A stretch of DNA of 64,000 bases from Polycladomyces abyssicola (lineage in GTDB: Bacteria > Bacillota > Bacilli > Thermoactinomycetales > JIR-001), in the NCBI RefSeq assembly GCF_018326425.1, contig NZ_AP024601.1, positions 62,001 to 126,000 of the forward strand. Direction: 5' to 3'. A program made the translations under genes and the position numbers. The notes under the pieces are model-generated. The model was not told the origin of the DNA, ran no database searches, and saw only the letters and a program-made list of their open reading frames with translations. Below, in pieces: positions 1 to 64,000 of the stretch. Positions within the stretch are counted from its first letter, which is position 1, and every line of letters begins with the position of its first letter.

Positions 1-1122
1 ATCGGAATCCCGCTGGACAATTACAAGCGGTTCTGGCGTCTGGTGTTGAAAAACAGCGATTCCACCAGCGGAAACGCACAGGAGCAAATCCCGAAAATCG
101 TGTTGCTGTTGGCGTACCTGCACTCCGCTGCGCAATCGGTACCCGGGGATTGGCAGGCTGCGTTTGGACCGTTGGGATTCACCGCTGGGTTTGCGCTTTA
201 CGCATACGGGGTGCATCGTGCATTTTTCGACTGGCGTCCCGAAGAACCGGAGCAATTCACATCTACCCCGCTTCCGAAGCATCCGCCGGCTCGCCGCGTC
301 ATTCTCGTGGTGATTGACGGTTGCCGCAAGGACCGGTTGGAAGAGGCGGATACGCCGTTTTTGGACTGGCTGAAGCGGACGGGTACGGAGTACACGCGCA
401 TGGAGACCATTTATCCCGCACGGACGGTAGTCTGTTTTTCCACGATGTTTACCGGGGCGTATCCGCGTGATCACGGCATCACGAGCAACATGGTGTGGAA
501 ATTGGGCGTCCGATGCGAGAGTGTTTTTGACAAACTGCGGGAAGCGGGAAAAACGGGACGCTTGTTGGGGATCGCTCATCTGGTGGACGCTTTCGGTGAT
601 GATGTGGATACGGTAACCGCGGTGATGAAGAACGATGAAGCTGACGCGCACATCATGGCCAGAGCTCGTCAGATCATGGAGGAAAAACAGCCCGATCTTT
701 TGGCCGTACAGCTGATCGCCACTGACCAGACGGGGCACAGCCGTGGTCCGCTGTATGAGGAGTACCGGGAAAAAATTGAAGAAGCCGACCGGCATATTCA
801 GTCGTTTTACCAGTGGTTGAAAGAGAAAGGCTATCTGGAAGACGCCCTGTTTATCGTGTGCGCTGATCACGGACAATCCGACGGAATCGGCGGTCATGCC
901 CATCTGGATGAGGGGGAACGTTTTGTGCCGTTCATCCTGCACGGACCGATGGTTCGTGAAGGACACCGTGTTGATGCACTCCGCAACCTGACTTCGGTCA
1001 CGCCGACCATCTGCTATGCGTTGGGGGCTCCCTATCCTGACCGGTCGCGTGGGCCCGTTTTGATGGAAGCGTGGAAACCGGAAGCATGTGTGTCCGCATC
1101 GGCAACGGGCGATGGTTCTTGA
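1..1122 (+). CDS. Alkaline-phosphatase-superfamily phosphodiesterase (5' end outside window)
   Basis: The reading frame is open from base 1, so the true start lies upstream; 373 residues are visible. It resembles nucleotide pyrophosphatase/phosphodiesterase-type members of the alkaline phosphatase superfamily. The metal and nucleophile motifs appear in the expected order: VVIDGCR (about residue 102), YPARTVV with the likely nucleophilic Thr (about 139), TDQTGHS (about 241), CADHG (about 288) and GGHAHL (about 297). These should bind two zinc ions and hydrolyse a phosphodiester or phosphomonoester. The substrate cannot be told from sequence. A glycosyltransferase follows 97 bases later, which suggests a surface polymer or lipid context, but this is inference. 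The family is fairly certain, the exact role is not. Confidence 0.75.
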   Translation: MGIPLDNYKRFWRLVLKNSDSTSGNAQEQIPKIVLLLAYLHSAAQSVPGDWQAAFGPLGFTAGFALYAYGVHRAFFDWRPEEPEQFTSTPLPKHPPARRVILVVIDGCRKDRLEEADTPFLDWLKRTGTEYTRMETIYPARTVVCFSTMFTGAYPRDHGITSNMVWKLGVRCESVFDKLREAGKTGRLLGIAHLVDAFGDDVDTVTAVMKNDEADAHIMARARQIMEEKQPDLLAVQLIATDQTGHSRGPLYEEYREKIEEADRHIQSFYQWLKEKGYLEDALFIVCADHGQSDGIGGHAHLDEGERFVPFILHGPMVREGHRVDALRNLTSVTPTICYALGAPYPDRSRGPVLMEAWKPEACVSASATGDGS

Positions 1123-1138
1123 ACCAGATCGGTTCTAA

Positions 1139-1184
1139 GGTTTGTCTGGTCATAACGTAGGAAGTATGGATCAGTCACACCCGA
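1139..1184. repeat. Short copy of the GTGTCTGGT palindromic repeat family
   Basis: The left end TTGTCTGGTCAT and a right end ATCAGTCACACCC match the termini of longer copies elsewhere in the window with a few substitutions. Only about 20 bases separate them, so this looks like a deletion derivative. It lies between the phosphodiesterase and glycosyltransferase genes. Confidence 0.45.
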
Positions 1185-1219
1185 TGGCATCATAAATGAA
1201 ACAGGACGAAAGGAGGGAT

Positions 1220-1954
1220 ATGACGGTGCTCTTGTATGTAGTGATCCCGGCGTGGAATGAGGAAGAATCAGTGGGAACCGTGATACGGAAAGTACCCCGC
1301 CATTTTCGCCCGGATGTGGAGGTAAAGGTGCTGCTTGTTGACGACGGTTCGACGGACGGAACGGTGGAAGCTGCCAAGGGAGCGGGAGCGGACGAAGTTC
1401 TCTCGTTTCCGCAAAATCGGGGATTGGGTGCTGCTGTCCGCGAAGGATTGAAGGAAGCGTGGCGTCGGGGTGCCGACGTGGCGGTAATGATCGACGCCGA
1501 CGACGAATATCCCGCCGACGAGATCCCGCAAGTGGTGGCACCGATTCTGAACGGGGATGCCGATTATGTGATGGGTTCACGGTTCAAGGGAACGATCCGC
1601 GGGATGCGTATGCACCGGCGCTTGGGGAATTATGTATTTACCCTGTTGCAGTCGCTGTTGCTTGGTCGATGGATTTACGACGGACAGTCCGGGTTCCGGG
1701 CGTTCAGCCGGGATGTGTTGAGAGATATGGAGATCATCCATGACTACAACTATGCTCAAGTGATGACCCTTAACATTGTGCGGCAAGGTTACCGGATGAT
1801 GGAAGTTCCGATCACTTACAAGGTACGGGAAACGGGGGAATCCTTCATCAAGGGTTGGACATATCTGAGACGGGTGATTCCGGCGATTTGGCGGGAGATG
1901 CGCCGCCCCGTCAAGCAAAGGAAAGAAGGGGAACTGGGACGGGATCGGGTGTGA
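1220..1954 (+). CDS. Family 2 glycosyltransferase (dolichyl-phosphate-mannose synthase-like)
   Basis: This 244-residue protein transfers a sugar from a nucleotide donor, probably to a lipid or polymer acceptor. The GT-A fold motifs are clear: VVIPAWNEEESVG near the N-terminus, VDDGSTDGT about residue 41, and the metal-binding IDADDEYP about residue 91. GQSGFRAF (about 154) is typical of DPM1-type enzymes. No membrane segments are evident, so it is probably cytoplasmic or peripheral. The start is set by an AAAGGAGG site just before ATG 1220; GTG 1226 has better spacing and is a possible alternative, and an ATG at 1196 has no ribosome site. The acceptor is unknown. A weak hairpin (ACGGAG/CTCCGT) follows the stop. 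Confidence 0.8.
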   Translation: MTVLLYVVIPAWNEEESVGTVIRKVPRHFRPDVEVKVLLVDDGSTDGTVEAAKGAGADEVLSFPQNRGLGAAVREGLKEAWRRGADVAVMIDADDEYPADEIPQVVAPILNGDADYVMGSRFKGTIRGMRMHRRLGNYVFTLLQSLLLGRWIYDGQSGFRAFSRDVLRDMEIIHDYNYAQVMTLNIVRQGYRMMEVPITYKVRETGESFIKGWTYLRRVIPAIWREMRRPVKQRKEGELGRDRV

Positions 1955-2008
1955 CGGAGTTTGTATACCCTCCGTTTCGTCAACAATGCGGATAAGCCCT
2001 CCCATACA

Positions 2009-2037
2009 TTGAATCACCGATGGGCGGTTGATATAAT
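2009..2037 (+). promoter_or_regulatory. Sigma-A promoter of the metG T-box leader
   Basis: TTGAAT at 2009-2014 and a perfect TATAAT at 2032-2037 are separated by 17 bases, directly upstream of the T-box leader. Confidence 0.7.
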
Positions 2038-2042
2038 AGAAA

Positions 2043-4388
<2,346 letters not shown>

Positions 4389-4621
4389 CTTCAGGATGGG
4401 GTGATTGGCCCTGGACTTTTTCGGGTGACCTGTTTCCCGGTTAAGCGACTGTTGGGACGTGAACGGGAGCGAGTGAGGAAAAAGCAGTCACCCGGAAGCG
4501 AATCGGTTACCGGTGGACTCTGAGAGTATATGAAGAGCCGAGACCGGGTGGCGATCGGTTCAGTGGGAGAGATTGGTTCGCCACTTGAACCATATACCAT
4601 GATGTAGCAAACCCACTACGC
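4389..4621. other. Intergenic stretch after metG with no recognised gene
   Basis: No convincing coding frame, RNA gene or strong terminator is seen here. A 69-codon frame on the minus strand (4391-4600) lacks a ribosome site and any recognisable similarity. Confidence 0.5.
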
Positions 4622-4792
4622 AGTCGTGTCTGGTCATTTGATCGTGTTTCGCAAAAAGGGTCCATTGGCTGGCACTTTCCTCTAAGCGGAGCGTACTTTT
4701 CTGCATCGTGTGCTTCCGGTTGCTTCCTTACGGGAAGAAAGTGAAATAAGCTCCGGGAAAGCGATGCGGACGAATTTGGTCAGATACGCTCT
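4622..4792 (-). repeat. Diverged copy of the palindromic repeat family, about 170 bp
   Basis: It begins with CGTGTCTGGTCATTTG (4625-4640) and ends with GGTCAGATACGCT (4778-4790), the inverted terminal sequence. Its interior contains TCTAAGCGGAGCGTACTTT, matching the core of the copy at 32878 in the same orientation. Strand is given relative to the copies at 40402 and 51568. Confidence 0.65.
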
Positions 4793-4871
4793 AGTGGGAT
4801 GAGCACCACTCATTCATCCGATTGTATAACCTGTCGCGTAATGTCCCCCTTTCAACCTACGATGGAAATAC

Positions 4872-4902
4872 CCACGGGCCCTCCCGATGGGCGCCGTGGG
4901 CT
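4872..4902 (+). terminator. Hairpin terminator upstream of lepB
   Basis: CCCACGG and CCGTGGG pair around a GC-rich inner loop and are followed by CTTTT. Confidence 0.6.
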
Positions 4903-4988
4903 TTTAGACGTCATTTACTGTAAATATGGGTGGAAAATTGGAAGGACATCCAGTATTGTAATTACAGAGAGGGGGATAAGGGTTCAAG

Positions 4989-5504
4989 ATGAGTAGAGAA
5001 GCGCGCAACGCCGGTGACTGGTGGAAGGCCGCCGTGACTGCTTTGTTGCTGGCGATCGTGATCCGGTTGTTTTTCTTTCAGCCTTACGAGGTACAAGGAA
5101 TGTCCATGTATCCCACATTTCATGGCCGGGAACTGTTGATCGTCAACAAGTGGATTTACAGTATCACCAAGCCGTCATACGGAGATATCGTGATTTTTCA
5201 TACAGAAGAAAAAAGGGATTTCATCAAACGAGTCATCGGCTTGCCGGGAGACGTCATCGCGATCCGCAACGGACATGTATACCGGAATGGACGACAACTC
5301 AAGGAACCCTATATCGTCGAACCGACCGATTCGGATCTGGAGCCGACGACTGTGCCCCCCGGTCACCTCTTTGTAATGGGGGACAACCGCAATCAAAGCA
5401 AGGACAGCCGGGAGCTCGGAGCGATCGACATGAATGACGTCGTTGGTCGTGCGGAGGTCATTGTCTTTCCCTTCCGACGCTTCGCTTTGCTGTCCGTTCA
5501 TTGA
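4989..5504 (+). CDS. lepB: Signal peptidase I
   Basis: This membrane-bound type I signal peptidase removes signal peptides from exported proteins on the outer face of the cytoplasmic membrane. One N-terminal transmembrane helix (about residues 14-30) precedes the catalytic box GMSMYPT with Ser39. The second catalytic residue is Lys80 in FIKRVIGLPGD, forming the Ser-Lys dyad of the S26 family. The later box GDNRNQSKDSRELG is also present. At 171 residues it matches the short Bacillus Sip type. It lies between metG and the TatD gene, where Bacillus has no signal peptidase, so it is a local insertion. Candidate substrates nearby include namZ, the glycerophosphodiesterase and ggt products. Confidence 0.95.
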   Translation: MSREARNAGDWWKAAVTALLLAIVIRLFFFQPYEVQGMSMYPTFHGRELLIVNKWIYSITKPSYGDIVIFHTEEKRDFIKRVIGLPGDVIAIRNGHVYRNGRQLKEPYIVEPTDSDLEPTTVPPGHLFVMGDNRNQSKDSRELGAIDMNDVVGRAEVIVFPFRRFALLSVH

Positions 5505-5549
5505 AACCCCGAAAAAACAGCCAAGGATCGGATCAGGAGGCATATTATC

Positions 5550-6323
5550 ATGTTGTTTGACAGCCATGCCCACTTGAATGACGCTCAATTTGATAATGAC
5601 AGGGAAGAAGTGATTCGTCGCGCACGGGAAGAATACGGTGTCTCCCGCGTGGTGAATATCGGCTACAACCGTGAGACGATTCGCACCGCGTTGGCGTTGG
5701 CCGAGCGGTATGATTTCATCTATGCCGCCATCGGATGGCACCCCCATGATGCAAAGGAGATGACCGACGACGATCTGACCTGGATCGAATCACTGACAGA
5801 GCATCCCAAAGTGGTGGCGCTCGGCGAGATGGGCTTGGACTATTACTGGGATAATTCGCCCCGCGATATTCAGCAGGAGGTATTTCGCCGACAAATCCGG
5901 CTGGCGCGGAAGGTTGGATTGCCGATCATTATTCATGATCGGGATGCTCATGAAGACGTCCTTCATATTTTGCGCGAAGAAAAAGCGGAGGAAGTCGGCG
6001 GCGTCATGCATTGTTTCAGTGGTGATTGGGCATTTGCGCAGCACTGTCTGGACCTGAATTTTTACATCGGTCTGGGCGGACCGGTCACGTTTAAGAATGC
6101 CAAGCTGCCCAAGGAAATAGCCCAAAAAGTGCCCATCGACCGTTTGTTGATCGAAACGGACTGCCCGTATTTGGCTCCCCATCCCCATAGGGGAAAACGG
6201 AACGAAACGGGCTATGTGCGGTTGGTGGCGCAGACCATCGCGGAGCTGAGGGGCATGACGCTGGAGGCATTGGCGGAACAAACGACTGCCAATGCATGCC
6301 GGTTGTTCGGTATTGAAGCATAA
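5550..6323 (+). CDS. yabD: TatD-family metal-dependent hydrolase / DNase
   Basis: This 257-residue TIM-barrel hydrolase belongs to the amidohydrolase-like TatD family, whose members act as 3'-5' exonucleases or DNases with divalent metals. The metal ligands appear as DSHAHL (His6, His8), GEMGLDYYW (about 97), a conserved HDRDAHED (about 130), MHCFSG (about 153) and ETDCPYLAP (about 205). A TCAGGAGG ribosome site sits ahead of ATG 5550. Position between metG and rnmV matches yabD of B. subtilis. The following yabE (cell-wall resuscitation-factor-like) gene of Bacillus is absent. Biological substrate is not settled for the family. Confidence 0.93.
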   Translation: MLFDSHAHLNDAQFDNDREEVIRRAREEYGVSRVVNIGYNRETIRTALALAERYDFIYAAIGWHPHDAKEMTDDDLTWIESLTEHPKVVALGEMGLDYYWDNSPRDIQQEVFRRQIRLARKVGLPIIIHDRDAHEDVLHILREEKAEEVGGVMHCFSGDWAFAQHCLDLNFYIGLGGPVTFKNAKLPKEIAQKVPIDRLLIETDCPYLAPHPHRGKRNETGYVRLVAQTIAELRGMTLEALAEQTTANACRLFGIEA

Positions 6324-6379
6324 GAGATAAGTCGGACGGTCCACACTAAGAAAACCACAAAGGGGTCTCTGATGCTATG

Positions 6380-6412
6380 ATGTGTCTGGACAGTATTCGC
6401 CAGACACGCCCC
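6380..6412. repeat. Minimal copy of the palindromic repeat family
   Basis: GTGTCTGG and CCAGACAC form a perfect eight-base inverted repeat around ACAGTATTCG. That inner sequence equals the right-end flank of the copy ending at 33034, so this is a terminal remnant, between the TatD gene and rnmV. Confidence 0.6.
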
Positions 6413-6460
6413 AGTATCCCGCGGACCATCAGGCTGTTATAGGAAAGAAGGTTACGTTGG

Positions 6461-7054
6461 GTGTTTACAGGCAAGTTGAAAGAGATCATCGTAGTGGAAG
6501 GCAAAAACGACACCGCGGCCGTGCGACGCGCCGTTTCGGCGGACACGCTGGAAACGGGCGGCGATGCAGTGGATGAAACAGTGTTGGCGGCGATTAAACA
6601 GGCCCAAGCAAGGCGCGGTGTGATCATCATGACCGACCCGGATGGTGCGGGCGAACGCATCCGCCGAATCATCTCGCAAAGGGTGGAGGGTTGCAAGCAC
6701 GCATTCCTGACACGGGAGGAAGCCACCGGCAAAGACGGCATCGGAGTGGAGCACGCCTCCCCGGAAGCGATCCGGCGAGCACTGTCCGAGGTTCGAAGCG
6801 GAACGGAATCTGAAGGTAACGATGAGGTGACGTGGGGAGAATACCTGGACGCGGGATTGGCAGGAGGGGTCCGCGCGCGTCGCCTCAGGGAATCGATGGG
6901 TCGACATTTGGGGATTGGCTATGCCAATGCCCGGCAATTTTTCCGCCGCATCCAAATGTTTCGCATCACCCGATCGGAGTTTCGGGAAGCGTTGATCCAA
7001 GCGGAGAAGGAGGAACAAGGTGGAACGACAACCCATCACCACCCAAACCCGTAA
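6461..7054 (+). CDS. rnmV: Ribonuclease M5
   Basis: RNase M5 performs the final maturation of 5S rRNA in low-GC Gram-positive bacteria by cutting both strands of the precursor on the ribosome. The protein is a Toprim-domain nuclease. IIVVEGKND has the catalytic Glu13, and MTDPDGAGER has the acidic pair Asp59 and Asp61. The 197 residues are close to the family norm. The start is GTG 6461, with AGGAAAGAAGG upstream at somewhat long spacing. The 3' end overlaps rsmA by 35 bases, implying translational coupling, as in Bacillus. Confidence 0.95.
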   Translation: MFTGKLKEIIVVEGKNDTAAVRRAVSADTLETGGDAVDETVLAAIKQAQARRGVIIMTDPDGAGERIRRIISQRVEGCKHAFLTREEATGKDGIGVEHASPEAIRRALSEVRSGTESEGNDEVTWGEYLDAGLAGGVRARRLRESMGRHLGIGYANARQFFRRIQMFRITRSEFREALIQAEKEEQGGTTTHHHPNP

Positions 7055-7916
7055 ATTATTGTCACGGCATCAAATCGCATTAAAAAAGAGCTTGGGGCAA
7101 AACTTTTTAACAGATGCCCATGTTATTGGGAAAATCATTCGTTCGGCGGAACTGGACAGAGAAACCGGCGTCATCGAAATCGGGCCGGGGATCGGTGCGT
7201 TGACCGAGCAGCTGGCCGAATACGCCGGCGGAGTGGTGGCTGTGGAACTGGATGACCGATTGGTACCGATTCTTCGTGAACAATTTCAAGGGCAAAGCCG
7301 GGTGTCCATCATTCACGGTGACGCCATGAAGGTGGATTTTCGCCGGTTAATCGGGGAGCATTTAAACGGGTTAACCAAATACGCCGTGGTGGCCAATTTG
7401 CCATATTATATTACATCCCCGATTCTGATGCGTTTATTGGAAGAGCGTTTGCCGCTCACCCACATTGTGGTCATGATCCAGAAAGAAGTGGCCGAGCGGT
7501 TACGTGCCAAACCGGGAACCAAGGATTACGGTTCTCTGACGGTCGCGGTTCAATACTTCGCGGAAGTCTCCTGGGTGGCAACCGTGCCGAGGCATGTGTT
7601 TGTGCCGCGTCCCAATGTCGATTCCGCCGTTGTTCGTCTTTCCGTTCGACCGAAACCCGCCGTGCACGTACGTGACGAAAGGCTGTTTTTCCGTGTGGTA
7701 CGGGCGGCGTTCAATCAACGGAGAAAGACACTGTCCAATGCCCTTTCGACGTTGTTGTTGAATGGGAAAAACAAGGAAACACTCAATCGATGGTTGGAGG
7801 AAGTGGGGATTGACCCGCGTCGCAGGGGGGAAACCTTGAGTTTGGAGGAATTCGCTCGTTTGGCGGATGGTCTGGCTGATCATTTGGGAACCAAGCCGAA
7901 TGGATCAGGTTGTTGA
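7020..7916 (+). CDS. rsmA: 16S rRNA dimethyladenosine transferase
   Basis: RsmA (KsgA) dimethylates two adjacent adenines near the 3' end of 16S rRNA during 30S assembly, using S-adenosylmethionine. The sequence shows KKSLGQNFL near the N-terminus, the SAM-binding IEIGPGIGALT (about 48-58) and catalytic motif NLPYYITSP (about 125-133), followed by the C-terminal helical domain. The start is GTG 7020 after GGAGAAGGAGG, inside the end of rnmV. Pairing of a 5S processing enzyme with a 16S methylase is the normal order in Bacillales. Length of 298 is typical. Confidence 0.97.
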   Translation: MERQPITTQTRKLLSRHQIALKKSLGQNFLTDAHVIGKIIRSAELDRETGVIEIGPGIGALTEQLAEYAGGVVAVELDDRLVPILREQFQGQSRVSIIHGDAMKVDFRRLIGEHLNGLTKYAVVANLPYYITSPILMRLLEERLPLTHIVVMIQKEVAERLRAKPGTKDYGSLTVAVQYFAEVSWVATVPRHVFVPRPNVDSAVVRLSVRPKPAVHVRDERLFFRVVRAAFNQRRKTLSNALSTLLLNGKNKETLNRWLEEVGIDPRRRGETLSLEEFARLADGLADHLGTKPNGSGC

Positions 7917-8000
7917 CAAATATCGTGAAGGCTTTCGCGTACTTTGTCAGCAGTTTCATTGACCCGGGCGCAAGCTCGGCAGTACATGGAGGAAAGGCCA

Positions 8001-8474
8001 TTGAATTTCTACCATCCTCGAAAAGGGCGGTTTACCATCGAAGAAGTTATTGCCGATATGCGCCAATACATGGAAGCGGATCGCTCTGCCCGATACAAAG
8101 TTGTCATCGGAACCGATTCACAGACCAACCAACAGGAAACCTTGTTTGTCACGGCCATCATCGTCCAACGTGTCGGCAAGGGAGCCTTGTTTTACTATGC
8201 ACGCAAGCGCTCCCACCCGATATTTGATTTGCGGTATCGGATCTACAAGGAGACGGAGTACAGTTTGGACTGCATGGAGCAGCTGAAACAACACGGTTTG
8301 TTGGAAGTGTCGACTGACATCCCGGTGGAGATCCACTTGGATGTGGGGAAACATGGGGAGACGCGGACGCTGATTCAGGAGGTCGTGGGCTGGGTGACGT
8401 CCGTCGGTTACACAGCGAAGATCAAACCGGATGCGTTTGCGGCCAGTGCGGTGGCGGACCGATTTACCAAATAA
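8001..8474 (+). CDS. YkuK-type ribonuclease H-like protein (DUF458)
   Basis: A 157-residue protein of the YkuK/DUF458 family, predicted to have a ribonuclease H-like fold. VVIGTDSQT gives the expected acidic strand (DS), and the C-terminal KPDAFAASAVADRF is well conserved in the family. No activity is firmly established. TTG 8001 is chosen because GGAGG at 7988-7992 sits eight bases upstream and the protein then begins NFYHPRKG, the usual family N-terminus; the frame stays open to 7944. In B. subtilis this position carries yabG, a spore coat protease; none is seen here. Confidence 0.8.
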   Translation: MNFYHPRKGRFTIEEVIADMRQYMEADRSARYKVVIGTDSQTNQQETLFVTAIIVQRVGKGALFYYARKRSHPIFDLRYRIYKETEYSLDCMEQLKQHGLLEVSTDIPVEIHLDVGKHGETRTLIQEVVGWVTSVGYTAKIKPDAFAASAVADRFTK

Positions 8475-8530
8475 TCCATTGGGTATAAATGGTTTTTTTC
8501 CAGTTTTGAAAAAAAGTTTCGCAAAAGGCG

Positions 8531-8560
8531 TTGACAAAATCTTTGTCCCACTGCTATAAT
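8531..8560 (+). promoter_or_regulatory. Upstream sigma-A promoter of veg
   Basis: Perfect TTGACA (8531-8536) and TATAAT (8555-8560) are separated by 18 bases. A second consensus promoter follows 35 bases later, giving a tandem arrangement. Confidence 0.7.
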
Positions 8561-8571
8561 CGTGTGTTCGT

Positions 8572-8614
8572 TTGACAAATGAGGCCTCACTTGCTATAAT
8601 AAAGTCAAGTGAGG
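8572..8614 (+). promoter_or_regulatory. Proximal veg promoter with a perfect inverted repeat around the -10
   Basis: TTGACA (8572-8577) and TATAAT (8595-8600) have the ideal 17-base spacing. CCTCACTTG (8585-8593) and CAAGTGAGG (8606-8614) form a perfect nine-base inverted repeat bracketing the -10 box, and the right arm contains the GAGG ribosome binding core of veg. The arrangement could be a repressor operator, or the right arm may serve only as ribosome site. Confidence 0.75.
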
Positions 8615-8624
8615 TGGTCGTCTC

Positions 8625-8900
8625 GTGGGCAAAAACGCGCTGACTGAAATCAAACAAACGCTGGATGGTTACATCGGACACCGGATTCGCCTCAAAGCGA
8701 ACAGTGGCCGCCGCAAAACCATCGAGCGTACCGGCGTGTTGGAGGAAACGTATCCCTCCGTTTTTATTGTGAAGTTGGACGAAGACCAACACGCTTTCAA
8801 ACGCGTTTCGTACAGTTACGCGGACATCTTGACAGAGTCGGTGGAGCTGACCGTCTATGAAGACGATCAGCAAGTACGTGTCAAATACGTTAAAAACTAA
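8625..8900 (+). CDS. veg: Veg protein
   Basis: Veg is a small conserved protein of Bacillota, strongly transcribed in vegetative cells and linked in B. subtilis to biofilm matrix expression through the SinR pathway. The 91 residues form a single compact domain beginning [17 protein letters not shown] and containing [16 protein letters not shown], a highly conserved family stretch. The start is GTG 8625, ten bases after GAGG. Two consensus promoters precede it and a strong terminator follows, so it is a single-gene transcript, as expected for a very abundant message. Its molecular activity is unknown. Confidence 0.93.
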
Positions 8901-8932
8901 TAGAACACGGTGACGTGTTCTATTTTATTTTT
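8898..8932 (+). terminator. veg terminator
   Basis: AATAGAACAC and GTGTTCTATT pair around GGTGAC and lead into a T-rich run. Confidence 0.85.
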
Positions 8933-8937
8933 TCCTC

Positions 8938-8967
8938 GCAAAAAATCAAGACCAAATGCAGATACTA
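8938..8967 (+). promoter_or_regulatory. Candidate sigma-G promoter of sspF
   Basis: GCAAA (8938-8942) and GATACTA (8961-8967) are separated by exactly 18 bases and match 10 of 12 positions of the B. subtilis sigma-G consensus GHATR-N18-CATNHTA. Forespore expression is expected for this gene. Confidence 0.45.
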
Positions 8968-9005
8968 AGCGAAGTCCGCGGCCAATGATCAAAGGGGGTA
9001 TCTGC

Positions 9006-9179
9006 ATGGCACGCAGAGGTAACGTCATGTCGGAGGCCTTGAAGGTCGAAATCGCGAAGGAACTGGGCTTTTATGACGTGGTCCAGAAGGAAGGTTGGGG
9101 CGGGATCAAAGCTCGTGACGCAGGTAACATGGTGAAACGGGCGATTGAGATCGCGGAAGCGAGCTTGACCAAAAAATAG
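9006..9179 (+). CDS. sspF: Alpha/beta-type small acid-soluble spore protein
   Basis: SspF-type small acid-soluble proteins coat forespore DNA and protect it from damage. The 57 residues start [13 protein letters not shown] and contain [23 protein letters not shown] and [10 protein letters not shown], the DNA-binding signature of the alpha/beta class. VEIAKELG resembles the site cut by the germination protease GPR. ATG 9006 follows AAAGGGGG. It sits between veg and ispE exactly as sspF does in B. subtilis, and is bounded by terminators on both sides. Confidence 0.95.
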
Positions 9180-9188
9180 CCGCGGATC

Positions 9189-9214
9189 GGGTTGGGGTAT
9201 CCCCCCAACCTTTT
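9189..9214 (+). terminator. sspF terminator
   Basis: GGTTGGGG and CCCCAACC form the stem, followed directly by TTTTT. Confidence 0.9.
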
Positions 9215-9361
9215 TCATCTCATATGGGATTTTCCCGCACTGGTACCTACATTTTCTCGAAACGTGATACAATAAGAACACTTGCGGAGAATGCGGGCGT
9301 GAGCGAGTGACACTATCGGGACGGCGGATCCAAAGTGGCGGCAAGAGGGGAGGCAGGGTAG

Positions 9362-10255
9362 ATGGAAGTGTCGGAAAAGGCACCGGCGAAAATCAATTTG
9401 ACTTTGGACGCCTTACATAAGCGTGAAGATGGATATCATGAATTGGAAATGGTCATGACCACGATCGATCTGTCCGATCGGATTGAGTTGGCGGACATCG
9501 ATGGTGATGACATCGTGCTGGAGAATACCTCCGGCCTCATTCCGCAGGACGAACGCAATTTGGCTTATCGGGCGGCCGATTTGCTCCGTCAACGAATGGG
9601 CATCACCCGCGGCGTCAAAATCACGATTCACAAACGGATTCCTGTAGCCGCAGGACTAGCAGGCGGCAGTAGCGATGCGGCCGCCACATTACGCGGTCTC
9701 AACCGGTTGTGGCAGTTGGGATTATCGCTGGAGGAACTGGCCGAGCTGGGAGCGGAGATCGGATCGGATGTCCCGTTTTGTGTTTGGTCCGGAACGGCGT
9801 TGGCCAAAGGCCGGGGGGAAATCCTGACGCCTGTGGCACCGCCGCCACCTTGCTGGGTCGTGTTGGCCAAGCCCCAGCATGGCGTTTCTACGGCCGAAGT
9901 GTTTCAAGCTCTGCGTGTGGATCGAATTGAGCGTAGGCCGAATACAGAGGCGATGATTCAGGCACTGGAGCAGGGAGATTATCGCGGCATCTGCCGGCAT
10001 TTGGGCAATGTGTTGGAAGAAGTGACGATGCAGATGTATCCTGAAGTAAAGCGACTCAAAGAGAAGATGCAGCAATTCGGTGCCGACGGTGTGTTGATGT
10101 CGGGAAGCGGTCCCACCGTGTTCGGACTGGTTGACCGCGAATCACGGGCGCGTCGCATTGTCAACGGTTTGCGGGGATTTTGCCGTCAAGTATATGCTGT
10201 CCGTATGTTGGGATCAAACCAACCTCTATTACTTGATAAAAGCCGAACAATATGA
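9362..10255 (+). CDS. ispE: 4-diphosphocytidyl-2-C-methyl-D-erythritol kinase
   Basis: IspE phosphorylates CDP-methylerythritol in the MEP pathway to isoprenoid precursors. It is a GHMP kinase of 297 residues: [11 protein letters not shown] near the N-terminus carries the catalytic lysine, [15 protein letters not shown] (about 93-107) is the ATP-binding GHMP loop, and [10 protein letters not shown] near residue 246 is the third family motif. ATG 9362 follows GGGGAGGCAGGG. Its final codons overlap the purR promoter: the TGA at 10253-10255 lies just before the purR -10 box. Confidence 0.97.
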
Positions 10256-10283
10256 TATATTCCATAAGGATACATTCGGTTTT
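10233..10283 (+). promoter_or_regulatory. purR promoter with two inverted PurBox-like sites
   Basis: TTGATA (10233-10238) and TATATT (10256-10261) are 17 bases apart. AAAGCCGAACAAT at 10239-10251, exactly in the spacer, matches 12 of 13 positions of the B. subtilis PurBox AWWWCCGAACWWT. A weaker inverted copy with TTCGGTTTT lies at 10271-10283. The 19-base gap between them is slightly longer than the 16-17 usual in Bacillus. This suggests autoregulation of purR. Confidence 0.6.
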
Positions 10284-10298
10284 CATGGGGGTTAGGGA

Positions 10299-11132
10299 AT
10301 GAACAAATGGAAGCGGAGCGCACGCATCGTCGACATGACGCGTCAGCTCATCCAGCATCCGCATCGTCTCATCCCGCTCAGTACGTTTGCTGAGCGGTAC
10401 GATACAGCGAAATCGTCCATCAGCGAGGATCTGACCATCATCCATGAGGTGATGAGCACCACAGGTCAAGGCGGTTTGGAGACATTGGCCGGTGCGGCCG
10501 GCGGTGTCCGTTATATCCCGGGTATGGACAGGAAAACAGCAGAGGAAGTGATGCGGTCACTCTGCCGCGAGTTGTCCAATCCTGACCGCATCTTACCCGG
10601 TGGCTTTTTGTACATGTCCGATCTGTTGGGACAACCGGCACTACTGCGCGAAATCGGTCAGATTTGGGCATCCGTGTTTGCCAAGGAACAGGTGAATGCC
10701 GTTGTCACGGTGGAAACGAAGGGGATTCCCCTGGCGTTGGCGGCCGCCGCGCATCTGGGTGTACCGGTGGCGATCGTGCGTCAGGGCAACCGGGTGACGG
10801 AAGGCTCGGTGGTAACTGTCAATACGGTGTCCGGCTCCAGCAGGCGAATTCGTACTCTTTCTTTGTCGCGCCGCTCGTTGAAGGAAGGATCACGCGTGTT
10901 GATCATCGATGATTTCATGAAAGCGGGTGGCACCATTCGCGGAATGATCGATTTGCTTTCCGAGTTTCAGGCGGAAGTGGTCGGTGCCGGTGTACTGGTG
11001 GAATCGGCTGCCCAAGAACGTCTGGTGGAGAATGTGGTGTCGCTGGCCAAAATCAAGTCGATTGACGAAAAACAACGGACGGTGGATGTCCAGTTGGGCA
11101 ACCTGTTTGAGAAAGGATGGGAGGTCGGATGA
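10299..11132 (+). CDS. purR: Purine operon repressor
   Basis: PurR represses purine biosynthesis and salvage genes; PRPP binding, and in recent work (p)ppGpp binding, tunes its DNA affinity. The first 75 residues are a winged helix-turn-helix ([19 protein letters not shown], then [10 protein letters not shown]). The rest is a phosphoribosyltransferase fold with the PRPP-binding loop [13 protein letters not shown] (about 199-211). The 277 residues equal the family norm. Its stop overlaps the ridA start as ATGA, so the two genes are coupled as in B. subtilis. Two PurBox-like sites lie in its promoter. Confidence 0.97.
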
Positions 11133-11503
11133 AGCGAATCCAAACTTCTGCGGCTCCGCAAGCGATTGGGCCGTATTCGCAAGCGATTCAAGCTGGGAAC
11201 ATGGTGTACACGTCGGGTCAGATTCCGCTGACACCGGAAGGAAAACTGGTCGAAGGTGGCATTGTTGAGCAAACGCATCAGGTGATGAAGAACTTGCAGG
11301 CCGTACTGCAAGCCGCCGGAACCGATCTGAACAAAGTGGTAAAGACGACGATCTTTTTGGCTGATATGGAAGATTTTCAACAAGTGAATGAAGTCTATGC
11401 GCAGTATTTCAAGGAGCCACACCCGGCCCGTTCATGCGTACAAGCAGCGCGTCTTCCCAAAGATGTACGAGTGGAAATTGAAGCCGTAGCAATTGTCGAT
11501 TGA
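11129..11503 (+). CDS. ridA: RidA family 2-iminobutanoate/2-iminopropanoate deaminase
   Basis: RidA enzymes hydrolyse reactive enamine/imine intermediates released by PLP enzymes such as threonine dehydratase. The 124-residue protein contains [20 protein letters not shown] near the N-terminus and HPARSCVQ, whose arginine binds the imino acid carboxylate. It starts at ATG 11129 inside the purR stop codon, with GGGAGG upstream. The equivalent B. subtilis gene, yabJ, is needed for full purine repression, so its coupling to purR may be functional. Confidence 0.95.
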
Positions 11504-11539
11504 ATTCAACAAAAAAATCCATTTTCTTGGTGTGAAATT

Positions 11540-11566
11540 GAAGGATTTTCATCACCCATGAAGAAT
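11540..11566 (+). promoter_or_regulatory. Sigma-H promoter of spoVG
   Basis: GAAGGATTT (11540-11548), 11 bases, then GAAGAAT (11560-11566) fits every defined position of the B. subtilis sigma-H consensus RNAGGAWWW-N11/12-RNNGAAT. The spoVG start codon is 41 bases downstream, and spoVG is a classic sigma-H gene. Confidence 0.85.
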
Positions 11567-11607
11567 AGGTGAGTGGACATCTATATGGAAATGGGTGGTG
11601 AATCAGA

Positions 11608-11901
11608 TTGGAAATTACAAACGTTCGTCTGCGCCGTGTCAACCGTGAAGGACGCATGCGCGCGATCGCTTCCATTACGATTGACGGTGAATTTGTCGTC
11701 CATGACATCCGCGTTATTGACGGAAACAACGGCATGTTTGTGGCGATGCCCAGCAAGCGTACGCCGGACGGCGAGTTCCGCGACATTGCCCACCCCATTT
11801 CACCTTCGACACGGGAAAAAATCGAAGCCGCCGTACTCGCGGAATATGAACGCGCCGGCGAGTTGGAAATGAAAGCGGACGTTTATCCTTTGGACGCTTG
11901 A
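11608..11901 (+). CDS. spoVG: Septation/regulatory protein SpoVG
   Basis: SpoVG is a small nucleic-acid-binding regulator that affects sporulation, cell division timing and exoprotein or capsule genes in Bacillota. The 97 residues begin [12 protein letters not shown] and contain [20 protein letters not shown] and [12 protein letters not shown], the family signature. The start is TTG 11608 after GGGTGGTG; weak start codons are common for this gene. A consensus sigma-H promoter lies just upstream, matching early-sporulation control. Confidence 0.97.
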
Positions 11902-12054
11902 ATCAAAGTCTGCGGTCATCGTTATATATTGGAAGATGCCCGTCCGTGTCATTGTCGGATGAGGCAGTGGCAGCCTTTGATAGAGGTATCGCAGGCAGAC
12001 ATGAAGTGGAAACGGTTTCTTGCTGACGAAATTAACCCTGGCCGAACAAATTCG

Positions 12055-12082
12055 ATCCCGCACCATGCGGGATACTTTTTTT
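12055..12082 (+). terminator. Terminator between spoVG and glmU
   Basis: ATCCCG and CGGGAT pair around CACCATG and are followed by a T-rich run. It lies about 150 bases after the spoVG stop; no gene is seen in between. Confidence 0.8.
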
Positions 12083-12125
12083 ATCGTCATCGTCGGATTG
12101 GCAAACTCTTCACCCTGCAGCCTTG

Positions 12126-12154
12126 TTGCATTCCCGTTTGCTTTGGGATATAGT
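12126..12154 (+). promoter_or_regulatory. Sigma-A promoter of glmU
   Basis: TTGCAT (12126-12131) and TATAGT (12149-12154) are 17 bases apart, about 40 bases before the glmU start codon. Confidence 0.6.
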
Positions 12155-12194
12155 CAGAATGGAGTTTTGTAGGAAAAACGGGGGTGCGACCCAC

Positions 12195-13571
12195 ATGAGT
12201 GATCTTTTTGCCATCGTACTGGCCGCTGGACAGGGAACGCGGATGAAGTCGCGCAAGCACAAGGTATTACACCCGGTATGCGGCAAAGCGATTATTGATC
12301 ATATTTTGGACCAACTGGAGCGTCTGGGAACATCTCAAACCATCGTGGTGGTCGGGCATCACGCCGAATCAGTGCAAGCCCATGTCGGTGATCGCGCCAC
12401 CTTCGTATTGCAGGAAGAGCAATTGGGGACGGCGCATGCAGTCCGTCAGGCGGAAGGGATTTTGGCGGACAAGGAAGGCACGACGCTCGTACTCAACGGC
12501 GATCACCCGCTCTTCACGGCGGACACGCTGGAGCGACTGGTCCACAGTCATCGGGAACGGCAATCGGCTGCGACCGTGTTGACAGCTGAACTGGCCGATC
12601 CGACGGGATACGGACGTGTGGTTCGTGGTGAAGACGGCCGCGTGGTGCGGATCGTGGAGCACAAGGATGCCACTGAGGAAGAACGGCGGATTCGTGAGGT
12701 TAACACCGGCACGTTCTGCTTCGACAATCGCCTGCTGTTTGAGTCGCTAAAGGAAGTGAACAACGACAACCAGCAAGGTGAATACTATCTGCCCGATGTG
12801 ATCACCATTTTACAGAAGAAAGGGAAGCATATCGGGGCGGAAACCATCGACGACCCGGACGAAGCCCATGGGGTGAACAACCGGGTACAGTTGGCGGAAG
12901 CGGAAGCGATCATGCGACGCCGGCTGTTGAAAGCGCACATGATGAATGGCGTCACTGTCATTGATCCAGCCAACACTTACATTGAAGCAGATGTGCAAAT
13001 CGGGGCCGACACCGTGATTCATCCCGGTTCCCATCTGCGAGCCGGCACGGTGATCGGGGAAGGATGCGTCATCGGCCCGCAGGCTGATCTGACCAACGTC
13101 GTCATCGGGGACGGTGCGCACATTCAATATTCGGTGCTGAAAGACGCCCGGGTAGACGACGGAGCGACCGTCGGTCCGTTCGCCTATGTACGACCTGGTT
13201 CCCATCTCGAATCATTCACGAAAGTCGGGTGTTTCGTTGACATCAAGAACGCTCGTCTCGGGAAGGGATCGAAGGTATCACACCTGGGCTATGTCGGTGA
13301 CGCCGATGTGGGTGAAGGCGTCAACATCGGCTGCGGTGCGGTGACCGTCAACTACGACGGTGTGAACAAACACAAAACCGTCATCGAGAATGGTGCATTC
13401 ATCGGATGTAATGTCAACTTGGTCGCTCCGGTGACCGTTGGTAAAGGGGCATATGTGGCTGCCGGTTCAACCATCACGAACGACGTGCCGGGTGATGCCT
13501 TGGCCATTGCACGCGAACGGCAGACCAATAAGCCGGAATATGCGAAAAAACTAAAAGCCAAAAGCAAGTAA
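12195..13571 (+). CDS. glmU: Bifunctional GlmU: glucosamine-1-phosphate acetyltransferase / UDP-GlcNAc pyrophosphorylase
   Basis: GlmU makes UDP-N-acetylglucosamine for peptidoglycan and teichoic acids. The N-terminal half is a nucleotidyltransferase with [11 protein letters not shown] (about 7-17) and KHKVLHPV. From about residue 250 a left-handed beta-helix of hexapeptide repeats ([23 protein letters not shown] and so on) forms the acetyltransferase. The frame is open to 12123, but ATG 12195 gives the normal N-terminus and the usual length of 458. Followed by prs as in B. subtilis, with 35 bases between. Confidence 0.98.
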
Positions 13572-13606
13572 CCAGCCTACCATCAAAAGTGGAGGATCGT
13601 TCACCC

Positions 13607-14557
13607 ATGTCTCAACTTCGTCAAACACGTCTGCAGTTGTTCACCTGTAATTCCAATCCCGGTTTGGCCCGGGAAATCGCTGATCACATCGGTGTTCCGC
13701 TGGGGGACGCCGAAGTGGGCAAATTCAGCGATGGAGAGATTCACGTCAAATTGGACGAGAGCGTTCGTGGGTCGGATGTCTATGTCATCCAATCCACCTG
13801 TCATCCGGTCAACCAGCATTTGATGGAACTGCTGGTGATGGTGGATGCGCTCAAACGGGCATCCGCCCGTACCATCAATGTTGTGATCCCATACTATGGG
13901 TATGCGCGTCAGGATCGGAAAACGCGGGCTCGTGATCCGATTACGGCCAAGCTGGTGGCCAACCTGATCGAGACAGCGGGCGCGGACCGGGTGATCACCA
14001 TGGATCTGCATGCCAACCAGATCCAGGGCTTCTTTGACATTCCGGTGGACCATTTGTTGGGTGTGCCCATTTTGGCCGACTACTTCATCAAAAAGCAACT
14101 GGATGACGTTGTGGTCGTCTCCCCCGATCATGGTGGTGTGATCCGGGCGCGGAAACTGGCCGAGCGTTTGGAAGCGCCAATCGCCATTATCGACAAACGG
14201 CGGCCGGAACCCAATGTCGCCGAAGTGATGAACATCGTCGGGGATGTAAGAGGCAAAAAAGCAATCATCATTGATGATATCATCGACACTGCCGGGACGA
14301 TCACGCTGGCTGCCAATGCTTTGCTGGAGCAGGGAGCCAAAGAAGTCTACGCCTGCTGCACTCACCCGGTCTTTTCCGGTCCGGCGATTGAGCGGATCCA
14401 GCAGGCCAACATTAAGGAAATGGTCGTCACCAACACCATTCCCTTGCCGGAGGAAAAACAGCTGGACAAAATCAAGGTGTTGTCTGTGGCATCCCTGATC
14501 GGGGAAGCGATTATCCGTGTGCACGAGGAGTTGTCCGTCAGCAAATTGTTTGACTGA
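13607..14557 (+). CDS. prs: Ribose-phosphate pyrophosphokinase
   Basis: Prs makes PRPP from ribose 5-phosphate and ATP, the precursor for purines, pyrimidines, histidine, tryptophan and NAD. Motifs include [21 protein letters not shown], the ATP-binding [10 protein letters not shown] and the PRPP-binding [11 protein letters not shown] (about 223-233). TGGAGGATC ahead of ATG 13607 decides the start, giving 316 residues, the family norm. It probably shares the glmU transcript. PRPP links it to purR and hpt in the same window. Confidence 0.98.
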
Positions 14558-14656
14558 CGAGCCCCATGATTCACCAATCCTGCTGTGGGCCTCAGACGGA
14601 AAGACCGATTCCGGGACGCTTGGAACGGGTTTTCGGTGTGCTGCTGTCAGTTGCAT

Positions 14657-14682
14657 GTTTAAATCCCCCGTTATCCGGTTAA
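14657..14682 (+). promoter_or_regulatory. Candidate sigma-B-type promoter of ctc
   Basis: GTTTAA (14657-14662), 14 bases, then GGTTAA (14677-14682) resembles the sigma-B consensus GTTTAA-N12-15-GGGWAW with one mismatch. B. subtilis ctc is a classic sigma-B gene. Whether this organism has sigma-B is unknown. Confidence 0.4.
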
Positions 14683-14722
14683 ATGATAATTATGTAAGAT
14701 TTTTTTCGACGGAGGGATGCAA

Positions 14723-15337
14723 ATGGCACTGACGATTCAAGCACAACGCCGAGAAGCACGTCCGAAAGCGCTGAAAACGAAATTGCGTAAGCAAGGTCGC
14801 GTACCGGGGGTATTCTACGGAAAAGGAAAAGACCCTCAACTGCTGCATGTGGACGAATTGCAATTGGCGCGCTGCTTGCAACAAGGTGCCGCGACCTCTG
14901 TGATTCAACTTCAACTGGATGATCAAACATACCCGGTCATCATACGCGAATGGCAACGGGATGAGTTGAAAGATAAATTGTTGCACGTGGACTTCTATGC
15001 CGTGGAAATGGACGAGCCGATCGACACGGAAGTGCCTCTGGTGCTCAAAGGGGAACCGAAAGGAGTGAAGGAAGGCGGGGTGTTGCAACATCAGTTGCAT
15101 GAGGTGGAAATCCGCGCCTTGCCTGATCGGATCCCTGAAGTCTTGACCTTGGATGTCAGCGGATTGGAGATCGGTGACACCGTCACCCTGCAAGCCGTCA
15201 AGTTGCCGGAAGGTGTGAAACTGCTGTCCGACCCGGATGAAGTCGTGGCTGCCGTAACCCGACCGCAAGTGGCGGGTACGGACGATGGAGAAAGCGAAGC
15301 GGAGACGACTGCGGAAACAGAAACAGTCAACAGTTAA
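14723..15337 (+). CDS. ctc: 50S ribosomal protein L25 / general stress protein Ctc
   Basis: This is the long form of bL25, which binds 5S rRNA. Residues 1-90 are the L25 RNA-binding domain (KLRKQGRVPGVFYGKGKD), residues about 95-180 the TL5/CTC beta domain, and the tail is acidic (DDGESEAETTAE), as usual. A GGAGG site seven bases before ATG 14723 decides the start over ATG 14717. In B. subtilis ctc is induced by general stress, and a sigma-B-like promoter is visible here upstream. Length 204 is normal. Confidence 0.96.
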   Translation: MALTIQAQRREARPKALKTKLRKQGRVPGVFYGKGKDPQLLHVDELQLARCLQQGAATSVIQLQLDDQTYPVIIREWQRDELKDKLLHVDFYAVEMDEPIDTEVPLVLKGEPKGVKEGGVLQHQLHEVEIRALPDRIPEVLTLDVSGLEIGDTVTLQAVKLPEGVKLLSDPDEVVAAVTRPQVAGTDDGESEAETTAETETVNS

Positions 15338-15383
15338 TAAAATGGGTGTGTACTGCACCACTCGCATGTGCCCAATGGAAAAG

Positions 15384-15411
15384 ACAGGCGCAGCCTGAGG
15401 GTTGCGCCTGT
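15384..15411 (+). terminator. Strong hairpin between ctc and pth
   Basis: GACAGGCGCAGCC pairs with GGTTGCGCCTGTC around TGAG. It is followed by only a short T-containing sequence, so it may act as a partial terminator or as an RNA structure upstream of pth. Confidence 0.6.
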
Positions 15412-15451
15412 CTCATTGATGGAGGATCTGACGAAAAGGCAGGGATGGTTT

Positions 15452-16018
15452 GTGAAGTTGATTGTCGGTTTGGGGAATCCTGGCCCCCGTTACGAAAATA
15501 CGCGGCACAACGTCGGATTTTGGGTGATTGACCGGCTGAGTGAGCAATGGGGGATTCCGGTCAACAAAGAGAAATGGAAAGGGTTGAGCGGGACAGGACG
15601 GGTGGGGACGGAAACCGTCACATTGCTCAAGCCGATGACATTCATGAACCTGTCCGGGGAATCGGTGCGCCCGGCGATGGATTGGCTGAAATGCACCGTG
15701 GATGACGTACTGATCATATACGATGATTTGGATTTGCCGCTCGGTCATTTGCGCCTCCGTCTCAAGGGCAGTTCCGGGGGGCACAACGGAGTGAAATCCG
15801 TCGTTCAGCACTTGGGAACGCAATCGATCAAGCGGATCAAGATCGGAATTGGCCGCCCGCAGACGCCGCAACCGATTCCCGACTACGTGTTGTCTCCGTT
15901 TGCCCCCGATGAACAGGACGCCATCGTATCGGCCGTACGCCGTGCGGCGGACGCCGTGAACCGCTGGTTGGAGACGGATTCCTTCCTGATCGCGATGAAC
16001 GAATTCAATCAGAACTGA
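15452..16018 (+). CDS. pth: Peptidyl-tRNA hydrolase
   Basis: Pth releases tRNA from peptidyl-tRNAs that drop off ribosomes. The 188 residues contain LIVGLGNPGPRYENTRHNVG at the N-terminus with catalytic His, then KPMTFMNLSG, IIYDDLDLPLG with the catalytic Asp, and GSSGGHNG. GTG 15452 puts the family motif at the start of the protein; the frame continues upstream to 15368 without similarity. This is spoVC of B. subtilis. The stop codon overlaps the -35 region of the proposed fin promoter. Confidence 0.97.
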   Translation: MKLIVGLGNPGPRYENTRHNVGFWVIDRLSEQWGIPVNKEKWKGLSGTGRVGTETVTLLKPMTFMNLSGESVRPAMDWLKCTVDDVLIIYDDLDLPLGHLRLRLKGSSGGHNGVKSVVQHLGTQSIKRIKIGIGRPQTPQPIPDYVLSPFAPDEQDAIVSAVRRAADAVNRWLETDSFLIAMNEFNQN

Positions 16019-16021
16019 TCC

Positions 16022-16053
16022 GCTTATGAATTCCTCTCGATCCGGTGATACTA
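16022..16053 (+). promoter_or_regulatory. Candidate sigma-F promoter of fin
   Basis: GCTTA (16022-16026) and GGTGATACTA (16044-16053) match all defined positions of the sigma-F boxes GYWTA and GGNRANANTW, with a 17-base spacer instead of 16. The -35 lies four bases after the pth stop. In B. subtilis fin is a sigma-F gene whose product turns sigma-F off. Confidence 0.65.
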
Positions 16054-16085
16054 TAGCAGAATATCTTCGGATCGGGAGGAATATG

Positions 16086-16316
16086 ATGGGAATCAGATAT
16101 GTTTGCAGAATTTGCGATCAGACGATCGGTCAACTATCAGCAGAAAATATTACAGAATGGCAATTAGGGTTTCATTGGTTGACCCCCGAGGAACGGAAGG
16201 ATATAATATCTGATGATATGGATGGCGGCACCCTGGTGAAGGTAGTTTGCGAAACATGCCAGGAGATGCTGAACCGTTCACCGGAACTGTCTCTATTGCC
16301 CCGGCCATTGCAATGA
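16086..16316 (+). CDS. fin: Anti-sigma-F factor Fin
   Basis: Fin binds sigma-F in the forespore and helps the switch to sigma-G. The 76 residues equal the B. subtilis Fin (YabK) length. YVCRICDQ and VCETCQ form the two CxxC zinc-binding pairs, separated by GFHWLTPEERKDIIS, the conserved core. ATG 16086 is six bases from GGAGG (16075-16079); ATG 16083 is too close. The pth-fin-mfd order is conserved. Its promoter looks sigma-F dependent, giving the negative feedback expected. Confidence 0.92.
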   Translation: MGIRYVCRICDQTIGQLSAENITEWQLGFHWLTPEERKDIISDDMDGGTLVKVVCETCQEMLNRSPELSLLPRPLQ

Positions 16317-16418
16317 GAAGTTTCATCTGTCGGCTTGGAATGTCAGCACAGCTGGAAAATGATGGTTTTGGCGCGGGGGAGAACGGTGCCAAATCAGCCG
16401 GATAGAAAGGAACGAACG

Positions 16419-16450
16419 GCCTTGGCTGCCCCAGCTAAGGCTTCTTTTGT
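16419..16450 (+). terminator. fin terminator
   Basis: GCCTTGGCTG and CAGCTAAGGC pair around CCC, followed by TTCTTTT, upstream of mfd. Confidence 0.8.
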
Positions 16451-16493
16451 ATTGGCGTAAAAAAGGCGGTCGCAGAAAGGAGGCCGAAACGAC

Positions 16494-19400
16494 GTGAAGC
16501 CCTTGATACACCTTTTTCGGGAGGACAAGGATTTTCAGTCCACAGTGGAAGGACTGAGAATGGGGTTGTCCGAGCAGATGGTCGCGGGACTGACGGGGAC
16601 CGCGCGGATGTTATATGTGGCTTCCCTGTATCGTGAGATCGGACAGCCAGTGATGCTGGTCACGCACAACTTGAACCAAGCGCAAAAAGCGGCGGAAGAT
16701 TTATATGAGTTGTTGCCGAAAGAAGAAGTGATGTTGTATCCAGCCAATGAATTGGTCACGACGGAAATTGCACTCGCCGGACACGAGACGCTCGGAGAAC
16801 GGGTAGATGTGTTGTCCCGTCTCTCGCGCGGATTTACCGGCGTTTTTGTCGTGCCGTTTGCCGGATTGCGCAAGCTGTTTCCGCCTCAGGCCACGGTAAA
16901 GGCCAGTCACGTCCGATTGAAAGTGGGAGAGGAACGGCCGATGGACCCGTTGGTGGACCGACTGGTGAAGATCGGTTACGAACGGGTGGAGATGGTGGAG
17001 AAGCCTGGTGAATTCAGCGTTCGTGGCGGCATTTTGGACGTGTATCCGGTTACATTCCAGGACCCGGTCCGCATGGAGTGGTTTGGAGACGAACTGGATT
17101 CGATCCGGCCGTTTTCCGCAACGGATCAACGCTCCTACGACAAATGGGAAGAGGTGTTGATCCCGCCTGCCCGTGAATTGTTCGCCGATGCCGAAAGACT
17201 GTATCAGGCGGGTGAAAAAGCGGCGGGGTTACTGGAGGAGCGTCTTTCGGCTGTCAAGGACCCCTCGCTCAAAAAGAAACTCGCTGAAGGAATCGGCTGG
17301 GAAATCGAACAGCTGAAATCGGGACAATGGTTTACCGGCATCTATAAATATATCACCCTCATCTATCCGGATTGTCAGAGTTTACTGGATTATATGCCCA
17401 AAGACACCGTGCTGGTGTTGGACGAACCGGCCCGGATCACGGAGACTGCCCGTCAGATGGAGCGGGAAGAAGGGGAATGGCAGACTGCTCTGTTGCAGCA
17501 GGGAGAGTTTCTGCCTCAGCTAAAAATTTCCCACTCTTACGAGGAATGCCTGTTTCGCGTGAAACATCCGCGGATCGCGCTGTCGTTGTTTATGCGGCAG
17601 GTGCAGGGATTCCAACCGCAAAACGTCGTGCAGTTCATCTGTCGGAGCATGCAACAGTTCCACGGACAAATGCATGTGCTCAAAACAGAGTGGGAGCGGT
17701 GGCAAAAGGCCAAGTATCGCGTCATTTTCACGGCGAGCAGCGAGGAGCGGGCCGAACGGTTGAAGCGGGTGCTGGCCGATTACGGGATGGAGCTGGAGCA
17801 TGACAGCGTGGATGCCCCTCCGTTCGCCGGTCGACCCGTTGTGCGTATCACCTCTTTGCAAAACGGATTTGAACTGAGTGCGATCAAGCTGGCTGTGGTG
17901 ACCGAAGGCGAGGTATTTACCCAGAAACAGCGCCGGATGCGTCGCCCCTCCAAAATGAGCCACGCCGAAAAGATCAAGGATTACCAAGAGCTCCAACCCG
18001 GTGATTATGTGGTTCACGTCAACCACGGCATCGGTCGGTATGCGGGGATCGAGACGCTCAACGTGGGCGGGATGCACAAGGATTATCTCTTGATCCAATA
18101 CGCCGGCAACGACAAGCTGTACGTTCCGATCGATCAGATCGACCAGGTGCAGAAATATGTCGGCGCAGAGGAAAAAACGCCCAAAGTGTACAGTTTGGGT
18201 GGCAGCGAGTGGAGCAAGGTCAAAAACAAAGTACGCTCGTCTGTGCAAGACATCGCCCAAGATCTGATCAAACTGTACGCCAAACGGCAGGCGGCCAAGG
18301 GCTTTGCTTTCTCCCCGGACACCCCCTATCAACGGGAATTCGACGCGATGTTCCCGTATGAGGAGACACCTGATCAGGAACGGTCGATCCGCGAGATCAA
18401 GGCGGATATGGAGAAGCCCCAGCCGATGGATCGACTGTTGTGCGGTGATGTGGGTTACGGGAAGACGGAAGTGGCCATCCGCGCCGCATTTAAAGCGACG
18501 ATGGACGGTAAACAGGTGGCGGTGCTGGTACCCACCACCATTTTGGCGCAACAGCACTATGAGACGTTCAAGGAGCGGTTTGCCGGTTTTCCGGTGGAAA
18601 TCCGCGTTCTGAGCAGGTTCCGCACGCGCAAGGAGCAAAAAGAGACGATCGAAGGTGTCAAAAACGGTACGGTCGACATCGTGATCGGTACACACCGGCT
18701 GTTGTCCAAGGACGTGCAGTTCAAGGATCTGGGTCTTTTGATCATCGACGAAGAACAGCGGTTCGGCGTCAAACACAAAGAGCGGATCAAACAGATGAAG
18801 CACAACATCGACGTGCTCACGCTGACGGCCACCCCGATTCCGCGCACCTTGCACATGGCGATGATGGGAGTACGCGATTTGTCCGTCATTGAAACGCCGC
18901 CGGAAAACCGTTTCCCCGTGCAGACGTATGTTCTCGAGTATTCCGCCGCATTAGTGCGGGAAGCGATCGAACGGGAGCTTGCGCGTGACGGGCAGGTATA
19001 CTTCCTCTACAACCAGGTGCAGGGAATCGAGCAAATGGCGGAACAAATCCGGGCGTTGGTGCCGGAAGCGCGCGTGGCCGTCGCACACGGGCAAATGCCC
19101 GAAACGGAACTGGAGCGCGTTATGCTGGATTTCTTGGACGGGGAATACGACGTGCTCGTCAGCACCACAATCATCGAGACAGGAGTGGACATCCCCAACG
19201 TCAACACGCTGATCATCTACGATGCGGACAAGATGGGCTTGTCGCAGCTTTACCAGCTGCGCGGTCGTGTCGGTCGTTCCAATCGGATCGCCTACGCCTA
19301 TTTCACTTATCAGCGGGACAAGGTGCTGACCGAGACGGCGGAAAAGCGATTGCAAGCGATCAAGGAGTTTACCGAACTGGGTTCTGGTTTCAAAATCGCC

Positions 19401-20039
19401 ATGCGGGATTTGGCGATTCGCGGTGCGGGGAATCTTCTGGGGGCTGAACAGCATGGGCATATCGCCAGTGTCGGATTTGAATTGTACTCTCAGATGCTCA
19501 AAGAAGCGATCGCCGAATTGAAAGGCACGGAAGAGCAGGAACAGCCGCTGGAGCCGCAGATCGAACTGAATGCCGACGCCTATCTGCCTTCGGATTACAT
19601 TCCGGACGAGAAACAAAAGATCGAGCTGTACAAAAAGATCCGAGCCATACAAACATTGGAAGAAGCGCGTGATCTCGAAGAAGAGATCGAAGACCGATTC
19701 GGGGATTTGCCTCAACCGGTGCAAACCCTGTTGCGCATCGCCCGGATTCGGGCTTACGCCTTGAAATACGGGATTGAGGAGATTCAGCAGAAGGGACAGG
19801 AAATCACCATCCGCCTGCATCCGGATCAAAACCAGGTGGTGGATGGACAACGCCTGTTCCGACTGGCACAGGAGTTTCCGGGACGCATCCGCCTGTCGTC
19901 TGGGCAGCGAATCGGCATCATCTTCAAGACCGCGGGCCTGTCTCCGGCCGACGCGCTGGAAATGGTGGAGCGTTTTCTGATAAAATATGAAACGGTTCCC
20001 AAAACGAAAGGAGCAATTCAAAATGCGGCGAATGAATAA
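16494..20039 (+). CDS. mfd: Transcription-repair coupling factor
   Basis: Mfd displaces RNA polymerase stalled at DNA lesions and recruits UvrA. The 1181-residue protein has the UvrB-like N-terminal modules (about 1-350), the RNA-polymerase-interacting domain starting YVVHVNHGIGRYAG (about 503), and the superfamily 2 translocase with GDVGYGKTEVA (about 650-660), IIDEEQRFGV, TATPIPRTL and QLRGRVGRS. The C-terminal TRCF domain is complete. GTG 16494 follows AAAGGAGG. The last 17 bases overlap the start of prsA. Confidence 0.98.
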   Translation: MKPLIHLFREDKDFQSTVEGLRMGLSEQMVAGLTGTARMLYVASLYREIGQPVMLVTHNLNQAQKAAEDLYELLPKEEVMLYPANELVTTEIALAGHETLGERVDVLSRLSRGFTGVFVVPFAGLRKLFPPQATVKASHVRLKVGEERPMDPLVDRLVKIGYERVEMVEKPGEFSVRGGILDVYPVTFQDPVRMEWFGDELDSIRPFSATDQRSYDKWEEVLIPPARELFADAERLYQAGEKAAGLLEERLSAVKDPSLKKKLAEGIGWEIEQLKSGQWFTGIYKYITLIYPDCQSLLDYMPKDTVLVLDEPARITETARQMEREEGEWQTALLQQGEFLPQLKISHSYEECLFRVKHPRIALSLFMRQVQGFQPQNVVQFICRSMQQFHGQMHVLKTEWERWQKAKYRVIFTASSEERAERLKRVLADYGMELEHDSVDAPPFAGRPVVRITSLQNGFELSAIKLAVVTEGEVFTQKQRRMRRPSKMSHAEKIKDYQELQPGDYVVHVNHGIGRYAGIETLNVGGMHKDYLLIQYAGNDKLYVPIDQIDQVQKYVGAEEKTPKVYSLGGSEWSKVKNKVRSSVQDIAQDLIKLYAKRQAAKGFAFSPDTPYQREFDAMFPYEETPDQERSIREIKADMEKPQPMDRLLCGDVGYGKTEVAIRAAFKATMDGKQVAVLVPTTILAQQHYETFKERFAGFPVEIRVLSRFRTRKEQKETIEGVKNGTVDIVIGTHRLLSKDVQFKDLGLLIIDEEQRFGVKHKERIKQMKHNIDVLTLTATPIPRTLHMAMMGVRDLSVIETPPENRFPVQTYVLEYSAALVREAIERELARDGQVYFLYNQVQGIEQMAEQIRALVPEARVAVAHGQMPETELERVMLDFLDGEYDVLVSTTIIETGVDIPNVNTLIIYDADKMGLSQLYQLRGRVGRSNRIAYAYFTYQRDKVLTETAEKRLQAIKEFTELGSGFKIAMRDLAIRGAGNLLGAEQHGHIASVGFELYSQMLKEAIAELKGTEEQEQPLEPQIELNADAYLPSDYIPDEKQKIELYKKIRAIQTLEEARDLEEEIEDRFGDLPQPVQTLLRIARIRAYALKYGIEEIQQKGQEITIRLHPDQNQVVDGQRLFRLAQEFPGRIRLSSGQRIGIIFKTAGLSPADALEMVERFLIKYETVPKTKGAIQNAANE

Positions 20040-21075
20040 AGGCCTCGCGGCCTTGTTGGCGCTTTTACTGATGGTGTCGATCTTTGCCACGGCATGTGGA
20101 GCTGATAAAGACAAACCGACCTCTGGACAAAAACAAAATCCGGCAGGACAAGCCGCTTTCCCGCTGAAGACGGACAGCAAAAAGGTGATCGCGGAATACA
20201 ACGGCGGAAAAGTGACCGAGGGCGAGTTCAACCTGTATCTGAACATTCTCGGCTTTTTCCAGCCGCAAGTCTCCATGATGATTCAAATGCCCGGCATGAA
20301 GCAGGAAATCGCCAAACAATACATCGGGGAAATGATGGTCGCCCGTCAAGTGGGGGACAGTGCGGAGTTCCAGAAACAAGCGGATGAATCACTGAAAAAG
20401 ATGGAGGAACAGGTCAAACAATCGCTGGGCAATTCGAAGGAATCCTTCGATCAGATTCTGAAGAAAGCGGGATTTACCAAACCCCAGCTGAAGGCGTTCC
20501 TCATTCGAGGGGAAAAGGTCTCCTCTTACTTTGAGAAGCAAATCAAACCCGATCAGTTGAAAGCCGAATACGACAAATCGGATCAGTTTTACACCGTCAA
20601 GGCAAATCACATATTGATCTCCGTTCAGGACGGCAAGCGTTCCGATGCCGATGCCAAGAAGCGTGCGCTGGAAGTGAAGCAGAAATTGGAGAAGGGCGGG
20701 GACTTTGCCCAGTTGGCAAAGCAGTACTCGGATGATCCTGGTTCCAAAAATACGGGGGGCCTTATCGAAGGCAAGCCGGGGGATTTTGCACCGGAATTTG
20801 CCAATGCGGTGAAAACCCTGGCGTTGAACAAAATCAGCGACCCGGTCAAAACGATGTACGGTTATCATATCATCAAGGTGACCGAGCGGAAAAAACAACC
20901 GTTTGACCAGGTCAAAGACGAAGTGAAACAAATGCTGCTCGAAAAGATGTATAAGGAGTACTTGGCCAAAAACGTAAAGGTGTCCAAGTGGAACCTGCCG
21001 AAAGAACCGCAACCGACCCTACCGGGTTCGGGAACAACCGGCGGACAGGGACAACCCGCTGCTCCCAGCCAATGA
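20023..21075 (+). CDS. prsA: PrsA-type peptidylprolyl isomerase lipoprotein
   Basis: PrsA lipoproteins help exported proteins fold at the outer face of the membrane. A lipoprotein signal (MRRMNKGLAALLALLLMV) ends at FATAC, a slightly atypical lipobox with Ala at -3. A parvulin (PpiC) domain spans about 190-285, with KANHILIS and GYHIIKVTE. The N-terminal region is SurA-like. ATG 20023, nine bases after AAAGGAG, starts inside mfd. The C-terminal tail is rich in Pro, Gly and Gln. It is an insertion relative to B. subtilis, where spoVT follows mfd. Confidence 0.92.
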   Translation: MRRMNKGLAALLALLLMVSIFATACGADKDKPTSGQKQNPAGQAAFPLKTDSKKVIAEYNGGKVTEGEFNLYLNILGFFQPQVSMMIQMPGMKQEIAKQYIGEMMVARQVGDSAEFQKQADESLKKMEEQVKQSLGNSKESFDQILKKAGFTKPQLKAFLIRGEKVSSYFEKQIKPDQLKAEYDKSDQFYTVKANHILISVQDGKRSDADAKKRALEVKQKLEKGGDFAQLAKQYSDDPGSKNTGGLIEGKPGDFAPEFANAVKTLALNKISDPVKTMYGYHIIKVTERKKQPFDQVKDEVKQMLLEKMYKEYLAKNVKVSKWNLPKEPQPTLPGSGTTGGQGQPAAPSQ

Positions 21076-21135
21076 TGACCGCGGGTTGTCGCCCGGATTA
21101 CAGGAAAATCTAACGAGTAGACATGCTCTTAAAGG

Positions 21136-21173
21136 AGCCCGCAGGACTTTATAGTCAACCTGCGGGCTTTTTT
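21136..21173 (+). terminator. prsA terminator
   Basis: AGCCCGCAGG and CCTGCGGGCT pair around 13 bases, followed by a T-run. Confidence 0.9.
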
Positions 21174-21323
21174 GTTGTTGCTTTGAACCACTCGTGATTC
21201 AGGTGAGCCGTTTTCCCTGCAATAAATGAATACGCAGGATACCGCGGACTTTCTCTTGTGGTTTGAAAAGTCAAATGATTCTTGATGTAATTGGAAAATA
21301 CCCCCTGTTTTGTTTCGAAGGGG

Positions 21324-21372
21324 CCTATCCGCATAATTAATTGGAAGCAGATGAATACTATGGGCGGATAGG
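21324..21372 (+). promoter_or_regulatory. Candidate sigma-G promoter of spoVT inside a perfect inverted repeat
   Basis: GCATA (21331-21335), 18 bases, AATACTA (21354-21360) matches 11 of 12 positions of GHATR-N18-CATNHTA. CCTATCCGC (21324-21332) and GCGGATAGG (21364-21372) are perfect inverted repeats flanking it. SpoVT is a forespore regulator known to act on its own gene, so these arms are a candidate operator. Confidence 0.65.
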
Positions 21373-21437
21373 ACGCATCAGACAACACCAAGGCCTGATC
21401 CGGAAAAATCATCGACGAAAGTGAGGCATCACAACAT

Positions 21438-21980
21438 ATGAAAGCTACCGGCATCGTCCGGCGCATCGACGATTTGGGACGTGTGGTCATTCCGAAGGAA
21501 ATTCGCCGGACGCTTCGTATTCGGGAAGGGGATCCGTTGGAAATCTTTGTGGATCGTGACGGAGAAGTGATCTTGAAAAAATATTCTCCCATCGGTGAGT
21601 TGGGGGATTTTGCTCAAGAGTATGCGGAATCCTTGTTTGAAAATCTTCAACATATCGTGTTGATCTGTGATCGGGACAGTGTGATCGCCGTCGCCGGCGG
21701 ACCCAAAAAAGAGTATCTGGAAAAACCGGTGGGCAGCCTGGTGGAATCCTGTATGGATCAGCGACGCACCATTTTGGAAGCCAATCCCAGTCGGGCAGAG
21801 CTGATCCGTGACATGCCAGAACAATATCAATCGTTCGTGGTGGCACCGATCATTGCGGGTGGGGACCCGATCGGCGCCGTAATCCTTCTGACCAAAAAAG
21901 AAGGCGTACGCATGGGGGACCTGGAAGTGAAGATTGCAGGGACAGCCGCCGGATTTTTGGGTAAACAGATGGAGCAATGA
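21438..21980 (+). CDS. spoVT: Stage V sporulation protein T
   Basis: SpoVT is an AbrB-like transcription factor that tunes sigma-G-dependent genes in the forespore. Residues 1-50 form the swapped-hairpin DNA-binding domain (GIVRRIDDLGRVVIPKEIRR), and residues about 60-180 a GAF-like domain (VLICDRDSVIAVAGG, FVVAPIIAGGDPIGAVIL). The 180 residues are the usual length. A sigma-G-like promoter within an inverted repeat lies 78 bases upstream, and AAAGTGAGG is the ribosome site. Confidence 0.97.
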   Translation: MKATGIVRRIDDLGRVVIPKEIRRTLRIREGDPLEIFVDRDGEVILKKYSPIGELGDFAQEYAESLFENLQHIVLICDRDSVIAVAGGPKKEYLEKPVGSLVESCMDQRRTILEANPSRAELIRDMPEQYQSFVVAPIIAGGDPIGAVILLTKKEGVRMGDLEVKIAGTAAGFLGKQMEQ

Positions 21981-22012
21981 CTCAGGGATACGGTGATGCG
22001 GTGGAACAATCT

Positions 22013-22038
22013 AAGCGGGCTACAGCCTGCTTTTTTCT
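22013..22038 (+). terminator. spoVT terminator
   Basis: AAGCGGGC and GCCTGCTT pair around TACA, followed by TTTTC. Confidence 0.85.
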
Positions 22039-22201
22039 TTGCTTGCAAACATAAAAGGAAGCTGATTCGGGTACTCCGTTCGGTGGTCAGGTGGTTGGTT
22101 TCATGCTACAATATCAAAGATCCGATCGGACTGCTGACAATCCCGTTGTCGGCAGTTTCGTTTTGTTGGATGTCTGGAGGCGGACGGGAAAGGAGATCAT
22201 C

Positions 22202-23818
22202 ATGTCACGGAGGTATTCCTTCGTCCGAGGGGCGGCCATTTTGGGTGCCGCCGCATTTGTGTCCAAACTGCTGGGGGCATTGTACAAAGTGCCCTACCAA
22301 AACATCACAGGTAATGAGGGCCTGTTCGTCTACCAGCAGGTATATCCGTTGTACAGTACTTTGTTGTTGCTTGCCACCGCCGGATTCCCCACGGCGATAT
22401 CCAAGATGGTATCAGAACGTCTGGCTGAAGGGGATCGTGATGCGGCCGGACGGATTTTCCGTGTGGCAACGGTCATCCTAAGCATAACCGGATTGTGTTT
22501 GTTTGTCTTGTTGTTTGTCGGAGCAGAAACAATCGCCACGTGGATGGGAAGTCAACAACTGCTCACGCTCCCGATCCGGACCGTGTCGTTTGCATTGCTG
22601 GTCGTACCGGTCGTATCTGTCATCCGTGGCTATTTTCAAGGACATCAGGACATGATGCCTACGGCTGTATCCCAAGTGATGGAGCAGTTGGTTCGCGTCG
22701 CCACCATTCTGATTGCCGCTTGGTGGTTTATGACCACCGGTGCAGGTGTCGTGATGGCGGGTGCCGGGGCGATGTTTGGGGCATTTACCGGTGCGACGGC
22801 TGCATTGGTGTTTCTGCTGTTCACATGGAACCGACATTTTCGAGGCCAACCTGTACGCCGAGGAACCGCTCCCGGTCAACGAGAAAATGAATGGCAAATT
22901 GCACGTCAACTGTTGGTGTTGTCACTGCCGATCTGCTTGGGGTCCCTGGTAATGCCGTTGTTGTCTCTGACGGATTCCTTTACTGTCACCAACATTTTGT
23001 TGCAACAGGGGTGGCAACCGACAGAAGCTGTTGCGGCCAAAGGCATTTTTGATCGTGGACAACCGTTGATCCAGTTTGCATCCTTTTTTGCCGGATCATT
23101 GTCCTTGTCACTGGTGCCGGCGATCGCCTCCGCACGTGCTCACCGGGATGAGAAAGAAGTACTCCGGCTTTCCCATACGGCTTTGCGGCTGACGGTGGTG
23201 TTGGGCTTGCCTGCCTCTGTGGGGTTGGCGATCGTTGCCAGACCGACCAACGTGATGCTGTACGAAGATGCGGCGGGAACGGCCGCGCTGTCCATTCTGG
23301 CTTTTGCCGCTTTGTTTTCCATGGTAAAAATGACGGCGGCCGGCGTGTTGCAGGGATTGGGCAACGTATATGTACCCGCACGCAATTTGTTGATCGGTGT
23401 AGCGGTGAAAGTGGTGGCCAATTTGCTGCTGATTCCCGTCTGGGATATTCGGGGTGCTGCTTTGGCCACGGTGTTGGGTTACGGTGTGGCGGCCCAGTTA
23501 AACTTGCGAACGTTGAGACAGATGGGGATTGGATGGAGATGGCGGGATGCATTGCTTCCCCTCACTGGACCGACGGCCGTGATGAGCCTGGCGGTCTGGT
23601 TTGCGATGTGGGGATTGGAGTGGTTGTTGACGGGTTGGTTGCCGGAACGTTTGATGATGACGATCGTTGCGCTGATTTCGGTGTCAGTTGGTGTGGCCGT
23701 GTACGGATTTGCCTTGATCCGCTTCGGTGTGGTGAGCAGGGCGGATCTCGAAAAAATGCCGAAGATCGGTCCCAAACTGATTCCGCTAGTGGAGCGGTTG
23801 CGCCGATCTGACGGGTAA
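22202..23818 (+). CDS. SpoVB/YabM-type polysaccharide transporter (MATE/MOP flippase)
   Basis: This 538-residue membrane protein belongs to the MOP flippase superfamily with SpoVB, MurJ and Wzx, which move lipid-linked sugars across the membrane. Many hydrophobic segments are visible from GAAILGAAAFVSKLLGALYK onward, consistent with 14 helices. AAAGGAG ahead of ATG 22202 fixes the start; the frame runs back to 22091. Position after spoVT and before mazG matches yabM. The substrate is unknown; a cortex or teichoic precursor is possible. Confidence 0.88.
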   Translation: MSRRYSFVRGAAILGAAAFVSKLLGALYKVPYQNITGNEGLFVYQQVYPLYSTLLLLATAGFPTAISKMVSERLAEGDRDAAGRIFRVATVILSITGLCLFVLLFVGAETIATWMGSQQLLTLPIRTVSFALLVVPVVSVIRGYFQGHQDMMPTAVSQVMEQLVRVATILIAAWWFMTTGAGVVMAGAGAMFGAFTGATAALVFLLFTWNRHFRGQPVRRGTAPGQRENEWQIARQLLVLSLPICLGSLVMPLLSLTDSFTVTNILLQQGWQPTEAVAAKGIFDRGQPLIQFASFFAGSLSLSLVPAIASARAHRDEKEVLRLSHTALRLTVVLGLPASVGLAIVARPTNVMLYEDAAGTAALSILAFAALFSMVKMTAAGVLQGLGNVYVPARNLLIGVAVKVVANLLLIPVWDIRGAALATVLGYGVAAQLNLRTLRQMGIGWRWRDALLPLTGPTAVMSLAVWFAMWGLEWLLTGWLPERLMMTIVALISVSVGVAVYGFALIRFGVVSRADLEKMPKIGPKLIPLVERLRRSDG

Positions 23819-23831
23819 AGGGGGAGTTCCA

Positions 23832-25304
23832 TTGCAAGGAACCATCACAATCGTCGGTTTGGGTTTCGGTGATGTATCCGCGTTGCCGATGGGAACGTTG
23901 GAGACGTTGGAGCGTGCGGATGCTTTGTGGCTCCGAACAGAAGACCATCCGGTAGTTGATTGGTTGAGAGAACGTGGCCTTGGTTTCGCTACTTTCGATT
24001 CCGTATATGAAGCACACGCCGATTTTGAATCCGTCTATCGGGAAATCGTCGATCGGTTGCTGGCCGAGGCCAAGGCGGGCCGTCCAGTTGTGTATGCGGT
24101 GCCCGGACACCCAATGGTGGCGGAGCGGACGGTTCGTCTGTTACGGGAGGAAGGCCCCCGACACGGTATCCGGGTCGATGTACGTGGGGGTGGTAGTTTT
24201 CTCGACGCGGCGTTCGCACGGCTAGGCATTGATCCGATTGACGGGTTCCTTCTCCTGGACGGGACCGATCTGTCTGCCGATCGCCTCGATCCGCGGGTGC
24301 ACCAGCTGATCGCGCAGGTGTACGATCGGATGGTCGCTTCCGACATCAAGCTGACGTTGATGGAAGTCTACCCGGACGACTTTCCGGTTACGGTGGCGAA
24401 CGCGCTGGGAGTAGAGGAAAGGGAACGGATCGAAACAGTTCCGCTATATCAACTGGACCGCGAGGAGCGATTTGACAACCTTACCCTGTTGTATATTCCG
24501 CCTACGGACAAGGCAGCGGTGCTCAACCGTCGTTTCGATACCTTGACCGGCATCATCGCCCGATTGCGCGGACCGGGGGGATGTCCGTGGGATCGTAAAC
24601 AGACGCATCAGAGTCTGCGCAAATATCTACTGGAAGAAGCGTATGAGTTTTTGGATGCGTTGGCTGAAGAGGACCCTGATGCGATGGCGGACGAACTGGG
24701 AGACGTACTGTTGCAGGTCGTCCTTCACGCTCAGATTGCCCGGGAGGAAGGCACATTCGATATCCGGGACGTGATAGGGAATCTCTCAGAGAAACTGATT
24801 CGTCGCCATCCGCACGTATTTGGCGACGAATCGGCTGAAACGGCTGAAGACGTCAAGCAGAAATGGGACGAAATCAAGCAGCTGGAGCGTGCGGATCAAC
24901 CCGAGTCCCGCTCTTTGCTGGACGGTGTTTCTTCACAATTCCCCGCGCTTCTTCGTTCGATGGAATTGCAAAAGCGGGCGGCCAAAGTGGGCTTTGATTG
25001 GGAAAAATCCGAAGACGTTCGCGACAAGGTGATGGAAGAGCTGGACGAACTGTTCCGGGCTGAAGATCCCACTCACCGGGAAGAAGAACTGGGTGATCTG
25101 CTGTTTGTCGTCTCAGCACTGGCGCGCTTTTTCGATGTGGACCCCGAACAGGCGTTGCTCGGGGCTTGCCGCAAGTTTACCAAACGTTTTCAGTGGGTAG
25201 AAAAACGGGCAAGAGAGGACGGCCGACCGCTGTCCGAGATTCCGATGGCAGAGCTGGATGCTTGGTGGGAGGAAGCCAAGGAAAACATGCCTGATGAATC
25301 ATGA
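23832..25304 (+). CDS. mazG: MazG-type NTP pyrophosphohydrolase with N-terminal methylase-like domain (YabN)
   Basis: The 490-residue protein fuses a tetrapyrrole-methylase-like domain (about 1-215: TIVGLGFGDVSALPMG, YAVPGHPMVAERTV) to a MazG nucleotide pyrophosphohydrolase (about 225-490). The MazG part shows CPWDRKQTHQSLRKYLLEEA, EFLDALAEED and DELGDVLLQV, whose acidic residues bind magnesium. MazG removes aberrant or signalling nucleotides; the N-terminal domain's role is unknown. Start TTG 23832 follows AAAGGGGGAG. The fused form is normal for Bacillales YabN. Confidence 0.95.
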   Translation: MQGTITIVGLGFGDVSALPMGTLETLERADALWLRTEDHPVVDWLRERGLGFATFDSVYEAHADFESVYREIVDRLLAEAKAGRPVVYAVPGHPMVAERTVRLLREEGPRHGIRVDVRGGGSFLDAAFARLGIDPIDGFLLLDGTDLSADRLDPRVHQLIAQVYDRMVASDIKLTLMEVYPDDFPVTVANALGVEERERIETVPLYQLDREERFDNLTLLYIPPTDKAAVLNRRFDTLTGIIARLRGPGGCPWDRKQTHQSLRKYLLEEAYEFLDALAEEDPDAMADELGDVLLQVVLHAQIAREEGTFDIRDVIGNLSEKLIRRHPHVFGDESAETAEDVKQKWDEIKQLERADQPESRSLLDGVSSQFPALLRSMELQKRAAKVGFDWEKSEDVRDKVMEELDELFRAEDPTHREEELGDLLFVVSALARFFDVDPEQALLGACRKFTKRFQWVEKRAREDGRPLSEIPMAELDAWWEEAKENMPDES

Positions 25305-25429
25305 TCCGCCGGAGTACCTTTACGCGAACCGTCGGTAAAATAGATGGGTTTTTCCATTTCTGGGGAAGGATTTCGTTTCTTCACACAGAAGGTAAACCAG
25401 TGAGTACCGACAAAAGGAGGTAGCGTGGA

Positions 25430-25702
25430 GTGAACAAGCAGGATTTGATCACCCGCATCTCTCAAAACAGCGGGATGACCAAAAAAGACGTCGAAGCGGT
25501 CATCAACCACTTTTTAAATGAAATTACGCAAGCGCTCAGCGAAGGTGAGAAGGTCCAACTGATCGGCTTTGGGACATTTGAAACGCGCAAACGTTCCGGC
25601 CGAGTCGGACGGAATCCGCAGACGGGGGCGACGATTGAAATTCCGGAATCCCAAGTGCCTGCCTTCCGTGCAGGCAGCCGGCTGAAAGAAGCCGTGAAGT
25701 AA
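25430..25702 (+). CDS. hup: HU family DNA-binding protein
   Basis: HU is the main nucleoid protein that bends and compacts DNA as a dimer. The 90 residues start MNKQDLITRISQ and contain GFGTFETRKRSGRVGRNPQT, the beta-arm signature. Start is GTG 25430, nine bases after AAAGGAGG. It is followed after one base by rqcP. In B. subtilis the main HU gene hbs lies elsewhere, so an HU gene at this position is a difference from that species. Confidence 0.95.
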   Translation: MNKQDLITRISQNSGMTKKDVEAVINHFLNEITQALSEGEKVQLIGFGTFETRKRSGRVGRNPQTGATIEIPESQVPAFRAGSRLKEAVK

Positions 25703-25703
25703 G

Positions 25704-25994
25704 ATGCGGCTGGACAAGTTCCTCAAGGTGTCCCGTTTGGTGAAGCGGCGGACGTTGGCCAAAGAAGTATGCGACCAAGGTCGCGTGCAGGTCAACGGCC
25801 GCCCCGCCAAAGCGGGCACCAATGTCTCCGTCGGCGACCAACTCACCATTCGATTCGGCAAAAAACTGCTCACGGTTCGCGTTGACTCCATTGCGGAAAC
25901 CTCCAGGAAAGCGGAAGCAAGCCAGATGTACACGATTGTGTCAGAGGAAACATTGTCGGAATCGTCTTCGGACGAGACAGAAGAGGTGTCCTAA
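25704..25994 (+). CDS. rqcP: S4-domain RNA-binding protein RqcP
   Basis: RqcP (YabO) works with RqcH in ribosome-associated quality control, stabilising P-site tRNA on stalled 50S subunits during Ala tailing. The 96 residues have an S4 domain at the N-terminus (MRLDKFLKVSRLVKRRTLAKE, split by family norms, then VQVNGRPAKAG) and a Ser/Glu-rich tail. ATG 25704 nearly abuts the hup stop. Position before yabP matches yabO. Confidence 0.92.
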   Translation: MRLDKFLKVSRLVKRRTLAKEVCDQGRVQVNGRPAKAGTNVSVGDQLTIRFGKKLLTVRVDSIAETSRKAEASQMYTIVSEETLSESSSDETEEVS

Positions 25995-26049
25995 CGGGGA
26001 GTCATGATTTCCCAGGCGGGCGACAAGAGTTAAGTTCGGCCAAGCATCG

Positions 26050-26135
26050 ATTGGGAAAGCGCAGGAACCTCATCGCGGACAATATCTTCTGAGCGAAGCG
26101 TAATTTGCCCGCGGCGTCCTCGAATCAAGAGGAAG
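26050..26135 (-). repeat. Degenerate core fragment of the palindromic repeat family
   Basis: CAGGAA, ATCGCGG, CAATATCTTCTGAGCGAAG and TTTGCCCGCGG follow in the order found in the repeat at 32878. The terminal GTGTCTGG ends are no longer clear. It lies between rqcP and yabP. Confidence 0.55.
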
Positions 26136-26197
26136 AATCGCTCTGGTTCTAACGTCTTGACGTCGTCCATATCATGTACCGAGAGGGGGTACATGCC

Positions 26198-26488
26198 ATG
26201 GTCGACGAATTGTATACAGCCGCCCGTCACGAGGTGGTGCTGAGCGGGAGAAACGCTTTGGACGTGTCGGGCGTGGTCAGCGTGGAGAGTTTTGACAGCG
26301 AGGAATTCCTGTTAAATACCGAGTGCGGCTACTTGGGCATCCGCGGACAGAACCTGCACATCAAAAGTTTGGATTTGGAACAAGGCAAAGTATCAATTGA
26401 AGGCAGCTTTTACGAAATGAGCTACTTGGATGACGGCACTTCCCGCATGGAAAGAACGAAAGGATTGTTGGGCAGGTTGTTCCGGTGA
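26198..26488 (+). CDS. yabP: Sporulation protein YabP
   Basis: YabP is a mother-cell sporulation protein of the YabP/YqfC family, small beta-rich proteins of unknown mechanism. The 96 residues include HEVVLSGRNALDVSGVVSVESFD and ECGYLGIRGQNLHIKSLDLE, the family core. ATG 26198 follows AGAGGGGGT; an in-frame ATG 26174 lies before this site. The stop overlaps the yabQ start as GTGA, so the pair is translationally coupled, as in B. subtilis where it is transcribed by sigma-E. Confidence 0.93.
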   Translation: MVDELYTAARHEVVLSGRNALDVSGVVSVESFDSEEFLLNTECGYLGIRGQNLHIKSLDLEQGKVSIEGSFYEMSYLDDGTSRMERTKGLLGRLFR

Positions 26489-27063
26489 GTCTTGAAGCGC
26501 AATGGCTGACGATGGGCTGGATGACCGCCTCCGGTATCATCCTCGGCGTGTTGCTGGACATTTATCGGGTGATGAAAGGCCGGTTCCGGTTCAGGGGATG
26601 GGTCGTCTCGCTCATCGACCTGTTATATTGGACAGTGGCCGCAGGTTTGGTGTTCGGCTTGCTGATGTGGAGCAATTGGGGTGTGCTCCGCTTTTATGTC
26701 TTCCTCGCTGTCGTGCTCGGTATTGCGCTCTACTATTTCTGGATGAGCCGGACGATGATCCGGTTGATCTCTTGGACGATCCGCTTGGTGGAGTGGATGA
26801 TCCGGATTGTGTTCCGTACGTTGTATGTCACCTTTTGGGTTCCGCTCACATACGCATGGACAGCCTTGGGCTTCATAGGGGCTGGAACGATACGTTTGCT
26901 TCTCGTACTGCTTCGGGTCATCCGGCGGATCACAATCGCCGATGTCTGGCTGATCCGTCCCTGGATCCGGTATGTCCGGCCCCGGATCATTCCCTGTCTG
27001 AGTTGGGTCCGTTCGTTATGGCAGCGGATAACTTGCCTGTTTTCCAGAAACAGAGAGAAATGA
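26485..27063 (+). CDS. yabQ: Spore cortex biosynthesis protein YabQ
   Basis: YabQ is a mother-cell membrane protein needed for cortex formation in B. subtilis. The 192 residues start with about four hydrophobic segments (WLTMGWMTASGIILGVLLDI, then LLYWTVAAGLVFGLL and FYVFLAVVLGIALYYF) and end in a basic tail. GLLMWSNWGVLRFYVF is typical of the family. The start is GTG 26485 overlapping yabP. The stop overlaps a possible divIC start at 27060. Confidence 0.92.
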   Translation: MSLEAQWLTMGWMTASGIILGVLLDIYRVMKGRFRFRGWVVSLIDLLYWTVAAGLVFGLLMWSNWGVLRFYVFLAVVLGIALYYFWMSRTMIRLISWTIRLVEWMIRIVFRTLYVTFWVPLTYAWTALGFIGAGTIRLLLVLLRVIRRITIADVWLIRPWIRYVRPRIIPCLSWVRSLWQRITCLFSRNREK

Positions 27064-27074
27064 GGATGATGCCC

Positions 27075-27452
27075 ATGATCCGAAAACCTGCCGCGAACAA
27101 TGTTGTGACATTTCGACCGCAGCGAACGGCACAAGCTTCATCGGCCGGTCGCCTCGACCACCGGTCGATTTCCCCGAAAGCGCGACGGCGTCGATTGGTG
27201 TGGCTGGCCATCATGTGCACTTTTCTCGTCTGGTTTCTTGTTGAACTGATCATTCAGACGGGGAGAATTTCGGAAGCCGAAGCCGCATTGGCAGAGAAAC
27301 GTGCACAAATCTCCGCACTACAAGCGCGCCAGAAACAACTGCGGGAGCAAATCCAGCGGATGCAGACGGATACGTACATGGAAGAGATGGCCAGAAAATT
27401 GGGCTATACCAAAGATGATCAAGAGGAACTCTATCTCATATCGAACGAGTGA
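27075..27452 (+). CDS. divIC: Septum formation initiator DivIC (FtsB-like)
   Basis: DivIC is a bitopic division protein that joins FtsL and DivIB in the divisome. The 125 residues have a cytoplasmic basic N-terminus, one membrane helix (LVWLAIMCTFLVWFLVELII, about 50-69), a coiled coil (ISEAEAALAEKRAQ, ISALQARQKQLREQIQR) and the conserved KLGYTKDDQEELYL end. ATG 27075 is nine bases from GAGG and gives the B. subtilis length; 27060 and 27066 are alternatives. Confidence 0.93.
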   Translation: MIRKPAANNVVTFRPQRTAQASSAGRLDHRSISPKARRRRLVWLAIMCTFLVWFLVELIIQTGRISEAEAALAEKRAQISALQARQKQLREQIQRMQTDTYMEEMARKLGYTKDDQEELYLISNE

Positions 27453-27500
27453 GGACAATCTCGTTCCGTCAGATCCGGCTTGAGGGTGCAGGTGGAGCGA

Positions 27501-27538
27501 ACCGGGAATGAATTGGACAGTCTTCACCAGACACGCTT
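27501..27538. repeat. Terminal remnant of the palindromic repeat family
   Basis: ACAGTCTTCACCAGACACGC (27517-27536) is the right terminus found in the copies at 6380 and 32878. No clear partner end is visible. Confidence 0.5.
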
Positions 27539-27588
27539 GGAAGAGCTGGGATTAACCTCAAAAGGGGATGCGAGAGGTTTCATCATCC

Positions 27589-27618
27589 GACCCGCCGCCA
27601 ACCGCGGCGGGTTTTTTT
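27589..27618 (+). terminator. divIC operon terminator
   Basis: CCCGCCGC and GCGGCGGG pair around CAACC, followed by seven T. Confidence 0.92.
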
Positions 27619-27792
27619 ATGGAGCAAATCGGGGAGAATGACGAAAGAGTAGGACCGTTTTGTACCGATCATGATTCGGCTTTGACTGTACAGCAGGATT
27701 CCCCAGTTATAACGGAGAACTGTTTCGAGGAATCGCCGGGCGGAATAAGCTAAAACCGAACCACTGTCCGGGTCGAAAGGGGGAGCCGTGGG

Positions 27793-29085
27793 ATGTACGT
27801 CAAACGTTGGTTGGGCATGGCCATGATCGGTTTGCTTACATTGGGTATGATGGGCTCTGAAGTGGCCGACGGGGCAGAAACCTTGACCCGTAATGACCAC
27901 GGTCATGTGAAAACGGGGTTGGAAATATTGTTGGAACACCCGGAATCCCTCGCCGGGAAGCGCGTCGGGCTGATCACCAACCCGACTGGCATGACCAGAG
28001 ATTACCAACACGGATTGGATGCCATGTTGGCCAAGGGGATTCATGTTGTGAAGGTGTATGGACCGGAGCATGGCGTCCGCGGGACGGAGCAGGCAGGTCA
28101 AACACCAGGGTCCTATGTTGACCCGCGAACTGGATTACCGTTTGTCAATCTATATGGTAAGAAGCCGGATGAGATGGTGTCTTTGTTTGATGGTGTCGAT
28201 GTGCTGGTGTTTGATATCCAGGACGTAGGAACACGCTTTTACACCTATATTTACACGATGGCCTACGCCATGGAGGCGGCGGCCAAGGCAGACATCCCAT
28301 TTATCGTGCTGGACCGTCCCAATCCGATCGGCGGGGAAATGGTGGAGGGGCCAGTGTTGGACCCTGCGTACCGCTCCTTTGTCGGGTTGTTTCCGATTCC
28401 GCTACGCCACGGGATGACAGTGGGGGAATTGGCCCAGTTGTTCAACGGGGAGTTCCTGCCTGAGGAAACGGGAGGAAAACGGGCACGATTAACAGTGATC
28501 CGGATGAGCGGATGGAAGCGCAATCAATGGTACGATCAGACGGGGCTGCCTTGGGTTCCGCCGTCACCCAACATACCGACACTGGATACGGCCACGGTGT
28601 ATCCGGGCATGGGATTGATCGAGGGAACCAATCTGTCGGAGGGACGGGGTACCACACGTCCGTTCGAGTTGATCGGCGCACCTTATATCGAAGGATGGAA
28701 ATTGGCGGAGGCACTGAATCGGGCGAAGTTGCCGGGGGTCTCGTTCAGGGAGGCGTATTTCACCCCCACGTTTTCCAAATATACGGGGAAGACGGTCGGG
28801 GGCGTGCAGATATACGTGGAGGATCGCCGTACGTTTGACCCGGTGTTGACCGGATTGACCATCATCCAAACAGTGAAGCAACTGTATCCCGACCAGTTCG
28901 CTTGGCGGGAAACCGAGGAACCGTACTGGATTGACAAACTGACGGGGACAGATCAGGTCCGCAAGCAAATTGACGCGGGCGTTCCCGCCAAAGAAATCGC
29001 CGCCCAGTGGAAAGAGGGACTGGAATCCTTCCGGCATATGCGGAGTAAGTATTTATTGTATCCGCCGCATGATCCCAAAAATTGA
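27793..29085 (+). CDS. namZ: Exo-beta-N-acetylmuramidase NamZ-like (DUF1343)
   Basis: This 430-residue DUF1343 protein resembles B. subtilis NamZ (glycoside hydrolase family 171), which removes terminal MurNAc from muropeptides during cell-wall recycling. A signal peptide is visible (MYVKRWLGMAMIGLLTLGMM, cut near VADGA). Conserved segments include GLEILLEHPESLAGKRVGLI, GPEHGVRG, FDIQDVGTRFYTYIYTM, LDRPNPIGG, WVPPSPNIP and GTNLSEGRGTT. It stands between divIC and the tRNA pair, where B. subtilis has yabR. Confidence 0.9.
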   Translation: MYVKRWLGMAMIGLLTLGMMGSEVADGAETLTRNDHGHVKTGLEILLEHPESLAGKRVGLITNPTGMTRDYQHGLDAMLAKGIHVVKVYGPEHGVRGTEQAGQTPGSYVDPRTGLPFVNLYGKKPDEMVSLFDGVDVLVFDIQDVGTRFYTYIYTMAYAMEAAAKADIPFIVLDRPNPIGGEMVEGPVLDPAYRSFVGLFPIPLRHGMTVGELAQLFNGEFLPEETGGKRARLTVIRMSGWKRNQWYDQTGLPWVPPSPNIPTLDTATVYPGMGLIEGTNLSEGRGTTRPFELIGAPYIEGWKLAEALNRAKLPGVSFREAYFTPTFSKYTGKTVGGVQIYVEDRRTFDPVLTGLTIIQTVKQLYPDQFAWRETEEPYWIDKLTGTDQVRKQIDAGVPAKEIAAQWKEGLESFRHMRSKYLLYPPHDPKN

Positions 29086-29110
29086 CTGAGGAAATACCGG
29101 GATTTCATGC

Positions 29111-29139
29111 TTGACAAGGTTGCATACGGTTTATATAAT
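29111..29139 (+). promoter_or_regulatory. Sigma-A promoter of the tRNA pair
   Basis: Perfect TTGACA (29111-29116) and TATAAT (29134-29139) with 17-base spacing, 20 bases before the first tRNA. Confidence 0.9.
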
Positions 29140-29158
29140 AGAAGCTGTTCGCAACCGA

Positions 29159-29234
<76 letters not shown>

Positions 29235-29273
29235 AACATATCCCGGTAAGGGGGATCCTCTTACTGATCATGT

Positions 29274-29350
29274 GGCGGCGTAGCTCAGTTGGCTAGAGCG
29301 TACGGTTCATACCCGTGAGGTCGGGGGTTCGAGGCCCTCCGCCGCTACCA
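29274..29350 (+). tRNA. Elongator tRNA-Met (CAT)
   Basis: GGCGGCG pairs with CGCCGCT (a G-T closing pair), the anticodon loop is TTCATAC, and CCA is encoded. The sequence closely follows the B. subtilis elongator tRNA-Met, with changes in the T arm (TTCGAGG loop). Confidence 0.96.
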
Positions 29351-29365
29351 AATGTGGAGAGGGGA

Positions 29366-29416
29366 AGGCGAGGGAACGGCCCTTCATCGATAAGGGCGCC
29401 ATTCGCCTTTTTTTAT
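29366..29416 (+). terminator. tRNA operon terminator
   Basis: AAGGCGA and TTCGCCTT form an outer stem enclosing GCCCTT/AAGGGC, followed by a T-run. Confidence 0.75.
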
Positions 29417-29497
29417 TTATCCAAAAAGCCGGTCCGTTCCGAAGCGTGTCCGCCGGGAATCCGGGGCCGTCAAACAGCGGCTGGTGGGAGTGGTATT

Positions 29498-29971
29498 GTG
29501 AATGTCTCTATCAAGAAGATTAAATTCACCACAATCAACAAAACCTATACGGAAAAGGTAAGGGACTGGCGGGGACGTCACTGTTTTGCGACCCAATATC
29601 CCAACCCTGACGGCAAACGGATTTTTTTGACGTACTATTTCGTCCGGAAGGGGTATACCATCTCCAAGGTGTTTCACCGTAACGGAGAATTCATGTACTA
29701 TTACTGCGACGTGATGGATATGCGGCAGGTTGGGCGCATGCGGTACGTCATGGTCGACCTGTTGCTGGACATGATTGTTTATCCTGACGGTCGCTACCAT
29801 GTGATTGACATTGACGAATTTGCAACGGCGATCGAAAAAGGACAGCTCAAACGACGCCAGCAAGTTCATGCATTGCGCACTCTGGATAAGATGATCCGCC
29901 TGCAGACCCAACGGAAGTTTATTCCACCGTATCTGGCTGAGGCCCAGATGTTCCCCTTGGAGGAAGGATAA
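29498..29971 (+). CDS. DUF402 domain protein
   Basis: A 157-residue cytoplasmic protein of the DUF402 family, some of whose members (such as Staphylococcus Ntdp) are nucleoside di- and triphosphatases. HCFATQYPNPDGKRIFL, YYFVRKGYTISKVFHRNGEF and MYYYCDVMDM form the barrel core; VDLLLDMIVYPDG and HVIDIDEFATAIEKG match the usual acidic helix. GTG 29498 is preceded by GGTGGGAG; the longer frame to 29315 would run over the tRNA terminator. Exact function is unknown. Confidence 0.75.
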   Translation: MNVSIKKIKFTTINKTYTEKVRDWRGRHCFATQYPNPDGKRIFLTYYFVRKGYTISKVFHRNGEFMYYYCDVMDMRQVGRMRYVMVDLLLDMIVYPDGRYHVIDIDEFATAIEKGQLKRRQQVHALRTLDKMIRLQTQRKFIPPYLAEAQMFPLEEG

Positions 29972-30096
29972 GCCTCATCGCTTCCGCTCGACAATACCGG
30001 TCCCGCAGCCGCTTCGGTATTGGTATGAAATGAGAAGTTTTGTCAAAGTCACGAGATTCGTCCTCGTTATCGACAAGGTGATACATAAAAATACCG

Positions 30097-30132
30097 CCCT
30101 CCGCCGACAAATGGCGGGGGATTGTTTTTTTT
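30097..30132 (+). terminator. Terminator after the DUF402 gene
   Basis: CCCTCCGCC and GGCGGGGG pair around seven bases, then a long T-run. A second hairpin, CAATACCG/CGGTATTG, lies at 29992-30026. Confidence 0.85.
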
Positions 30133-30192
30133 ACAAGGAAAGAGGATCGGCATTTTCAACCGAAGCTGTGGGAAACACACCTTTTCCAAATG

Positions 30193-30260
30193 TTGTCGGA
30201 ACATTTTTTTGGACAACCTTCGCATTGTGACAAACTTTCCCATCCCTGCCCCGCTATAAT
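30193..30260 (+). promoter_or_regulatory. Spo0A-type promoter of spoIIE with three 0A-box-like sites
   Basis: TATAAT at 30255-30260 is preceded by GTGACA (30227-30232), a near-consensus -35 with a 22-base spacer. This over-long spacing is the hallmark of Spo0A-activated sigma-A promoters. Sites like the 0A box TTGTCGAA occur at 30193-30201 (TTGTCGGAA), 30209-30216 (TTGGACAA, reverse) and 30225-30234 (TTGTGACAAA, reverse). Confidence 0.65.
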
Positions 30261-30294
30261 GGGTGGCACACGAGCCAAGAAAGGTGTGGGATGG

Positions 30295-32763
30295 ATGCAG
30301 ATGCGATGGATGGATGTGGGGATGACCTGGATGCGGCCGATCGGGAAAGCGTTTCGCTTAAGTCCTGATGCTAAGCGAAAGCTGCAAAGATGGTCGCGTG
30401 TGTGGAACCTTCCGCTCATGCTGATGGGGTTTCTGTTCGGACGGGCCGTGATGTTGGACGCCGTATCACCGTTTTCCGTAGCCTATCTTGCTGTGGTCTA
30501 CCAACTGTCCCGCAAGCAGTGGCCAGCCGTGGCTGTGGCGCTGTTGGCGGGAGCGGCGACCAAGGAACCGATCCACACGGCACAAACAGTCGCGGGACTT
30601 ATTCTGTTTTTGGTGATCCAAAAGATCTTTGCCTGGGTGAAAAGAGGGCAGATCAATTACGTCCCTTTTGTCGTGCTGACTACGAGCGCAGGGGTCCACC
30701 TGATACGCTTCTGGTGGAGCGGATGGACTCCATACCAGGCGATGATGGCCGGAACCGACGTATTGCTGAGCTTCATTCTCTCGTTCATTTTCGTCCAGTC
30801 GCTGCCCTTCTTCACCGTGCGCCGAAAAAGGATGGCCCTTCGCCAAGAGGAGATGATCTGTCTCGTCATATTGATCGGCTCGGTGATGACAGGAGCGATG
30901 GGATGGGCGGTAGCAGGCGTGTCAGCGGTCCATGTGTTGTCCCGGTATGTCATTCTCGTGCTGGCGCTGGTGGGTGGCGGCATGACGGGTGCGGCTGTCG
31001 GAGTGGTAACCGGGATGATTCTCAGCTTGTCCGATCCCCGTTCGCTTGGAGAGATCAGTTTGCTGGCATTCGCCGGATTGTTGGCCGGACTTTTCCGGGA
31101 AAGCAAGCGATGGGGTGTGACGGTGGGATTCATACTGGGTACCGCCATTTTGTCACTGTATGCGGGTGGAAAGTGGCATGCCTGGATTTCGCTGGCTGAG
31201 TCTGCGAGTGCGATCGTATTGTTGTGGCTGACACCGTCCGCCTTTTTCAAAGTGATTTCCCGTCATATACCGGGAACGGACGAGTATCAGCATTCACAAC
31301 AGGAGTACGTGCGCCGTTTGCGTGATGTGACAGCCGCCAAAGTGGATCAGTTTACCGAACTCTTCGTGGAGTTGGCCCACAGTTTCCAGGAGGACCCCAG
31401 TTTGCAGCGGCAACAGGAGACTGCCCACTTCAGCCGTTTTCTCGGGGATGTGACCGAAAAAACGTGCAAATCGTGTCATCGTTACCGGCAATGCTGGGAG
31501 CGTGACATGATGAAGACGTATCAGGGAATGACCGATTTGATGGCGATGGTGGAGATGCATCCTAAAGATCGCCCGCTGCGGACACCGCGGTCATGGTCCG
31601 AGCATTGCGTCAAAGCGGACAAGGTGTTGTCGTTGATCCAGGAGCGTTACGATTTGTATGAGTACGATCTGTATTGGCGGGAGCAGGTTCGGGAAGCACG
31701 CCGGTTGGTGTCTGAACAGTTGGAGGGCGTGGCCGGTGTGATGCGCGATTTGGCCGAAGACATCCGGCGGGAAGCGCAAGTGCTCGCCGCACAAGAGGAG
31801 CAGATACAGCTGGCTCTGGAAGAATTGGGTCTGTCCATCCAGCGGGTGGAAGTAATCAGTCTGGAAGAGGGGAAGGTGGAAGTTGAGGTCACACTGCCGC
31901 ACGGCGATGCATTGGATGAGTGCCGGAAGCTGATCGCACCGTTATTGACAGAGATCATCGGTGAGCCCATCGCTGTTCACCGAAAGGTCATCCAGGGCAA
32001 GACTTCGGGAGCTGTCGTCACGTTGGGTTCGGCTCAACGCTACGAGATCAAAACCGGTGTGGCGGGCGCCGCCAAGGGGGGGCACTGGTTGTCCGGCGAC
32101 AGCTATTGCTACATGAATCTGGGGACGGGAAAATATGCTGTGGCCTTGAGCGACGGCATGGGCAACGGCCAACGCGCCCAAGAAGAGAGCCATGCAGCCC
32201 TCGGATTGCTCCGACGACTGCTTCAGGCGGGGATGAATGAGAAAAAAGCGGTGGAGACGGTCAACGCCATCTTGGGCTTGCGATCCACAGACGAGATGTT
32301 TGCCACGATCGATCTGGCGATGATCGATTTGAAAGATGCGAACACCCGGTTTTTGAAGATCGGTTCCACACCCGGCTTCATCAAACGGGGCAAAGAAGTG
32401 ATCACCCTGTCCGCCGGCAATCCGCCGATCGGGATTTTGCGCAATATCGATGTGGAGCCGTTGGAAAAGCGACTCCAACCGGGGGATCTGTTGATCATGG
32501 TGACTGACGGTGTATTGGATGCGCCGAGACAAGCGCACAACAAGGAGTTGTACCTCAAACGGCTGATCGCCGAGATCGATACCAAAGATCCGCAATCGTT
32601 TGCGGACTGTCTGTTGGAACGAGTCGTACGAGGGAATGGGGGGAGCATCGACGACGATATGACGGTGGTGGTGTCCAAGGTGGATCATTACACACCAGAA
32701 TGGGCGACGATCCGCTTGTCCGGGATGTCTCGGGTTGAACGCCCACAAGTAGCGGCATTTTGA
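30295..32763 (+). CDS. spoIIE: Stage II sporulation protein E (PP2C phosphatase)
   Basis: SpoIIE dephosphorylates SpoIIAA to release sigma-F in the forespore and interacts with FtsZ at the polar septum. The 822 residues begin with about ten membrane helices (about 35-330), then a coiled regulatory region with a CxxC pair (CKSCHRYRQC), and a C-terminal PP2C domain (about 600-810) with SDGMGNGQRAQEES, TDGVLDAP and DDDMTVVV binding manganese. ATG 30295 follows AAAGGTGTGG; 30301 is an alternative. Length matches B. subtilis (827). Confidence 0.96.
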   Translation: MQMRWMDVGMTWMRPIGKAFRLSPDAKRKLQRWSRVWNLPLMLMGFLFGRAVMLDAVSPFSVAYLAVVYQLSRKQWPAVAVALLAGAATKEPIHTAQTVAGLILFLVIQKIFAWVKRGQINYVPFVVLTTSAGVHLIRFWWSGWTPYQAMMAGTDVLLSFILSFIFVQSLPFFTVRRKRMALRQEEMICLVILIGSVMTGAMGWAVAGVSAVHVLSRYVILVLALVGGGMTGAAVGVVTGMILSLSDPRSLGEISLLAFAGLLAGLFRESKRWGVTVGFILGTAILSLYAGGKWHAWISLAESASAIVLLWLTPSAFFKVISRHIPGTDEYQHSQQEYVRRLRDVTAAKVDQFTELFVELAHSFQEDPSLQRQQETAHFSRFLGDVTEKTCKSCHRYRQCWERDMMKTYQGMTDLMAMVEMHPKDRPLRTPRSWSEHCVKADKVLSLIQERYDLYEYDLYWREQVREARRLVSEQLEGVAGVMRDLAEDIRREAQVLAAQEEQIQLALEELGLSIQRVEVISLEEGKVEVEVTLPHGDALDECRKLIAPLLTEIIGEPIAVHRKVIQGKTSGAVVTLGSAQRYEIKTGVAGAAKGGHWLSGDSYCYMNLGTGKYAVALSDGMGNGQRAQEESHAALGLLRRLLQAGMNEKKAVETVNAILGLRSTDEMFATIDLAMIDLKDANTRFLKIGSTPGFIKRGKEVITLSAGNPPIGILRNIDVEPLEKRLQPGDLLIMVTDGVLDAPRQAHNKELYLKRLIAEIDTKDPQSFADCLLERVVRGNGGSIDDDMTVVVSKVDHYTPEWATIRLSGMSRVERPQVAAF

Positions 32764-32848
32764 ATGGCCGAACTGGGGGGAACGGCCGTTTGATTCCGCT
32801 GTGGGATGCGGGTACAATTAAAGGGAACGGACAACAGTAAAAGCGATG

Positions 32849-32874
32849 CCCGGGGAGTGCCCCCGGGTTTTTGT
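32849..32874 (+). terminator. spoIIE terminator
   Basis: CCCGGGG and CCCCGGG pair around AGTGC, followed by TTTTT. Confidence 0.88.
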
Positions 32875-32877
32875 CTA

Positions 32878-33036
32878 GGGCGTGTCTGGTCATTCCGAGC
32901 TGAAGACCCGGGAAGTACAGGAATGAAATCGCGGGCAATTTCTTCTAAGCAAAGTGACTTTGCCCGCGGTCTGCGCTTAGATCGCAGTGGCTTCCTTTCG
33001 GGTAATTAATGGGACAGTATTCACCAGACACGCCTT
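32878..33036 (-). repeat. Palindromic repeat family copy, about 158 bp
   Basis: The ends are GGGCGTGTCTGGTCATT (32878-32894) and ACCAGACACGCC (33023-33034). The core has GACCCGGGAA, CAGGAAT, ATCGCGGGCAATTTCTTCT, GCAAAG and TTTGCCCGCGG. This is the reverse orientation of the copies at 40402 and 51568. No open reading frame is carried. Confidence 0.85.
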
Positions 33037-33165
33037 GGCGTAAACTGTTCAGGTAGCCCGGAACCTGCGAGCGACCTTTGCGATTGCGGAACAGGAGCGA
33101 CCGGGAGAAAGGTGAAACCGGAGAAATCGGATTGATTAGCGAGCCCAGGAAGGGATGCAAGAAGG

Positions 33166-34599
33166 ATGTTGTTGGAAACGCTAAAAACAACGGTCCGAAG
33201 TCACGAACTACTCCACCAAGGGGATCGTGTGCTGGTCGGTGTGTCGGGCGGACCGGATTCGCTTGCATTGTTGCACGCGCTCCATCGGTTGGTGCCGGAG
33301 TTTGGATGGCAGGTGTTCGCCGTACATGTGGACCATCAGCTCCGTGGAAAAGCCAGTGCCGAGGATGCCGAATTTGTTGAGCAAATCTGCGCAGAATGGG
33401 GAATTCCTTGCCGGGTGATTCGGGTGGATGTGGCACGACACTTGCGTCATGGCGGCAACAAACAGGATGTGGCGCGGAAACTGCGATATCAGGCGTTTCG
33501 GCAGGCGGCTGATCAGTGGGATGTAGATGCGTTAGCTCTGGCACATCACGCTGACGACCAGGTGGAGACAATTTTGATGCGTTTGTTGAGGGGAACCGGT
33601 GTCAGCGGATTGGCCGGTATGCCGTATATCCGCCCGTGGGAAGGAAGACGACTGATCCGGCCACTGCTTGACGTGTATCGGAAAGAGATTGAGGCGTATT
33701 GCGAGGAACACGCTTTGTCTCCGCGTTTGGACGAAAGCAATCGTTCCGGCGTTTACACTCGAAACCGCGTCCGTTTGAAACTCATTCCCGAGCTCCAGCA
33801 GTATAACCCTCGCGTAAAGGAAGCGCTGCTCCAATTATCCCGTGTGGTTGGAGCGGAGGAAGACTGGTGGCGCGAGCAAGTGGATCGGGCGTGGAGGAGG
33901 GTTGTGAGGAAAAAAGGAAAAAATGAAATCGTTTTGGATCGAAACCGTTTGTTGGATCTTCACGTTGCTTTACAAAGGAGGGTGATTAAACTAATATTAA
34001 ATTGTCTTCTGGAAGAAGAAGCAAACGAGGCAACGATGGACACGGTGGAACAGATTCGTCATCTGGCAGCCCATCCCGAACCATCGGCGCGGATTGACTT
34101 GCCCAGCCATTTTCGGGCGGAGCGTCAATACGACCTGCTCATGATTGCAGTCGGGAATGACGCACCAGTCGAACCGTTGGCACCCGTACGACTCCATGTT
34201 CCGGGAGAAACAATGATCCCCGGCTTGAGCGGGCGATTTGTCAGCCGCGTGACGGACAAACGCCTTGATGCTGAATATTTACGCGGAGTTTGGGCAGTAT
34301 TTGATGCGGATGCGCTTACATTACCGCTTTGGGTCCGCACGCGCAGACCTGGCGATCGCATCCGACCGCTCGGATTGAATGGCACAACCAAAGTGAAGGA
34401 TTTATTGATTTCGGCCAAAATTCCGCGGAGGGAGCGTGACCGCCTGCCCATTGTACTTCATGGGGAGACGATTGTTTGGATTCCGGGCGTTCGCCGATCG
34501 GATTGGGCACCGGTGACAGCAAACACCCGTCGTTTTTTGTATCTGGAATGGTTGACGGACGGAATGCCCGAACGGTTGCCTCATCAGCAGCATACATAG
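33166..34599 (+). CDS. tilS: tRNA(Ile)-lysidine synthetase
   Basis: TilS adds lysine to C34 of the minor isoleucine tRNA, changing its codon from AUG to AUA. The 477 residues contain the N-type ATP pyrophosphatase loop VGVSGGPDSLALLHAL (about 24-39), VDHQLRG, LAHHADDQVETILMRLLRG and the C-terminal TilS domains (RTRRPGDRIRPLGLNGTTKV). ATG 33166 is chosen, but its GAAGG is too close, so TTG 33172 is possible. It is followed by hpt and ftsH in the conserved order. Confidence 0.96.
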   Translation: MLLETLKTTVRSHELLHQGDRVLVGVSGGPDSLALLHALHRLVPEFGWQVFAVHVDHQLRGKASAEDAEFVEQICAEWGIPCRVIRVDVARHLRHGGNKQDVARKLRYQAFRQAADQWDVDALALAHHADDQVETILMRLLRGTGVSGLAGMPYIRPWEGRRLIRPLLDVYRKEIEAYCEEHALSPRLDESNRSGVYTRNRVRLKLIPELQQYNPRVKEALLQLSRVVGAEEDWWREQVDRAWRRVVRKKGKNEIVLDRNRLLDLHVALQRRVIKLILNCLLEEEANEATMDTVEQIRHLAAHPEPSARIDLPSHFRAERQYDLLMIAVGNDAPVEPLAPVRLHVPGETMIPGLSGRFVSRVTDKRLDAEYLRGVWAVFDADALTLPLWVRTRRPGDRIRPLGLNGTTKVKDLLISAKIPRRERDRLPIVLHGETIVWIPGVRRSDWAPVTANTRRFLYLEWLTDGMPERLPHQQHT

Positions 34600-34617
34600 G
34601 ATGATTGGGAGGTTATT

Positions 34618-35160
34618 ATGCACGAGGATATTCAAGAAATCCTGTATACCGAAGAAGAGATCAAAACAAAAGTGAAAGAATTGGGACGGCGCTTGTCCGA
34701 GGACTACAAGGATCTGAATCCGCTTTGTATCTGTGTGCTCAAAGGTGCTGCCCCGTTTATGACCGATCTGGTCCGCAGCATGGACATTCCGCTGGAAATG
34801 GACTTTATGGCGGTCTCCAGCTACGGCGCATCGACGAAATCGTCGGGCGTGGTTCGCATCATCAAGGATTTGGACGCCTCTGTGGAAGGACGGCACGTCA
34901 TCATTGTGGAAGACATTATCGACAGCGGATTGACCTTGAGTCACCTGATCGATTTGTTGCGTCATCGCAATGCCGCCTCGATCAAGGTGGTCACCCTGCT
35001 CGACAAACCAGGGCGCAGAACGGTGGATTTAAAGCCCGATTATTGCGGGTTCACGATTCCCGACGCCTTTGTGGTGGGATACGGCCTGGACTATGCGGAG
35101 AAATATCGGAATCTGCCGTACATCGGGATTCTGAAAGAACGGGTGTATCAGCAACAGTAA
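34618..35160 (+). CDS. hpt: Hypoxanthine-guanine phosphoribosyltransferase
   Basis: Hpt converts hypoxanthine and guanine with PRPP to IMP and GMP in purine salvage. In the 180-residue sequence [15 protein letters not shown] is the pyrophosphate loop region, [13 protein letters not shown] (about 99-111) the PRPP loop, and [19 protein letters not shown] the C-terminal base-binding part. GGGAGGT precedes ATG 34618. TilS and Hpt form a complex acting on ftsH in some Bacillota; the gene order is consistent with that. Confidence 0.97.
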
Positions 35161-35162
35161 GG

Positions 35163-35192
35163 TTGTGACAGGTCGTTGCCCTGTGGTAAAAT
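35163..35192 (+). promoter_or_regulatory. Candidate ftsH promoter
   Basis: TTGTGA (35163-35168) and TAAAAT (35187-35192) are 18 bases apart, just after hpt. Confidence 0.45.
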
Positions 35193-35222
35193 GATGTAAG
35201 TGGCATTGAGAGGAGGTCAAGG

Positions 35223-37202
35223 ATGAAAAACGTCTTCCGGATTCCCGGATTATATATTATTCTCATCCTTGTCGTCGTCGGGATTGTGAACATTATCGCA
35301 AACCAAGGAACCGACACCGTAACGCTTACGTACGATCAATACCGAGCCAAACTGGCGGCGGGCCAGATCGAGAACGTTACCGTTCAACCGGAAGGAAATA
35401 CGACCTACCGTATCGAAGGGAAGCTGAAAGGGAAGCCGGATAAAACGTTCGTTGTCGAGGCGCCGATGCTGAACGGCAGCACCGTCGTGCAAGATTTGGT
35501 GAAGTACAAAGTTCGGCACTCCTATGAAAAGGCGAAAAGCGACTCTGTCTGGCTGACCTTTTTTACGTCCATCATTCCTTTCGTGATTATTCTGCTGCTC
35601 TTTTTCTTTTTGTTGAACCAAGCGCAGGGCGGCGGCAGTCGCGTGATGAACTTCGGAAAAAGCCGCGCCAAGCTATATAACGAAGAGAAGAAAAAAGTCA
35701 CGTTTAACGATGTAGCGGGCGCGGACGAAGAAAAAGCGGAATTGGTGGAAATCGTCGAGTTTCTCAAAGACCCTCGCAAATTTGCGGCTGTAGGTGCACG
35801 CATTCCCAAGGGTGTATTGCTCGTAGGGCCGCCCGGAACGGGGAAAACGCTGTTGGCTCGTGCCGTTGCAGGGGAAGCGGGCGTGCCGTTTTTCAGTATC
35901 AGCGGTTCTGACTTTGTGGAGATGTTCGTCGGTGTGGGGGCTTCCCGTGTCCGGGATTTGTTTGAGCAGGCCAAGAAAAACCATCCGTGTATCATCTTTA
36001 TCGACGAGATCGATGCTGTCGGTCGTCAGCGGGGGGCCGGATTGGGTGGCGGCCATGACGAGCGTGAGCAAACCTTGAACCAATTGCTCGTGGAGATGGA
36101 TGGTTTCGGTGCCAACGAAGGCATTATCATCATGGCAGCGACCAACCGTCCGGACATCCTTGACCCCGCGTTGCTTCGTCCGGGTCGTTTCGACCGCCAG
36201 ATCACGGTAAACCGACCCGACGTAAAAGGGCGTGAAGAGATTCTGAAGGTGCATGCCCGTAACAAACCGTTGGCCAATGATGTCAACTTGGAAGTAATTG
36301 CGCAGCGAACAACCGGATTCACGGGCGCTGATCTGGAAAACCTGTTGAACGAGGCGGCGCTGTTGGCGGCGCGGCGGAACAAGAAAACGATCAGCATGGA
36401 AGAGGTCGACGAGGCGATCGATCGCGTGATCGCGGGACCGCAAAAGAAAAGCCGCGTCATCAGCGAAAAGGAGAAAAAGACAATCGCCTATCACGAAGCA
36501 GGTCACACGATCGTGGGGTACTACCTGGAGCATGCCGATACCGTGCACAAGGTGACAGTCGTTCCGCGCGGCCAAGCAGGCGGATATGTCGTCATGCTGC
36601 CCAAAGAAGATCGTTTCCTGCTCACCAAAAGCGAGTTGCTGGATAAAGTGACCGGATTGCTGGCCGGACGCGTCGCTGAGGAGATCGTGTTCGGTGAAAT
36701 CAGCACCGGTGCGCATAACGACTTTGAGAAGGCCACCTCCATCGTACGCCGGATGATTACGGAGTACGGCATGAGCGACAAACTGGCGCCGATGCAATTT
36801 GGCCGTCCGCAGGGACACGTCTTCCTGGGACGCGATCTGGGTCATGAGCAAAACTACTCCGATGCGATCGCGTACGAAATCGACCAGGAGATGCAGGAGA
36901 TGATCCGCAGTTGCTACGAGCGGGCGAAAAAGCTGTTGCTGGAAAAACGCAAGGAGCTGGAGCTCGTGGCACAGACCCTGCTGGTCAAAGAGACGTTGGA
37001 TGCCGACGAGATCAAACAGTTGCTTGAAACCGGCAAACTGGATGATCCGGAAGTGAACGAGAAAATCCGGATCAACATCCAGGGCAAAGATCAGGTACAA
37101 GCGGATGGAAAACCGAAATCCGCGGAACCGACTGAACCGAACGACGACCGATCCGAATCGGAATCGCCTTCTGACGAAAACCCGAAGGATCCGGAAGATT
37201 AA
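35223..37202 (+). CDS. ftsH: ATP-dependent zinc metalloprotease FtsH
   Basis: FtsH is a membrane-anchored AAA protease that degrades membrane and short-lived regulatory proteins. Two helices (about 7-25 and 110-132) flank an extracytoplasmic domain. The AAA module has GPPGTGKT (about 203-210), [11 protein letters not shown] and the SRH region; the protease has HEAGH (about 424-428). The tail from about 615 is charged and Glu/Ser/Pro-rich. AGAGGAGG precedes ATG 35223. Length 659 is typical. Confidence 0.98.
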
Positions 37203-37224
37203 TCATGATAAACGCAGCTTTTCC

Positions 37225-37252
37225 GGGGATGCTGCTCAGGCATCCCCTCTTT
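37225..37252 (+). terminator. ftsH terminator
   Basis: GGGGATGC and GCATCCCC pair around TGCTCAG, followed by TCTTTC; the T-tract is short. Confidence 0.65.
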
Positions 37253-37371
37253 CAGTTTGATGACAAAGTCACGCGGGTTCCGATTTTCCGTCATAAGCTT
37301 TAATCGACGGGAAATTTGGACCCGCTTCTTTACAAGAGAGTGGCCGTTTTGGGCGTTGCAGGTCTTTTCCG

Positions 37372-37400
37372 TTGAATTTGCAAGGGTGCCTTGCTATGAT
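37372..37400 (+). promoter_or_regulatory. Sigma-A promoter of coaX
   Basis: TTGAAT (37372-37377) and TATGAT (37395-37400) with 17-base spacing, 37 bases before the start codon. Confidence 0.65.
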
Positions 37401-37437
37401 GAATGTGAACTTTTTTTGAAAAAGCAGGTGGATGGGC

Positions 37438-38208
37438 ATGTTAATGGTAATGGACGTCGGCAATACCAACATCGTAGCCGGGCTGTATCAGGGCAAGGAA
37501 TTGGTGCATCATTGGCGGATTCATACGGATCGAAATTCCACTGAAGACGAATACGGCATGCTCCTCAAAAATTTGTTTGAGCACGCCGGTTTGCGTTTTG
37601 AACAAGTGGACGGTGCGATCATCTCTTCTGTCGTCCCGCCGATCACCCATGTGTTGCGCAATTTGGTCAAAAAATATTTGGGACTGACCCCGCTGGTCGT
37701 TGGTCCCGGTGTTAAAACGGGACTCAACATCCTGTACGAAAACCCGCGGGAAGTTGGGGCCGACCGAATCGCCAATGCGGTAGCGGCCATCGAGCAATAC
37801 GGTGCTCCCGTGATTATCGTCGATTTCGGCACGGCAACTACCTTCTGCTTTGTCAACGAACAAGGGCATTATGTAGGTGGGGCGATCACACCGGGTGTCA
37901 CGGTTTCCAGTGAGGCATTGTACCAACGGACGGCCAAACTGACACGGGTGGAAATCGTCAAGCCGGAAAGCGTGGTGGGGCGCAATACGGTGCAGGCGAT
38001 TCAGTCGGGGATTTTTTATGGTTATGTCGGTGTGGTGGATGGAATCGTCACCCGTATGAAACAACTGCTCCACAAGAAGCCCACCGTTGTGGCCACCGGA
38101 GGCTTGGCGGAACTAATCTGCGGCGATGCGGAGACGATTGATGTGGTCGACCCGTTCCTCACTCTGGAAGGATTGCGGTTGATCTACGAACGCAACCGGA
38201 ACAGGTGA
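37438..38208 (+). CDS. coaX: Type III pantothenate kinase
   Basis: CoaX phosphorylates pantothenate in the first step of coenzyme A synthesis; type III enzymes are ASKHA-fold and not feedback-inhibited by CoA. The 256 residues contain [13 protein letters not shown] at the N-terminus, [21 protein letters not shown] and GGAITPG. GGTGG at 37427-37431 favours ATG 37438 over ATG 37432. ftsH-coaX-hslO is the conserved order. Confidence 0.97.
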
Positions 38209-38243
38209 CCGAATCGGAATCCGAAAAGGTCGCCTTTCTCCGC

Positions 38244-38295
38244 GGGGTGTGTCTGTTCATTTCAATCACCCTTTTGGAATGACCGGATACACCCC
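38244..38295. repeat. Short copy of the palindromic repeat family
   Basis: GGGGTGTGTCTGTTCATTTC and GGAATGACCGGATACACCCC are inverted repeats matching in 16 of 20 positions with 12 bases between. They correspond to the family termini plus the CATT extension. Confidence 0.65.
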
Positions 38296-38361
38296 AGGTT
38301 TATGAGCAACGAAACAAATTGTGTGTCTTTCATATTGTCGTGTTGGAACTGGGAGGTCATC

Positions 38362-39237
38362 ATGAGCGATTATGCCATTCGAGTCACAGCGGCCAATGGC
38401 CAATTGCGAGGATTTGCCGTATTGACCACCGGATTGGTGGGAGAATTGCAGAGACGGCATCATACCTGGCCGGTGGCAAGTGCCGCTTTGGGCCGTACGG
38501 TCACGGTTGGGGCTATGATGGGACTGATGCTGAAAAGCGAACAGGACCGGTTGACGATCCAGATCAAAGGGGATGGCCCGTTGGGGCAGATCGTCGTGGA
38601 TGCCGATGCTCAAGGACATGTCCGGGGGTATGTGGACAATCCCGCCGTTGATTTGCCGCCCAATGCCGCCGGGAAACTGGATGTGGCGGGTGCAGTTGGG
38701 AAAGGAATGCTTTACGTGATCAAGGATTTGGGGCTCAAGGAGCCGTATCGGGGCGCATCTCCGATCGTCTCCGGTGAGCTGGGCGACGACTTCACCTATT
38801 ATTTCACCAGTTCGGAGCAGATCCCATCCGCGGTCGGCGTGGGCGTGCTGGTAGACCGGGATGCTTCCATTCTCGCCTCCGGTGGTTTTATCGTCCAAGT
38901 CATGCCCGGTGCCGACGATGCGGTTATCTCCGCTGTTGAACAACAACTGTCCAAAGTCACATCGGTCACCGACCTGATCCAGCAGGGAGCCAGTCCCGAG
39001 GATTTGCTTCAAGCCGTGCTGGGTGACACTGATATGCAGGTCCATCAACGTCAGCCGCTCTCGTTTGCCTGCCGTTGCTCCCGTGAGCGGATTGCCAATG
39101 TGCTGCGCAGTTTGGGCAGGGAGGATCTGCAAAAATTATTGGAGGAACAAGGGCAGGCGGAAGTACACTGTCATTTTTGCAATGAACGGTACGTGTTTGA
39201 TCGTGATGAATTGACCACGATGATCCAAAGTTTGTGA
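38362..39237 (+). CDS. hslO: Redox-regulated chaperone Hsp33
   Basis: Hsp33 is a holdase switched on by oxidation. The 291 residues have the N-terminal substrate-binding domain (YAIRVTAANGQLRGFAV) and a C-terminal zinc switch with CRC (in FACRCSRERI) and CHFC, the CxC plus CxxC pattern that binds zinc when reduced and forms disulfides when oxidised. GGGAGG precedes ATG 38362; the frame extends to 38302 without a ribosome site, over a repeat. Confidence 0.97.
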   Translation: MSDYAIRVTAANGQLRGFAVLTTGLVGELQRRHHTWPVASAALGRTVTVGAMMGLMLKSEQDRLTIQIKGDGPLGQIVVDADAQGHVRGYVDNPAVDLPPNAAGKLDVAGAVGKGMLYVIKDLGLKEPYRGASPIVSGELGDDFTYYFTSSEQIPSAVGVGVLVDRDASILASGGFIVQVMPGADDAVISAVEQQLSKVTSVTDLIQQGASPEDLLQAVLGDTDMQVHQRQPLSFACRCSRERIANVLRSLGREDLQKLLEEQGQAEVHCHFCNERYVFDRDELTTMIQSL

Positions 39238-39245
39238 GTCAAGGC

Positions 39246-39275
39246 CCGGGGAACCAGTTCTCCGGGTTTTTCTTC
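39246..39275 (+). terminator. hslO terminator
   Basis: CCCGGGGAAC and GTTCTCCGGG pair tightly, followed by TTTTTC. Confidence 0.88.
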
Positions 39276-39291
39276 ATAGGTTTGATTTTAC

Positions 39292-39321
39292 ATTGACATC
39301 TGATTGGTCCGATTGTTAAGA
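39292..39321 (+). promoter_or_regulatory. Sigma-A promoter of cysK
   Basis: TTGACA and TAAGAT with about 18 bases between lie 56 bases before the cysK start. The AT-rich sequence after it could hold a regulator site, but no motif was recognised with confidence. Confidence 0.55.
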
Positions 39322-39376
39322 TAAATAAAAGCGGAAAAACCGACCAAATTAATGGGATTAGGAGGCCTTCACATCA

Positions 39377-40303
39377 ATGCGAGTGGGCAACAATATTTTG
39401 GAACTCATCGGTCAAACTCCGGTTGTGAAATTGAATCGAATTGTCGGGAAAACGGACGCGGACGTGTATCTGAAGCTCGAATTCTTCAACCCGGGCGGCA
39501 GTGTGAAAGACCGGATCGCCCTTTCCATGATTGAAGACGCGGAAAAGCGGGGTATTTTGAAACCTGGTGACACGATTCTGGAGCCGACCAGCGGCAACAC
39601 CGGGATCGGTCTGGCGATGGTGGCAGCGGCCAAAGGATATCGAGCACTGTTGGTCATGCCGGATACGATGAGCTTGGAGCGGCGCAACTTGTTGCGTGCG
39701 TTTGGTGCAGAACTGGTACTCACGCCGGGTGCGCAAGGCATGAAAGGAGCGATCGCCAAAGCGGAAGAGATCGCAAAAGAACATCCGGAATATTTTGTTC
39801 CGCAACAATTCAAAAACCCGGCCAACGTCAAAATCCACATGGAAACGACGGCACAGGAGTTGTTGGAGCAAATGGACGGCCACTTCGATGCATTCGTGGC
39901 CGGGATCGGTACGGGCGGTACGATCACGGGTGTCGGTAAGGTGATCAAGGAGAAAATCCCCGGTGTTCACATCGCTGCTGTGGAACCGGCGGCATCTCCG
40001 GTGCTTTCCGGTGGTAAACCGGGACCGCACAAAATTCAGGGAATCGGTGCCGGTTTCGTTCCGGATATTCTGGATACGGAGATTTATGATGAAGTGATCA
40101 CCGTAGAAAATGAAGAAGCATTCGAGTGGGCTCGTCGGATGGCACGGGAAGAGGGTATCCTGGGAGGAATCTCTTCCGGTGCGGCCGTTGCGGCAGCGAT
40201 CAAAGTGGCCCGTCGTTTGGGTCAAGGCAAAAAAGTGGTGGCCGTCGTGCCGAGCAACGGCGAACGTTATCTGACCACCCCGCTGTTCCAATTTGAAGAG
40301 TAA
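39377..40303 (+). CDS. cysK: Cysteine synthase A (O-acetylserine sulfhydrylase)
   Basis: CysK makes cysteine from O-acetylserine and sulfide using PLP. In the 308-residue protein Lys44 of [13 protein letters not shown] holds [15 protein letters not shown] binds the substrate carboxylate, [12 protein letters not shown] the phosphate, and [11 protein letters not shown] the pyridine nitrogen. TTAGGAGG precedes ATG 39377. The order hslO-cysK-pab is as in B. subtilis, but pabB does not follow. Confidence 0.97.
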
Positions 40304-40325
40304 AGATCCAAATGGATTTCAAAAG

Positions 40326-40366
40326 CGAAGTCCGTCTTCCCGTGTGTGGGGAGGCGGGCTTTGTTT
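40326..40366 (+). terminator. cysK terminator-like hairpin
   Basis: AAGTCCGTCTTCCC pairs with GGGGAGGCGGGCTT with some wobble; a weak T-tract follows. Confidence 0.55.
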
Positions 40367-40401
40367 GTGGATGGACCGCCGTATTCGCTTATAGTTAGTA
40401 A

Positions 40402-40637
40402 AGTATGTCTGGTGAATACTGCCAATTCCTTTCCCTACTCGCTCCACCTGCCCCTGCAAGGAAGCAGGTCATGGACGCTCCACCCGGAGCGCAGGACGCG
40501 GGCAAAGTACGCTTCGCTTAAAAGTAGTTGCCCGAGATTGCTTTCCTGTGATTTCCAGGTCTTCGCTCGGCCGGGCTTGGTCAGTCGCTCACTCGGAAAA
40601 GCATTATCTCCTTCACGGATTTATCAGACACACCCTG
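40402..40637 (+). repeat. Palindromic repeat family copy, about 236 bp
   Basis: The ends are AGTATGTCTGGTGAATACTG (40402-40421) and TTATCAGACACACCCT (40621-40636). The core ACCCGGAGCGCAGGACG, GGGCAAAGTACGCTTCGCTT, TTGCCCGAGATT, CTTTCCTG and GGTCTTCGCTCGGCCGGGCT closely follows the copy at 51568 in the same orientation. It occupies the place of pabB, between cysK and pabA. Confidence 0.85.
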
Positions 40638-40758
40638 GTAGTAGCGGCAGTTCCAAGGCAAGGTAGCTTTTTTCCTGTTTTTCATCGCTTTTATCCGACG
40701 GGGTTTTGTTGTAAACTGATGAAGAGATCATGGGTGAAAATCCAAGGGGTTCCCGGGC

Positions 40759-41364
40759 ATGATTTGGTTGATCGACAACTATGACTCGTTTACCTATAAT
40801 TTGGTGCAATATCTGCTTTCATCGGGCGAAGCGCTGGAAGTGTATCGCAATGATGAGATTACCCTTTCGGATATTGAAACAGCGCAACCGTCCGCGTTGA
40901 TTCTCTCTCCGGGACCGGGATCACCCGATACGGCGGGTATCTGCCTGGATGTGGTCCGACGGTTTGCCGGGCGCATCCCGATTTTGGGCGTTTGCCTGGG
41001 GCATCAGATCATCGCCCAAGCTTTTGGCGGTCGAGTGGTACATGCCCGTCGGTTGATGCACGGCAAGACATCACCCGTTTACCACGACGGGCAAACACTG
41101 TTTCGCGGGTTGCCTTCGCCGTTTCAAGCCATGCGCTATCATTCGCTGGTGGTGGAGCGGGACAGTTTGCCGCCGCAATTTGAGATCAGCGCGTGGACGG
41201 CGGAGGGGGAAGTGATGGCCATCCGCCATCGGCAGTACCCTGTCGAAGGTGTGCAGTTTCATCCAGAATCAATCTTGACCGAACATGGTTTATCCCTGCT
41301 GTTGCAGTTTCTGGATACGTATCTCCGGCGACCGGCGCCGCAAAAACGGGGGATACGGCTATGA
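40759..41364 (+). CDS. pabA: Aminodeoxychorismate / anthranilate synthase glutamine amidotransferase subunit
   Basis: PabA supplies ammonia from glutamine to PabB (or TrpE) for p-aminobenzoate (or anthranilate). The 201-residue class I amidotransferase has IDNYDSFTYNLVQYL, GPGSP, catalytic Cys in GVCLGHQ (about 79) and FHPES (His and Glu about 168-170). AAGGGG precedes ATG 40759. Its stop overlaps the pabC start as ATGA. The partner subunit gene pabB is not upstream here. Confidence 0.95.
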   Translation: MIWLIDNYDSFTYNLVQYLLSSGEALEVYRNDEITLSDIETAQPSALILSPGPGSPDTAGICLDVVRRFAGRIPILGVCLGHQIIAQAFGGRVVHARRLMHGKTSPVYHDGQTLFRGLPSPFQAMRYHSLVVERDSLPPQFEISAWTAEGEVMAIRHRQYPVEGVQFHPESILTEHGLSLLLQFLDTYLRRPAPQKRGIRL

Positions 41365-42254
41365 ACTACGTTTGGTTGAACGGGAAACTGGTGCCGGAAA
41401 ACAAAGCCGTTGTCTCTGTGATGGATCACGGCTTTTTATACGGAGTGGGCGTCTTTGAAACCCTTCGAGTGTATGCGGGTCATCCGTTTCTGTTGAAGGA
41501 TCATGTGGATCGTTTGTCCCGAGGTTTGCAATTGTTGCGCATCCGTCCGCCGCTTTCTTCGCATGAGTGGGCGGTGGCGATCCGACAACTGTTGGATGCC
41601 AACGGATTGCGTGACGCGTATGTTCGGATCAGCGTCACCGGAGGAGCGGTCGGGCCGGGACTGTCCGTCCGGCAATTCGATGAGCCGACAACGGTGATCT
41701 TTGCCCGTCCGTTGCCGAAATGGCCGGAACAGATGTATACGGAAGGCAAAACGGTGGAAGTGTTGGACATCCCCCGTCAAGTGCCGGGTGGGACGGAATC
41801 ACTCAAATCGCATAACTACCTCAATTCCGTGTTGGCCCGCCTGGAGATGGGGGAGCGGTTTCCCACGCATGAGGGATTGCAACTCAGTCCCGAAGGTTGG
41901 ATTGCCGAGGGAATCGTCACCAACCTGTTTTTTGTGCGGGATGGCACGATTTTCACTCCGTCGACGGATCTCGGGATTTTACCCGGCGTAACAAGACGAT
42001 TCGTACTGGCACTCGCCCGGCAGGCGGGTTTATCGGTGGAAGAAGGCCGGTATCCCTTATCGGTATTGAAAGAAGCAGATGAGATATTTCTCACCAACTC
42101 CATGCAGGAAATCGTACCGGTCCGAGCGATACCGGGTTGGTTCGAAAAAGGTGCCGGACCAGTAGCCGCCGGATTGTTGGATGCCTACCGGCAATGGACC
42201 GGTCGGTTGTGGAGCGTCCGTGAGTTGGAAGTGGCATCAGACCCGTATTTGTGA
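41361..42254 (+). CDS. pabC: Aminodeoxychorismate lyase (fold IV PLP enzyme)
   Basis: PabC eliminates pyruvate from aminodeoxychorismate to give p-aminobenzoate. The 297 residues have MDHGFLYGVGVFETLRVY, the PLP lysine in ESLKSHNYLNSVLA (about 149), EGIVTNLFFV and FLTNSMQEIVPV. Branched-chain aminotransferases share this fold, but the pabA-folP context supports PabC. It is translationally coupled to pabA by a four-base overlap. Confidence 0.93.
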   Translation: MNYVWLNGKLVPENKAVVSVMDHGFLYGVGVFETLRVYAGHPFLLKDHVDRLSRGLQLLRIRPPLSSHEWAVAIRQLLDANGLRDAYVRISVTGGAVGPGLSVRQFDEPTTVIFARPLPKWPEQMYTEGKTVEVLDIPRQVPGGTESLKSHNYLNSVLARLEMGERFPTHEGLQLSPEGWIAEGIVTNLFFVRDGTIFTPSTDLGILPGVTRRFVLALARQAGLSVEEGRYPLSVLKEADEIFLTNSMQEIVPVRAIPGWFEKGAGPVAAGLLDAYRQWTGRLWSVRELEVASDPYL

Positions 42255-42283
42255 GGATGATCACGATAGAGGAGGCAAGCGAC

Positions 42284-43168
42284 ATGTCATCGATGACGGC
42301 GACACCGGTTTCGGTTGTGGCTTTGAAACGGCCGGAACGCCCGATCATCGTCGGTGGTCATGAAATCCCGGTCCATCGGCGCACAGTAGTGATGGGCATC
42401 CTCAACGTCACGCCGGATTCGTTTTCTGACGGTGGGCGATACGTCGACCTGGACCGCGCCGTTGCACACGCGCGGCAAATGGTGGCTGAAGGAGCGGACA
42501 TCATCGACATCGGCGGAGAATCGACGCGCCCCGGTCACAAACCGGTCCCTGTTGAAGAAGAACTGAAGCGCGTGATCCCGGTGATCGAGCGGGTGTCCCG
42601 GGAGGTAAATGTGCCGATTTCCATCGACACGTATAAAGCGGAGACAGCTCGGCAAGCACTGAAAGCAGGCGCCCACATCGTCAACGATGTGTGGGGATTC
42701 AAACGGGACCCCGATATGGCGAAGGTGGTGGCCGAATTCGGTGTGCCGGTCATCCTCATGCATAACCGCGAACAGGCGACGTACGATTCGCTTCTGGACG
42801 ACATCGTTGCCGATTTACGGGAAAGTATCCAGATTGGCCGTGCTCAGGGAGTGCAGGAGGAGCAAATCATTTTGGATCCCGGCATCGGATTTGCCAAAAC
42901 CTATGAGGAAAACCTCACGGTCATGCGGCATCTGGAAACGATCACGTCGTTGGGTTACCCCGTATTGCTCGGCACGTCGCGCAAATCGATGATCGGGAAA
43001 ACGCTGGATCTGCCGGTGAACGAGCGGGTGGAAGGCACAGCGGCGACTGTGGCGCTCGGCATCGCCAAAGGATGCAGTATCATACGTGTCCACGACGTTC
43101 AACCGATGGTTCGCGTCGCCCGGATGATGGACGCGATGTTGTACGGTCCCGAAGCGCCGAGGGGGTGA
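42284..43168 (+). CDS. folP: Dihydropteroate synthase
   Basis: FolP joins p-aminobenzoate to the pterin pyrophosphate in folate synthesis and is the sulfonamide target. The 294-residue TIM barrel shows GILNVTPDSFSDGG, DIGGESTRPG, ISIDTYKAETA, ILDPGIGFAKT and GTSRKSMIGK. AGAGGAGG eight bases before ATG 42284 decides the start over GTG 42251. It is followed by folB and folK after very short gaps. Confidence 0.97.
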   Translation: MSSMTATPVSVVALKRPERPIIVGGHEIPVHRRTVVMGILNVTPDSFSDGGRYVDLDRAVAHARQMVAEGADIIDIGGESTRPGHKPVPVEEELKRVIPVIERVSREVNVPISIDTYKAETARQALKAGAHIVNDVWGFKRDPDMAKVVAEFGVPVILMHNREQATYDSLLDDIVADLRESIQIGRAQGVQEEQIILDPGIGFAKTYEENLTVMRHLETITSLGYPVLLGTSRKSMIGKTLDLPVNERVEGTAATVALGIAKGCSIIRVHDVQPMVRVARMMDAMLYGPEAPRG

Positions 43169-43172
43169 TGGC

Positions 43173-43532
43173 GTGGACAAGATCTTTTTCCGCCGGATGC
43201 AATTTTATGGCTATCATGGCGTGTATTCCGAAGAAAACAAACTGGGTCAACGCTTTTACGTCGATCTGGAGTTGATGCTGGACTTGTCCGTACCGGCGGA
43301 GACGGATGATCTGAAACGGACGGTGGATTATGCGAAAGTGTACGAAACGGTCCGGGAGCTTGTAGAGGGGCGCACGTACCGATTGGTGGAGGCGTTGGCC
43401 GAATCGATCGCGCAAGCGTTGCTCACCAACTTCCCGATCGAAGAGGTATGGGTGCGTGTCACCAAGCCTGATCCCCCGATACCGGGACATTATGATGCGG
43501 TGGGTGTGGAAATCCGCCGGAAACGCCGATGA
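43173..43532 (+). CDS. folB: Dihydroneopterin aldolase
   Basis: FolB cleaves dihydroneopterin to 6-hydroxymethyl-dihydropterin. The 119 residues include FYGYHGVYSEENKLGQRFYV with the conserved Glu and the catalytic Lys region KPDPPIPGHYDAVGV near the C-terminus. The start is GTG 43173 after GGGGGTGATGG. The stop overlaps folK as ATGA. Confidence 0.95.
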   Translation: MDKIFFRRMQFYGYHGVYSEENKLGQRFYVDLELMLDLSVPAETDDLKRTVDYAKVYETVRELVEGRTYRLVEALAESIAQALLTNFPIEEVWVRVTKPDPPIPGHYDAVGVEIRRKRR

Positions 43533-44068
43533 AACACGAAGTTACGGCATACATCGGAATGGGCTCCAATCTGGGCGATCGGCTCGGTTACCTGCAGTCG
43601 GCAGTTGACCGTTTGCACGAAACGACCGGGATTCGCGTCACACGGGTATCTCGTGTCTATGAGACGGCGCCGGTCGGGGTTGCGGAACAACCGGATTTTC
43701 TCAATCTGGTCGCCGAACTGCGGACCACATTGTCAGCGGAAGCGATCTTGGATGTGCTTCTTTCGGTGGAGCGGTCGCTCCGCCGGGTTCGCCTGGTGCG
43801 GTGGGGGCCGCGTACAATCGACCTGGATTTGCTCCTGTACGGGGAAGAAACGATCAACCGTCCTTCGTTGACCGTTCCTCATCCTCGGATGACGGAACGC
43901 GCTTTTGTGCTGGTCCCGCTCGGGGAATTGGCTGGGAATCACCGGATTCCCGGAACCGACGCGACGGTAGGCGAATGGATCGCACGGTTGCCGGCAGAGG
44001 AAGGCATTCGGCTGTATGAAGGACGGATTTCTCTTCCCGAAGTGAAAAAAGAACCAGATACCGTATGA
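43529..44068 (+). CDS. folK: 2-amino-4-hydroxy-6-hydroxymethyldihydropteridine pyrophosphokinase
   Basis: FolK transfers pyrophosphate from ATP to hydroxymethyl-dihydropterin, the step before FolP. The 179 residues show YIGMGSNLGDRLGYLQSAV, YETAPVG, and WGPRTIDLDLLLYG with the magnesium-binding DLD. Translationally coupled to folB. Bacillus yazB, a small helix-turn-helix gene, is not present downstream; dusB follows directly. Confidence 0.96.
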   Translation: MKHEVTAYIGMGSNLGDRLGYLQSAVDRLHETTGIRVTRVSRVYETAPVGVAEQPDFLNLVAELRTTLSAEAILDVLLSVERSLRRVRLVRWGPRTIDLDLLLYGEETINRPSLTVPHPRMTERAFVLVPLGELAGNHRIPGTDATVGEWIARLPAEEGIRLYEGRISLPEVKKEPDTV

Positions 44069-44088
44069 AGGAAAGGAGGAATGGCATC

Positions 44089-45090
44089 ATGACGAAGTTT
44101 CGGATTGGGCCGGTGGAATTGAAAAACCAAGTCGTACTGGCTCCGATGGCTGGCGTGTGCAACCCGGCTTTCCGCCTGATCGCCAAAGAGTTCGGTGCCG
44201 GGTTGGTCTGCGCGGAGATGGTGAGCGACAAGGCGATTCTGCACGGAAACGAGCGGACGAAACAGATGTTGTACGTGGATGAACGGGAAAAACCGCTCAG
44301 CCTGCAGATTTTCGGCGGTAGCAAGGAAACGTTGGTGGAAGCCGCCAAATACGTGGATCAATACACCAACGCTGATATTATTGACATCAACATGGGATGC
44401 CCGGCTCCCAAAATCATCAAGTGCGACGCCGGGGCCAAATGGTTGCTCGATCCCAACAAAATCGAGGAAATGGTGTCCGCGGTGGTGGCGGCGGTGAAAA
44501 AGCCGGTCACCGTCAAAATGCGGATCGGTTGGGACGAAGATCACATCTACGTCGTGGACAACGCGCTGGCGGCGGAACGTGGCGGCGCGCAGGCAGTGGC
44601 TGTTCACGGACGGACGCGGGCGCAGATGTACACTGGACGCGCACGCTGGGAATACATCCGGCAGGTGAAGGAAGCCGTCAAGATTCCCGTTATCGGAAAC
44701 GGGGACGTCTTCACGCCCCAAGACGCTCGCCGCATGCTGGATGAAACGGGTTGCGACGCCGTCATGATCGGACGCGCCGCATTGGGCAATCCGTGGATGC
44801 TCTACCGGACGGTGCACTACCTGACCACGGGAGAACTGCTTCCCGAACCGACGCCGCGTGAAAAGGTAGAAATTGCTTTGTTGCACATGGACCGGCTGAT
44901 CAAGCTGAAGGGTGAAAAAGTGGCTGTCCGCGAAATGCGCAAACACGCATCCTGGTACTTGAAAGGAATGCGCGGTGCAGCCAAGGTGAAAGATCAAATA
45001 AACGAGCAGGAGACACGGGAAGGAATGGAACGTGTCCTGCTTCAATTCGTGGAGCAACTGGAAGCTGAACAAATGGTACAATCCGCTTGA
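44089..45090 (+). CDS. dusB: tRNA-dihydrouridine synthase
   Basis: DusB reduces uridines to dihydrouridine in tRNA D-loops with FMN. The 333-residue protein has VVLAPMAGVCNPAFR, DINMGCPAPK with the catalytic Cys, VKMRIGWD, AVHGRTRAQMYTG and GNGDVF. AAAGGAGG at 44072-44079 supports ATG 44089; the earlier ATG 44065 overlaps the folK stop and has no site. Length is normal. Confidence 0.96.
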   Translation: MTKFRIGPVELKNQVVLAPMAGVCNPAFRLIAKEFGAGLVCAEMVSDKAILHGNERTKQMLYVDEREKPLSLQIFGGSKETLVEAAKYVDQYTNADIIDINMGCPAPKIIKCDAGAKWLLDPNKIEEMVSAVVAAVKKPVTVKMRIGWDEDHIYVVDNALAAERGGAQAVAVHGRTRAQMYTGRARWEYIRQVKEAVKIPVIGNGDVFTPQDARRMLDETGCDAVMIGRAALGNPWMLYRTVHYLTTGELLPEPTPREKVEIALLHMDRLIKLKGEKVAVREMRKHASWYLKGMRGAAKVKDQINEQETREGMERVLLQFVEQLEAEQMVQSA

Positions 45091-45106
45091 TGATACGTCA
45101 ATCATA

Positions 45107-45173
45107 GTATGTGTCCGGTCATTCGCAGAATCGAGCGACCTCACCCGCAGGAAAACCGATTGCCGGACACCTC
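45107..45173. repeat. Short diverged copy of the palindromic repeat family
   Basis: GTGTCCGGTCATT (45111-45123) and ATTGCCGGACAC (45159-45170) form inverted ends. Both ends carry the same CCGG change relative to the CTGG/CCAG of other copies, suggesting compensating substitution that keeps pairing. Confidence 0.6.
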
Positions 45174-45205
45174 TGGACGAACCGAACGAAAGAGTTGGAG
45201 ACTGA

Positions 45206-46768
<1,563 letters not shown>

Positions 46769-46775
46769 GGACGAA

Positions 46776-46822
46776 CAGGACGTTTCCCCATTTTTATAGA
46801 TGGGGCGTCCTGTTTATTTTTG
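46776..46822 (+). terminator. lysS terminator
   Basis: ACAGGACG and CGTCCTGT form an outer stem with CCCCAT/ATGGGG inside, followed by TTATTTTT. The remaining bases to the next gene hold nothing recognised. Confidence 0.85.
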
Positions 46823-47053
46823 TAAACCTGGTGATTTTCGTTTGTAATACCGTGTATACCCCGTAATGTCCGGGAATGAGTGTCGGTGCGAACCACAACA
46901 GGGGGGAATCTGATGCGATCTTCAACAAACGAGGTACCCCGAAACGATGAAAGCCGACCTTAAAAAATTCTGTCATATGCAGGAACAGGTGGGTTGGTAT
47001 AGAATATAGGTGAACAAACATATGTTTGCATTTCGTTGATCCAAAAGGGGGAT

Positions 47054-47533
47054 ATGAGATTGTACCGCACGATTGACGAGTTCTTGACCGATTGGAAAAT
47101 GGAGAGCGATTCCACGTATAAGGTGTTGCAGGCATTGACCGACGAATCGTTGGGACAAGCCGTCTCTCCGCAAGACCGGACACTGGGCGAGATTGCTTGG
47201 CACATCGTGACCACCCTTCATGAAATGATGTCCCGAACCGGGCTGGTGTTTGATGCACCGAAAGTGGACGAGCCCGTGCCGTCGTCTGCCCAAACCATCG
47301 CCGAACGTTATCGGCAAGCAAGTGAAGCGATGGTAGAGGCGATCCGACAGCAATGGACCGATGAGATGTTGCAGGAGACGAATGATATGTACGGCATGCA
47401 GTGGACCAAGGCCTTCACATTGTCCATCCTCATCCGGCACGAGATTCACCATCGCGGTCAGATGACCGTTCTGATGCGTCAGGCCGGACTCCGCTTGCCC
47501 GGTGTGTACGGTCCATCCAGGGATGAGATGTGA
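47054..47533 (+). CDS. DinB/YfiT-like metal-binding four-helix protein
   Basis: A 159-residue DinB-superfamily protein. The predicted metal ligands are the His of EIAWHIVTTLHEM (about 55) and the two His of IRHEIHHRGQMTVLM near residue 136, the usual triad. Many relatives are putative thiol-dependent transferases linked to bacillithiol or mycothiol; the specific reaction is unknown. AAGGGGG lies just before ATG 47054; TTG 47060 has better spacing and could be the real start. Confidence 0.8.
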   Translation: MRLYRTIDEFLTDWKMESDSTYKVLQALTDESLGQAVSPQDRTLGEIAWHIVTTLHEMMSRTGLVFDAPKVDEPVPSSAQTIAERYRQASEAMVEAIRQQWTDEMLQETNDMYGMQWTKAFTLSILIRHEIHHRGQMTVLMRQAGLRLPGVYGPSRDEM

Positions 47534-47662
47534 GCGAGGTATTTGTTGTTTGGGGAGAACATCGCTATACAGGTCTATTTTCCGAAAGTGGATCTCCAAG
47601 AGTTTTTTGGGTGCTGGATTGCATGATACCCGGAATATTGGATATGCGTAGGAAAAAGGCCC

Positions 47663-47686
47663 CCGCGCGGCAACGCAGGGGCTGAT
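47663..47686 (+). terminator. GC-rich hairpin after the DinB-like gene
   Basis: GCCCCCGCG and CGCAGGGGC pair with one mismatch; no T-tract follows, so it may be only a structural element. Confidence 0.35.
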
Positions 47687-47748
47687 GTATCTACTCAACC
47701 GATACCGCCTTCAAATCAGTACGGCGGCAATATCGTAACAGGGTAAAG

Positions 47749-47788
47749 ACCCGTCCGACTACCGGCCAAAGTGATCGGACGGGTCTTC
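47749..47788. terminator. Bidirectional terminator
   Basis: GACCCGTCCGA and TCGGACGGGTC are perfect inverted repeats. T-rich sequence follows on the plus strand; it separates the DinB-like gene from the convergent small membrane protein gene. Confidence 0.75.
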
Positions 47789-47830
47789 ACTTTTATGGAT
47801 TTTTTGCTTCGTTCCAATCGTTTGTTTTGA

Positions 47831-48061
47831 TTATTGATCGTCGAGGAAGAAAAAGCCGGCAATGCTCATCAACAGCAATCCTCCCAAAACGGAGAGGATG
47901 AGAAATCCCACGCCTTTTACCTCATGCAAGTGGGCAGGGGATACGACGGCCACCACAAGGCCGATGAGAAAGAGCCAGAAAGCAGTTTTCAAAGTAATCT
48001 TCAACAATTTCCATATAACGAAAGCAAGGAGGATACCCAACAGGATATGAACGATCAACAA
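47831..48061 (-). CDS. Small membrane protein, unknown function
   Basis: A 76-residue, very hydrophobic protein with three likely membrane segments (LLIVHILLGILLAFVIW, AFWLFLIGLVVAVV and FLILSVLGGLLLMSIAGFFF) and a short acidic end (LDDQ). TTG 48061 is six bases after AGAGGTG; the frame reaches GTG 48070, which would lie inside that site. I do not recognise the family. The hydrophobic pattern and good ribosome site argue that it is real. Confidence 0.55.
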   Translation of the reverse strand: MLIVHILLGILLAFVIWKLLKITLKTAFWLFLIGLVVAVVSPAHLHEVKGVGFLILSVLGGLLLMSIAGFFFLDDQ

Positions 48062-48297
48062 AGTGAACACCTCTTTTTCAGTTCGGCTCTACACTTAGAG
48101 AGTAACAATCGATAAGGGAGATTTCCAACCCAAAATGAAGCTCTCTTCATTCCAGTTTCTGCTTCACACCAACGTTCCGATGTTATAAATTTGTTGAAAT
48201 CCTATAAGGAAATTCCAATTCGACATTAAGTTTTCTCTAATCCTCAACCGATATGGTGTCCTTGGTTCCAATGCCACTGAAAAAGGGGGAGGAATCC

Positions 48298-48519
48298 ATG
48301 AAACGGAGAGCATGGAGATGGTATCTCCTGCTCGGTTCCTTTTTGGCACTGACGGGATGTGGACGTTACTATCACAACCATTACGGTCCCTTTCACGTTG
48401 CGCGTCATGTTCCCCACTACCATGTATATCACCATCATGTATACCATCATCATATTCATCATCATATTCATCATCATATTCATCATCACCATGTGTACCA
48501 TCATGGGTATCACCATTGA
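48298..48519 (+). CDS. Histidine-rich small lipoprotein
   Basis: This 73-residue protein starts with a lipoprotein signal (KRRAWRWYLLLGSFLALTGC, lipobox LTGC). The mature part contains 26 histidines in about 53 residues, as HHHVY and HHHI repeats. GGGGGAGGA precedes ATG 48298. Three exact 12-base repeats CATCATCATATT (48445-48480) encode HHHI units, so length variation by slippage is likely. A membrane-tethered metal-binding or buffering role (Zn, Ni, Cu) is plausible but unproven. No neighbouring metal transporter or regulator is seen. Confidence 0.8.
   Translation: MKRRAWRWYLLLGSFLALTGCGRYYHNHYGPFHVARHVPHYHVYHHHVYHHHIHHHIHHHIHHHHVYHHGYHH
48445..48480 (+). repeat. Three tandem 12-bp repeats inside the His-rich gene
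   Basis: CATCATCATATT occurs three times without change, in frame, each encoding HHHI. A fourth, diverged unit follows. Confidence 0.95.
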
Positions 48520-48596
48520 TTGTTTTTTCTGACTCGACATTGTCCCCCAATGCTATGCCTTCTGCCTTCCCTCTCAAGCCCGTTAAATAGTGAAAG

Positions 48597-48630
48597 GCCA
48601 GTGCCTTTTGGACACTGGCCTCGTTTATAA
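48597..48630. terminator. Terminator between the His-rich gene and the convergent glpQ
   Basis: GGCCAGTG and CACTGGCC pair around CCTTTTGGA. It lies between convergent genes and may act on both. Confidence 0.7.
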
Positions 48631-48655
48631 GTAACGGGTATCGCTCGCGAACCGA

Positions 48656-49567
48656 TTATTTTCCTTTCCGTTCCTTCAACACTCCGTGCAACCGGTCCGG
48701 GAAGTTGGTGAACATGCCCGTTACGCCCCAGTCGATCAGGCGCTTCATATCCGCTTTCTCGTTGACCGTGTACGGATGGATCAGCAGGCCGTGTTGACGT
48801 ACTTTTTGTACGTATGCACGGTCGATTTTGTTGAAGTTGGGACCCACACCGATCGCATAGGTATGGATTTCCCTCAGTTCCTGCTCGGTGATCTGCACCG
48901 GTTGCTCGTACCACAACAGTTGCACCAGCGGGATGCTGGGGTCCATTTGATGTACTTTTTTCAGGCTGTCGGGGCTGAAGGATTGGATGATGACTTGTCC
49001 CGGTTTGGCGTTCGGTCCGATCAGATGGTGCCGTTTCAGAGCTTCCAACAGCTTCTCTTCCATACCCGGATAGGTTTCCGGCGATTTGGTTTCGATATAA
49101 TAGTTGGCGCCGTGTCCGAAATGATCCAATACTTCTTCCAGGGTGGGCACCTTCAAACCTTTGTACTCCGGCTTGGCGTACTGCGGATAGGCTTCGTTGA
49201 ACCAGGAACCGGCATCCAGCCGTTTGATCTCCGCCAGCGTGTGGTTTTTGACGTATCCGGTGCCGTTCGTGGTCCGATCCAGCGTTTCATCGTGCATGCA
49301 GATCAAGTGACCGTCTTTGGTCATTTGCAAATCCAGTTCGATGTAATCGGCTTTCATTTTTTGTGCCAGTTCATAGGCCGGGATTGTATGCTCCGGAGCA
49401 TGGCCGGATGCACCGCGGTGACCGACATTCAGGATGCGGTCGGGGGAGAGCAACCCCGTTTGTTTCACTTGCGGGAGATCGGCGGCCAATACGGTCGGAA
49501 TCGTCAATGCTGCCACCATCGTCCATACACCGATGACGGCCAGCAGTCGATGCATCCAATGTTTCAT
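48656..49567 (-). CDS. glpQ: Secreted glycerophosphodiester phosphodiesterase
   Basis: This enzyme splits glycerophosphodiesters, or glycerol-phosphate polymers such as teichoic acid, to glycerol 3-phosphate. The 303 residues begin with a signal peptide (about 1-28, ending VLAADL). Catalytic motifs are [14 protein letters not shown] (about 48-61), [10 protein letters not shown] (Glu and Asp bind calcium) and [14 protein letters not shown]. The C-terminal [25 protein letters not shown] is typical. Four Pho-box-like repeats upstream suggest induction by phosphate starvation, fitting a phosphate-scavenging role. Confidence 0.93.
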
Positions 49568-49643
49568 TATGTCTCACTCCTTCATGGGGCACACTTTCAT
49601 GTATGATAGGTACGAGCATCGCGTCATTTTCGTCTCACTGAAT

Positions 49644-49697
49644 ATCGTAACGAAACGATGTGAACCCCATGTAAATCTGTCGTAAACCCCTGTCAAC
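49644..49697 (-). promoter_or_regulatory. Pho-box-type promoter of glpQ (four repeats, 11-bp period)
   Basis: Read on the minus strand, GTTGAC, TTTACG, TTTACA and TTCACA start exactly 11 bases apart (plus-strand positions 49692, 49681, 49670 and 49659). This matches the TT(A/C/T)ACA direct repeats bound by PhoP. A -10-like TACGAT (49644-49649) follows nine bases after the last repeat, the usual geometry for PhoP-activated promoters. Confidence 0.7.
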
Positions 49698-49795
49698 GCT
49701 CTTGCCAAATTTTTTTAAACTTGTGTACAATTGTGCTAACTTTATTGTATATATAATTCAATCAATTGCGGCTAAACAAGGAGGGAAATCAGGAG

Positions 49796-51568
49796 ATGAG
49801 GAAGCGGCGAGTGTGGCGGGGAGTCCTCAGTTTGCTGTTGGTGTTAATGTTGATCCTGCCTGCTGGAGTGTGGGCGCAAGCGGCGGCCGGAGTGCCAAAA
49901 GCAGTTCATCACGGTTGGACCACGGATGAAGGACAGGTGGCCCATGGGAAATACGGCATGGTGGCGACTGCGCACCCCCTGGCTTCCAAGGTGGGAGCCG
50001 AGGTGCTCAAACGTGGAGGCAATGCGGTGGACGCGGCAGTAGCCATTCAATTTGTCTTGAACGTCGTTGAGCCGCAGATGTCCGGGATCGGCGGCGGCGG
50101 ATTTATGATGGTATACGATGCCAAAACGAAAAAAGTCTCCATCATCGACAGTCGCGAACGGGCACCGCAATCGGCACGGCCAGACATGTTCCTCGATGAA
50201 AATGGTCAGGAGATCCCGTTCCCGGTACGCTCCACGCAAGGCTACGCCGTCGGTGTTCCCGGCACGCTGAAAGGATTGCAGGCGGCTCTGGACAAATGGG
50301 GCACCAAACCGATGGCCGAGTTGATCCAGCCGGCGATTCTTCTGGCGGAACGCGGGGTGAAGGTAAACTGGGTACTGGCCAGAGACATTGCGGCGTGCAA
50401 GGAAAGGCTGTCCCGATCGGCGGCCAAAGACGTGTTCCTCCCGAACGGCGAGCCGCTGAAAGAAGGCGACCTCCTCGTGCAAAAAGATCTGGCCAAGACA
50501 TTCCGCTTGATCCAAGCTTTCGGACCCAACGTGTTTTATCAAGGGAAAGTCGGTCAAGCTCTCGTCCAAACGGTGAATGCGTACGGCGGACATATGACGA
50601 TGAACGATTTGAAGCGCTACCACATCACGGTGGACAAGCCGTTGGAAGCAGATTTCCACGGTTATCATGTGGTGACGATGCCGCCGCCCAGCTCTGGCGG
50701 AGTGACCATCATGTACATCCTGAAACTGCTGGAAGAGAAAAACGCTTGGCAAACCGCACTCCGCTCGCCGGAACGTTATCACCTGATGACGGAGGCGATG
50801 CATCTCGCCTATGCTGACCGCGGGGCGTACATCGGTGATCCGGAATTCGTGGATGTACCGGTACAAGGAATGTTGGATCCGCGCTATTTCAAGGAACGTG
50901 CTGCGTTGATCGATCTCAACAAGGCCAATTCCGACGTCCAACCCGGTGATCCGTGGAAATACCAGCAATCGGGCACCCCGAATCGGACGGTGAAACAGCC
51001 GGACAACAAACACATCGGACAGACCACGCATTTCACCGTGGCCGATCGTTGGGGCAATCTCGTCTCTTACACCACTACCATCGAGCAGGAGTTCGGTACG
51101 GGGATCATGGTGCCGGGCTACGGCTTTATGTTGAATAACGAAATGACCGATTTTGACGCCGTACCGGGCGGGCCCAACCAAGCGGAGCCCAACAAACGCC
51201 CGATGTCCAGCATGAGCCCGACGATTGTGTTCAAAGACGGCAAGCCGGTGATGACCGTCGGTTCACCGGGTGGTCCGACGATCATCGCGTCGGTGTTTCA
51301 AGTGTTGATGTACACACTGGTGGACGGACTGGACATCAAATCGGCGATCGAAGAGCCGCGTATCTACAGCAACAAATACCCCAAGATCCTTTGGGAGGAC
51401 GGTGTACCCGATACTGCCCGTGAACGAATGACGCAGATGGGGCATCAGTTTGAGAGCAGTCCACAAAGCATCGGCAACGTGCAGAGCATCGTGATCGACC
51501 CCGTCACGGGTGCCTATACCGGTGCGACTGACTCCTCCCGTGAGGGATGGGCGGTTGGCTTGAACTAG
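49796..51568 (+). CDS. ggt: Gamma-glutamyltransferase
   Basis: Ggt hydrolyses or transfers gamma-glutamyl groups from glutathione, glutamine or poly-gamma-glutamate outside the cell. The 590-residue precursor has a signal peptide (about 1-31), MSGIGGGGFMM, and the autoprocessing site IGQTTHFTVAD where Thr410 becomes the N-terminal nucleophile of the small subunit. MSSMSPTIV and GSPGGPTI complete the site. GGAGGG is ten bases before ATG 49796. A family repeat begins at its stop codon and lies before its terminator. Confidence 0.96.
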   Translation: MRKRRVWRGVLSLLLVLMLILPAGVWAQAAAGVPKAVHHGWTTDEGQVAHGKYGMVATAHPLASKVGAEVLKRGGNAVDAAVAIQFVLNVVEPQMSGIGGGGFMMVYDAKTKKVSIIDSRERAPQSARPDMFLDENGQEIPFPVRSTQGYAVGVPGTLKGLQAALDKWGTKPMAELIQPAILLAERGVKVNWVLARDIAACKERLSRSAAKDVFLPNGEPLKEGDLLVQKDLAKTFRLIQAFGPNVFYQGKVGQALVQTVNAYGGHMTMNDLKRYHITVDKPLEADFHGYHVVTMPPPSSGGVTIMYILKLLEEKNAWQTALRSPERYHLMTEAMHLAYADRGAYIGDPEFVDVPVQGMLDPRYFKERAALIDLNKANSDVQPGDPWKYQQSGTPNRTVKQPDNKHIGQTTHFTVADRWGNLVSYTTTIEQEFGTGIMVPGYGFMLNNEMTDFDAVPGGPNQAEPNKRPMSSMSPTIVFKDGKPVMTVGSPGGPTIIASVFQVLMYTLVDGLDIKSAIEEPRIYSNKYPKILWEDGVPDTARERMTQMGHQFESSPQSIGNVQSIVIDPVTGAYTGATDSSREGWAVGLN

Positions 51569-51785
51569 GGCGTGTCTGGTAACTTGCGTTTTTCGGTCAC
51601 GCTCCACCAGCGTTCTACAAGGAGCGAACAACTCCGACCCGGAGAGCAGGACGGGGGCAAAGTAGGCTTCGCTTATAGGAAATTGCCCGCGATTCCATTC
51701 CTGCGCTTTCCGGGTCTTCCATCGGTCGGGCTTGGTCAGTCGCTCACCTGGGAAAAGACCGCATGGAAATGACCAGACATCCCCT
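51568..51785 (+). repeat. Palindromic repeat family copy, about 218 bp
   Basis: GGGCGTGTCTGGTAACTTG starts at the last base of the ggt stop codon; the other end is ATGACCAGACATCCCCT (51769-51785). The interior pairs with itself: GACCCGGA with TCCGGGTC, CAGGA with TCCTG, GGGCAA with TTGCCC, around GGCTTCGCTTATAGG. The element can therefore fold into one long hairpin. Confidence 0.88.
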
Positions 51786-51842
51786 GGGAGTTGTCCGGTA
51801 ACATGGCTCAACACGATTCTGCTGTTTCAAACGGTGCCAACC

Positions 51843-51886
51843 ACCGCCTCTCCAAACCGCTCGACGGAATGGAGAGGCGGTTTTGT
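51843..51886 (+). terminator. ggt terminator
   Basis: ACCGCCTCTCCA and TGGAGAGGCGGT pair perfectly, followed by TTTTG. It lies 274 bases after the ggt stop, beyond the repeat. Confidence 0.88.
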
Positions 51887-52082
51887 GTCATGTGGGATTT
51901 TTGTCTATATCCTTTTTCGTAGTGTTTCTTCCATTATATATAATACTATTTTCGTATTCCGAGGCCGGACGAGGTCGCTCGTGTGGAAACGCCCCCTCAA
52001 CCTGCCTCACTTTCTGAGTGACTCCAGTGTATCCGATTCTGTCAAAAAGGGACGAAAGTCTACCAGATTCGTATTTTTCTCC

Positions 52083-52112
52083 TTGTCCGGTTTAGAAGTT
52101 TATGAGTATAAT
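52083..52112 (+). promoter_or_regulatory. Promoter of the prepilin peptidase-chaperone operon
   Basis: TTGTCC (52083-52088) and perfect TATAAT (52107-52112) with 18-base spacing, 83 bases before the first start codon. Apart from this, 51887-52194 holds no recognised feature. Confidence 0.6.
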
Positions 52113-52194
52113 GTGATTTGAGATTTTACCATGGCTCAATCCGTGAGATTTTTTGGATACGTCACTGTTCGGAGAAAAGGGTGGAAACCAAAAC

Positions 52195-52638
52195 GTGGGG
52201 GAACATATTGTCTTTATCGTACTGTTGATCTTGACCGGAATTGCGAGCGTCACCGACCTGCGCGAGCGGCTCATCTACGACCGCGTCGTGTTGGCCGGAG
52301 CGGCGTTTGCTGTCGTGTTTCGCCTCTGGTACCGGGTGGAGCCGTGGTGGGACTACCTGCTCACCGGTTTCGGCGTGTTGTTCGTGCTGGCGACGATCGG
52401 GGCGTTGACCGGGACGACCGCCATCGGCGGGGGAGATATCAAACTCTTTGCAATGATTGGTTTATGTGTCGGCTGGGAGAAATTTTTTGCCATATTCCTC
52501 ATCTCCCACGTGTTGGCGGCGTTGGTGGCGATCCCGATGAAACTGTTCAGCCAAAAGGCAGACTGGAAATCGACGCTGCCGATGGCGCCCTTTATTTTTA
52601 CTGGAACGCTCGTCACATACGGGTTGTATCTATTTTGA
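52195..52638 (+). CDS. tadV: A24 prepilin peptidase (TadV/CpaA type)
   Basis: This 147-residue membrane aspartic protease cleaves leaders of type IV-like prepilins such as Flp. The two catalytic aspartates are visible in ASVTDLRERLIYD (Asp21) and AIGGGDIKLFAMIG (Asp81); about five hydrophobic segments are present. It lacks the N-terminal methylase domain, as in Tad systems. GTG 52195 follows GGGTGG. It is the first gene of an operon whose other members are chaperone-like, and it lies 5 kb upstream of the Flp prepilin it probably processes. Confidence 0.9.
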   Translation: MGEHIVFIVLLILTGIASVTDLRERLIYDRVVLAGAAFAVVFRLWYRVEPWWDYLLTGFGVLFVLATIGALTGTTAIGGGDIKLFAMIGLCVGWEKFFAIFLISHVLAALVAIPMKLFSQKADWKSTLPMAPFIFTGTLVTYGLYLF

Positions 52639-52656
52639 ACCGGGAGGAAGCCACGC

Positions 52657-53265
52657 GTGAAGGACAAACAACGAACCGGGAAACATTGGTTTTGGCAGGA
52701 TAGCCGTTCCGCGGGCAAGACCGAATCCGACCAACACACGCTTCAACAACTCCTCGCTTCCCTGACCCATTTGAACAAGGAATTCTCCTCACTCAATCAT
52801 ATCATCGAAAAACGGATCCGCTACGACAAAACCAAAGAAGAAGCGTTCGACCGCCTGTACGCCGAGCTGGAAGAATTGAAGCAGGATGCGGCGTTTCGGC
52901 AAAACAAGCCATTATACATAGACCTGATCCTCTTGTTTGACCGGGTGGATAACATGAGTCGGGAGATCGATACAAACTCGGAGGTCGGACGCACATTTGC
53001 CCGTCTGTTGGACACGCTCAGGGACGAGGTGCTGGAGATTCTCTACCGCCGCGAGGTTCAGCTGTTGCGTACGGGTTCCGACACCTTCGACCCGCGCGTA
53101 CAGCATGCGATCAGAGTGGAGCCCACCGATGATCCGGCGGAAAACAACCGGGTGGCCAGGGTGGTCCGGCGCGGGTTTCTGTATCGGGACACGGTGCTGC
53201 GACCGGAGGAAGTGATCGTGAAGCGGTATCGGTCGGCGTCGTCCACGTCGTTGGTGGAGAGATGA
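52657..53265 (+). CDS. GrpE-like protein
   Basis: The 202-residue protein has the layout of a GrpE nucleotide exchange factor: a coiled-coil helix (LQQLLASLTHLNKEF, then DRLYAELEELKQDAAFRQ), a helical DLILLFDRVDNM segment, and a C-terminal beta-wing-like end (GFLYRDTVLRPEEVIVKRY) resembling the GrpE motif that ends in R-x-A-x-V-x-V. Overall similarity appears weak, so this is a structural inference. Its place next to two Hsp70 genes strongly supports it. GTG 52657 follows GGGAGGA, 18 bases after the peptidase gene. Housekeeping grpE-dnaK-dnaJ is not in the window. Confidence 0.65.
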   Translation: MKDKQRTGKHWFWQDSRSAGKTESDQHTLQQLLASLTHLNKEFSSLNHIIEKRIRYDKTKEEAFDRLYAELEELKQDAAFRQNKPLYIDLILLFDRVDNMSREIDTNSEVGRTFARLLDTLRDEVLEILYRREVQLLRTGSDTFDPRVQHAIRVEPTDDPAENNRVARVVRRGFLYRDTVLRPEEVIVKRYRSASSTSLVER

Positions 53266-53303
53266 ACAGTTTTCAAGATATTTAGGAAAGGAGCGTATCC
53301 ATC

Positions 53304-54848
53304 TTGAGTGAAGAAGTGATTGTCGGGATCGATCTGGGGACGACGTTTTCCGCCATCGCCTACGTCAACGCATACGGGAAGCCGGAGGTGATTCCCAACC
53401 GCGAAGGAGATCGGACCACCCCGTCTGTCATCTTTTTCGAGCCGGACAGTACTCCGATTGTAGGCAAGGAAGCGCGCCACCAAGCTTTGGTGGACCCGCG
53501 CCGGGCGGTTCGTTTCATCAAACGGGAGATGGGGAACCCCTCGTATCGTTTTAATGTGAACGGTCAGGACTATTTTCCCGAGGATCTCTCCGCATTGATC
53601 CTGAAAAAACTGAAGGCGGACGCGGAAACTTACTTGGGCAAGCCGGTGAATAAAGCCGTCATCAGCGTGCCGGCCTACTTCAAGGACGCTCAGCGGGAAT
53701 GCACCCGGCAAGCGGGAAAAATCGCCGGACTCGATGTGATCCGCATCATCAACGAGCCGACTGCGGCCGCACTCGCTTACGGATTGGACAAGGCTGAGGG
53801 CAACCAGACCATTTTGGTGTACGATTTCGGCGGCGGGACGTTTGATGTGACGGTGATGCGCGTGGAGGGGCAACGGTTCACCATCCTGGCCACTGACGGG
53901 GATTCCCACCTGGGCGGTAAGGATATCGACGAGCGGCTGGTCGATTACTTCGCCGAGGAATTCATGCGGGCCTACTGGATGGATCTCCGCCAGGAACCGC
54001 ACACCTTGCAGGATTTGTGGGACAAGGCGGAGATCGCCAAAAAGGATCTCTCCTTCCGCAATCAATTGGCCGTCACGTTGGCCACCGGGGATAAAGCGTT
54101 GCGGGTGGACATCGACCGGGAGCTGTTTGACGAGTTGACCCACGATCTGATCGCCCGGACGGAAGCCTGCATGCAACGGGTGATCCAGTCGGCTGGTTTG
54201 ACGTGGGACCGGATTGACACGATTCTGCTCGCCGGAGGTTCCAGCCGGATTCCCGCCGTGAAGGAGATGATCAAGCGCGTCACCGGCAAGGATGCGGCAC
54301 GCAACATGAACCCGGACGAATGCGTGGCGATGGGCGCGGCGATCCAGGCAGTCGTCTCTATGATGGAAAAAGGGGAGCAGGAATCCGCGCCACCGCTGGA
54401 AGGGGCCGTCGACATCGTCGTCCAGGACGTGGCCTCCCACAGTTTGGGCGTCAAGGCGCTGTCTTCGGACAAGACGCGTTATGTCAACAGCATCATCATT
54501 CCCAAGCACACGCCGATTCCCTGCGAACGGACCCGTACTTACGTCACCGGTGAGGACAACCAACCGCGAGTGGAGATCGAGGTGCTGCAGGGAGAGGACG
54601 AAGATCCCAACTCCCCCAACGTACAGCTGATCGGAAAAGCGGGCTTGCGCAACCTGCCGCCTCATAAGGCCGGGGAGCTGATGATCGAGATAACGCTCCG
54701 CTATGACGCCGACGGCGTGATCGAAGTGGTGGCCAAAGAACTGAAGAGCGGGCAGAAGACGCGCGAAGTCGTCATGCAGAAAACGAACAGCCTGTCCGAA
54801 GACGTGTTGGAAGAACGGAAACGACTGCTGGATTCAGTCAGGTTGTAA
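53304..54848 (+). CDS. Hsp70-family protein lacking the lid domain (first paralogue)
   Basis: An Hsp70 ATPase of 514 residues against about 610 for DnaK. The nucleotide-binding domain is complete: VGIDLGTTFSAIAYV (7-21), VYDFGGGTFDVTV (about 172-184) and LLAGGSSRIPAV (about 308-319). The linker reads VVQDVASHSLGV, and a substrate-binding beta domain follows, but the protein ends where the helical lid should begin. ATPase activity is likely; substrate dwell time should be short without a lid. TTG 53304 follows AAAGGAG. It is distinct from housekeeping DnaK and is paired with a close paralogue. Confidence 0.85.
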   Translation: MSEEVIVGIDLGTTFSAIAYVNAYGKPEVIPNREGDRTTPSVIFFEPDSTPIVGKEARHQALVDPRRAVRFIKREMGNPSYRFNVNGQDYFPEDLSALILKKLKADAETYLGKPVNKAVISVPAYFKDAQRECTRQAGKIAGLDVIRIINEPTAAALAYGLDKAEGNQTILVYDFGGGTFDVTVMRVEGQRFTILATDGDSHLGGKDIDERLVDYFAEEFMRAYWMDLRQEPHTLQDLWDKAEIAKKDLSFRNQLAVTLATGDKALRVDIDRELFDELTHDLIARTEACMQRVIQSAGLTWDRIDTILLAGGSSRIPAVKEMIKRVTGKDAARNMNPDECVAMGAAIQAVVSMMEKGEQESAPPLEGAVDIVVQDVASHSLGVKALSSDKTRYVNSIIIPKHTPIPCERTRTYVTGEDNQPRVEIEVLQGEDEDPNSPNVQLIGKAGLRNLPPHKAGELMIEITLRYDADGVIEVVAKELKSGQKTREVVMQKTNSLSEDVLEERKRLLDSVRL

Positions 54849-54891
54849 ACAGAGAGAACCGGATGGAACCGGATGAAGGAGTGGACAATCG

Positions 54892-56415
54892 ATGAGCAAG
54901 GTTGTGGGCATTGATCTCGGCACGACCAACTCGGCGATCGCCGTCGTCAACCCTTACGGGAAGCCGGAGATTCTGGTCAACCGCGAGGGGGAACGTATCA
55001 CCCCCTCCGTCGTGTTGTTTGAGGGAAACGAGCCGATCGTCGGCAGCATCGCCAAGCGGTCGGCGGTGATGTCGCCGCTCAACGTCGTGCAGTTTGCCAA
55101 ACGGCAGATGGGCGTGAAATCCTGGAAATTCCGCACGGAAACCGGAGAGATTTACAACGCGGAGGACATCTCCGCCATCATTTTGAAACGGCTCAAGGAA
55201 GATGCGGAAATGCTTTTGGGCGAGGAGATCCGGGATGCCGTTATCACCGTTCCCGCCTATTTCGATGACGCGCAGCGAAAAGCAACGTTGGACGCCGGAC
55301 GGATCGCGGGGCTCAATGTGTTGCGCATCATCAACGAGCCGACGGCGGCCGCCCTCGCCTACGGGTTGAACAAGGTGGGAGAGGAGCAGACCATCCTCGT
55401 CTATGACCTGGGCGGCGGCACGTTTGACGTTACCATCATGCGGCTGAACGGAGAGCGCATCGAGGTGGTCGCCACCGGCGGGGCAAAAAACCTGGGCGGC
55501 TTCGACTGGGACAACGAGATTATGAAATATCTGAATGAGGAGTTTCAAAAACAAGGCGGCCCCAATCTGTTTGACGACCCGGTGATGGAACAGGATCTGC
55601 GTGACAAAGCGGAGATGGCCAAGCGTACCCTTTCCTCGCGTGAAAAGACCAGCGTCTTTCTATCCGCAGGCGGAGTGACCGCCTCCATCACGCTGACGCG
55701 TGAAACGTTTGAGACGATCACGCGCCATCTGTTGCGTCAGACGCAGAGTATCATGGAGTTTGTGCTGGAAGACGCGGGTATGCAGTGGAAGGATATCGAC
55801 AAGATCCTGCTCGTCGGCGGATCCACCCGCATGAAGGCCGTTCCGGCCATGATCGAGCGCGTGACGGGGATCAAACCGTCAATGGATGTCAACCCGGATG
55901 AAGTGGTGGCGATGGGGGCGGCCATTCAGGGTACGTTGATCCAGGTGCAACAGGGTACGGCCCAATTGCACGAAGCGGCGGATTTCCCGATCGTGGAGGT
56001 GCAGGATGTCAACTCCCACAGTTTGGGTGTCGTTGCCTTGGACGAGAACGACCGGGAAATCAACTCGATCGTGTTGAAAAAGGATACCCCCATCCCGTGC
56101 AAGGTGAGCGGTCGCTACGTCACCAGCGTGGACAACCAGACCCAGCTTCATGTGCAGGTGACGGAAGGAGAGGACACCGATCTAAACTACGTGAAGATCG
56201 TGGGCGAAGGCGTGATGGACCTGCCGCCGCGTCCGAAAGGATCGCCGTTGGAAGTGATCTTCGAGTATGACCGCGACGGGATCATCCACGTCTCCGTCGT
56301 CGATTTGACCTCCGGCCAGCGGTTGGGGGAGCTGAAGATCGAACGTGTCTCCAACCTGACCGAAGAAGAAGTGGCGGAAAAACAACAACGCCTCGGCAAA
56401 CTGGCCATCGGCTGA
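54892..56415 (+). CDS. Hsp70-family protein lacking the lid domain (second paralogue)
   Basis: A 507-residue Hsp70 with VGIDLGTTNSAIAVV (5-19), VYDLGGGTFDVTIM (about 169-182), LLVGGSTRMKAV (about 306-317) and linker VQDVNSHSLGV. Like its neighbour it stops after the beta substrate-binding domain (LEVIFEYDRDGIIHVSV) with only a short helical tail (EEEVAEKQQRLGKLA). The two look like an old tandem duplication. Two different Hsp70s with one GrpE-like and one J-like partner suggest a heteromeric or sequential machine, which is inference. Confidence 0.85.
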   Translation: MSKVVGIDLGTTNSAIAVVNPYGKPEILVNREGERITPSVVLFEGNEPIVGSIAKRSAVMSPLNVVQFAKRQMGVKSWKFRTETGEIYNAEDISAIILKRLKEDAEMLLGEEIRDAVITVPAYFDDAQRKATLDAGRIAGLNVLRIINEPTAAALAYGLNKVGEEQTILVYDLGGGTFDVTIMRLNGERIEVVATGGAKNLGGFDWDNEIMKYLNEEFQKQGGPNLFDDPVMEQDLRDKAEMAKRTLSSREKTSVFLSAGGVTASITLTRETFETITRHLLRQTQSIMEFVLEDAGMQWKDIDKILLVGGSTRMKAVPAMIERVTGIKPSMDVNPDEVVAMGAAIQGTLIQVQQGTAQLHEAADFPIVEVQDVNSHSLGVVALDENDREINSIVLKKDTPIPCKVSGRYVTSVDNQTQLHVQVTEGEDTDLNYVKIVGEGVMDLPPRPKGSPLEVIFEYDRDGIIHVSVVDLTSGQRLGELKIERVSNLTEEEVAEKQQRLGKLAIG

Positions 56416-56457
56416 GGCGCATCCTTCCCATTTTGAGACGGAAAAGGGTTGTTGGCA

Positions 56458-57804
56458 ATGGAAAACTACTACGAACTTTTCGGGATTCCCCGCGAAGCGG
56501 ACGAGGGGGAAATCCGCAAACAGATTCACCAAGAACTGCGCAAATGGAGCAACCGGACCAACGCCCCGCAAATGGAGCGCCGCCAGGAGGCGGAGCGGAT
56601 GGTGCAACTGCTGGAGGAAGCGGAGGAAATCCTGCTCGACCCTGACAAACGGGCGGCTTATGATCGGCAATTGGCCGCCACTTCCCGGCCCCAAACGTCT
56701 GCGCGCCGGGAGCAGGTCGCGGCATCCGCTGCCAACCGGACGGGAACCGGTACGGTTACTTCGGTGGAAGCCATTATTTCCCGGGGAACGGAACTGTTGG
56801 AGCAAAACCGGGTGGCGGACACGATCGTCCTCGCGCGCCAGGCCACCGAGCAGGACCCGCATAACCCCGACGCATGGGCGTTGCTGGCCCACGCCAAGTT
56901 GGAGTGGGGCGAACCGGAGCAGGCAGTGGAAGCATTCCGGCAGGCGATCGAGCTGAAACCGAATGACGGGCGGTACTACTACGGTCTCGGCCAAACCTAC
57001 GAGCAGCTGAATCGTTGGGAGGATGCCGTCACCCAGTACCAACGTGCCAGCAAAACGGAACCGGACAACCATCAGTACCAGGTCGCTCTCGGCATGGCGC
57101 TGATCCGGACGGAGCACTTCGATGAGGGGGTGGCTCTGCTGGAACAGTGCGCGCAAGCCGAACCGGACAACCCGGTTTACCAGGAGAGCCTGGCGATTGG
57201 GTACCAGGCCAAAGCCTACTACAGCTGGACCGAAGTGCCCGCCGGCCATCCGATGATGGCAGAAGGGCGGTACCCGACCAACTATCAGCAGTACCGCACG
57301 GCTCTGCGCTACCTGAGTAAAGCATTGTCTCTGCGGTTCGACAACCCTCAGCTGCGGCAGAGCCTGCGGGAAACGCTGAAAAAGGTGGAGAAAGAGGGCA
57401 CCCGACTGTTCACCGGCAGCAAGTTGTCCATCGGCATCGTCTGGGCATTGGCGGTCTACAGCCTGTTTGTCGACGCCACCGTCGGCGCACGGGTGTTTTT
57501 GTTCCTGTTGCCGGCTTTGTATATTGCCTCGGCGTTGACGCCCAAATACAAAGTGTATCAGCGCCTGATCCGCCGCGGCACCCCGCATTCCGATCTGGCA
57601 TTGGCGGACGAATGGCTGAGTAAACGGATTCGTCGTACCGGATCGATCATCGTACTTGTCATCCTTGGCATCTACTTCATGCCATGGGTAATGTTAGCCG
57701 CGACGTTAAACAACTTCTACCATAACTATCCTGTGAGAAGATGGTTGGATGTCGTTTTTTCCCGATGGAAAAGGCAAACTATGTCGAAAAAAAGAGAGTT
57801 ATGA
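56458..57804 (+). CDS. J-like TPR membrane protein without HPD motif
   Basis: The N-terminal 72 residues resemble a J domain (ENYYELFGIPREADEGEIRK, then LLEEAEEILLDPDKRAAYDRQ). The catalytic HPD tripeptide between helices II and III is replaced by a segment reading SNRTNAP, so Hsp70 ATPase stimulation is doubtful. About residues 101-252 are TPR repeats (DAWALLAHAKLEWGEPEQAV, RYYYGLGQTYEQLNRWEDAV). Two hydrophobic regions (about 323-361 and 394-419) anchor it in the membrane. It would therefore bring the Hsp70 partners to the membrane. ATG 56458 is about ten bases after AAAAGGG; TTG 56449 is possible. Confidence 0.75.
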   Translation: MENYYELFGIPREADEGEIRKQIHQELRKWSNRTNAPQMERRQEAERMVQLLEEAEEILLDPDKRAAYDRQLAATSRPQTSARREQVAASAANRTGTGTVTSVEAIISRGTELLEQNRVADTIVLARQATEQDPHNPDAWALLAHAKLEWGEPEQAVEAFRQAIELKPNDGRYYYGLGQTYEQLNRWEDAVTQYQRASKTEPDNHQYQVALGMALIRTEHFDEGVALLEQCAQAEPDNPVYQESLAIGYQAKAYYSWTEVPAGHPMMAEGRYPTNYQQYRTALRYLSKALSLRFDNPQLRQSLRETLKKVEKEGTRLFTGSKLSIGIVWALAVYSLFVDATVGARVFLFLLPALYIASALTPKYKVYQRLIRRGTPHSDLALADEWLSKRIRRTGSIIVLVILGIYFMPWVMLAATLNNFYHNYPVRRWLDVVFSRWKRQTMSKKREL

Positions 57805-57815
57805 AAAAATGAGTA

Positions 57816-57861
57816 TTGTCATAGGTGGAAAGAGTTGCTATTATATTGTCTAGCAATAGCA
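57816..57861 (+). promoter_or_regulatory. Candidate promoter of the Tad operon with inverted repeat
   Basis: TTGTCA (57816-57821) and TATTAT (57839-57844) with 17-base spacing. TGCTATT (57836-57842) and AATAGCA (57855-57861) form an inverted repeat overlapping the -10, a possible operator. Confidence 0.45.
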
Positions 57862-57930
57862 TATTGTAATAATTCTAGTTTCATCCACCAACACTTTTCC
57901 CATCTTACAATAAGCAGGTGTTGACCCAAC

Positions 57931-58710
57931 ATGCAAGATGCAAAACGCAGAGCCATTATTTTTACCGTTATTTCCGTGGTTTTGGCTGCCATTGCAGGTT
58001 TTATGTTTTTGCAAAAACAAAATGAATTGGAGGCTGATTACGGTCAAACGATATCGATGTATGTGGCCGCTAAACCGATCACAGCCCGTCAACCTTTGAA
58101 ACCGAGTGATTTCACGCAAGTTCCAGTTCCAAGAAAGTATGCTATGGGATCAATAGTCAATAACTTGAACGCCATTCCAATCAATGGTGGTTACCAATAT
58201 CCAATCGATCATCTTGTTACCATTGTACCGATGAAAAAGGGTGAACCACTTACAACCAACATCTTGAAACCAATAAATGATACGTCCTCGGGAGATAAGC
58301 GTTTAGTAGCATTAACAACCTCGGAGCGAATTTTCTTTGATCAACCACTCTCGGTAAATGATCGTGTAGATGTGATAGTTACGACTCAGAAAAATGGACA
58401 AGATGAGGTGGATACAAAACCTTTGCTACTTGACAAGCCGGTTGTCATGGTATCCTCCGATGGCAAGGCAATATGGCTGGAACTGGAATTCAACGATGCT
58501 GTCAATCTGATTAAATACGAGAATTTTGCTCAGTCCATACGTGTATTGAAGGCTCCCCAGGTAGGAGGCTCAGTGTCGGACAACAAGCAAACTTACGATG
58601 ATAATGAAAAGGACAAATCCAAGGGTCAAAATTTAGCATCCAATAAAAAGGGTGCACCCTCTAATGATGTTCGGAATAATAAAAAGCCCTCTAAGAAAGA
58701 GACGCAATAA
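57931..58710 (+). CDS. cpaB: CpaB/RcpC-like pilus assembly protein
   Basis: CpaB-type proteins carry a SAF domain and act in Tad pilus assembly at the cell envelope. The 259 residues have one membrane helix (IIFTVISVVLAAIAGFMFL, 9-27) followed by an external SAF-like domain (VAAKPITARQPLKPSDFTQV, 45-64), a second beta domain, and a low-complexity Lys/Asn/Asp tail. Codon use is visibly more AT-rich than upstream. GCAGGTG precedes ATG 57931. It opens the Tad gene run. Confidence 0.8.
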   Translation: MQDAKRRAIIFTVISVVLAAIAGFMFLQKQNELEADYGQTISMYVAAKPITARQPLKPSDFTQVPVPRKYAMGSIVNNLNAIPINGGYQYPIDHLVTIVPMKKGEPLTTNILKPINDTSSGDKRLVALTTSERIFFDQPLSVNDRVDVIVTTQKNGQDEVDTKPLLLDKPVVMVSSDGKAIWLELEFNDAVNLIKYENFAQSIRVLKAPQVGGSVSDNKQTYDDNEKDKSKGQNLASNKKGAPSNDVRNNKKPSKKETQ

Positions 58711-58740
58711 TAGACTATCCCTTTGGAGGCAAAGTTTACA

Positions 58741-59913
58741 ATGAGTGCGGAAATTAAGCTGTTGGTCGTGACGGAAGAACCGGCACAAGCAGAAGATATC
58801 CAATCACGAGTCGGAAATCAGTTCCCGCAGTTTTTACATATTCATCCCAGTGAAGTAAGACGTGAGATTGCCCGTTTACAACCGGATATCGTTTTACTGC
58901 ATGAGATGAAGGACGGTTCAGGAATACAGTTGATTCCCTATATTTCCAGGGAAGTGTCGGATGTATTTATCATTTATTTAACGGAACGTCGTGACCCGGT
59001 TCGAACCCGTGATGTGAGTAGAGCAGGGGCATTTGATGTACTGTTTTTACCGGATGAAATTACCGCCTTGGAGGATGTTTTAAGCAGAGCGGTAAAAGCC
59101 CATCAGGCGAAGGAGTATCGATCGGAGGCCAGTGCGAGTTTCACCTGGGGGCGCGGGCAAATCATTTCTTTTTACAGTGGCAAAGGGGGATGTGGACGGA
59201 GTTTGATATCCTCCACATTGGCCCAAACATTGCAACTCGATTCCACCTCAGGTGTGTTGTTGGTCGATTTGAATTTGCAGTACGGAGGATTGGAGAGTTA
59301 TCTCAACATCGAGAGCGATCGGTCAATCTATGATCTAACACCGGTATTGGAAGAGCTGAATGATAACCATATCCGGAACGTTACAGTGGTAGAGCCGTAT
59401 TCACAAGTAGAGGTTTTAACCAGTCCCGCTGATGCCGAAATAGCTGATCAAGTGACGGAAGATCATGTTGAGCGGTTGTTGCGTGCCGCTCGCCTTTACT
59501 ACGACTACATTCTGGTGGATTTGCCTACGGAAATGAGTACCCTTACCTTCACCGCATTGGAAGAGTCAGATAAGTTGTTTTATGTGATGAATCCTGATTC
59601 GGTTTCTATGAGAATTTTTGGGAGGGTGCTTGATCTATTTGGCAAAATCGGCGTGGATACAAGTGATCGGCTGGAAGTGATTCTCAACCGGATAAGCAGG
59701 GATTATGAGCTTAATGCAAAAACTGTCCAACAACATTTCCCCTATCCAGTTATTGGAGAAATTCATGAAGATACGAAAAGACTGCAACAAATGATTAACC
59801 GCGGAACACCGTTGCGCACTTCCAGAAGAGAGCGGGGGCTTTCGGTTTTCGCCAGAGACATTCAGAAGATAGCCAAGAGACTACTTTCTCAACAAGCCGG
59901 AAAAACAGCCTAA
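58741..59913 (+). CDS. cpaE: CpaE/TadZ-like pilus localisation ATPase
   Basis: TadZ proteins localise the Tad machine. The 390 residues combine an N-terminal receiver-like domain (IKLLVVTEEPAQAEDIQS, 5-22, without clear full phospho-site) with a MinD/ParA-type ATPase: deviant Walker A FYSGKGGCGRSLI (about 143-155), VLLVDLNLQYGG, and YDYILVDLPTE. GGAGG is 11 bases before ATG 58741. It precedes tadA by 17 bases. Confidence 0.88.
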   Translation: MSAEIKLLVVTEEPAQAEDIQSRVGNQFPQFLHIHPSEVRREIARLQPDIVLLHEMKDGSGIQLIPYISREVSDVFIIYLTERRDPVRTRDVSRAGAFDVLFLPDEITALEDVLSRAVKAHQAKEYRSEASASFTWGRGQIISFYSGKGGCGRSLISSTLAQTLQLDSTSGVLLVDLNLQYGGLESYLNIESDRSIYDLTPVLEELNDNHIRNVTVVEPYSQVEVLTSPADAEIADQVTEDHVERLLRAARLYYDYILVDLPTEMSTLTFTALEESDKLFYVMNPDSVSMRIFGRVLDLFGKIGVDTSDRLEVILNRISRDYELNAKTVQQHFPYPVIGEIHEDTKRLQQMINRGTPLRTSRRERGLSVFARDIQKIAKRLLSQQAGKTA

Positions 59914-59930
59914 AAAAGGGGGTGTGACGG

Positions 59931-61292
59931 TTGGCGTTATTCGATCGGATTCAAAACCGTCCTCAAAAGACACGTCGCCGCTCCAATCAAGCACAATCGT
60001 TGTCTTCAATCAATCAAAACCGGATTGATCAATTGGCTCAGCATTTTAAAGCCCGTTTGTTAAGGGAGACAGATCTTGAAAAATTAACACAATTACCCTC
60101 CAATGAGCTGAGGATCACTTTAGACAGGATTGTTGGTCGCTACCTTGCGGATGAACAAGTGGTGATCACCCGGCAAGAACGTGATCGTTTAATCAGCAAA
60201 ATCATTGACGAATCAGTGGGTTATGGTCCGTTGGAACCATTATTGATGGACGAAGAGATCACGGAAATCGTGGTGAATGGACCTGAGGAAGTTTACTACG
60301 AGAAAAACGGAAAGCTTCACAAAACAGACATCAAATTCCGGGATGAAGAAGCACTTCGACATGTGATTGACCGGATTGTGGCACCGATCGGGCGTCGTAT
60401 CGACGTGAGCTCACCCATGGTGGATGCCCGTTTACCTGACGGTTCGCGTGTGAATGCTGTTATTCCACCTATCGCACTGAAGGGTTCACTATTATCGATC
60501 CGTAAATTCCGAAAAGACCCGATCAGGATGGACGACCTCATTCGATTTGGAAGTTTAACACCGGATATGGCCCAATTTCTGACGAGTCTGGTACGGGCAA
60601 AACTCAATCTGATTATTTCGGGGGGAACGGGCAGTGGGAAAACGACTTTGTTGAACGCATTGGCCTGTTTCATCCCTGAGAATGAGCGGATCATTACCAT
60701 CGAGGATATGGCTGAGCTCCGCATCCCCCATGGACATGTGGCCGGGATGGAAGCCCGTCCTGCCAACGTGGAGGGAAAAGGGGAAATCACCATTCGTCAA
60801 TTGGTCCGAAATGCTCTCCGGATGCGTCCCGACCGGATCATCGTCGGTGAGGTGCGGGGGGCGGAGGCATTTGATATGCTTCAAGCCATGAACACAGGGC
60901 ATGAAGGTTCACTTACCACAATCCATGCCAACTCACCCGATGATGCCATGAGGCGGTTGGAAGGTATGGTGATGATGTCCAGCCTTGATCTACCTGCCGC
61001 TATCATTCGCGAATATATCGTGGGGGCAGTTGATTTTATTATTCAAATCGGACGTCTGCCTGACGGACAACGGAAAATGTTGTCCATTGCCGAAATTCAA
61101 AAAGATGATCAGGGTCACTTTGAGATGAAGGAAATCTTCCGATTCAACCAAACCGGGGTGAAGGAAGATGGAACTGTGGTAGGATATTTCTCACCAACAG
61201 GGATTCTTCCCAAGTGTTTACCCCGTCTGAAAGCATATGGCGTACCAGTTGATCCGAAGATCTTTCGCCCTGTCAGGGGTGACATGCAATGA
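59931..61292 (+). CDS. tadA: Tad pilus assembly ATPase TadA/CpaF
   Basis: TadA is the secretion ATPase that powers Flp pilus assembly. The 453 residues contain an N-terminal domain (VGYGPLEPLLMDEEITEIVV), ISGGTGSGKTTLLNALA (Walker A about 228-244), ITIEDMAELRI, RMRPDRIIVGEVRGAEAFDML (Walker B region) and GHEGSLTTIHANS. The start is TTG 59931 after AAAGGGGGTG. The stop overlaps tadB as ATGA. Confidence 0.96.
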   Translation: MALFDRIQNRPQKTRRRSNQAQSLSSINQNRIDQLAQHFKARLLRETDLEKLTQLPSNELRITLDRIVGRYLADEQVVITRQERDRLISKIIDESVGYGPLEPLLMDEEITEIVVNGPEEVYYEKNGKLHKTDIKFRDEEALRHVIDRIVAPIGRRIDVSSPMVDARLPDGSRVNAVIPPIALKGSLLSIRKFRKDPIRMDDLIRFGSLTPDMAQFLTSLVRAKLNLIISGGTGSGKTTLLNALACFIPENERIITIEDMAELRIPHGHVAGMEARPANVEGKGEITIRQLVRNALRMRPDRIIVGEVRGAEAFDMLQAMNTGHEGSLTTIHANSPDDAMRRLEGMVMMSSLDLPAAIIREYIVGAVDFIIQIGRLPDGQRKMLSIAEIQKDDQGHFEMKEIFRFNQTGVKEDGTVVGYFSPTGILPKCLPRLKAYGVPVDPKIFRPVRGDMQ

Positions 61293-62215
61293 TGATTGCG
61301 CTGTTCGGGGGAGGTTCCGTATTTTTTGCTCTATTAGCATTTTATTCGTTTATCACGCTTCGTGGCGAACGGGGTGAAATATCGAACCGGATCTCCAAAT
61401 GGCTGTCCCAACAAACGGTGACAAAAAGCTGGTCTGATGAATTGGTGGAAAAACTGGACCGGCTTGAGATGATGAAGAAATTGGAGCCTGAACTGGAGAA
61501 GGCCAGTATTCCCTTGCGTCCAGCGGAATACAGCCTAGTCGTACTCTTGGGTGCGGGGATTGTTGCATTTGCATTGAAGATGGTATTTGGTGCACCTACT
61601 TTCATCAGCATCTCCTTAGCAATGGCCGCGGCGCCTTTTGGATCAAAACTTTTTCTCCGATCCAGAAGAAAAATTTACGTCCAGAGAATCGATGGACAAT
61701 TGTCAGAGGCTTGTCGATTGCTGAGCAGTGCTGCCAGAGCAGGACTTTCCATCCCTCAAGGTTTGGAATTGGTGGTTAAGGAGTTGCCTCCTCCGATTAA
61801 AAACGAACTGTCCATTGTGGTGCGGGAAGTTCAGTTGGGTAGAGATCTGGAAGGGGCATTAAAAGATCTGTTGAATCGGGTTAACAGCAAGGATATGCAA
61901 GTGTTTGTCAATGCCCTTATCATCCAAAGGAGAGCCGGTGGAGATTTGGCTCGGGTTTTAAGTGAAATGGCACGGACAATGGAAGAAAGAAAAATCATTC
62001 ATCAAACGATTCAAGCGGCGACTGCACAATCGCGTTACTCCGCTTATATGTTGCCCGTTGTCTCTCTATTGGTTGTGTTTGTCCTAAGCAAGATGATGGA
62101 AGGATTTGATCAGCTGTTTACACACCCCTTTGGAATCATCGTATTGGTGATTTTTGTAGTTCTTCAAGTCATCGGGGTTTTGGTGGTAAGGAAGATTGCG
62201 GATATACGAGTATAA
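61289..62215 (+). CDS. tadB: Tad pilus membrane protein TadB (type II secretion F domain)
   Basis: TadB and TadC form the inner-membrane platform of the pilus. This 308-residue protein has an N-terminal helix, two central helices (YSLVVLLGAGIVAFALKMVF), a T2SSF domain (ACRLLSSAARAGLSIPQGLE, about 150-170) and two C-terminal helices (PVVSLLVVFVLSKMM and GIIVLVIFVVLQVIGVLVV). Translationally coupled to tadA; tadC follows 12 bases later. Confidence 0.92.
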   Translation: MMIALFGGGSVFFALLAFYSFITLRGERGEISNRISKWLSQQTVTKSWSDELVEKLDRLEMMKKLEPELEKASIPLRPAEYSLVVLLGAGIVAFALKMVFGAPTFISISLAMAAAPFGSKLFLRSRRKIYVQRIDGQLSEACRLLSSAARAGLSIPQGLELVVKELPPPIKNELSIVVREVQLGRDLEGALKDLLNRVNSKDMQVFVNALIIQRRAGGDLARVLSEMARTMEERKIIHQTIQAATAQSRYSAYMLPVVSLLVVFVLSKMMEGFDQLFTHPFGIIVLVIFVVLQVIGVLVVRKIADIRV

Positions 62216-62227
62216 GAAGGTGCTGAC

Positions 62228-63142
62228 ATGGATAGCACGTTGGTTTTGCTAGTCTTTACATCATGGGTATGTTGGGTAGCGGCAAGCTATCATTACTATT
62301 CATATCGAAAGAAGCAACAAGAAGTATTGGATCACCTAGAATCTTATCACTTGCCCAACACTGTTTTTACGAAAAAAAAATCGTGGATGGACAGTTTGAA
62401 TCAATGGTTTGATCGGTTTTCCGCGATGGGGGAAAAAATTCAATTTTTGAGTGATCCGCTTGTGTTGGAGGATGCCCTCATCAAAGCGGGATATCCCTTT
62501 GACTTAACAGTGGAACGGTTGCAGGGCGCGAAGATTGTAGGACTGTTGGCAGGATTACTAATTGCATTGCCATATTATTTGTTGGGTTTACCTTTAGCCG
62601 TTGTATTGATTGCTGCACTGCCTTTAGTGGGGTATTTGATTCCCGTTTTGGGGATTAAACAACTGGCAAAAAGTCGTCAAGAGCAAATTCGGATGGACCT
62701 ACCCGATTTCTTGGATATGATGAGTATTACTCTCCAAGCAGGGATGAGCTTGGACTCTGCTTTAGCCTACTACGTGGAGACTACCAAAGGTCCTTTGAGT
62801 GAGGAGTTTGCCCGTCTCAATCATGAGATCAAGTTTGGTGTGCAAAGAGAAGTGGCTTACCGTTCCCTTTTACGCCGAACGGCTTCTCCGGAGTTGGAAG
62901 GGCTAATTCAATCATTGATTCAAGCTCATAACCTGGGGACTCCCATCGCCAGCACCTTTATGGAGCAGGCTGATGAAATGCGTCGTATGCGGGCGGAAAG
63001 GGCGAAAGAAGCAGCAGGGAAAGCAGGACCCAAAATCACGATCGTCGGTGGTGCTCTCATTGCTCCTTCCGTAATGATCCTGATCTTAGGTGTGATCATC
63101 CTCCAGTATGTGATTAGCCCCAACAGCCCGTTAAAAATGTAA
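62228..63142 (+). CDS. tadC: Tad pilus membrane protein TadC (type II secretion F domain)
   Basis: The second platform protein, 304 residues. Hydrophobic segments occur at the N-terminus (STLVLLVFTSWVCWVAASY), centrally (IVGLLAGLLIALPYYLLGLP, LAVVLIAALPLVGYLIPVL) and at the C-terminus (IAPSVMILILGVIILQYVI). The T2SSF domain starts about DLPDFLDMMSITLQAGMSLD (158-177). It precedes the pilin gene flp after 90 bases. Confidence 0.92.
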   Translation: MDSTLVLLVFTSWVCWVAASYHYYSYRKKQQEVLDHLESYHLPNTVFTKKKSWMDSLNQWFDRFSAMGEKIQFLSDPLVLEDALIKAGYPFDLTVERLQGAKIVGLLAGLLIALPYYLLGLPLAVVLIAALPLVGYLIPVLGIKQLAKSRQEQIRMDLPDFLDMMSITLQAGMSLDSALAYYVETTKGPLSEEFARLNHEIKFGVQREVAYRSLLRRTASPELEGLIQSLIQAHNLGTPIASTFMEQADEMRRMRAERAKEAAGKAGPKITIVGGALIAPSVMILILGVIILQYVISPNSPLKM

Positions 63143-63232
63143 ATGCATAGGAGGTGATGACCGGAAGGAAGGTTTCATATCTTGGCAACTTGATACATTA
63201 GTCTTATTCATTCATTAAGGGAGGTATTGTGA

Positions 63233-63448
63233 ATGAACAAAATGATGGAAGCCATTAACAAGGGATTCATCAAAGGTTATCTCGCGTACAAAAAAGCCTT
63301 TTCAAATCGTAAAGGTTCCCAAACAGTAGAGTATGTGTTCCTGGTAGCTGGAGTTATTGCCATTGCTGCTTTGTTGAAATCAGTTGCAACTGATGATTTG
63401 GCGGAAGCACTCCGAAAAAAGATCGAGGAATTTGTTAAAAACTCTTAA
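63233..63448 (+). CDS. flp: Flp-type prepilin
   Basis: This 71-residue protein is the likely major pilin of the Tad pilus. A 28-residue leader ends in RKG, followed by SQTVEYVFLVAG: cleavage after Gly28 gives Glu at +5 and Tyr at +6, the Flp hallmark that separates it from TadE/TadF pseudopilins. The hydrophobic stretch VFLVAGVIAIAALL and a charged C-terminus follow. GGAGGT is about eight bases before ATG 63233. The A24 peptidase at 52195 should process it. Confidence 0.93.
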   Translation: MNKMMEAINKGFIKGYLAYKKAFSNRKGSQTVEYVFLVAGVIAIAALLKSVATDDLAEALRKKIEEFVKNS

Positions 63449-63469
63449 TTATCTAAGGCCCCACTTAAC

Positions 63470-63514
63470 AACTGTTTTGGGATTGTTGAGCAACAATCCC
63501 AAAACAGTTCTTTT
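63470..63514 (+). terminator. 19-bp perfect hairpin after flp
   Basis: AACTGTTTTGGGATTGTTG (63470-63488) and its exact complement (63491-63509) are separated by AG, followed by CTTTT. It lies between flp and the next gene and probably terminates part of the transcripts, raising pilin message over downstream genes. Confidence 0.85.
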
Positions 63515-63529
63515 AGGAGGAAACAAATC

Positions 63530-64000
63530 ATGAAGTGCACATTGAAAAAACTTTTTATTGGGGTGATTTTTACTTCGCTCCTGTTTAGTGGCTGCTCCCA
63601 AACAAATAATGTACATAAAAACACCCAAGCCAAAGAATCCAATAAATCCCCTGCTGTTGCGACAGATATCCAGGGTATTCTCAAGCAAAAACCAGGAAAA
63701 TTTTCCGGGGACCACTTTGATGAAAACCAACTGAAAAAGATCATCCAATTATGGCCGAACAACATGTCGGCCCAAGAGGCATATAACCGCATCGTTCCTT
63801 TGGTAGCGGAAGATTACGCTTCACAAGTAAAAAAGCTCGACAACCTGGACCCAACGATAAAATCCGATATTAAACAACCCGGCAGCATTAAAGCACCCAA
63901 TGGACAACCACTTACCAAGATGAATGTGGAAATCCTCATAGATAGCAGTGGAAGCATGGCCGGTCAGGTTCAGGGACAAACAAAAATGGATCTAGCCAAG
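63530..64000 (+). CDS. VWA-domain lipoprotein, probably Tad-associated (3' end outside window)
   Basis: The first 157 residues are visible and open to the window end. A lipoprotein signal (LKKLFIGVIFTSLLFSGC, lipobox FSGC) precedes a polar region, and VEILIDSSGSMAG (about 138-150) is a von Willebrand A MIDAS motif (DxSxS). TAGGAGGAA precedes ATG 63530. VWA proteins often occur in Tad loci, where they may act as adhesive or tip-like components. Its place directly after flp supports that, but the specific role is inferred. Confidence 0.82.
   Translation, partial: MKCTLKKLFIGVIFTSLLFSGCSQTNNVHKNTQAKESNKSPAVATDIQGILKQKPGKFSGDHFDENQLKKIIQLWPNNMSAQEAYNRIVPLVAEDYASQVKKLDNLDPTIKSDIKQPGSIKAPNGQPLTKMNVEILIDSSGSMAGQVQGQTKMDLAK

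Follow-up and report, generated by a model that had tools for sequence, protein, structure and literature searches.

In Polycladomyces abyssicola, a gamma-glutamyltranspeptidase open reading frame upstream of one copy of a dispersed palindromic repeat takes its TAG stop codon from that copy's left CTAG, which raises the question of what kind of sequence the repeat is and how it came to occupy that position. P. abyssicola JIR-001 is a thermophilic, filamentous bacterium originating from deep-sea sediment (PMC8210696), and the announcement of its genome leaves the present repeats unmentioned (PMC8210696). The genome, here labeled G000, is a single contig of 3,197,230 bp; the window referred to below is the whole 64,000 nucleotide stretch that was analysed, G000:C1:62001-126000. 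G+C content is 53.1% in the stretch analysed, compared with the 52.0% published for the chromosome (PMC8210696). Comparisons were made with two congeners, G001 and G002, of which G002 is the nearer to G000 (93.4% vs 90.8%), and with other genomes of the order, including those of three other genera (G010, G016, G033); G010 and G030 belong to genus g9.

An original prediction had counted about eleven loci of one repeat family in the window, in both orientations and with common ends. The family is confirmed (Table 1). Six are matches to a sequence profile (4663-4787, 25996-26119, 27480-27534, 32893-33031, 40406-40631, 51572-51779), distributed over the + and - strands as predicted, and five (near 1139, 2356, 6380, 38244 and 45107) fall below the profile threshold and are end-only relics, four of them supported by end matches and the 45107 locus by congener alignment alone. 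The common ends hold generally, except that the copy near 26050 has no recognisable end and the one near 27501 has only one. Because their orthologues are longer in G002 (and, at 45107, also in G001), the short copies near 6380 and 45107 can be attributed to internal deletion.

Table 1. Copies of the repeat in the window, in window coordinates; E denotes the E-value of the profile match.
Feature	Coordinates	Strand	Description
Short copy	1135..1182		Ends only
Short copy	2353..2386		Ends only; G001 and G002 both have related sequence in the corresponding position
Medium copy	4622..4795	-	Nested in another dispersed repeat (4561-4924); E=9e-14; insert absent from 14 of 16 related loci
Short copy	6374..6414		Ends only; G002 orthologue ~97 bp longer
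Core fragment	25996..26119	-	Ends lost; E=1.4e-22
One-end fragment	27480..27542	-	E=4.8e-9
Medium copy	32875..33038	-	Both ends; E=1.4e-26; shorter than consensus
Short copy	38241..38298		Ends only; common to G002
Long copy	40397..40638	+	Near consensus; E=1.5e-66; common to G002 at orthologous site, 93.3% identical
Short copy	45106..45176		Ends only; orthologues longer by ~72 bp (G002) and ~98 bp (G001)
Long copy	51565..51787	+	223 bp including flanking CTAG/CTGG; both ends; E=1.7e-49; empty CTAG in G002

The proposed whole-genome search for further copies yields many more across the chromosome. The end 16-mer CTAGGGCGTGTCTGGT, allowing up to three mismatches, has 8 matches in the window, where 0.22 would be expected (100 shuffles gave at most 2), and 126 genome-wide (68 + 58) as opposed to 35 (16 + 19) in the reversed control. 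The profile was seeded from the 40402 copy, so that it is partly built from copies that it later found; at E<1e-3 it identifies 12 matches in a contiguous 196 kb of G000 (G000:C1:42001-238000, in which 5000 bases are N and any copies there go uncounted). In the congeners it identifies 9 (G001, 97 kb) and 15 (G002, 189 kb), some of these matches being pieces of a single copy. None of the reversed sequences gives a match at the same threshold. This density, about 1 per 16 kb in the stretch studied, suggests by simple proportion that detectable copies number somewhat fewer than 200 genome-wide, if the 196-kb stretch is typical. A core 23-mer (up to three mismatches) is found 34 times in G000 (1 in the control), 49 times in G002 and 56 times in G001, with no match in 39 other genomes of the order. 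A DNA search of G000 gave at least 40 matches (40 of 89 candidates were scored and all matched). Of 41 genomes covered by a further DNA search, 3, all from one genus, contain the family, and a 36-nt core pattern found nothing in a contig collection from which close relatives may be missing.

Among 89 distinct copies, 60 lack one or both ends, leaving 29 for a full-length alignment. These two-ended copies are non-coding and span 200-251 bp, within the size expected of bacterial miniature inverted-repeat transposable elements (MITEs; less than about 500 bp). Their consensus is 244 nt including CTAG on each side and starts CTAGGGCGTGTCTGGTGAAT; its ends, CTAGnGCGTGTCTGGT...ACCAGACACGCCCTAG, are terminal inverted repeats of about 17 bp, the left reading GGGCGTGTCTGGTGAAT and the right the same save for the fourteenth base. 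Within the alignment, 79.6% of cells in the outermost inverted helix are paired.

Comparison with congeners gives evidence of insertion. The orthologous region corresponding to the 51568 copy is free of the element in G002 and reads GAACTAGGAG, with an unbroken CTAG, where the window has GAACTAG[...]CTGGGAG. The search for element-free orthologues that had been proposed came out in favour of insertion with this one, the only clean orthologous empty site in the stretches compared. Among the loci related to the sequence around the 4622 insertion point, the uninterrupted ones include one (L086) that carries CTAG there; of the two not counted as uninterrupted, one is the G002 orthologue, which holds the insert, and the other is truncated at a contig end. 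A candidate second insertion, at G000:C1 ~205345, aligns to a CTAA site in G002, and its right end is heavily decayed.

Flanking sequences across the family point to the same target. CTAG is the commonest flank, at 11 of 50 left ends and 15 of 59 right ends, and is found on both sides in one of the 29 two-ended copies (L106), the flanks having mostly decayed. Changes to the outer base (TTAG, 6 on the left; CTAA, 6 on the right) are more common than changes to the inner base (CTAA, 2 on the left; TTAG absent from the 12 commonest right flanks), and changes within the TA itself (CTGG, CCAG; 11 each side) are as frequent as those of the outer base. The difference between outer and inner positions would suit duplication of TA at YTAR targets. 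YTAR is the target of IS5 itself (PMC10359306), and the IS427 elements tabulated in PMC3281130 have mostly 2-bp target repeats. The putative duplication may be of TA or of CTAG, the two being indistinguishable at CTAG sites.

The history of the 51568 site may be less simple than a single insertion. Its CTAG holds an element in G000 and in G001 and none in G002, even though G002 is closer to G000. Identity between the G000 and G001 elements is 66.4%, whereas the flank next to them reaches 76.2%; of the 28 other full-length copies, 26 are closer to the G000 element. Either an independent insertion or a precise loss could account for this pattern.

The consensus folds end to end as one hairpin, with predicted energies of -123.7 and -130.5 kcal/mol for its two strands, far beyond shuffled sequences (z = -8.0 and -9.1). 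Taken together with copies that occupy the same place in congeners, this could mean that the repeats are functional structured RNAs, i.e. sRNA- or riboswitch-like genes at syntenic sites, an outcome that would have spoken against mobile insertions. Individual copies, however, fold much less well than the consensus (median z -2.9, range -6.2 to 0.1, n=29), and the presence of a copy at a given site varies between congeners. At the gathering score, Rfam recognises only two tRNAs in the whole window, and a permissive Rfam search of 4 copy loci returned two weak sub-gathering matches, both outside the copies.

In the 29-copy alignment, 82.7% of cells can pair; exchanging partners at random between copies gives 81.9 +/- 0.3%, and 3 of 500 such shuffles reach the observed value. 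Cells in which both partners have changed number 45 rather than the 29.3 +/- 4.7 of the shuffles, and the covariation score is 0.119 rather than 0.106 +/- 0.004 (0 of 500 as high in either case). This excess is a weak signal that falls short of establishing constraint, because kinship of the copies can yield covariation without structure; slight as it is, it leaves room for some structural constraint. RNAalifold keeps 14 pairs, 5 of them with any compensatory change, and gives a covariation term of +0.21. Conserved syntenic RNA genes were thus not seen, whether judged by Rfam, by variable presence or by pairing, and we regard functional RNA as very unlikely. Since pairing barely rises above independence, the hairpin looks like an inheritance from a transposon that has mostly been left to decay.

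The repeats had also been described as non-coding and as lying between genes, often between a stop codon and a terminator. Avoidance of reading frames agrees with the former: 11 of 85 copies (4 copies were omitted from this test) lie wholly within an ORF of at least 200 aa, as opposed to 516 of 735 random placements. As to the latter, the 51568 copy starts at a stop codon, and terminator-like hairpins can be picked out by eye downstream of that copy and upstream of the 40402 copy. A related reading accepts an origin as MITEs and holds that many copies now serve the host as terminators or as 3' mRNA-stabilising hairpins, roles that have been discussed for other bacterial repeats in a review (PMC10969869) and in a study of pneumococcus (PMC3049150). 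The strong intergenic bias is in keeping with this, as is the start of the 51568 copy at a stop codon. Against it, selection against gene disruption alone explains the intergenic bias, pairing is little over independence, and a terminator pattern scan detected no terminator-like site at either the 51568 or the 40402 copy. Such recruitment of many copies by the host strikes us as rather unlikely.

A search for insertion sequences (ISs) with the same ends, another of the proposed checks, found them in the congeners and in other genera. IS5-family (IS427-like) elements with matching ends are present in G002, in G001 (as contig-end pieces only) and in three other genera (one of them shortened). 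The G002 element has two ORFs, which encode DUF4096 and DDE_Tnp_1 domains, and is classified as IS5_3 by NCBIfam; its ends, CTAGGGCGTGTCTGGTAATT...AATTATTAGACACGCCCTAG, match those of the repeat over 16 nt on the left and 13 nt on the right, CTAG included. The G010 element is 938 bp long, and both of its ends match 19 of 19 nt of the left end of the repeat; G033 has a similar IS with matching ends. With up to one mismatch allowed, this 19-nt end can be found in 13 of 42 genomes from the order, including 39 matches in G030 and 10 in G010. We also observed in G016:C24 (L171 ~1388-1793) an IS427-like element that has matching ends and is cut down to ~400 bp, and that may stand midway between an IS and a MITE.

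Five G001 contigs carry the 19-nt IS end at a terminus, four at their start and one at its end; four of these five are exact and one has a mismatch. One of these contigs opens with a transposase C-terminus, VYFHAAITLVSLILWIND, followed by the IS-end repeat, and another starts within DUF4096 coding sequence. These contig ends appear to represent a multicopy IS in a broken assembly, of which G001 appears to keep several copies; its full-length copies would be expected to carry TAGGGCGTGTCTGGTGAAT at both ends, at the points where contigs now break.

The genome of P. abyssicola itself has no match to NF033580 or to PF13340, and the G002 IS with its flanks, used as a DNA query, finds no match there. 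PF01609 matches occur at two places in G000, neither of which bears the MITE ends, so that no parent IS is to be seen at those places. A different DUF4096 element in G002 (C31, L103) was likewise rejected as parent, its ends being different. Given the lack of a transposase-family match in G000, its copies are probably stranded and decaying.

Transposase relatives at 17 named loci are all from outside the Firmicutes, in a collection that may omit close relatives; three of them, all actinobacterial (Lentzea, Saccharothrix, Nocardia), have TAGGGCGTGTCCGCC at both ends. No IS seen would yield the interior of the repeat by simple deletion, although about 35 subterminal bases match at 80-86%. The link drawn from the ends stands despite this unrelated interior, because MITEs without a transposase remnant have been described: BrickBuilt has none inside it (PMC4596501).

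Many dispersed intergenic palindromes are also what would be expected of REP- or BIME-like elements moved by a Y1/HUH transposase (RAYT). The present element, at ~240 bp and with a TA/CTAG target, has ends that match DDE-type IS5-family elements, whereas REPs measure 20-40 bp (PMC3733652); we find a RAYT-type origin scarcely credible.

We conclude with high confidence that the repeats are a MITE family of the IS5 family, of IS427-like type, and ordinary in kind, a reading that draws directly on the ends that the copies have in common, their target preference, the empty sites, the bias towards intergenic positions and, at two loci, loss of internal sequence. The suggestion that they are non-autonomous elements using a transposase with TA or CTAG targets gains support from the copies, the matching ISs and the empty CTAG. 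The IS427 group label is a probable one, drawn from the two-ORF layout and the domains, and movement by a transposase supplied in trans is likewise deduced from sequence. In the proposed mechanism, a full copy (~240 bp, non-coding, nearly palindromic, with ~17-bp terminal inverted repeats) would be bound at its ends by the DDE transposase of a full-length IS with matching repeats, which would excise it and integrate it into YTAR targets (CTAG in most cases) with duplication of TA or CTAG. The long hairpin would be a feature of the transposon itself and have no function at individual sites. The three species would then form a series in which a MITE persists without a detected transposase of its own family while sister genomes still hold such an IS. 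This interpretation also accounts for a repeat that, without it, could be taken for RNA genes or terminators.

MITEs whose ends are of the IS5 family (PMC4596501) and high-copy MITEs beside their parental IS (PMC9769881) have already been described in bacteria. The literature on MITEs and on Polycladomyces or Thermoactinomycetaceae genomes, searched mostly outside subscription journals, gave no title or abstract opening describing the present family. In Paracoccus, many IS427-group elements have two overlapping ORFs with a frameshift motif and inverted repeats of 13-21 bp (PMC3281130, in part). The G002 element resembles that group in being an IS5_3 element with two ORFs, and the ends of the G002 and G010 elements match the window repeat; the repeat differs from the group in being ~240 bp, non-coding and nearly palindromic, and the G002 and G010 ISs are ~940-960 bp compared with 832-865 bp for the Paracoccus elements shown (PMC3281130). 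BrickBuilt, MITE239 and related MITEs of Porphyromonas gingivalis similarly have terminal repeats that match IS5-family elements, but with another end sequence, and BrickBuilt has a minisatellite, of which none was seen in the window consensus (PMC4596501, in part). MITECca01 of Cardinium cOegib is, like the present family, high-copy (169) and mostly intergenic, with inverted repeats common to its parental IS; unlike it, the parent belongs to the IS982 family and is intact in the same genome, whereas the parent family was not found in G000 (PMC9769881, in part).

Folded intergenic repeats are also found in Streptococcus pneumoniae, as BOX, RUP and SPRITE. RUP is linked to IS630. All three show past proliferation and MITE features (125, 110 and 30 elements, respectively), and the source claims no shared ends for them (PMC3049150, in part).

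Genus g9 contains a second MITE, ~131 bp plus TA, with similar ends CTAGGGCGTGTCTGATGAAT and CTAGGGTGTGTCTGGCAAAT. At least 20 copies are present in each of its two genomes (20 of 20 candidates scored matched), identical to the G030 query at 93-98% for other G030 copies and at 85-95% in G010. We examined 27 of 40 matches, of which 5 had no recognised end pair and 1 was a duplicate, leaving 21 distinct two-ended copies; 12 of these are flanked CTA...TAG, though the pairs L209/L214 and L216/L225 are not independent because their flanks are common across species. Homology between the two MITE interiors was rejected (local score 19 vs 18.4 +/- 3.1 for shuffled sequences, 398 of 1000 as high). On this reading, one IS type would have given rise to at least two MITE families in the order.

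A bolder extension is that one IS427-like lineage in this order repeatedly spawns palindromic MITEs with unrelated interiors, the present family in Polycladomyces and one of younger appearance in g9, the full-length hairpin being favoured because it aids transposition, or exact excision, at CTAG stop-codon sites that can be used again. We consider this doubtful; if true, the 51568 site would, in the course of the genus's history, have received an element on two occasions, or received one and then lost it precisely. The g9 copies (L190 ~690-830; L199-L228) are less diverged than those of the window, up to 98% identical to the query, and offer a better system for tests of mobility than the decayed window copies. 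With them, the birth, spread and stranding of MITEs become testable within one bacterial order.

Two further repeats in the window deserve mention. The dispersed repeat at 4561-4924 hosts the 4622 copy; apart from the G002 orthologue, its left part matches 15 loci in the two congeners, several of them at G002 contig ends, and the repeat may be the terminal part of another insertion sequence. Two neighbouring ORFs (53304-54848, 514 aa, and 54892-56415, 507 aa) have repeated DNA in common (122 nt, 74%); the product of the former is an HSP70-family protein, shorter than standard DnaK.
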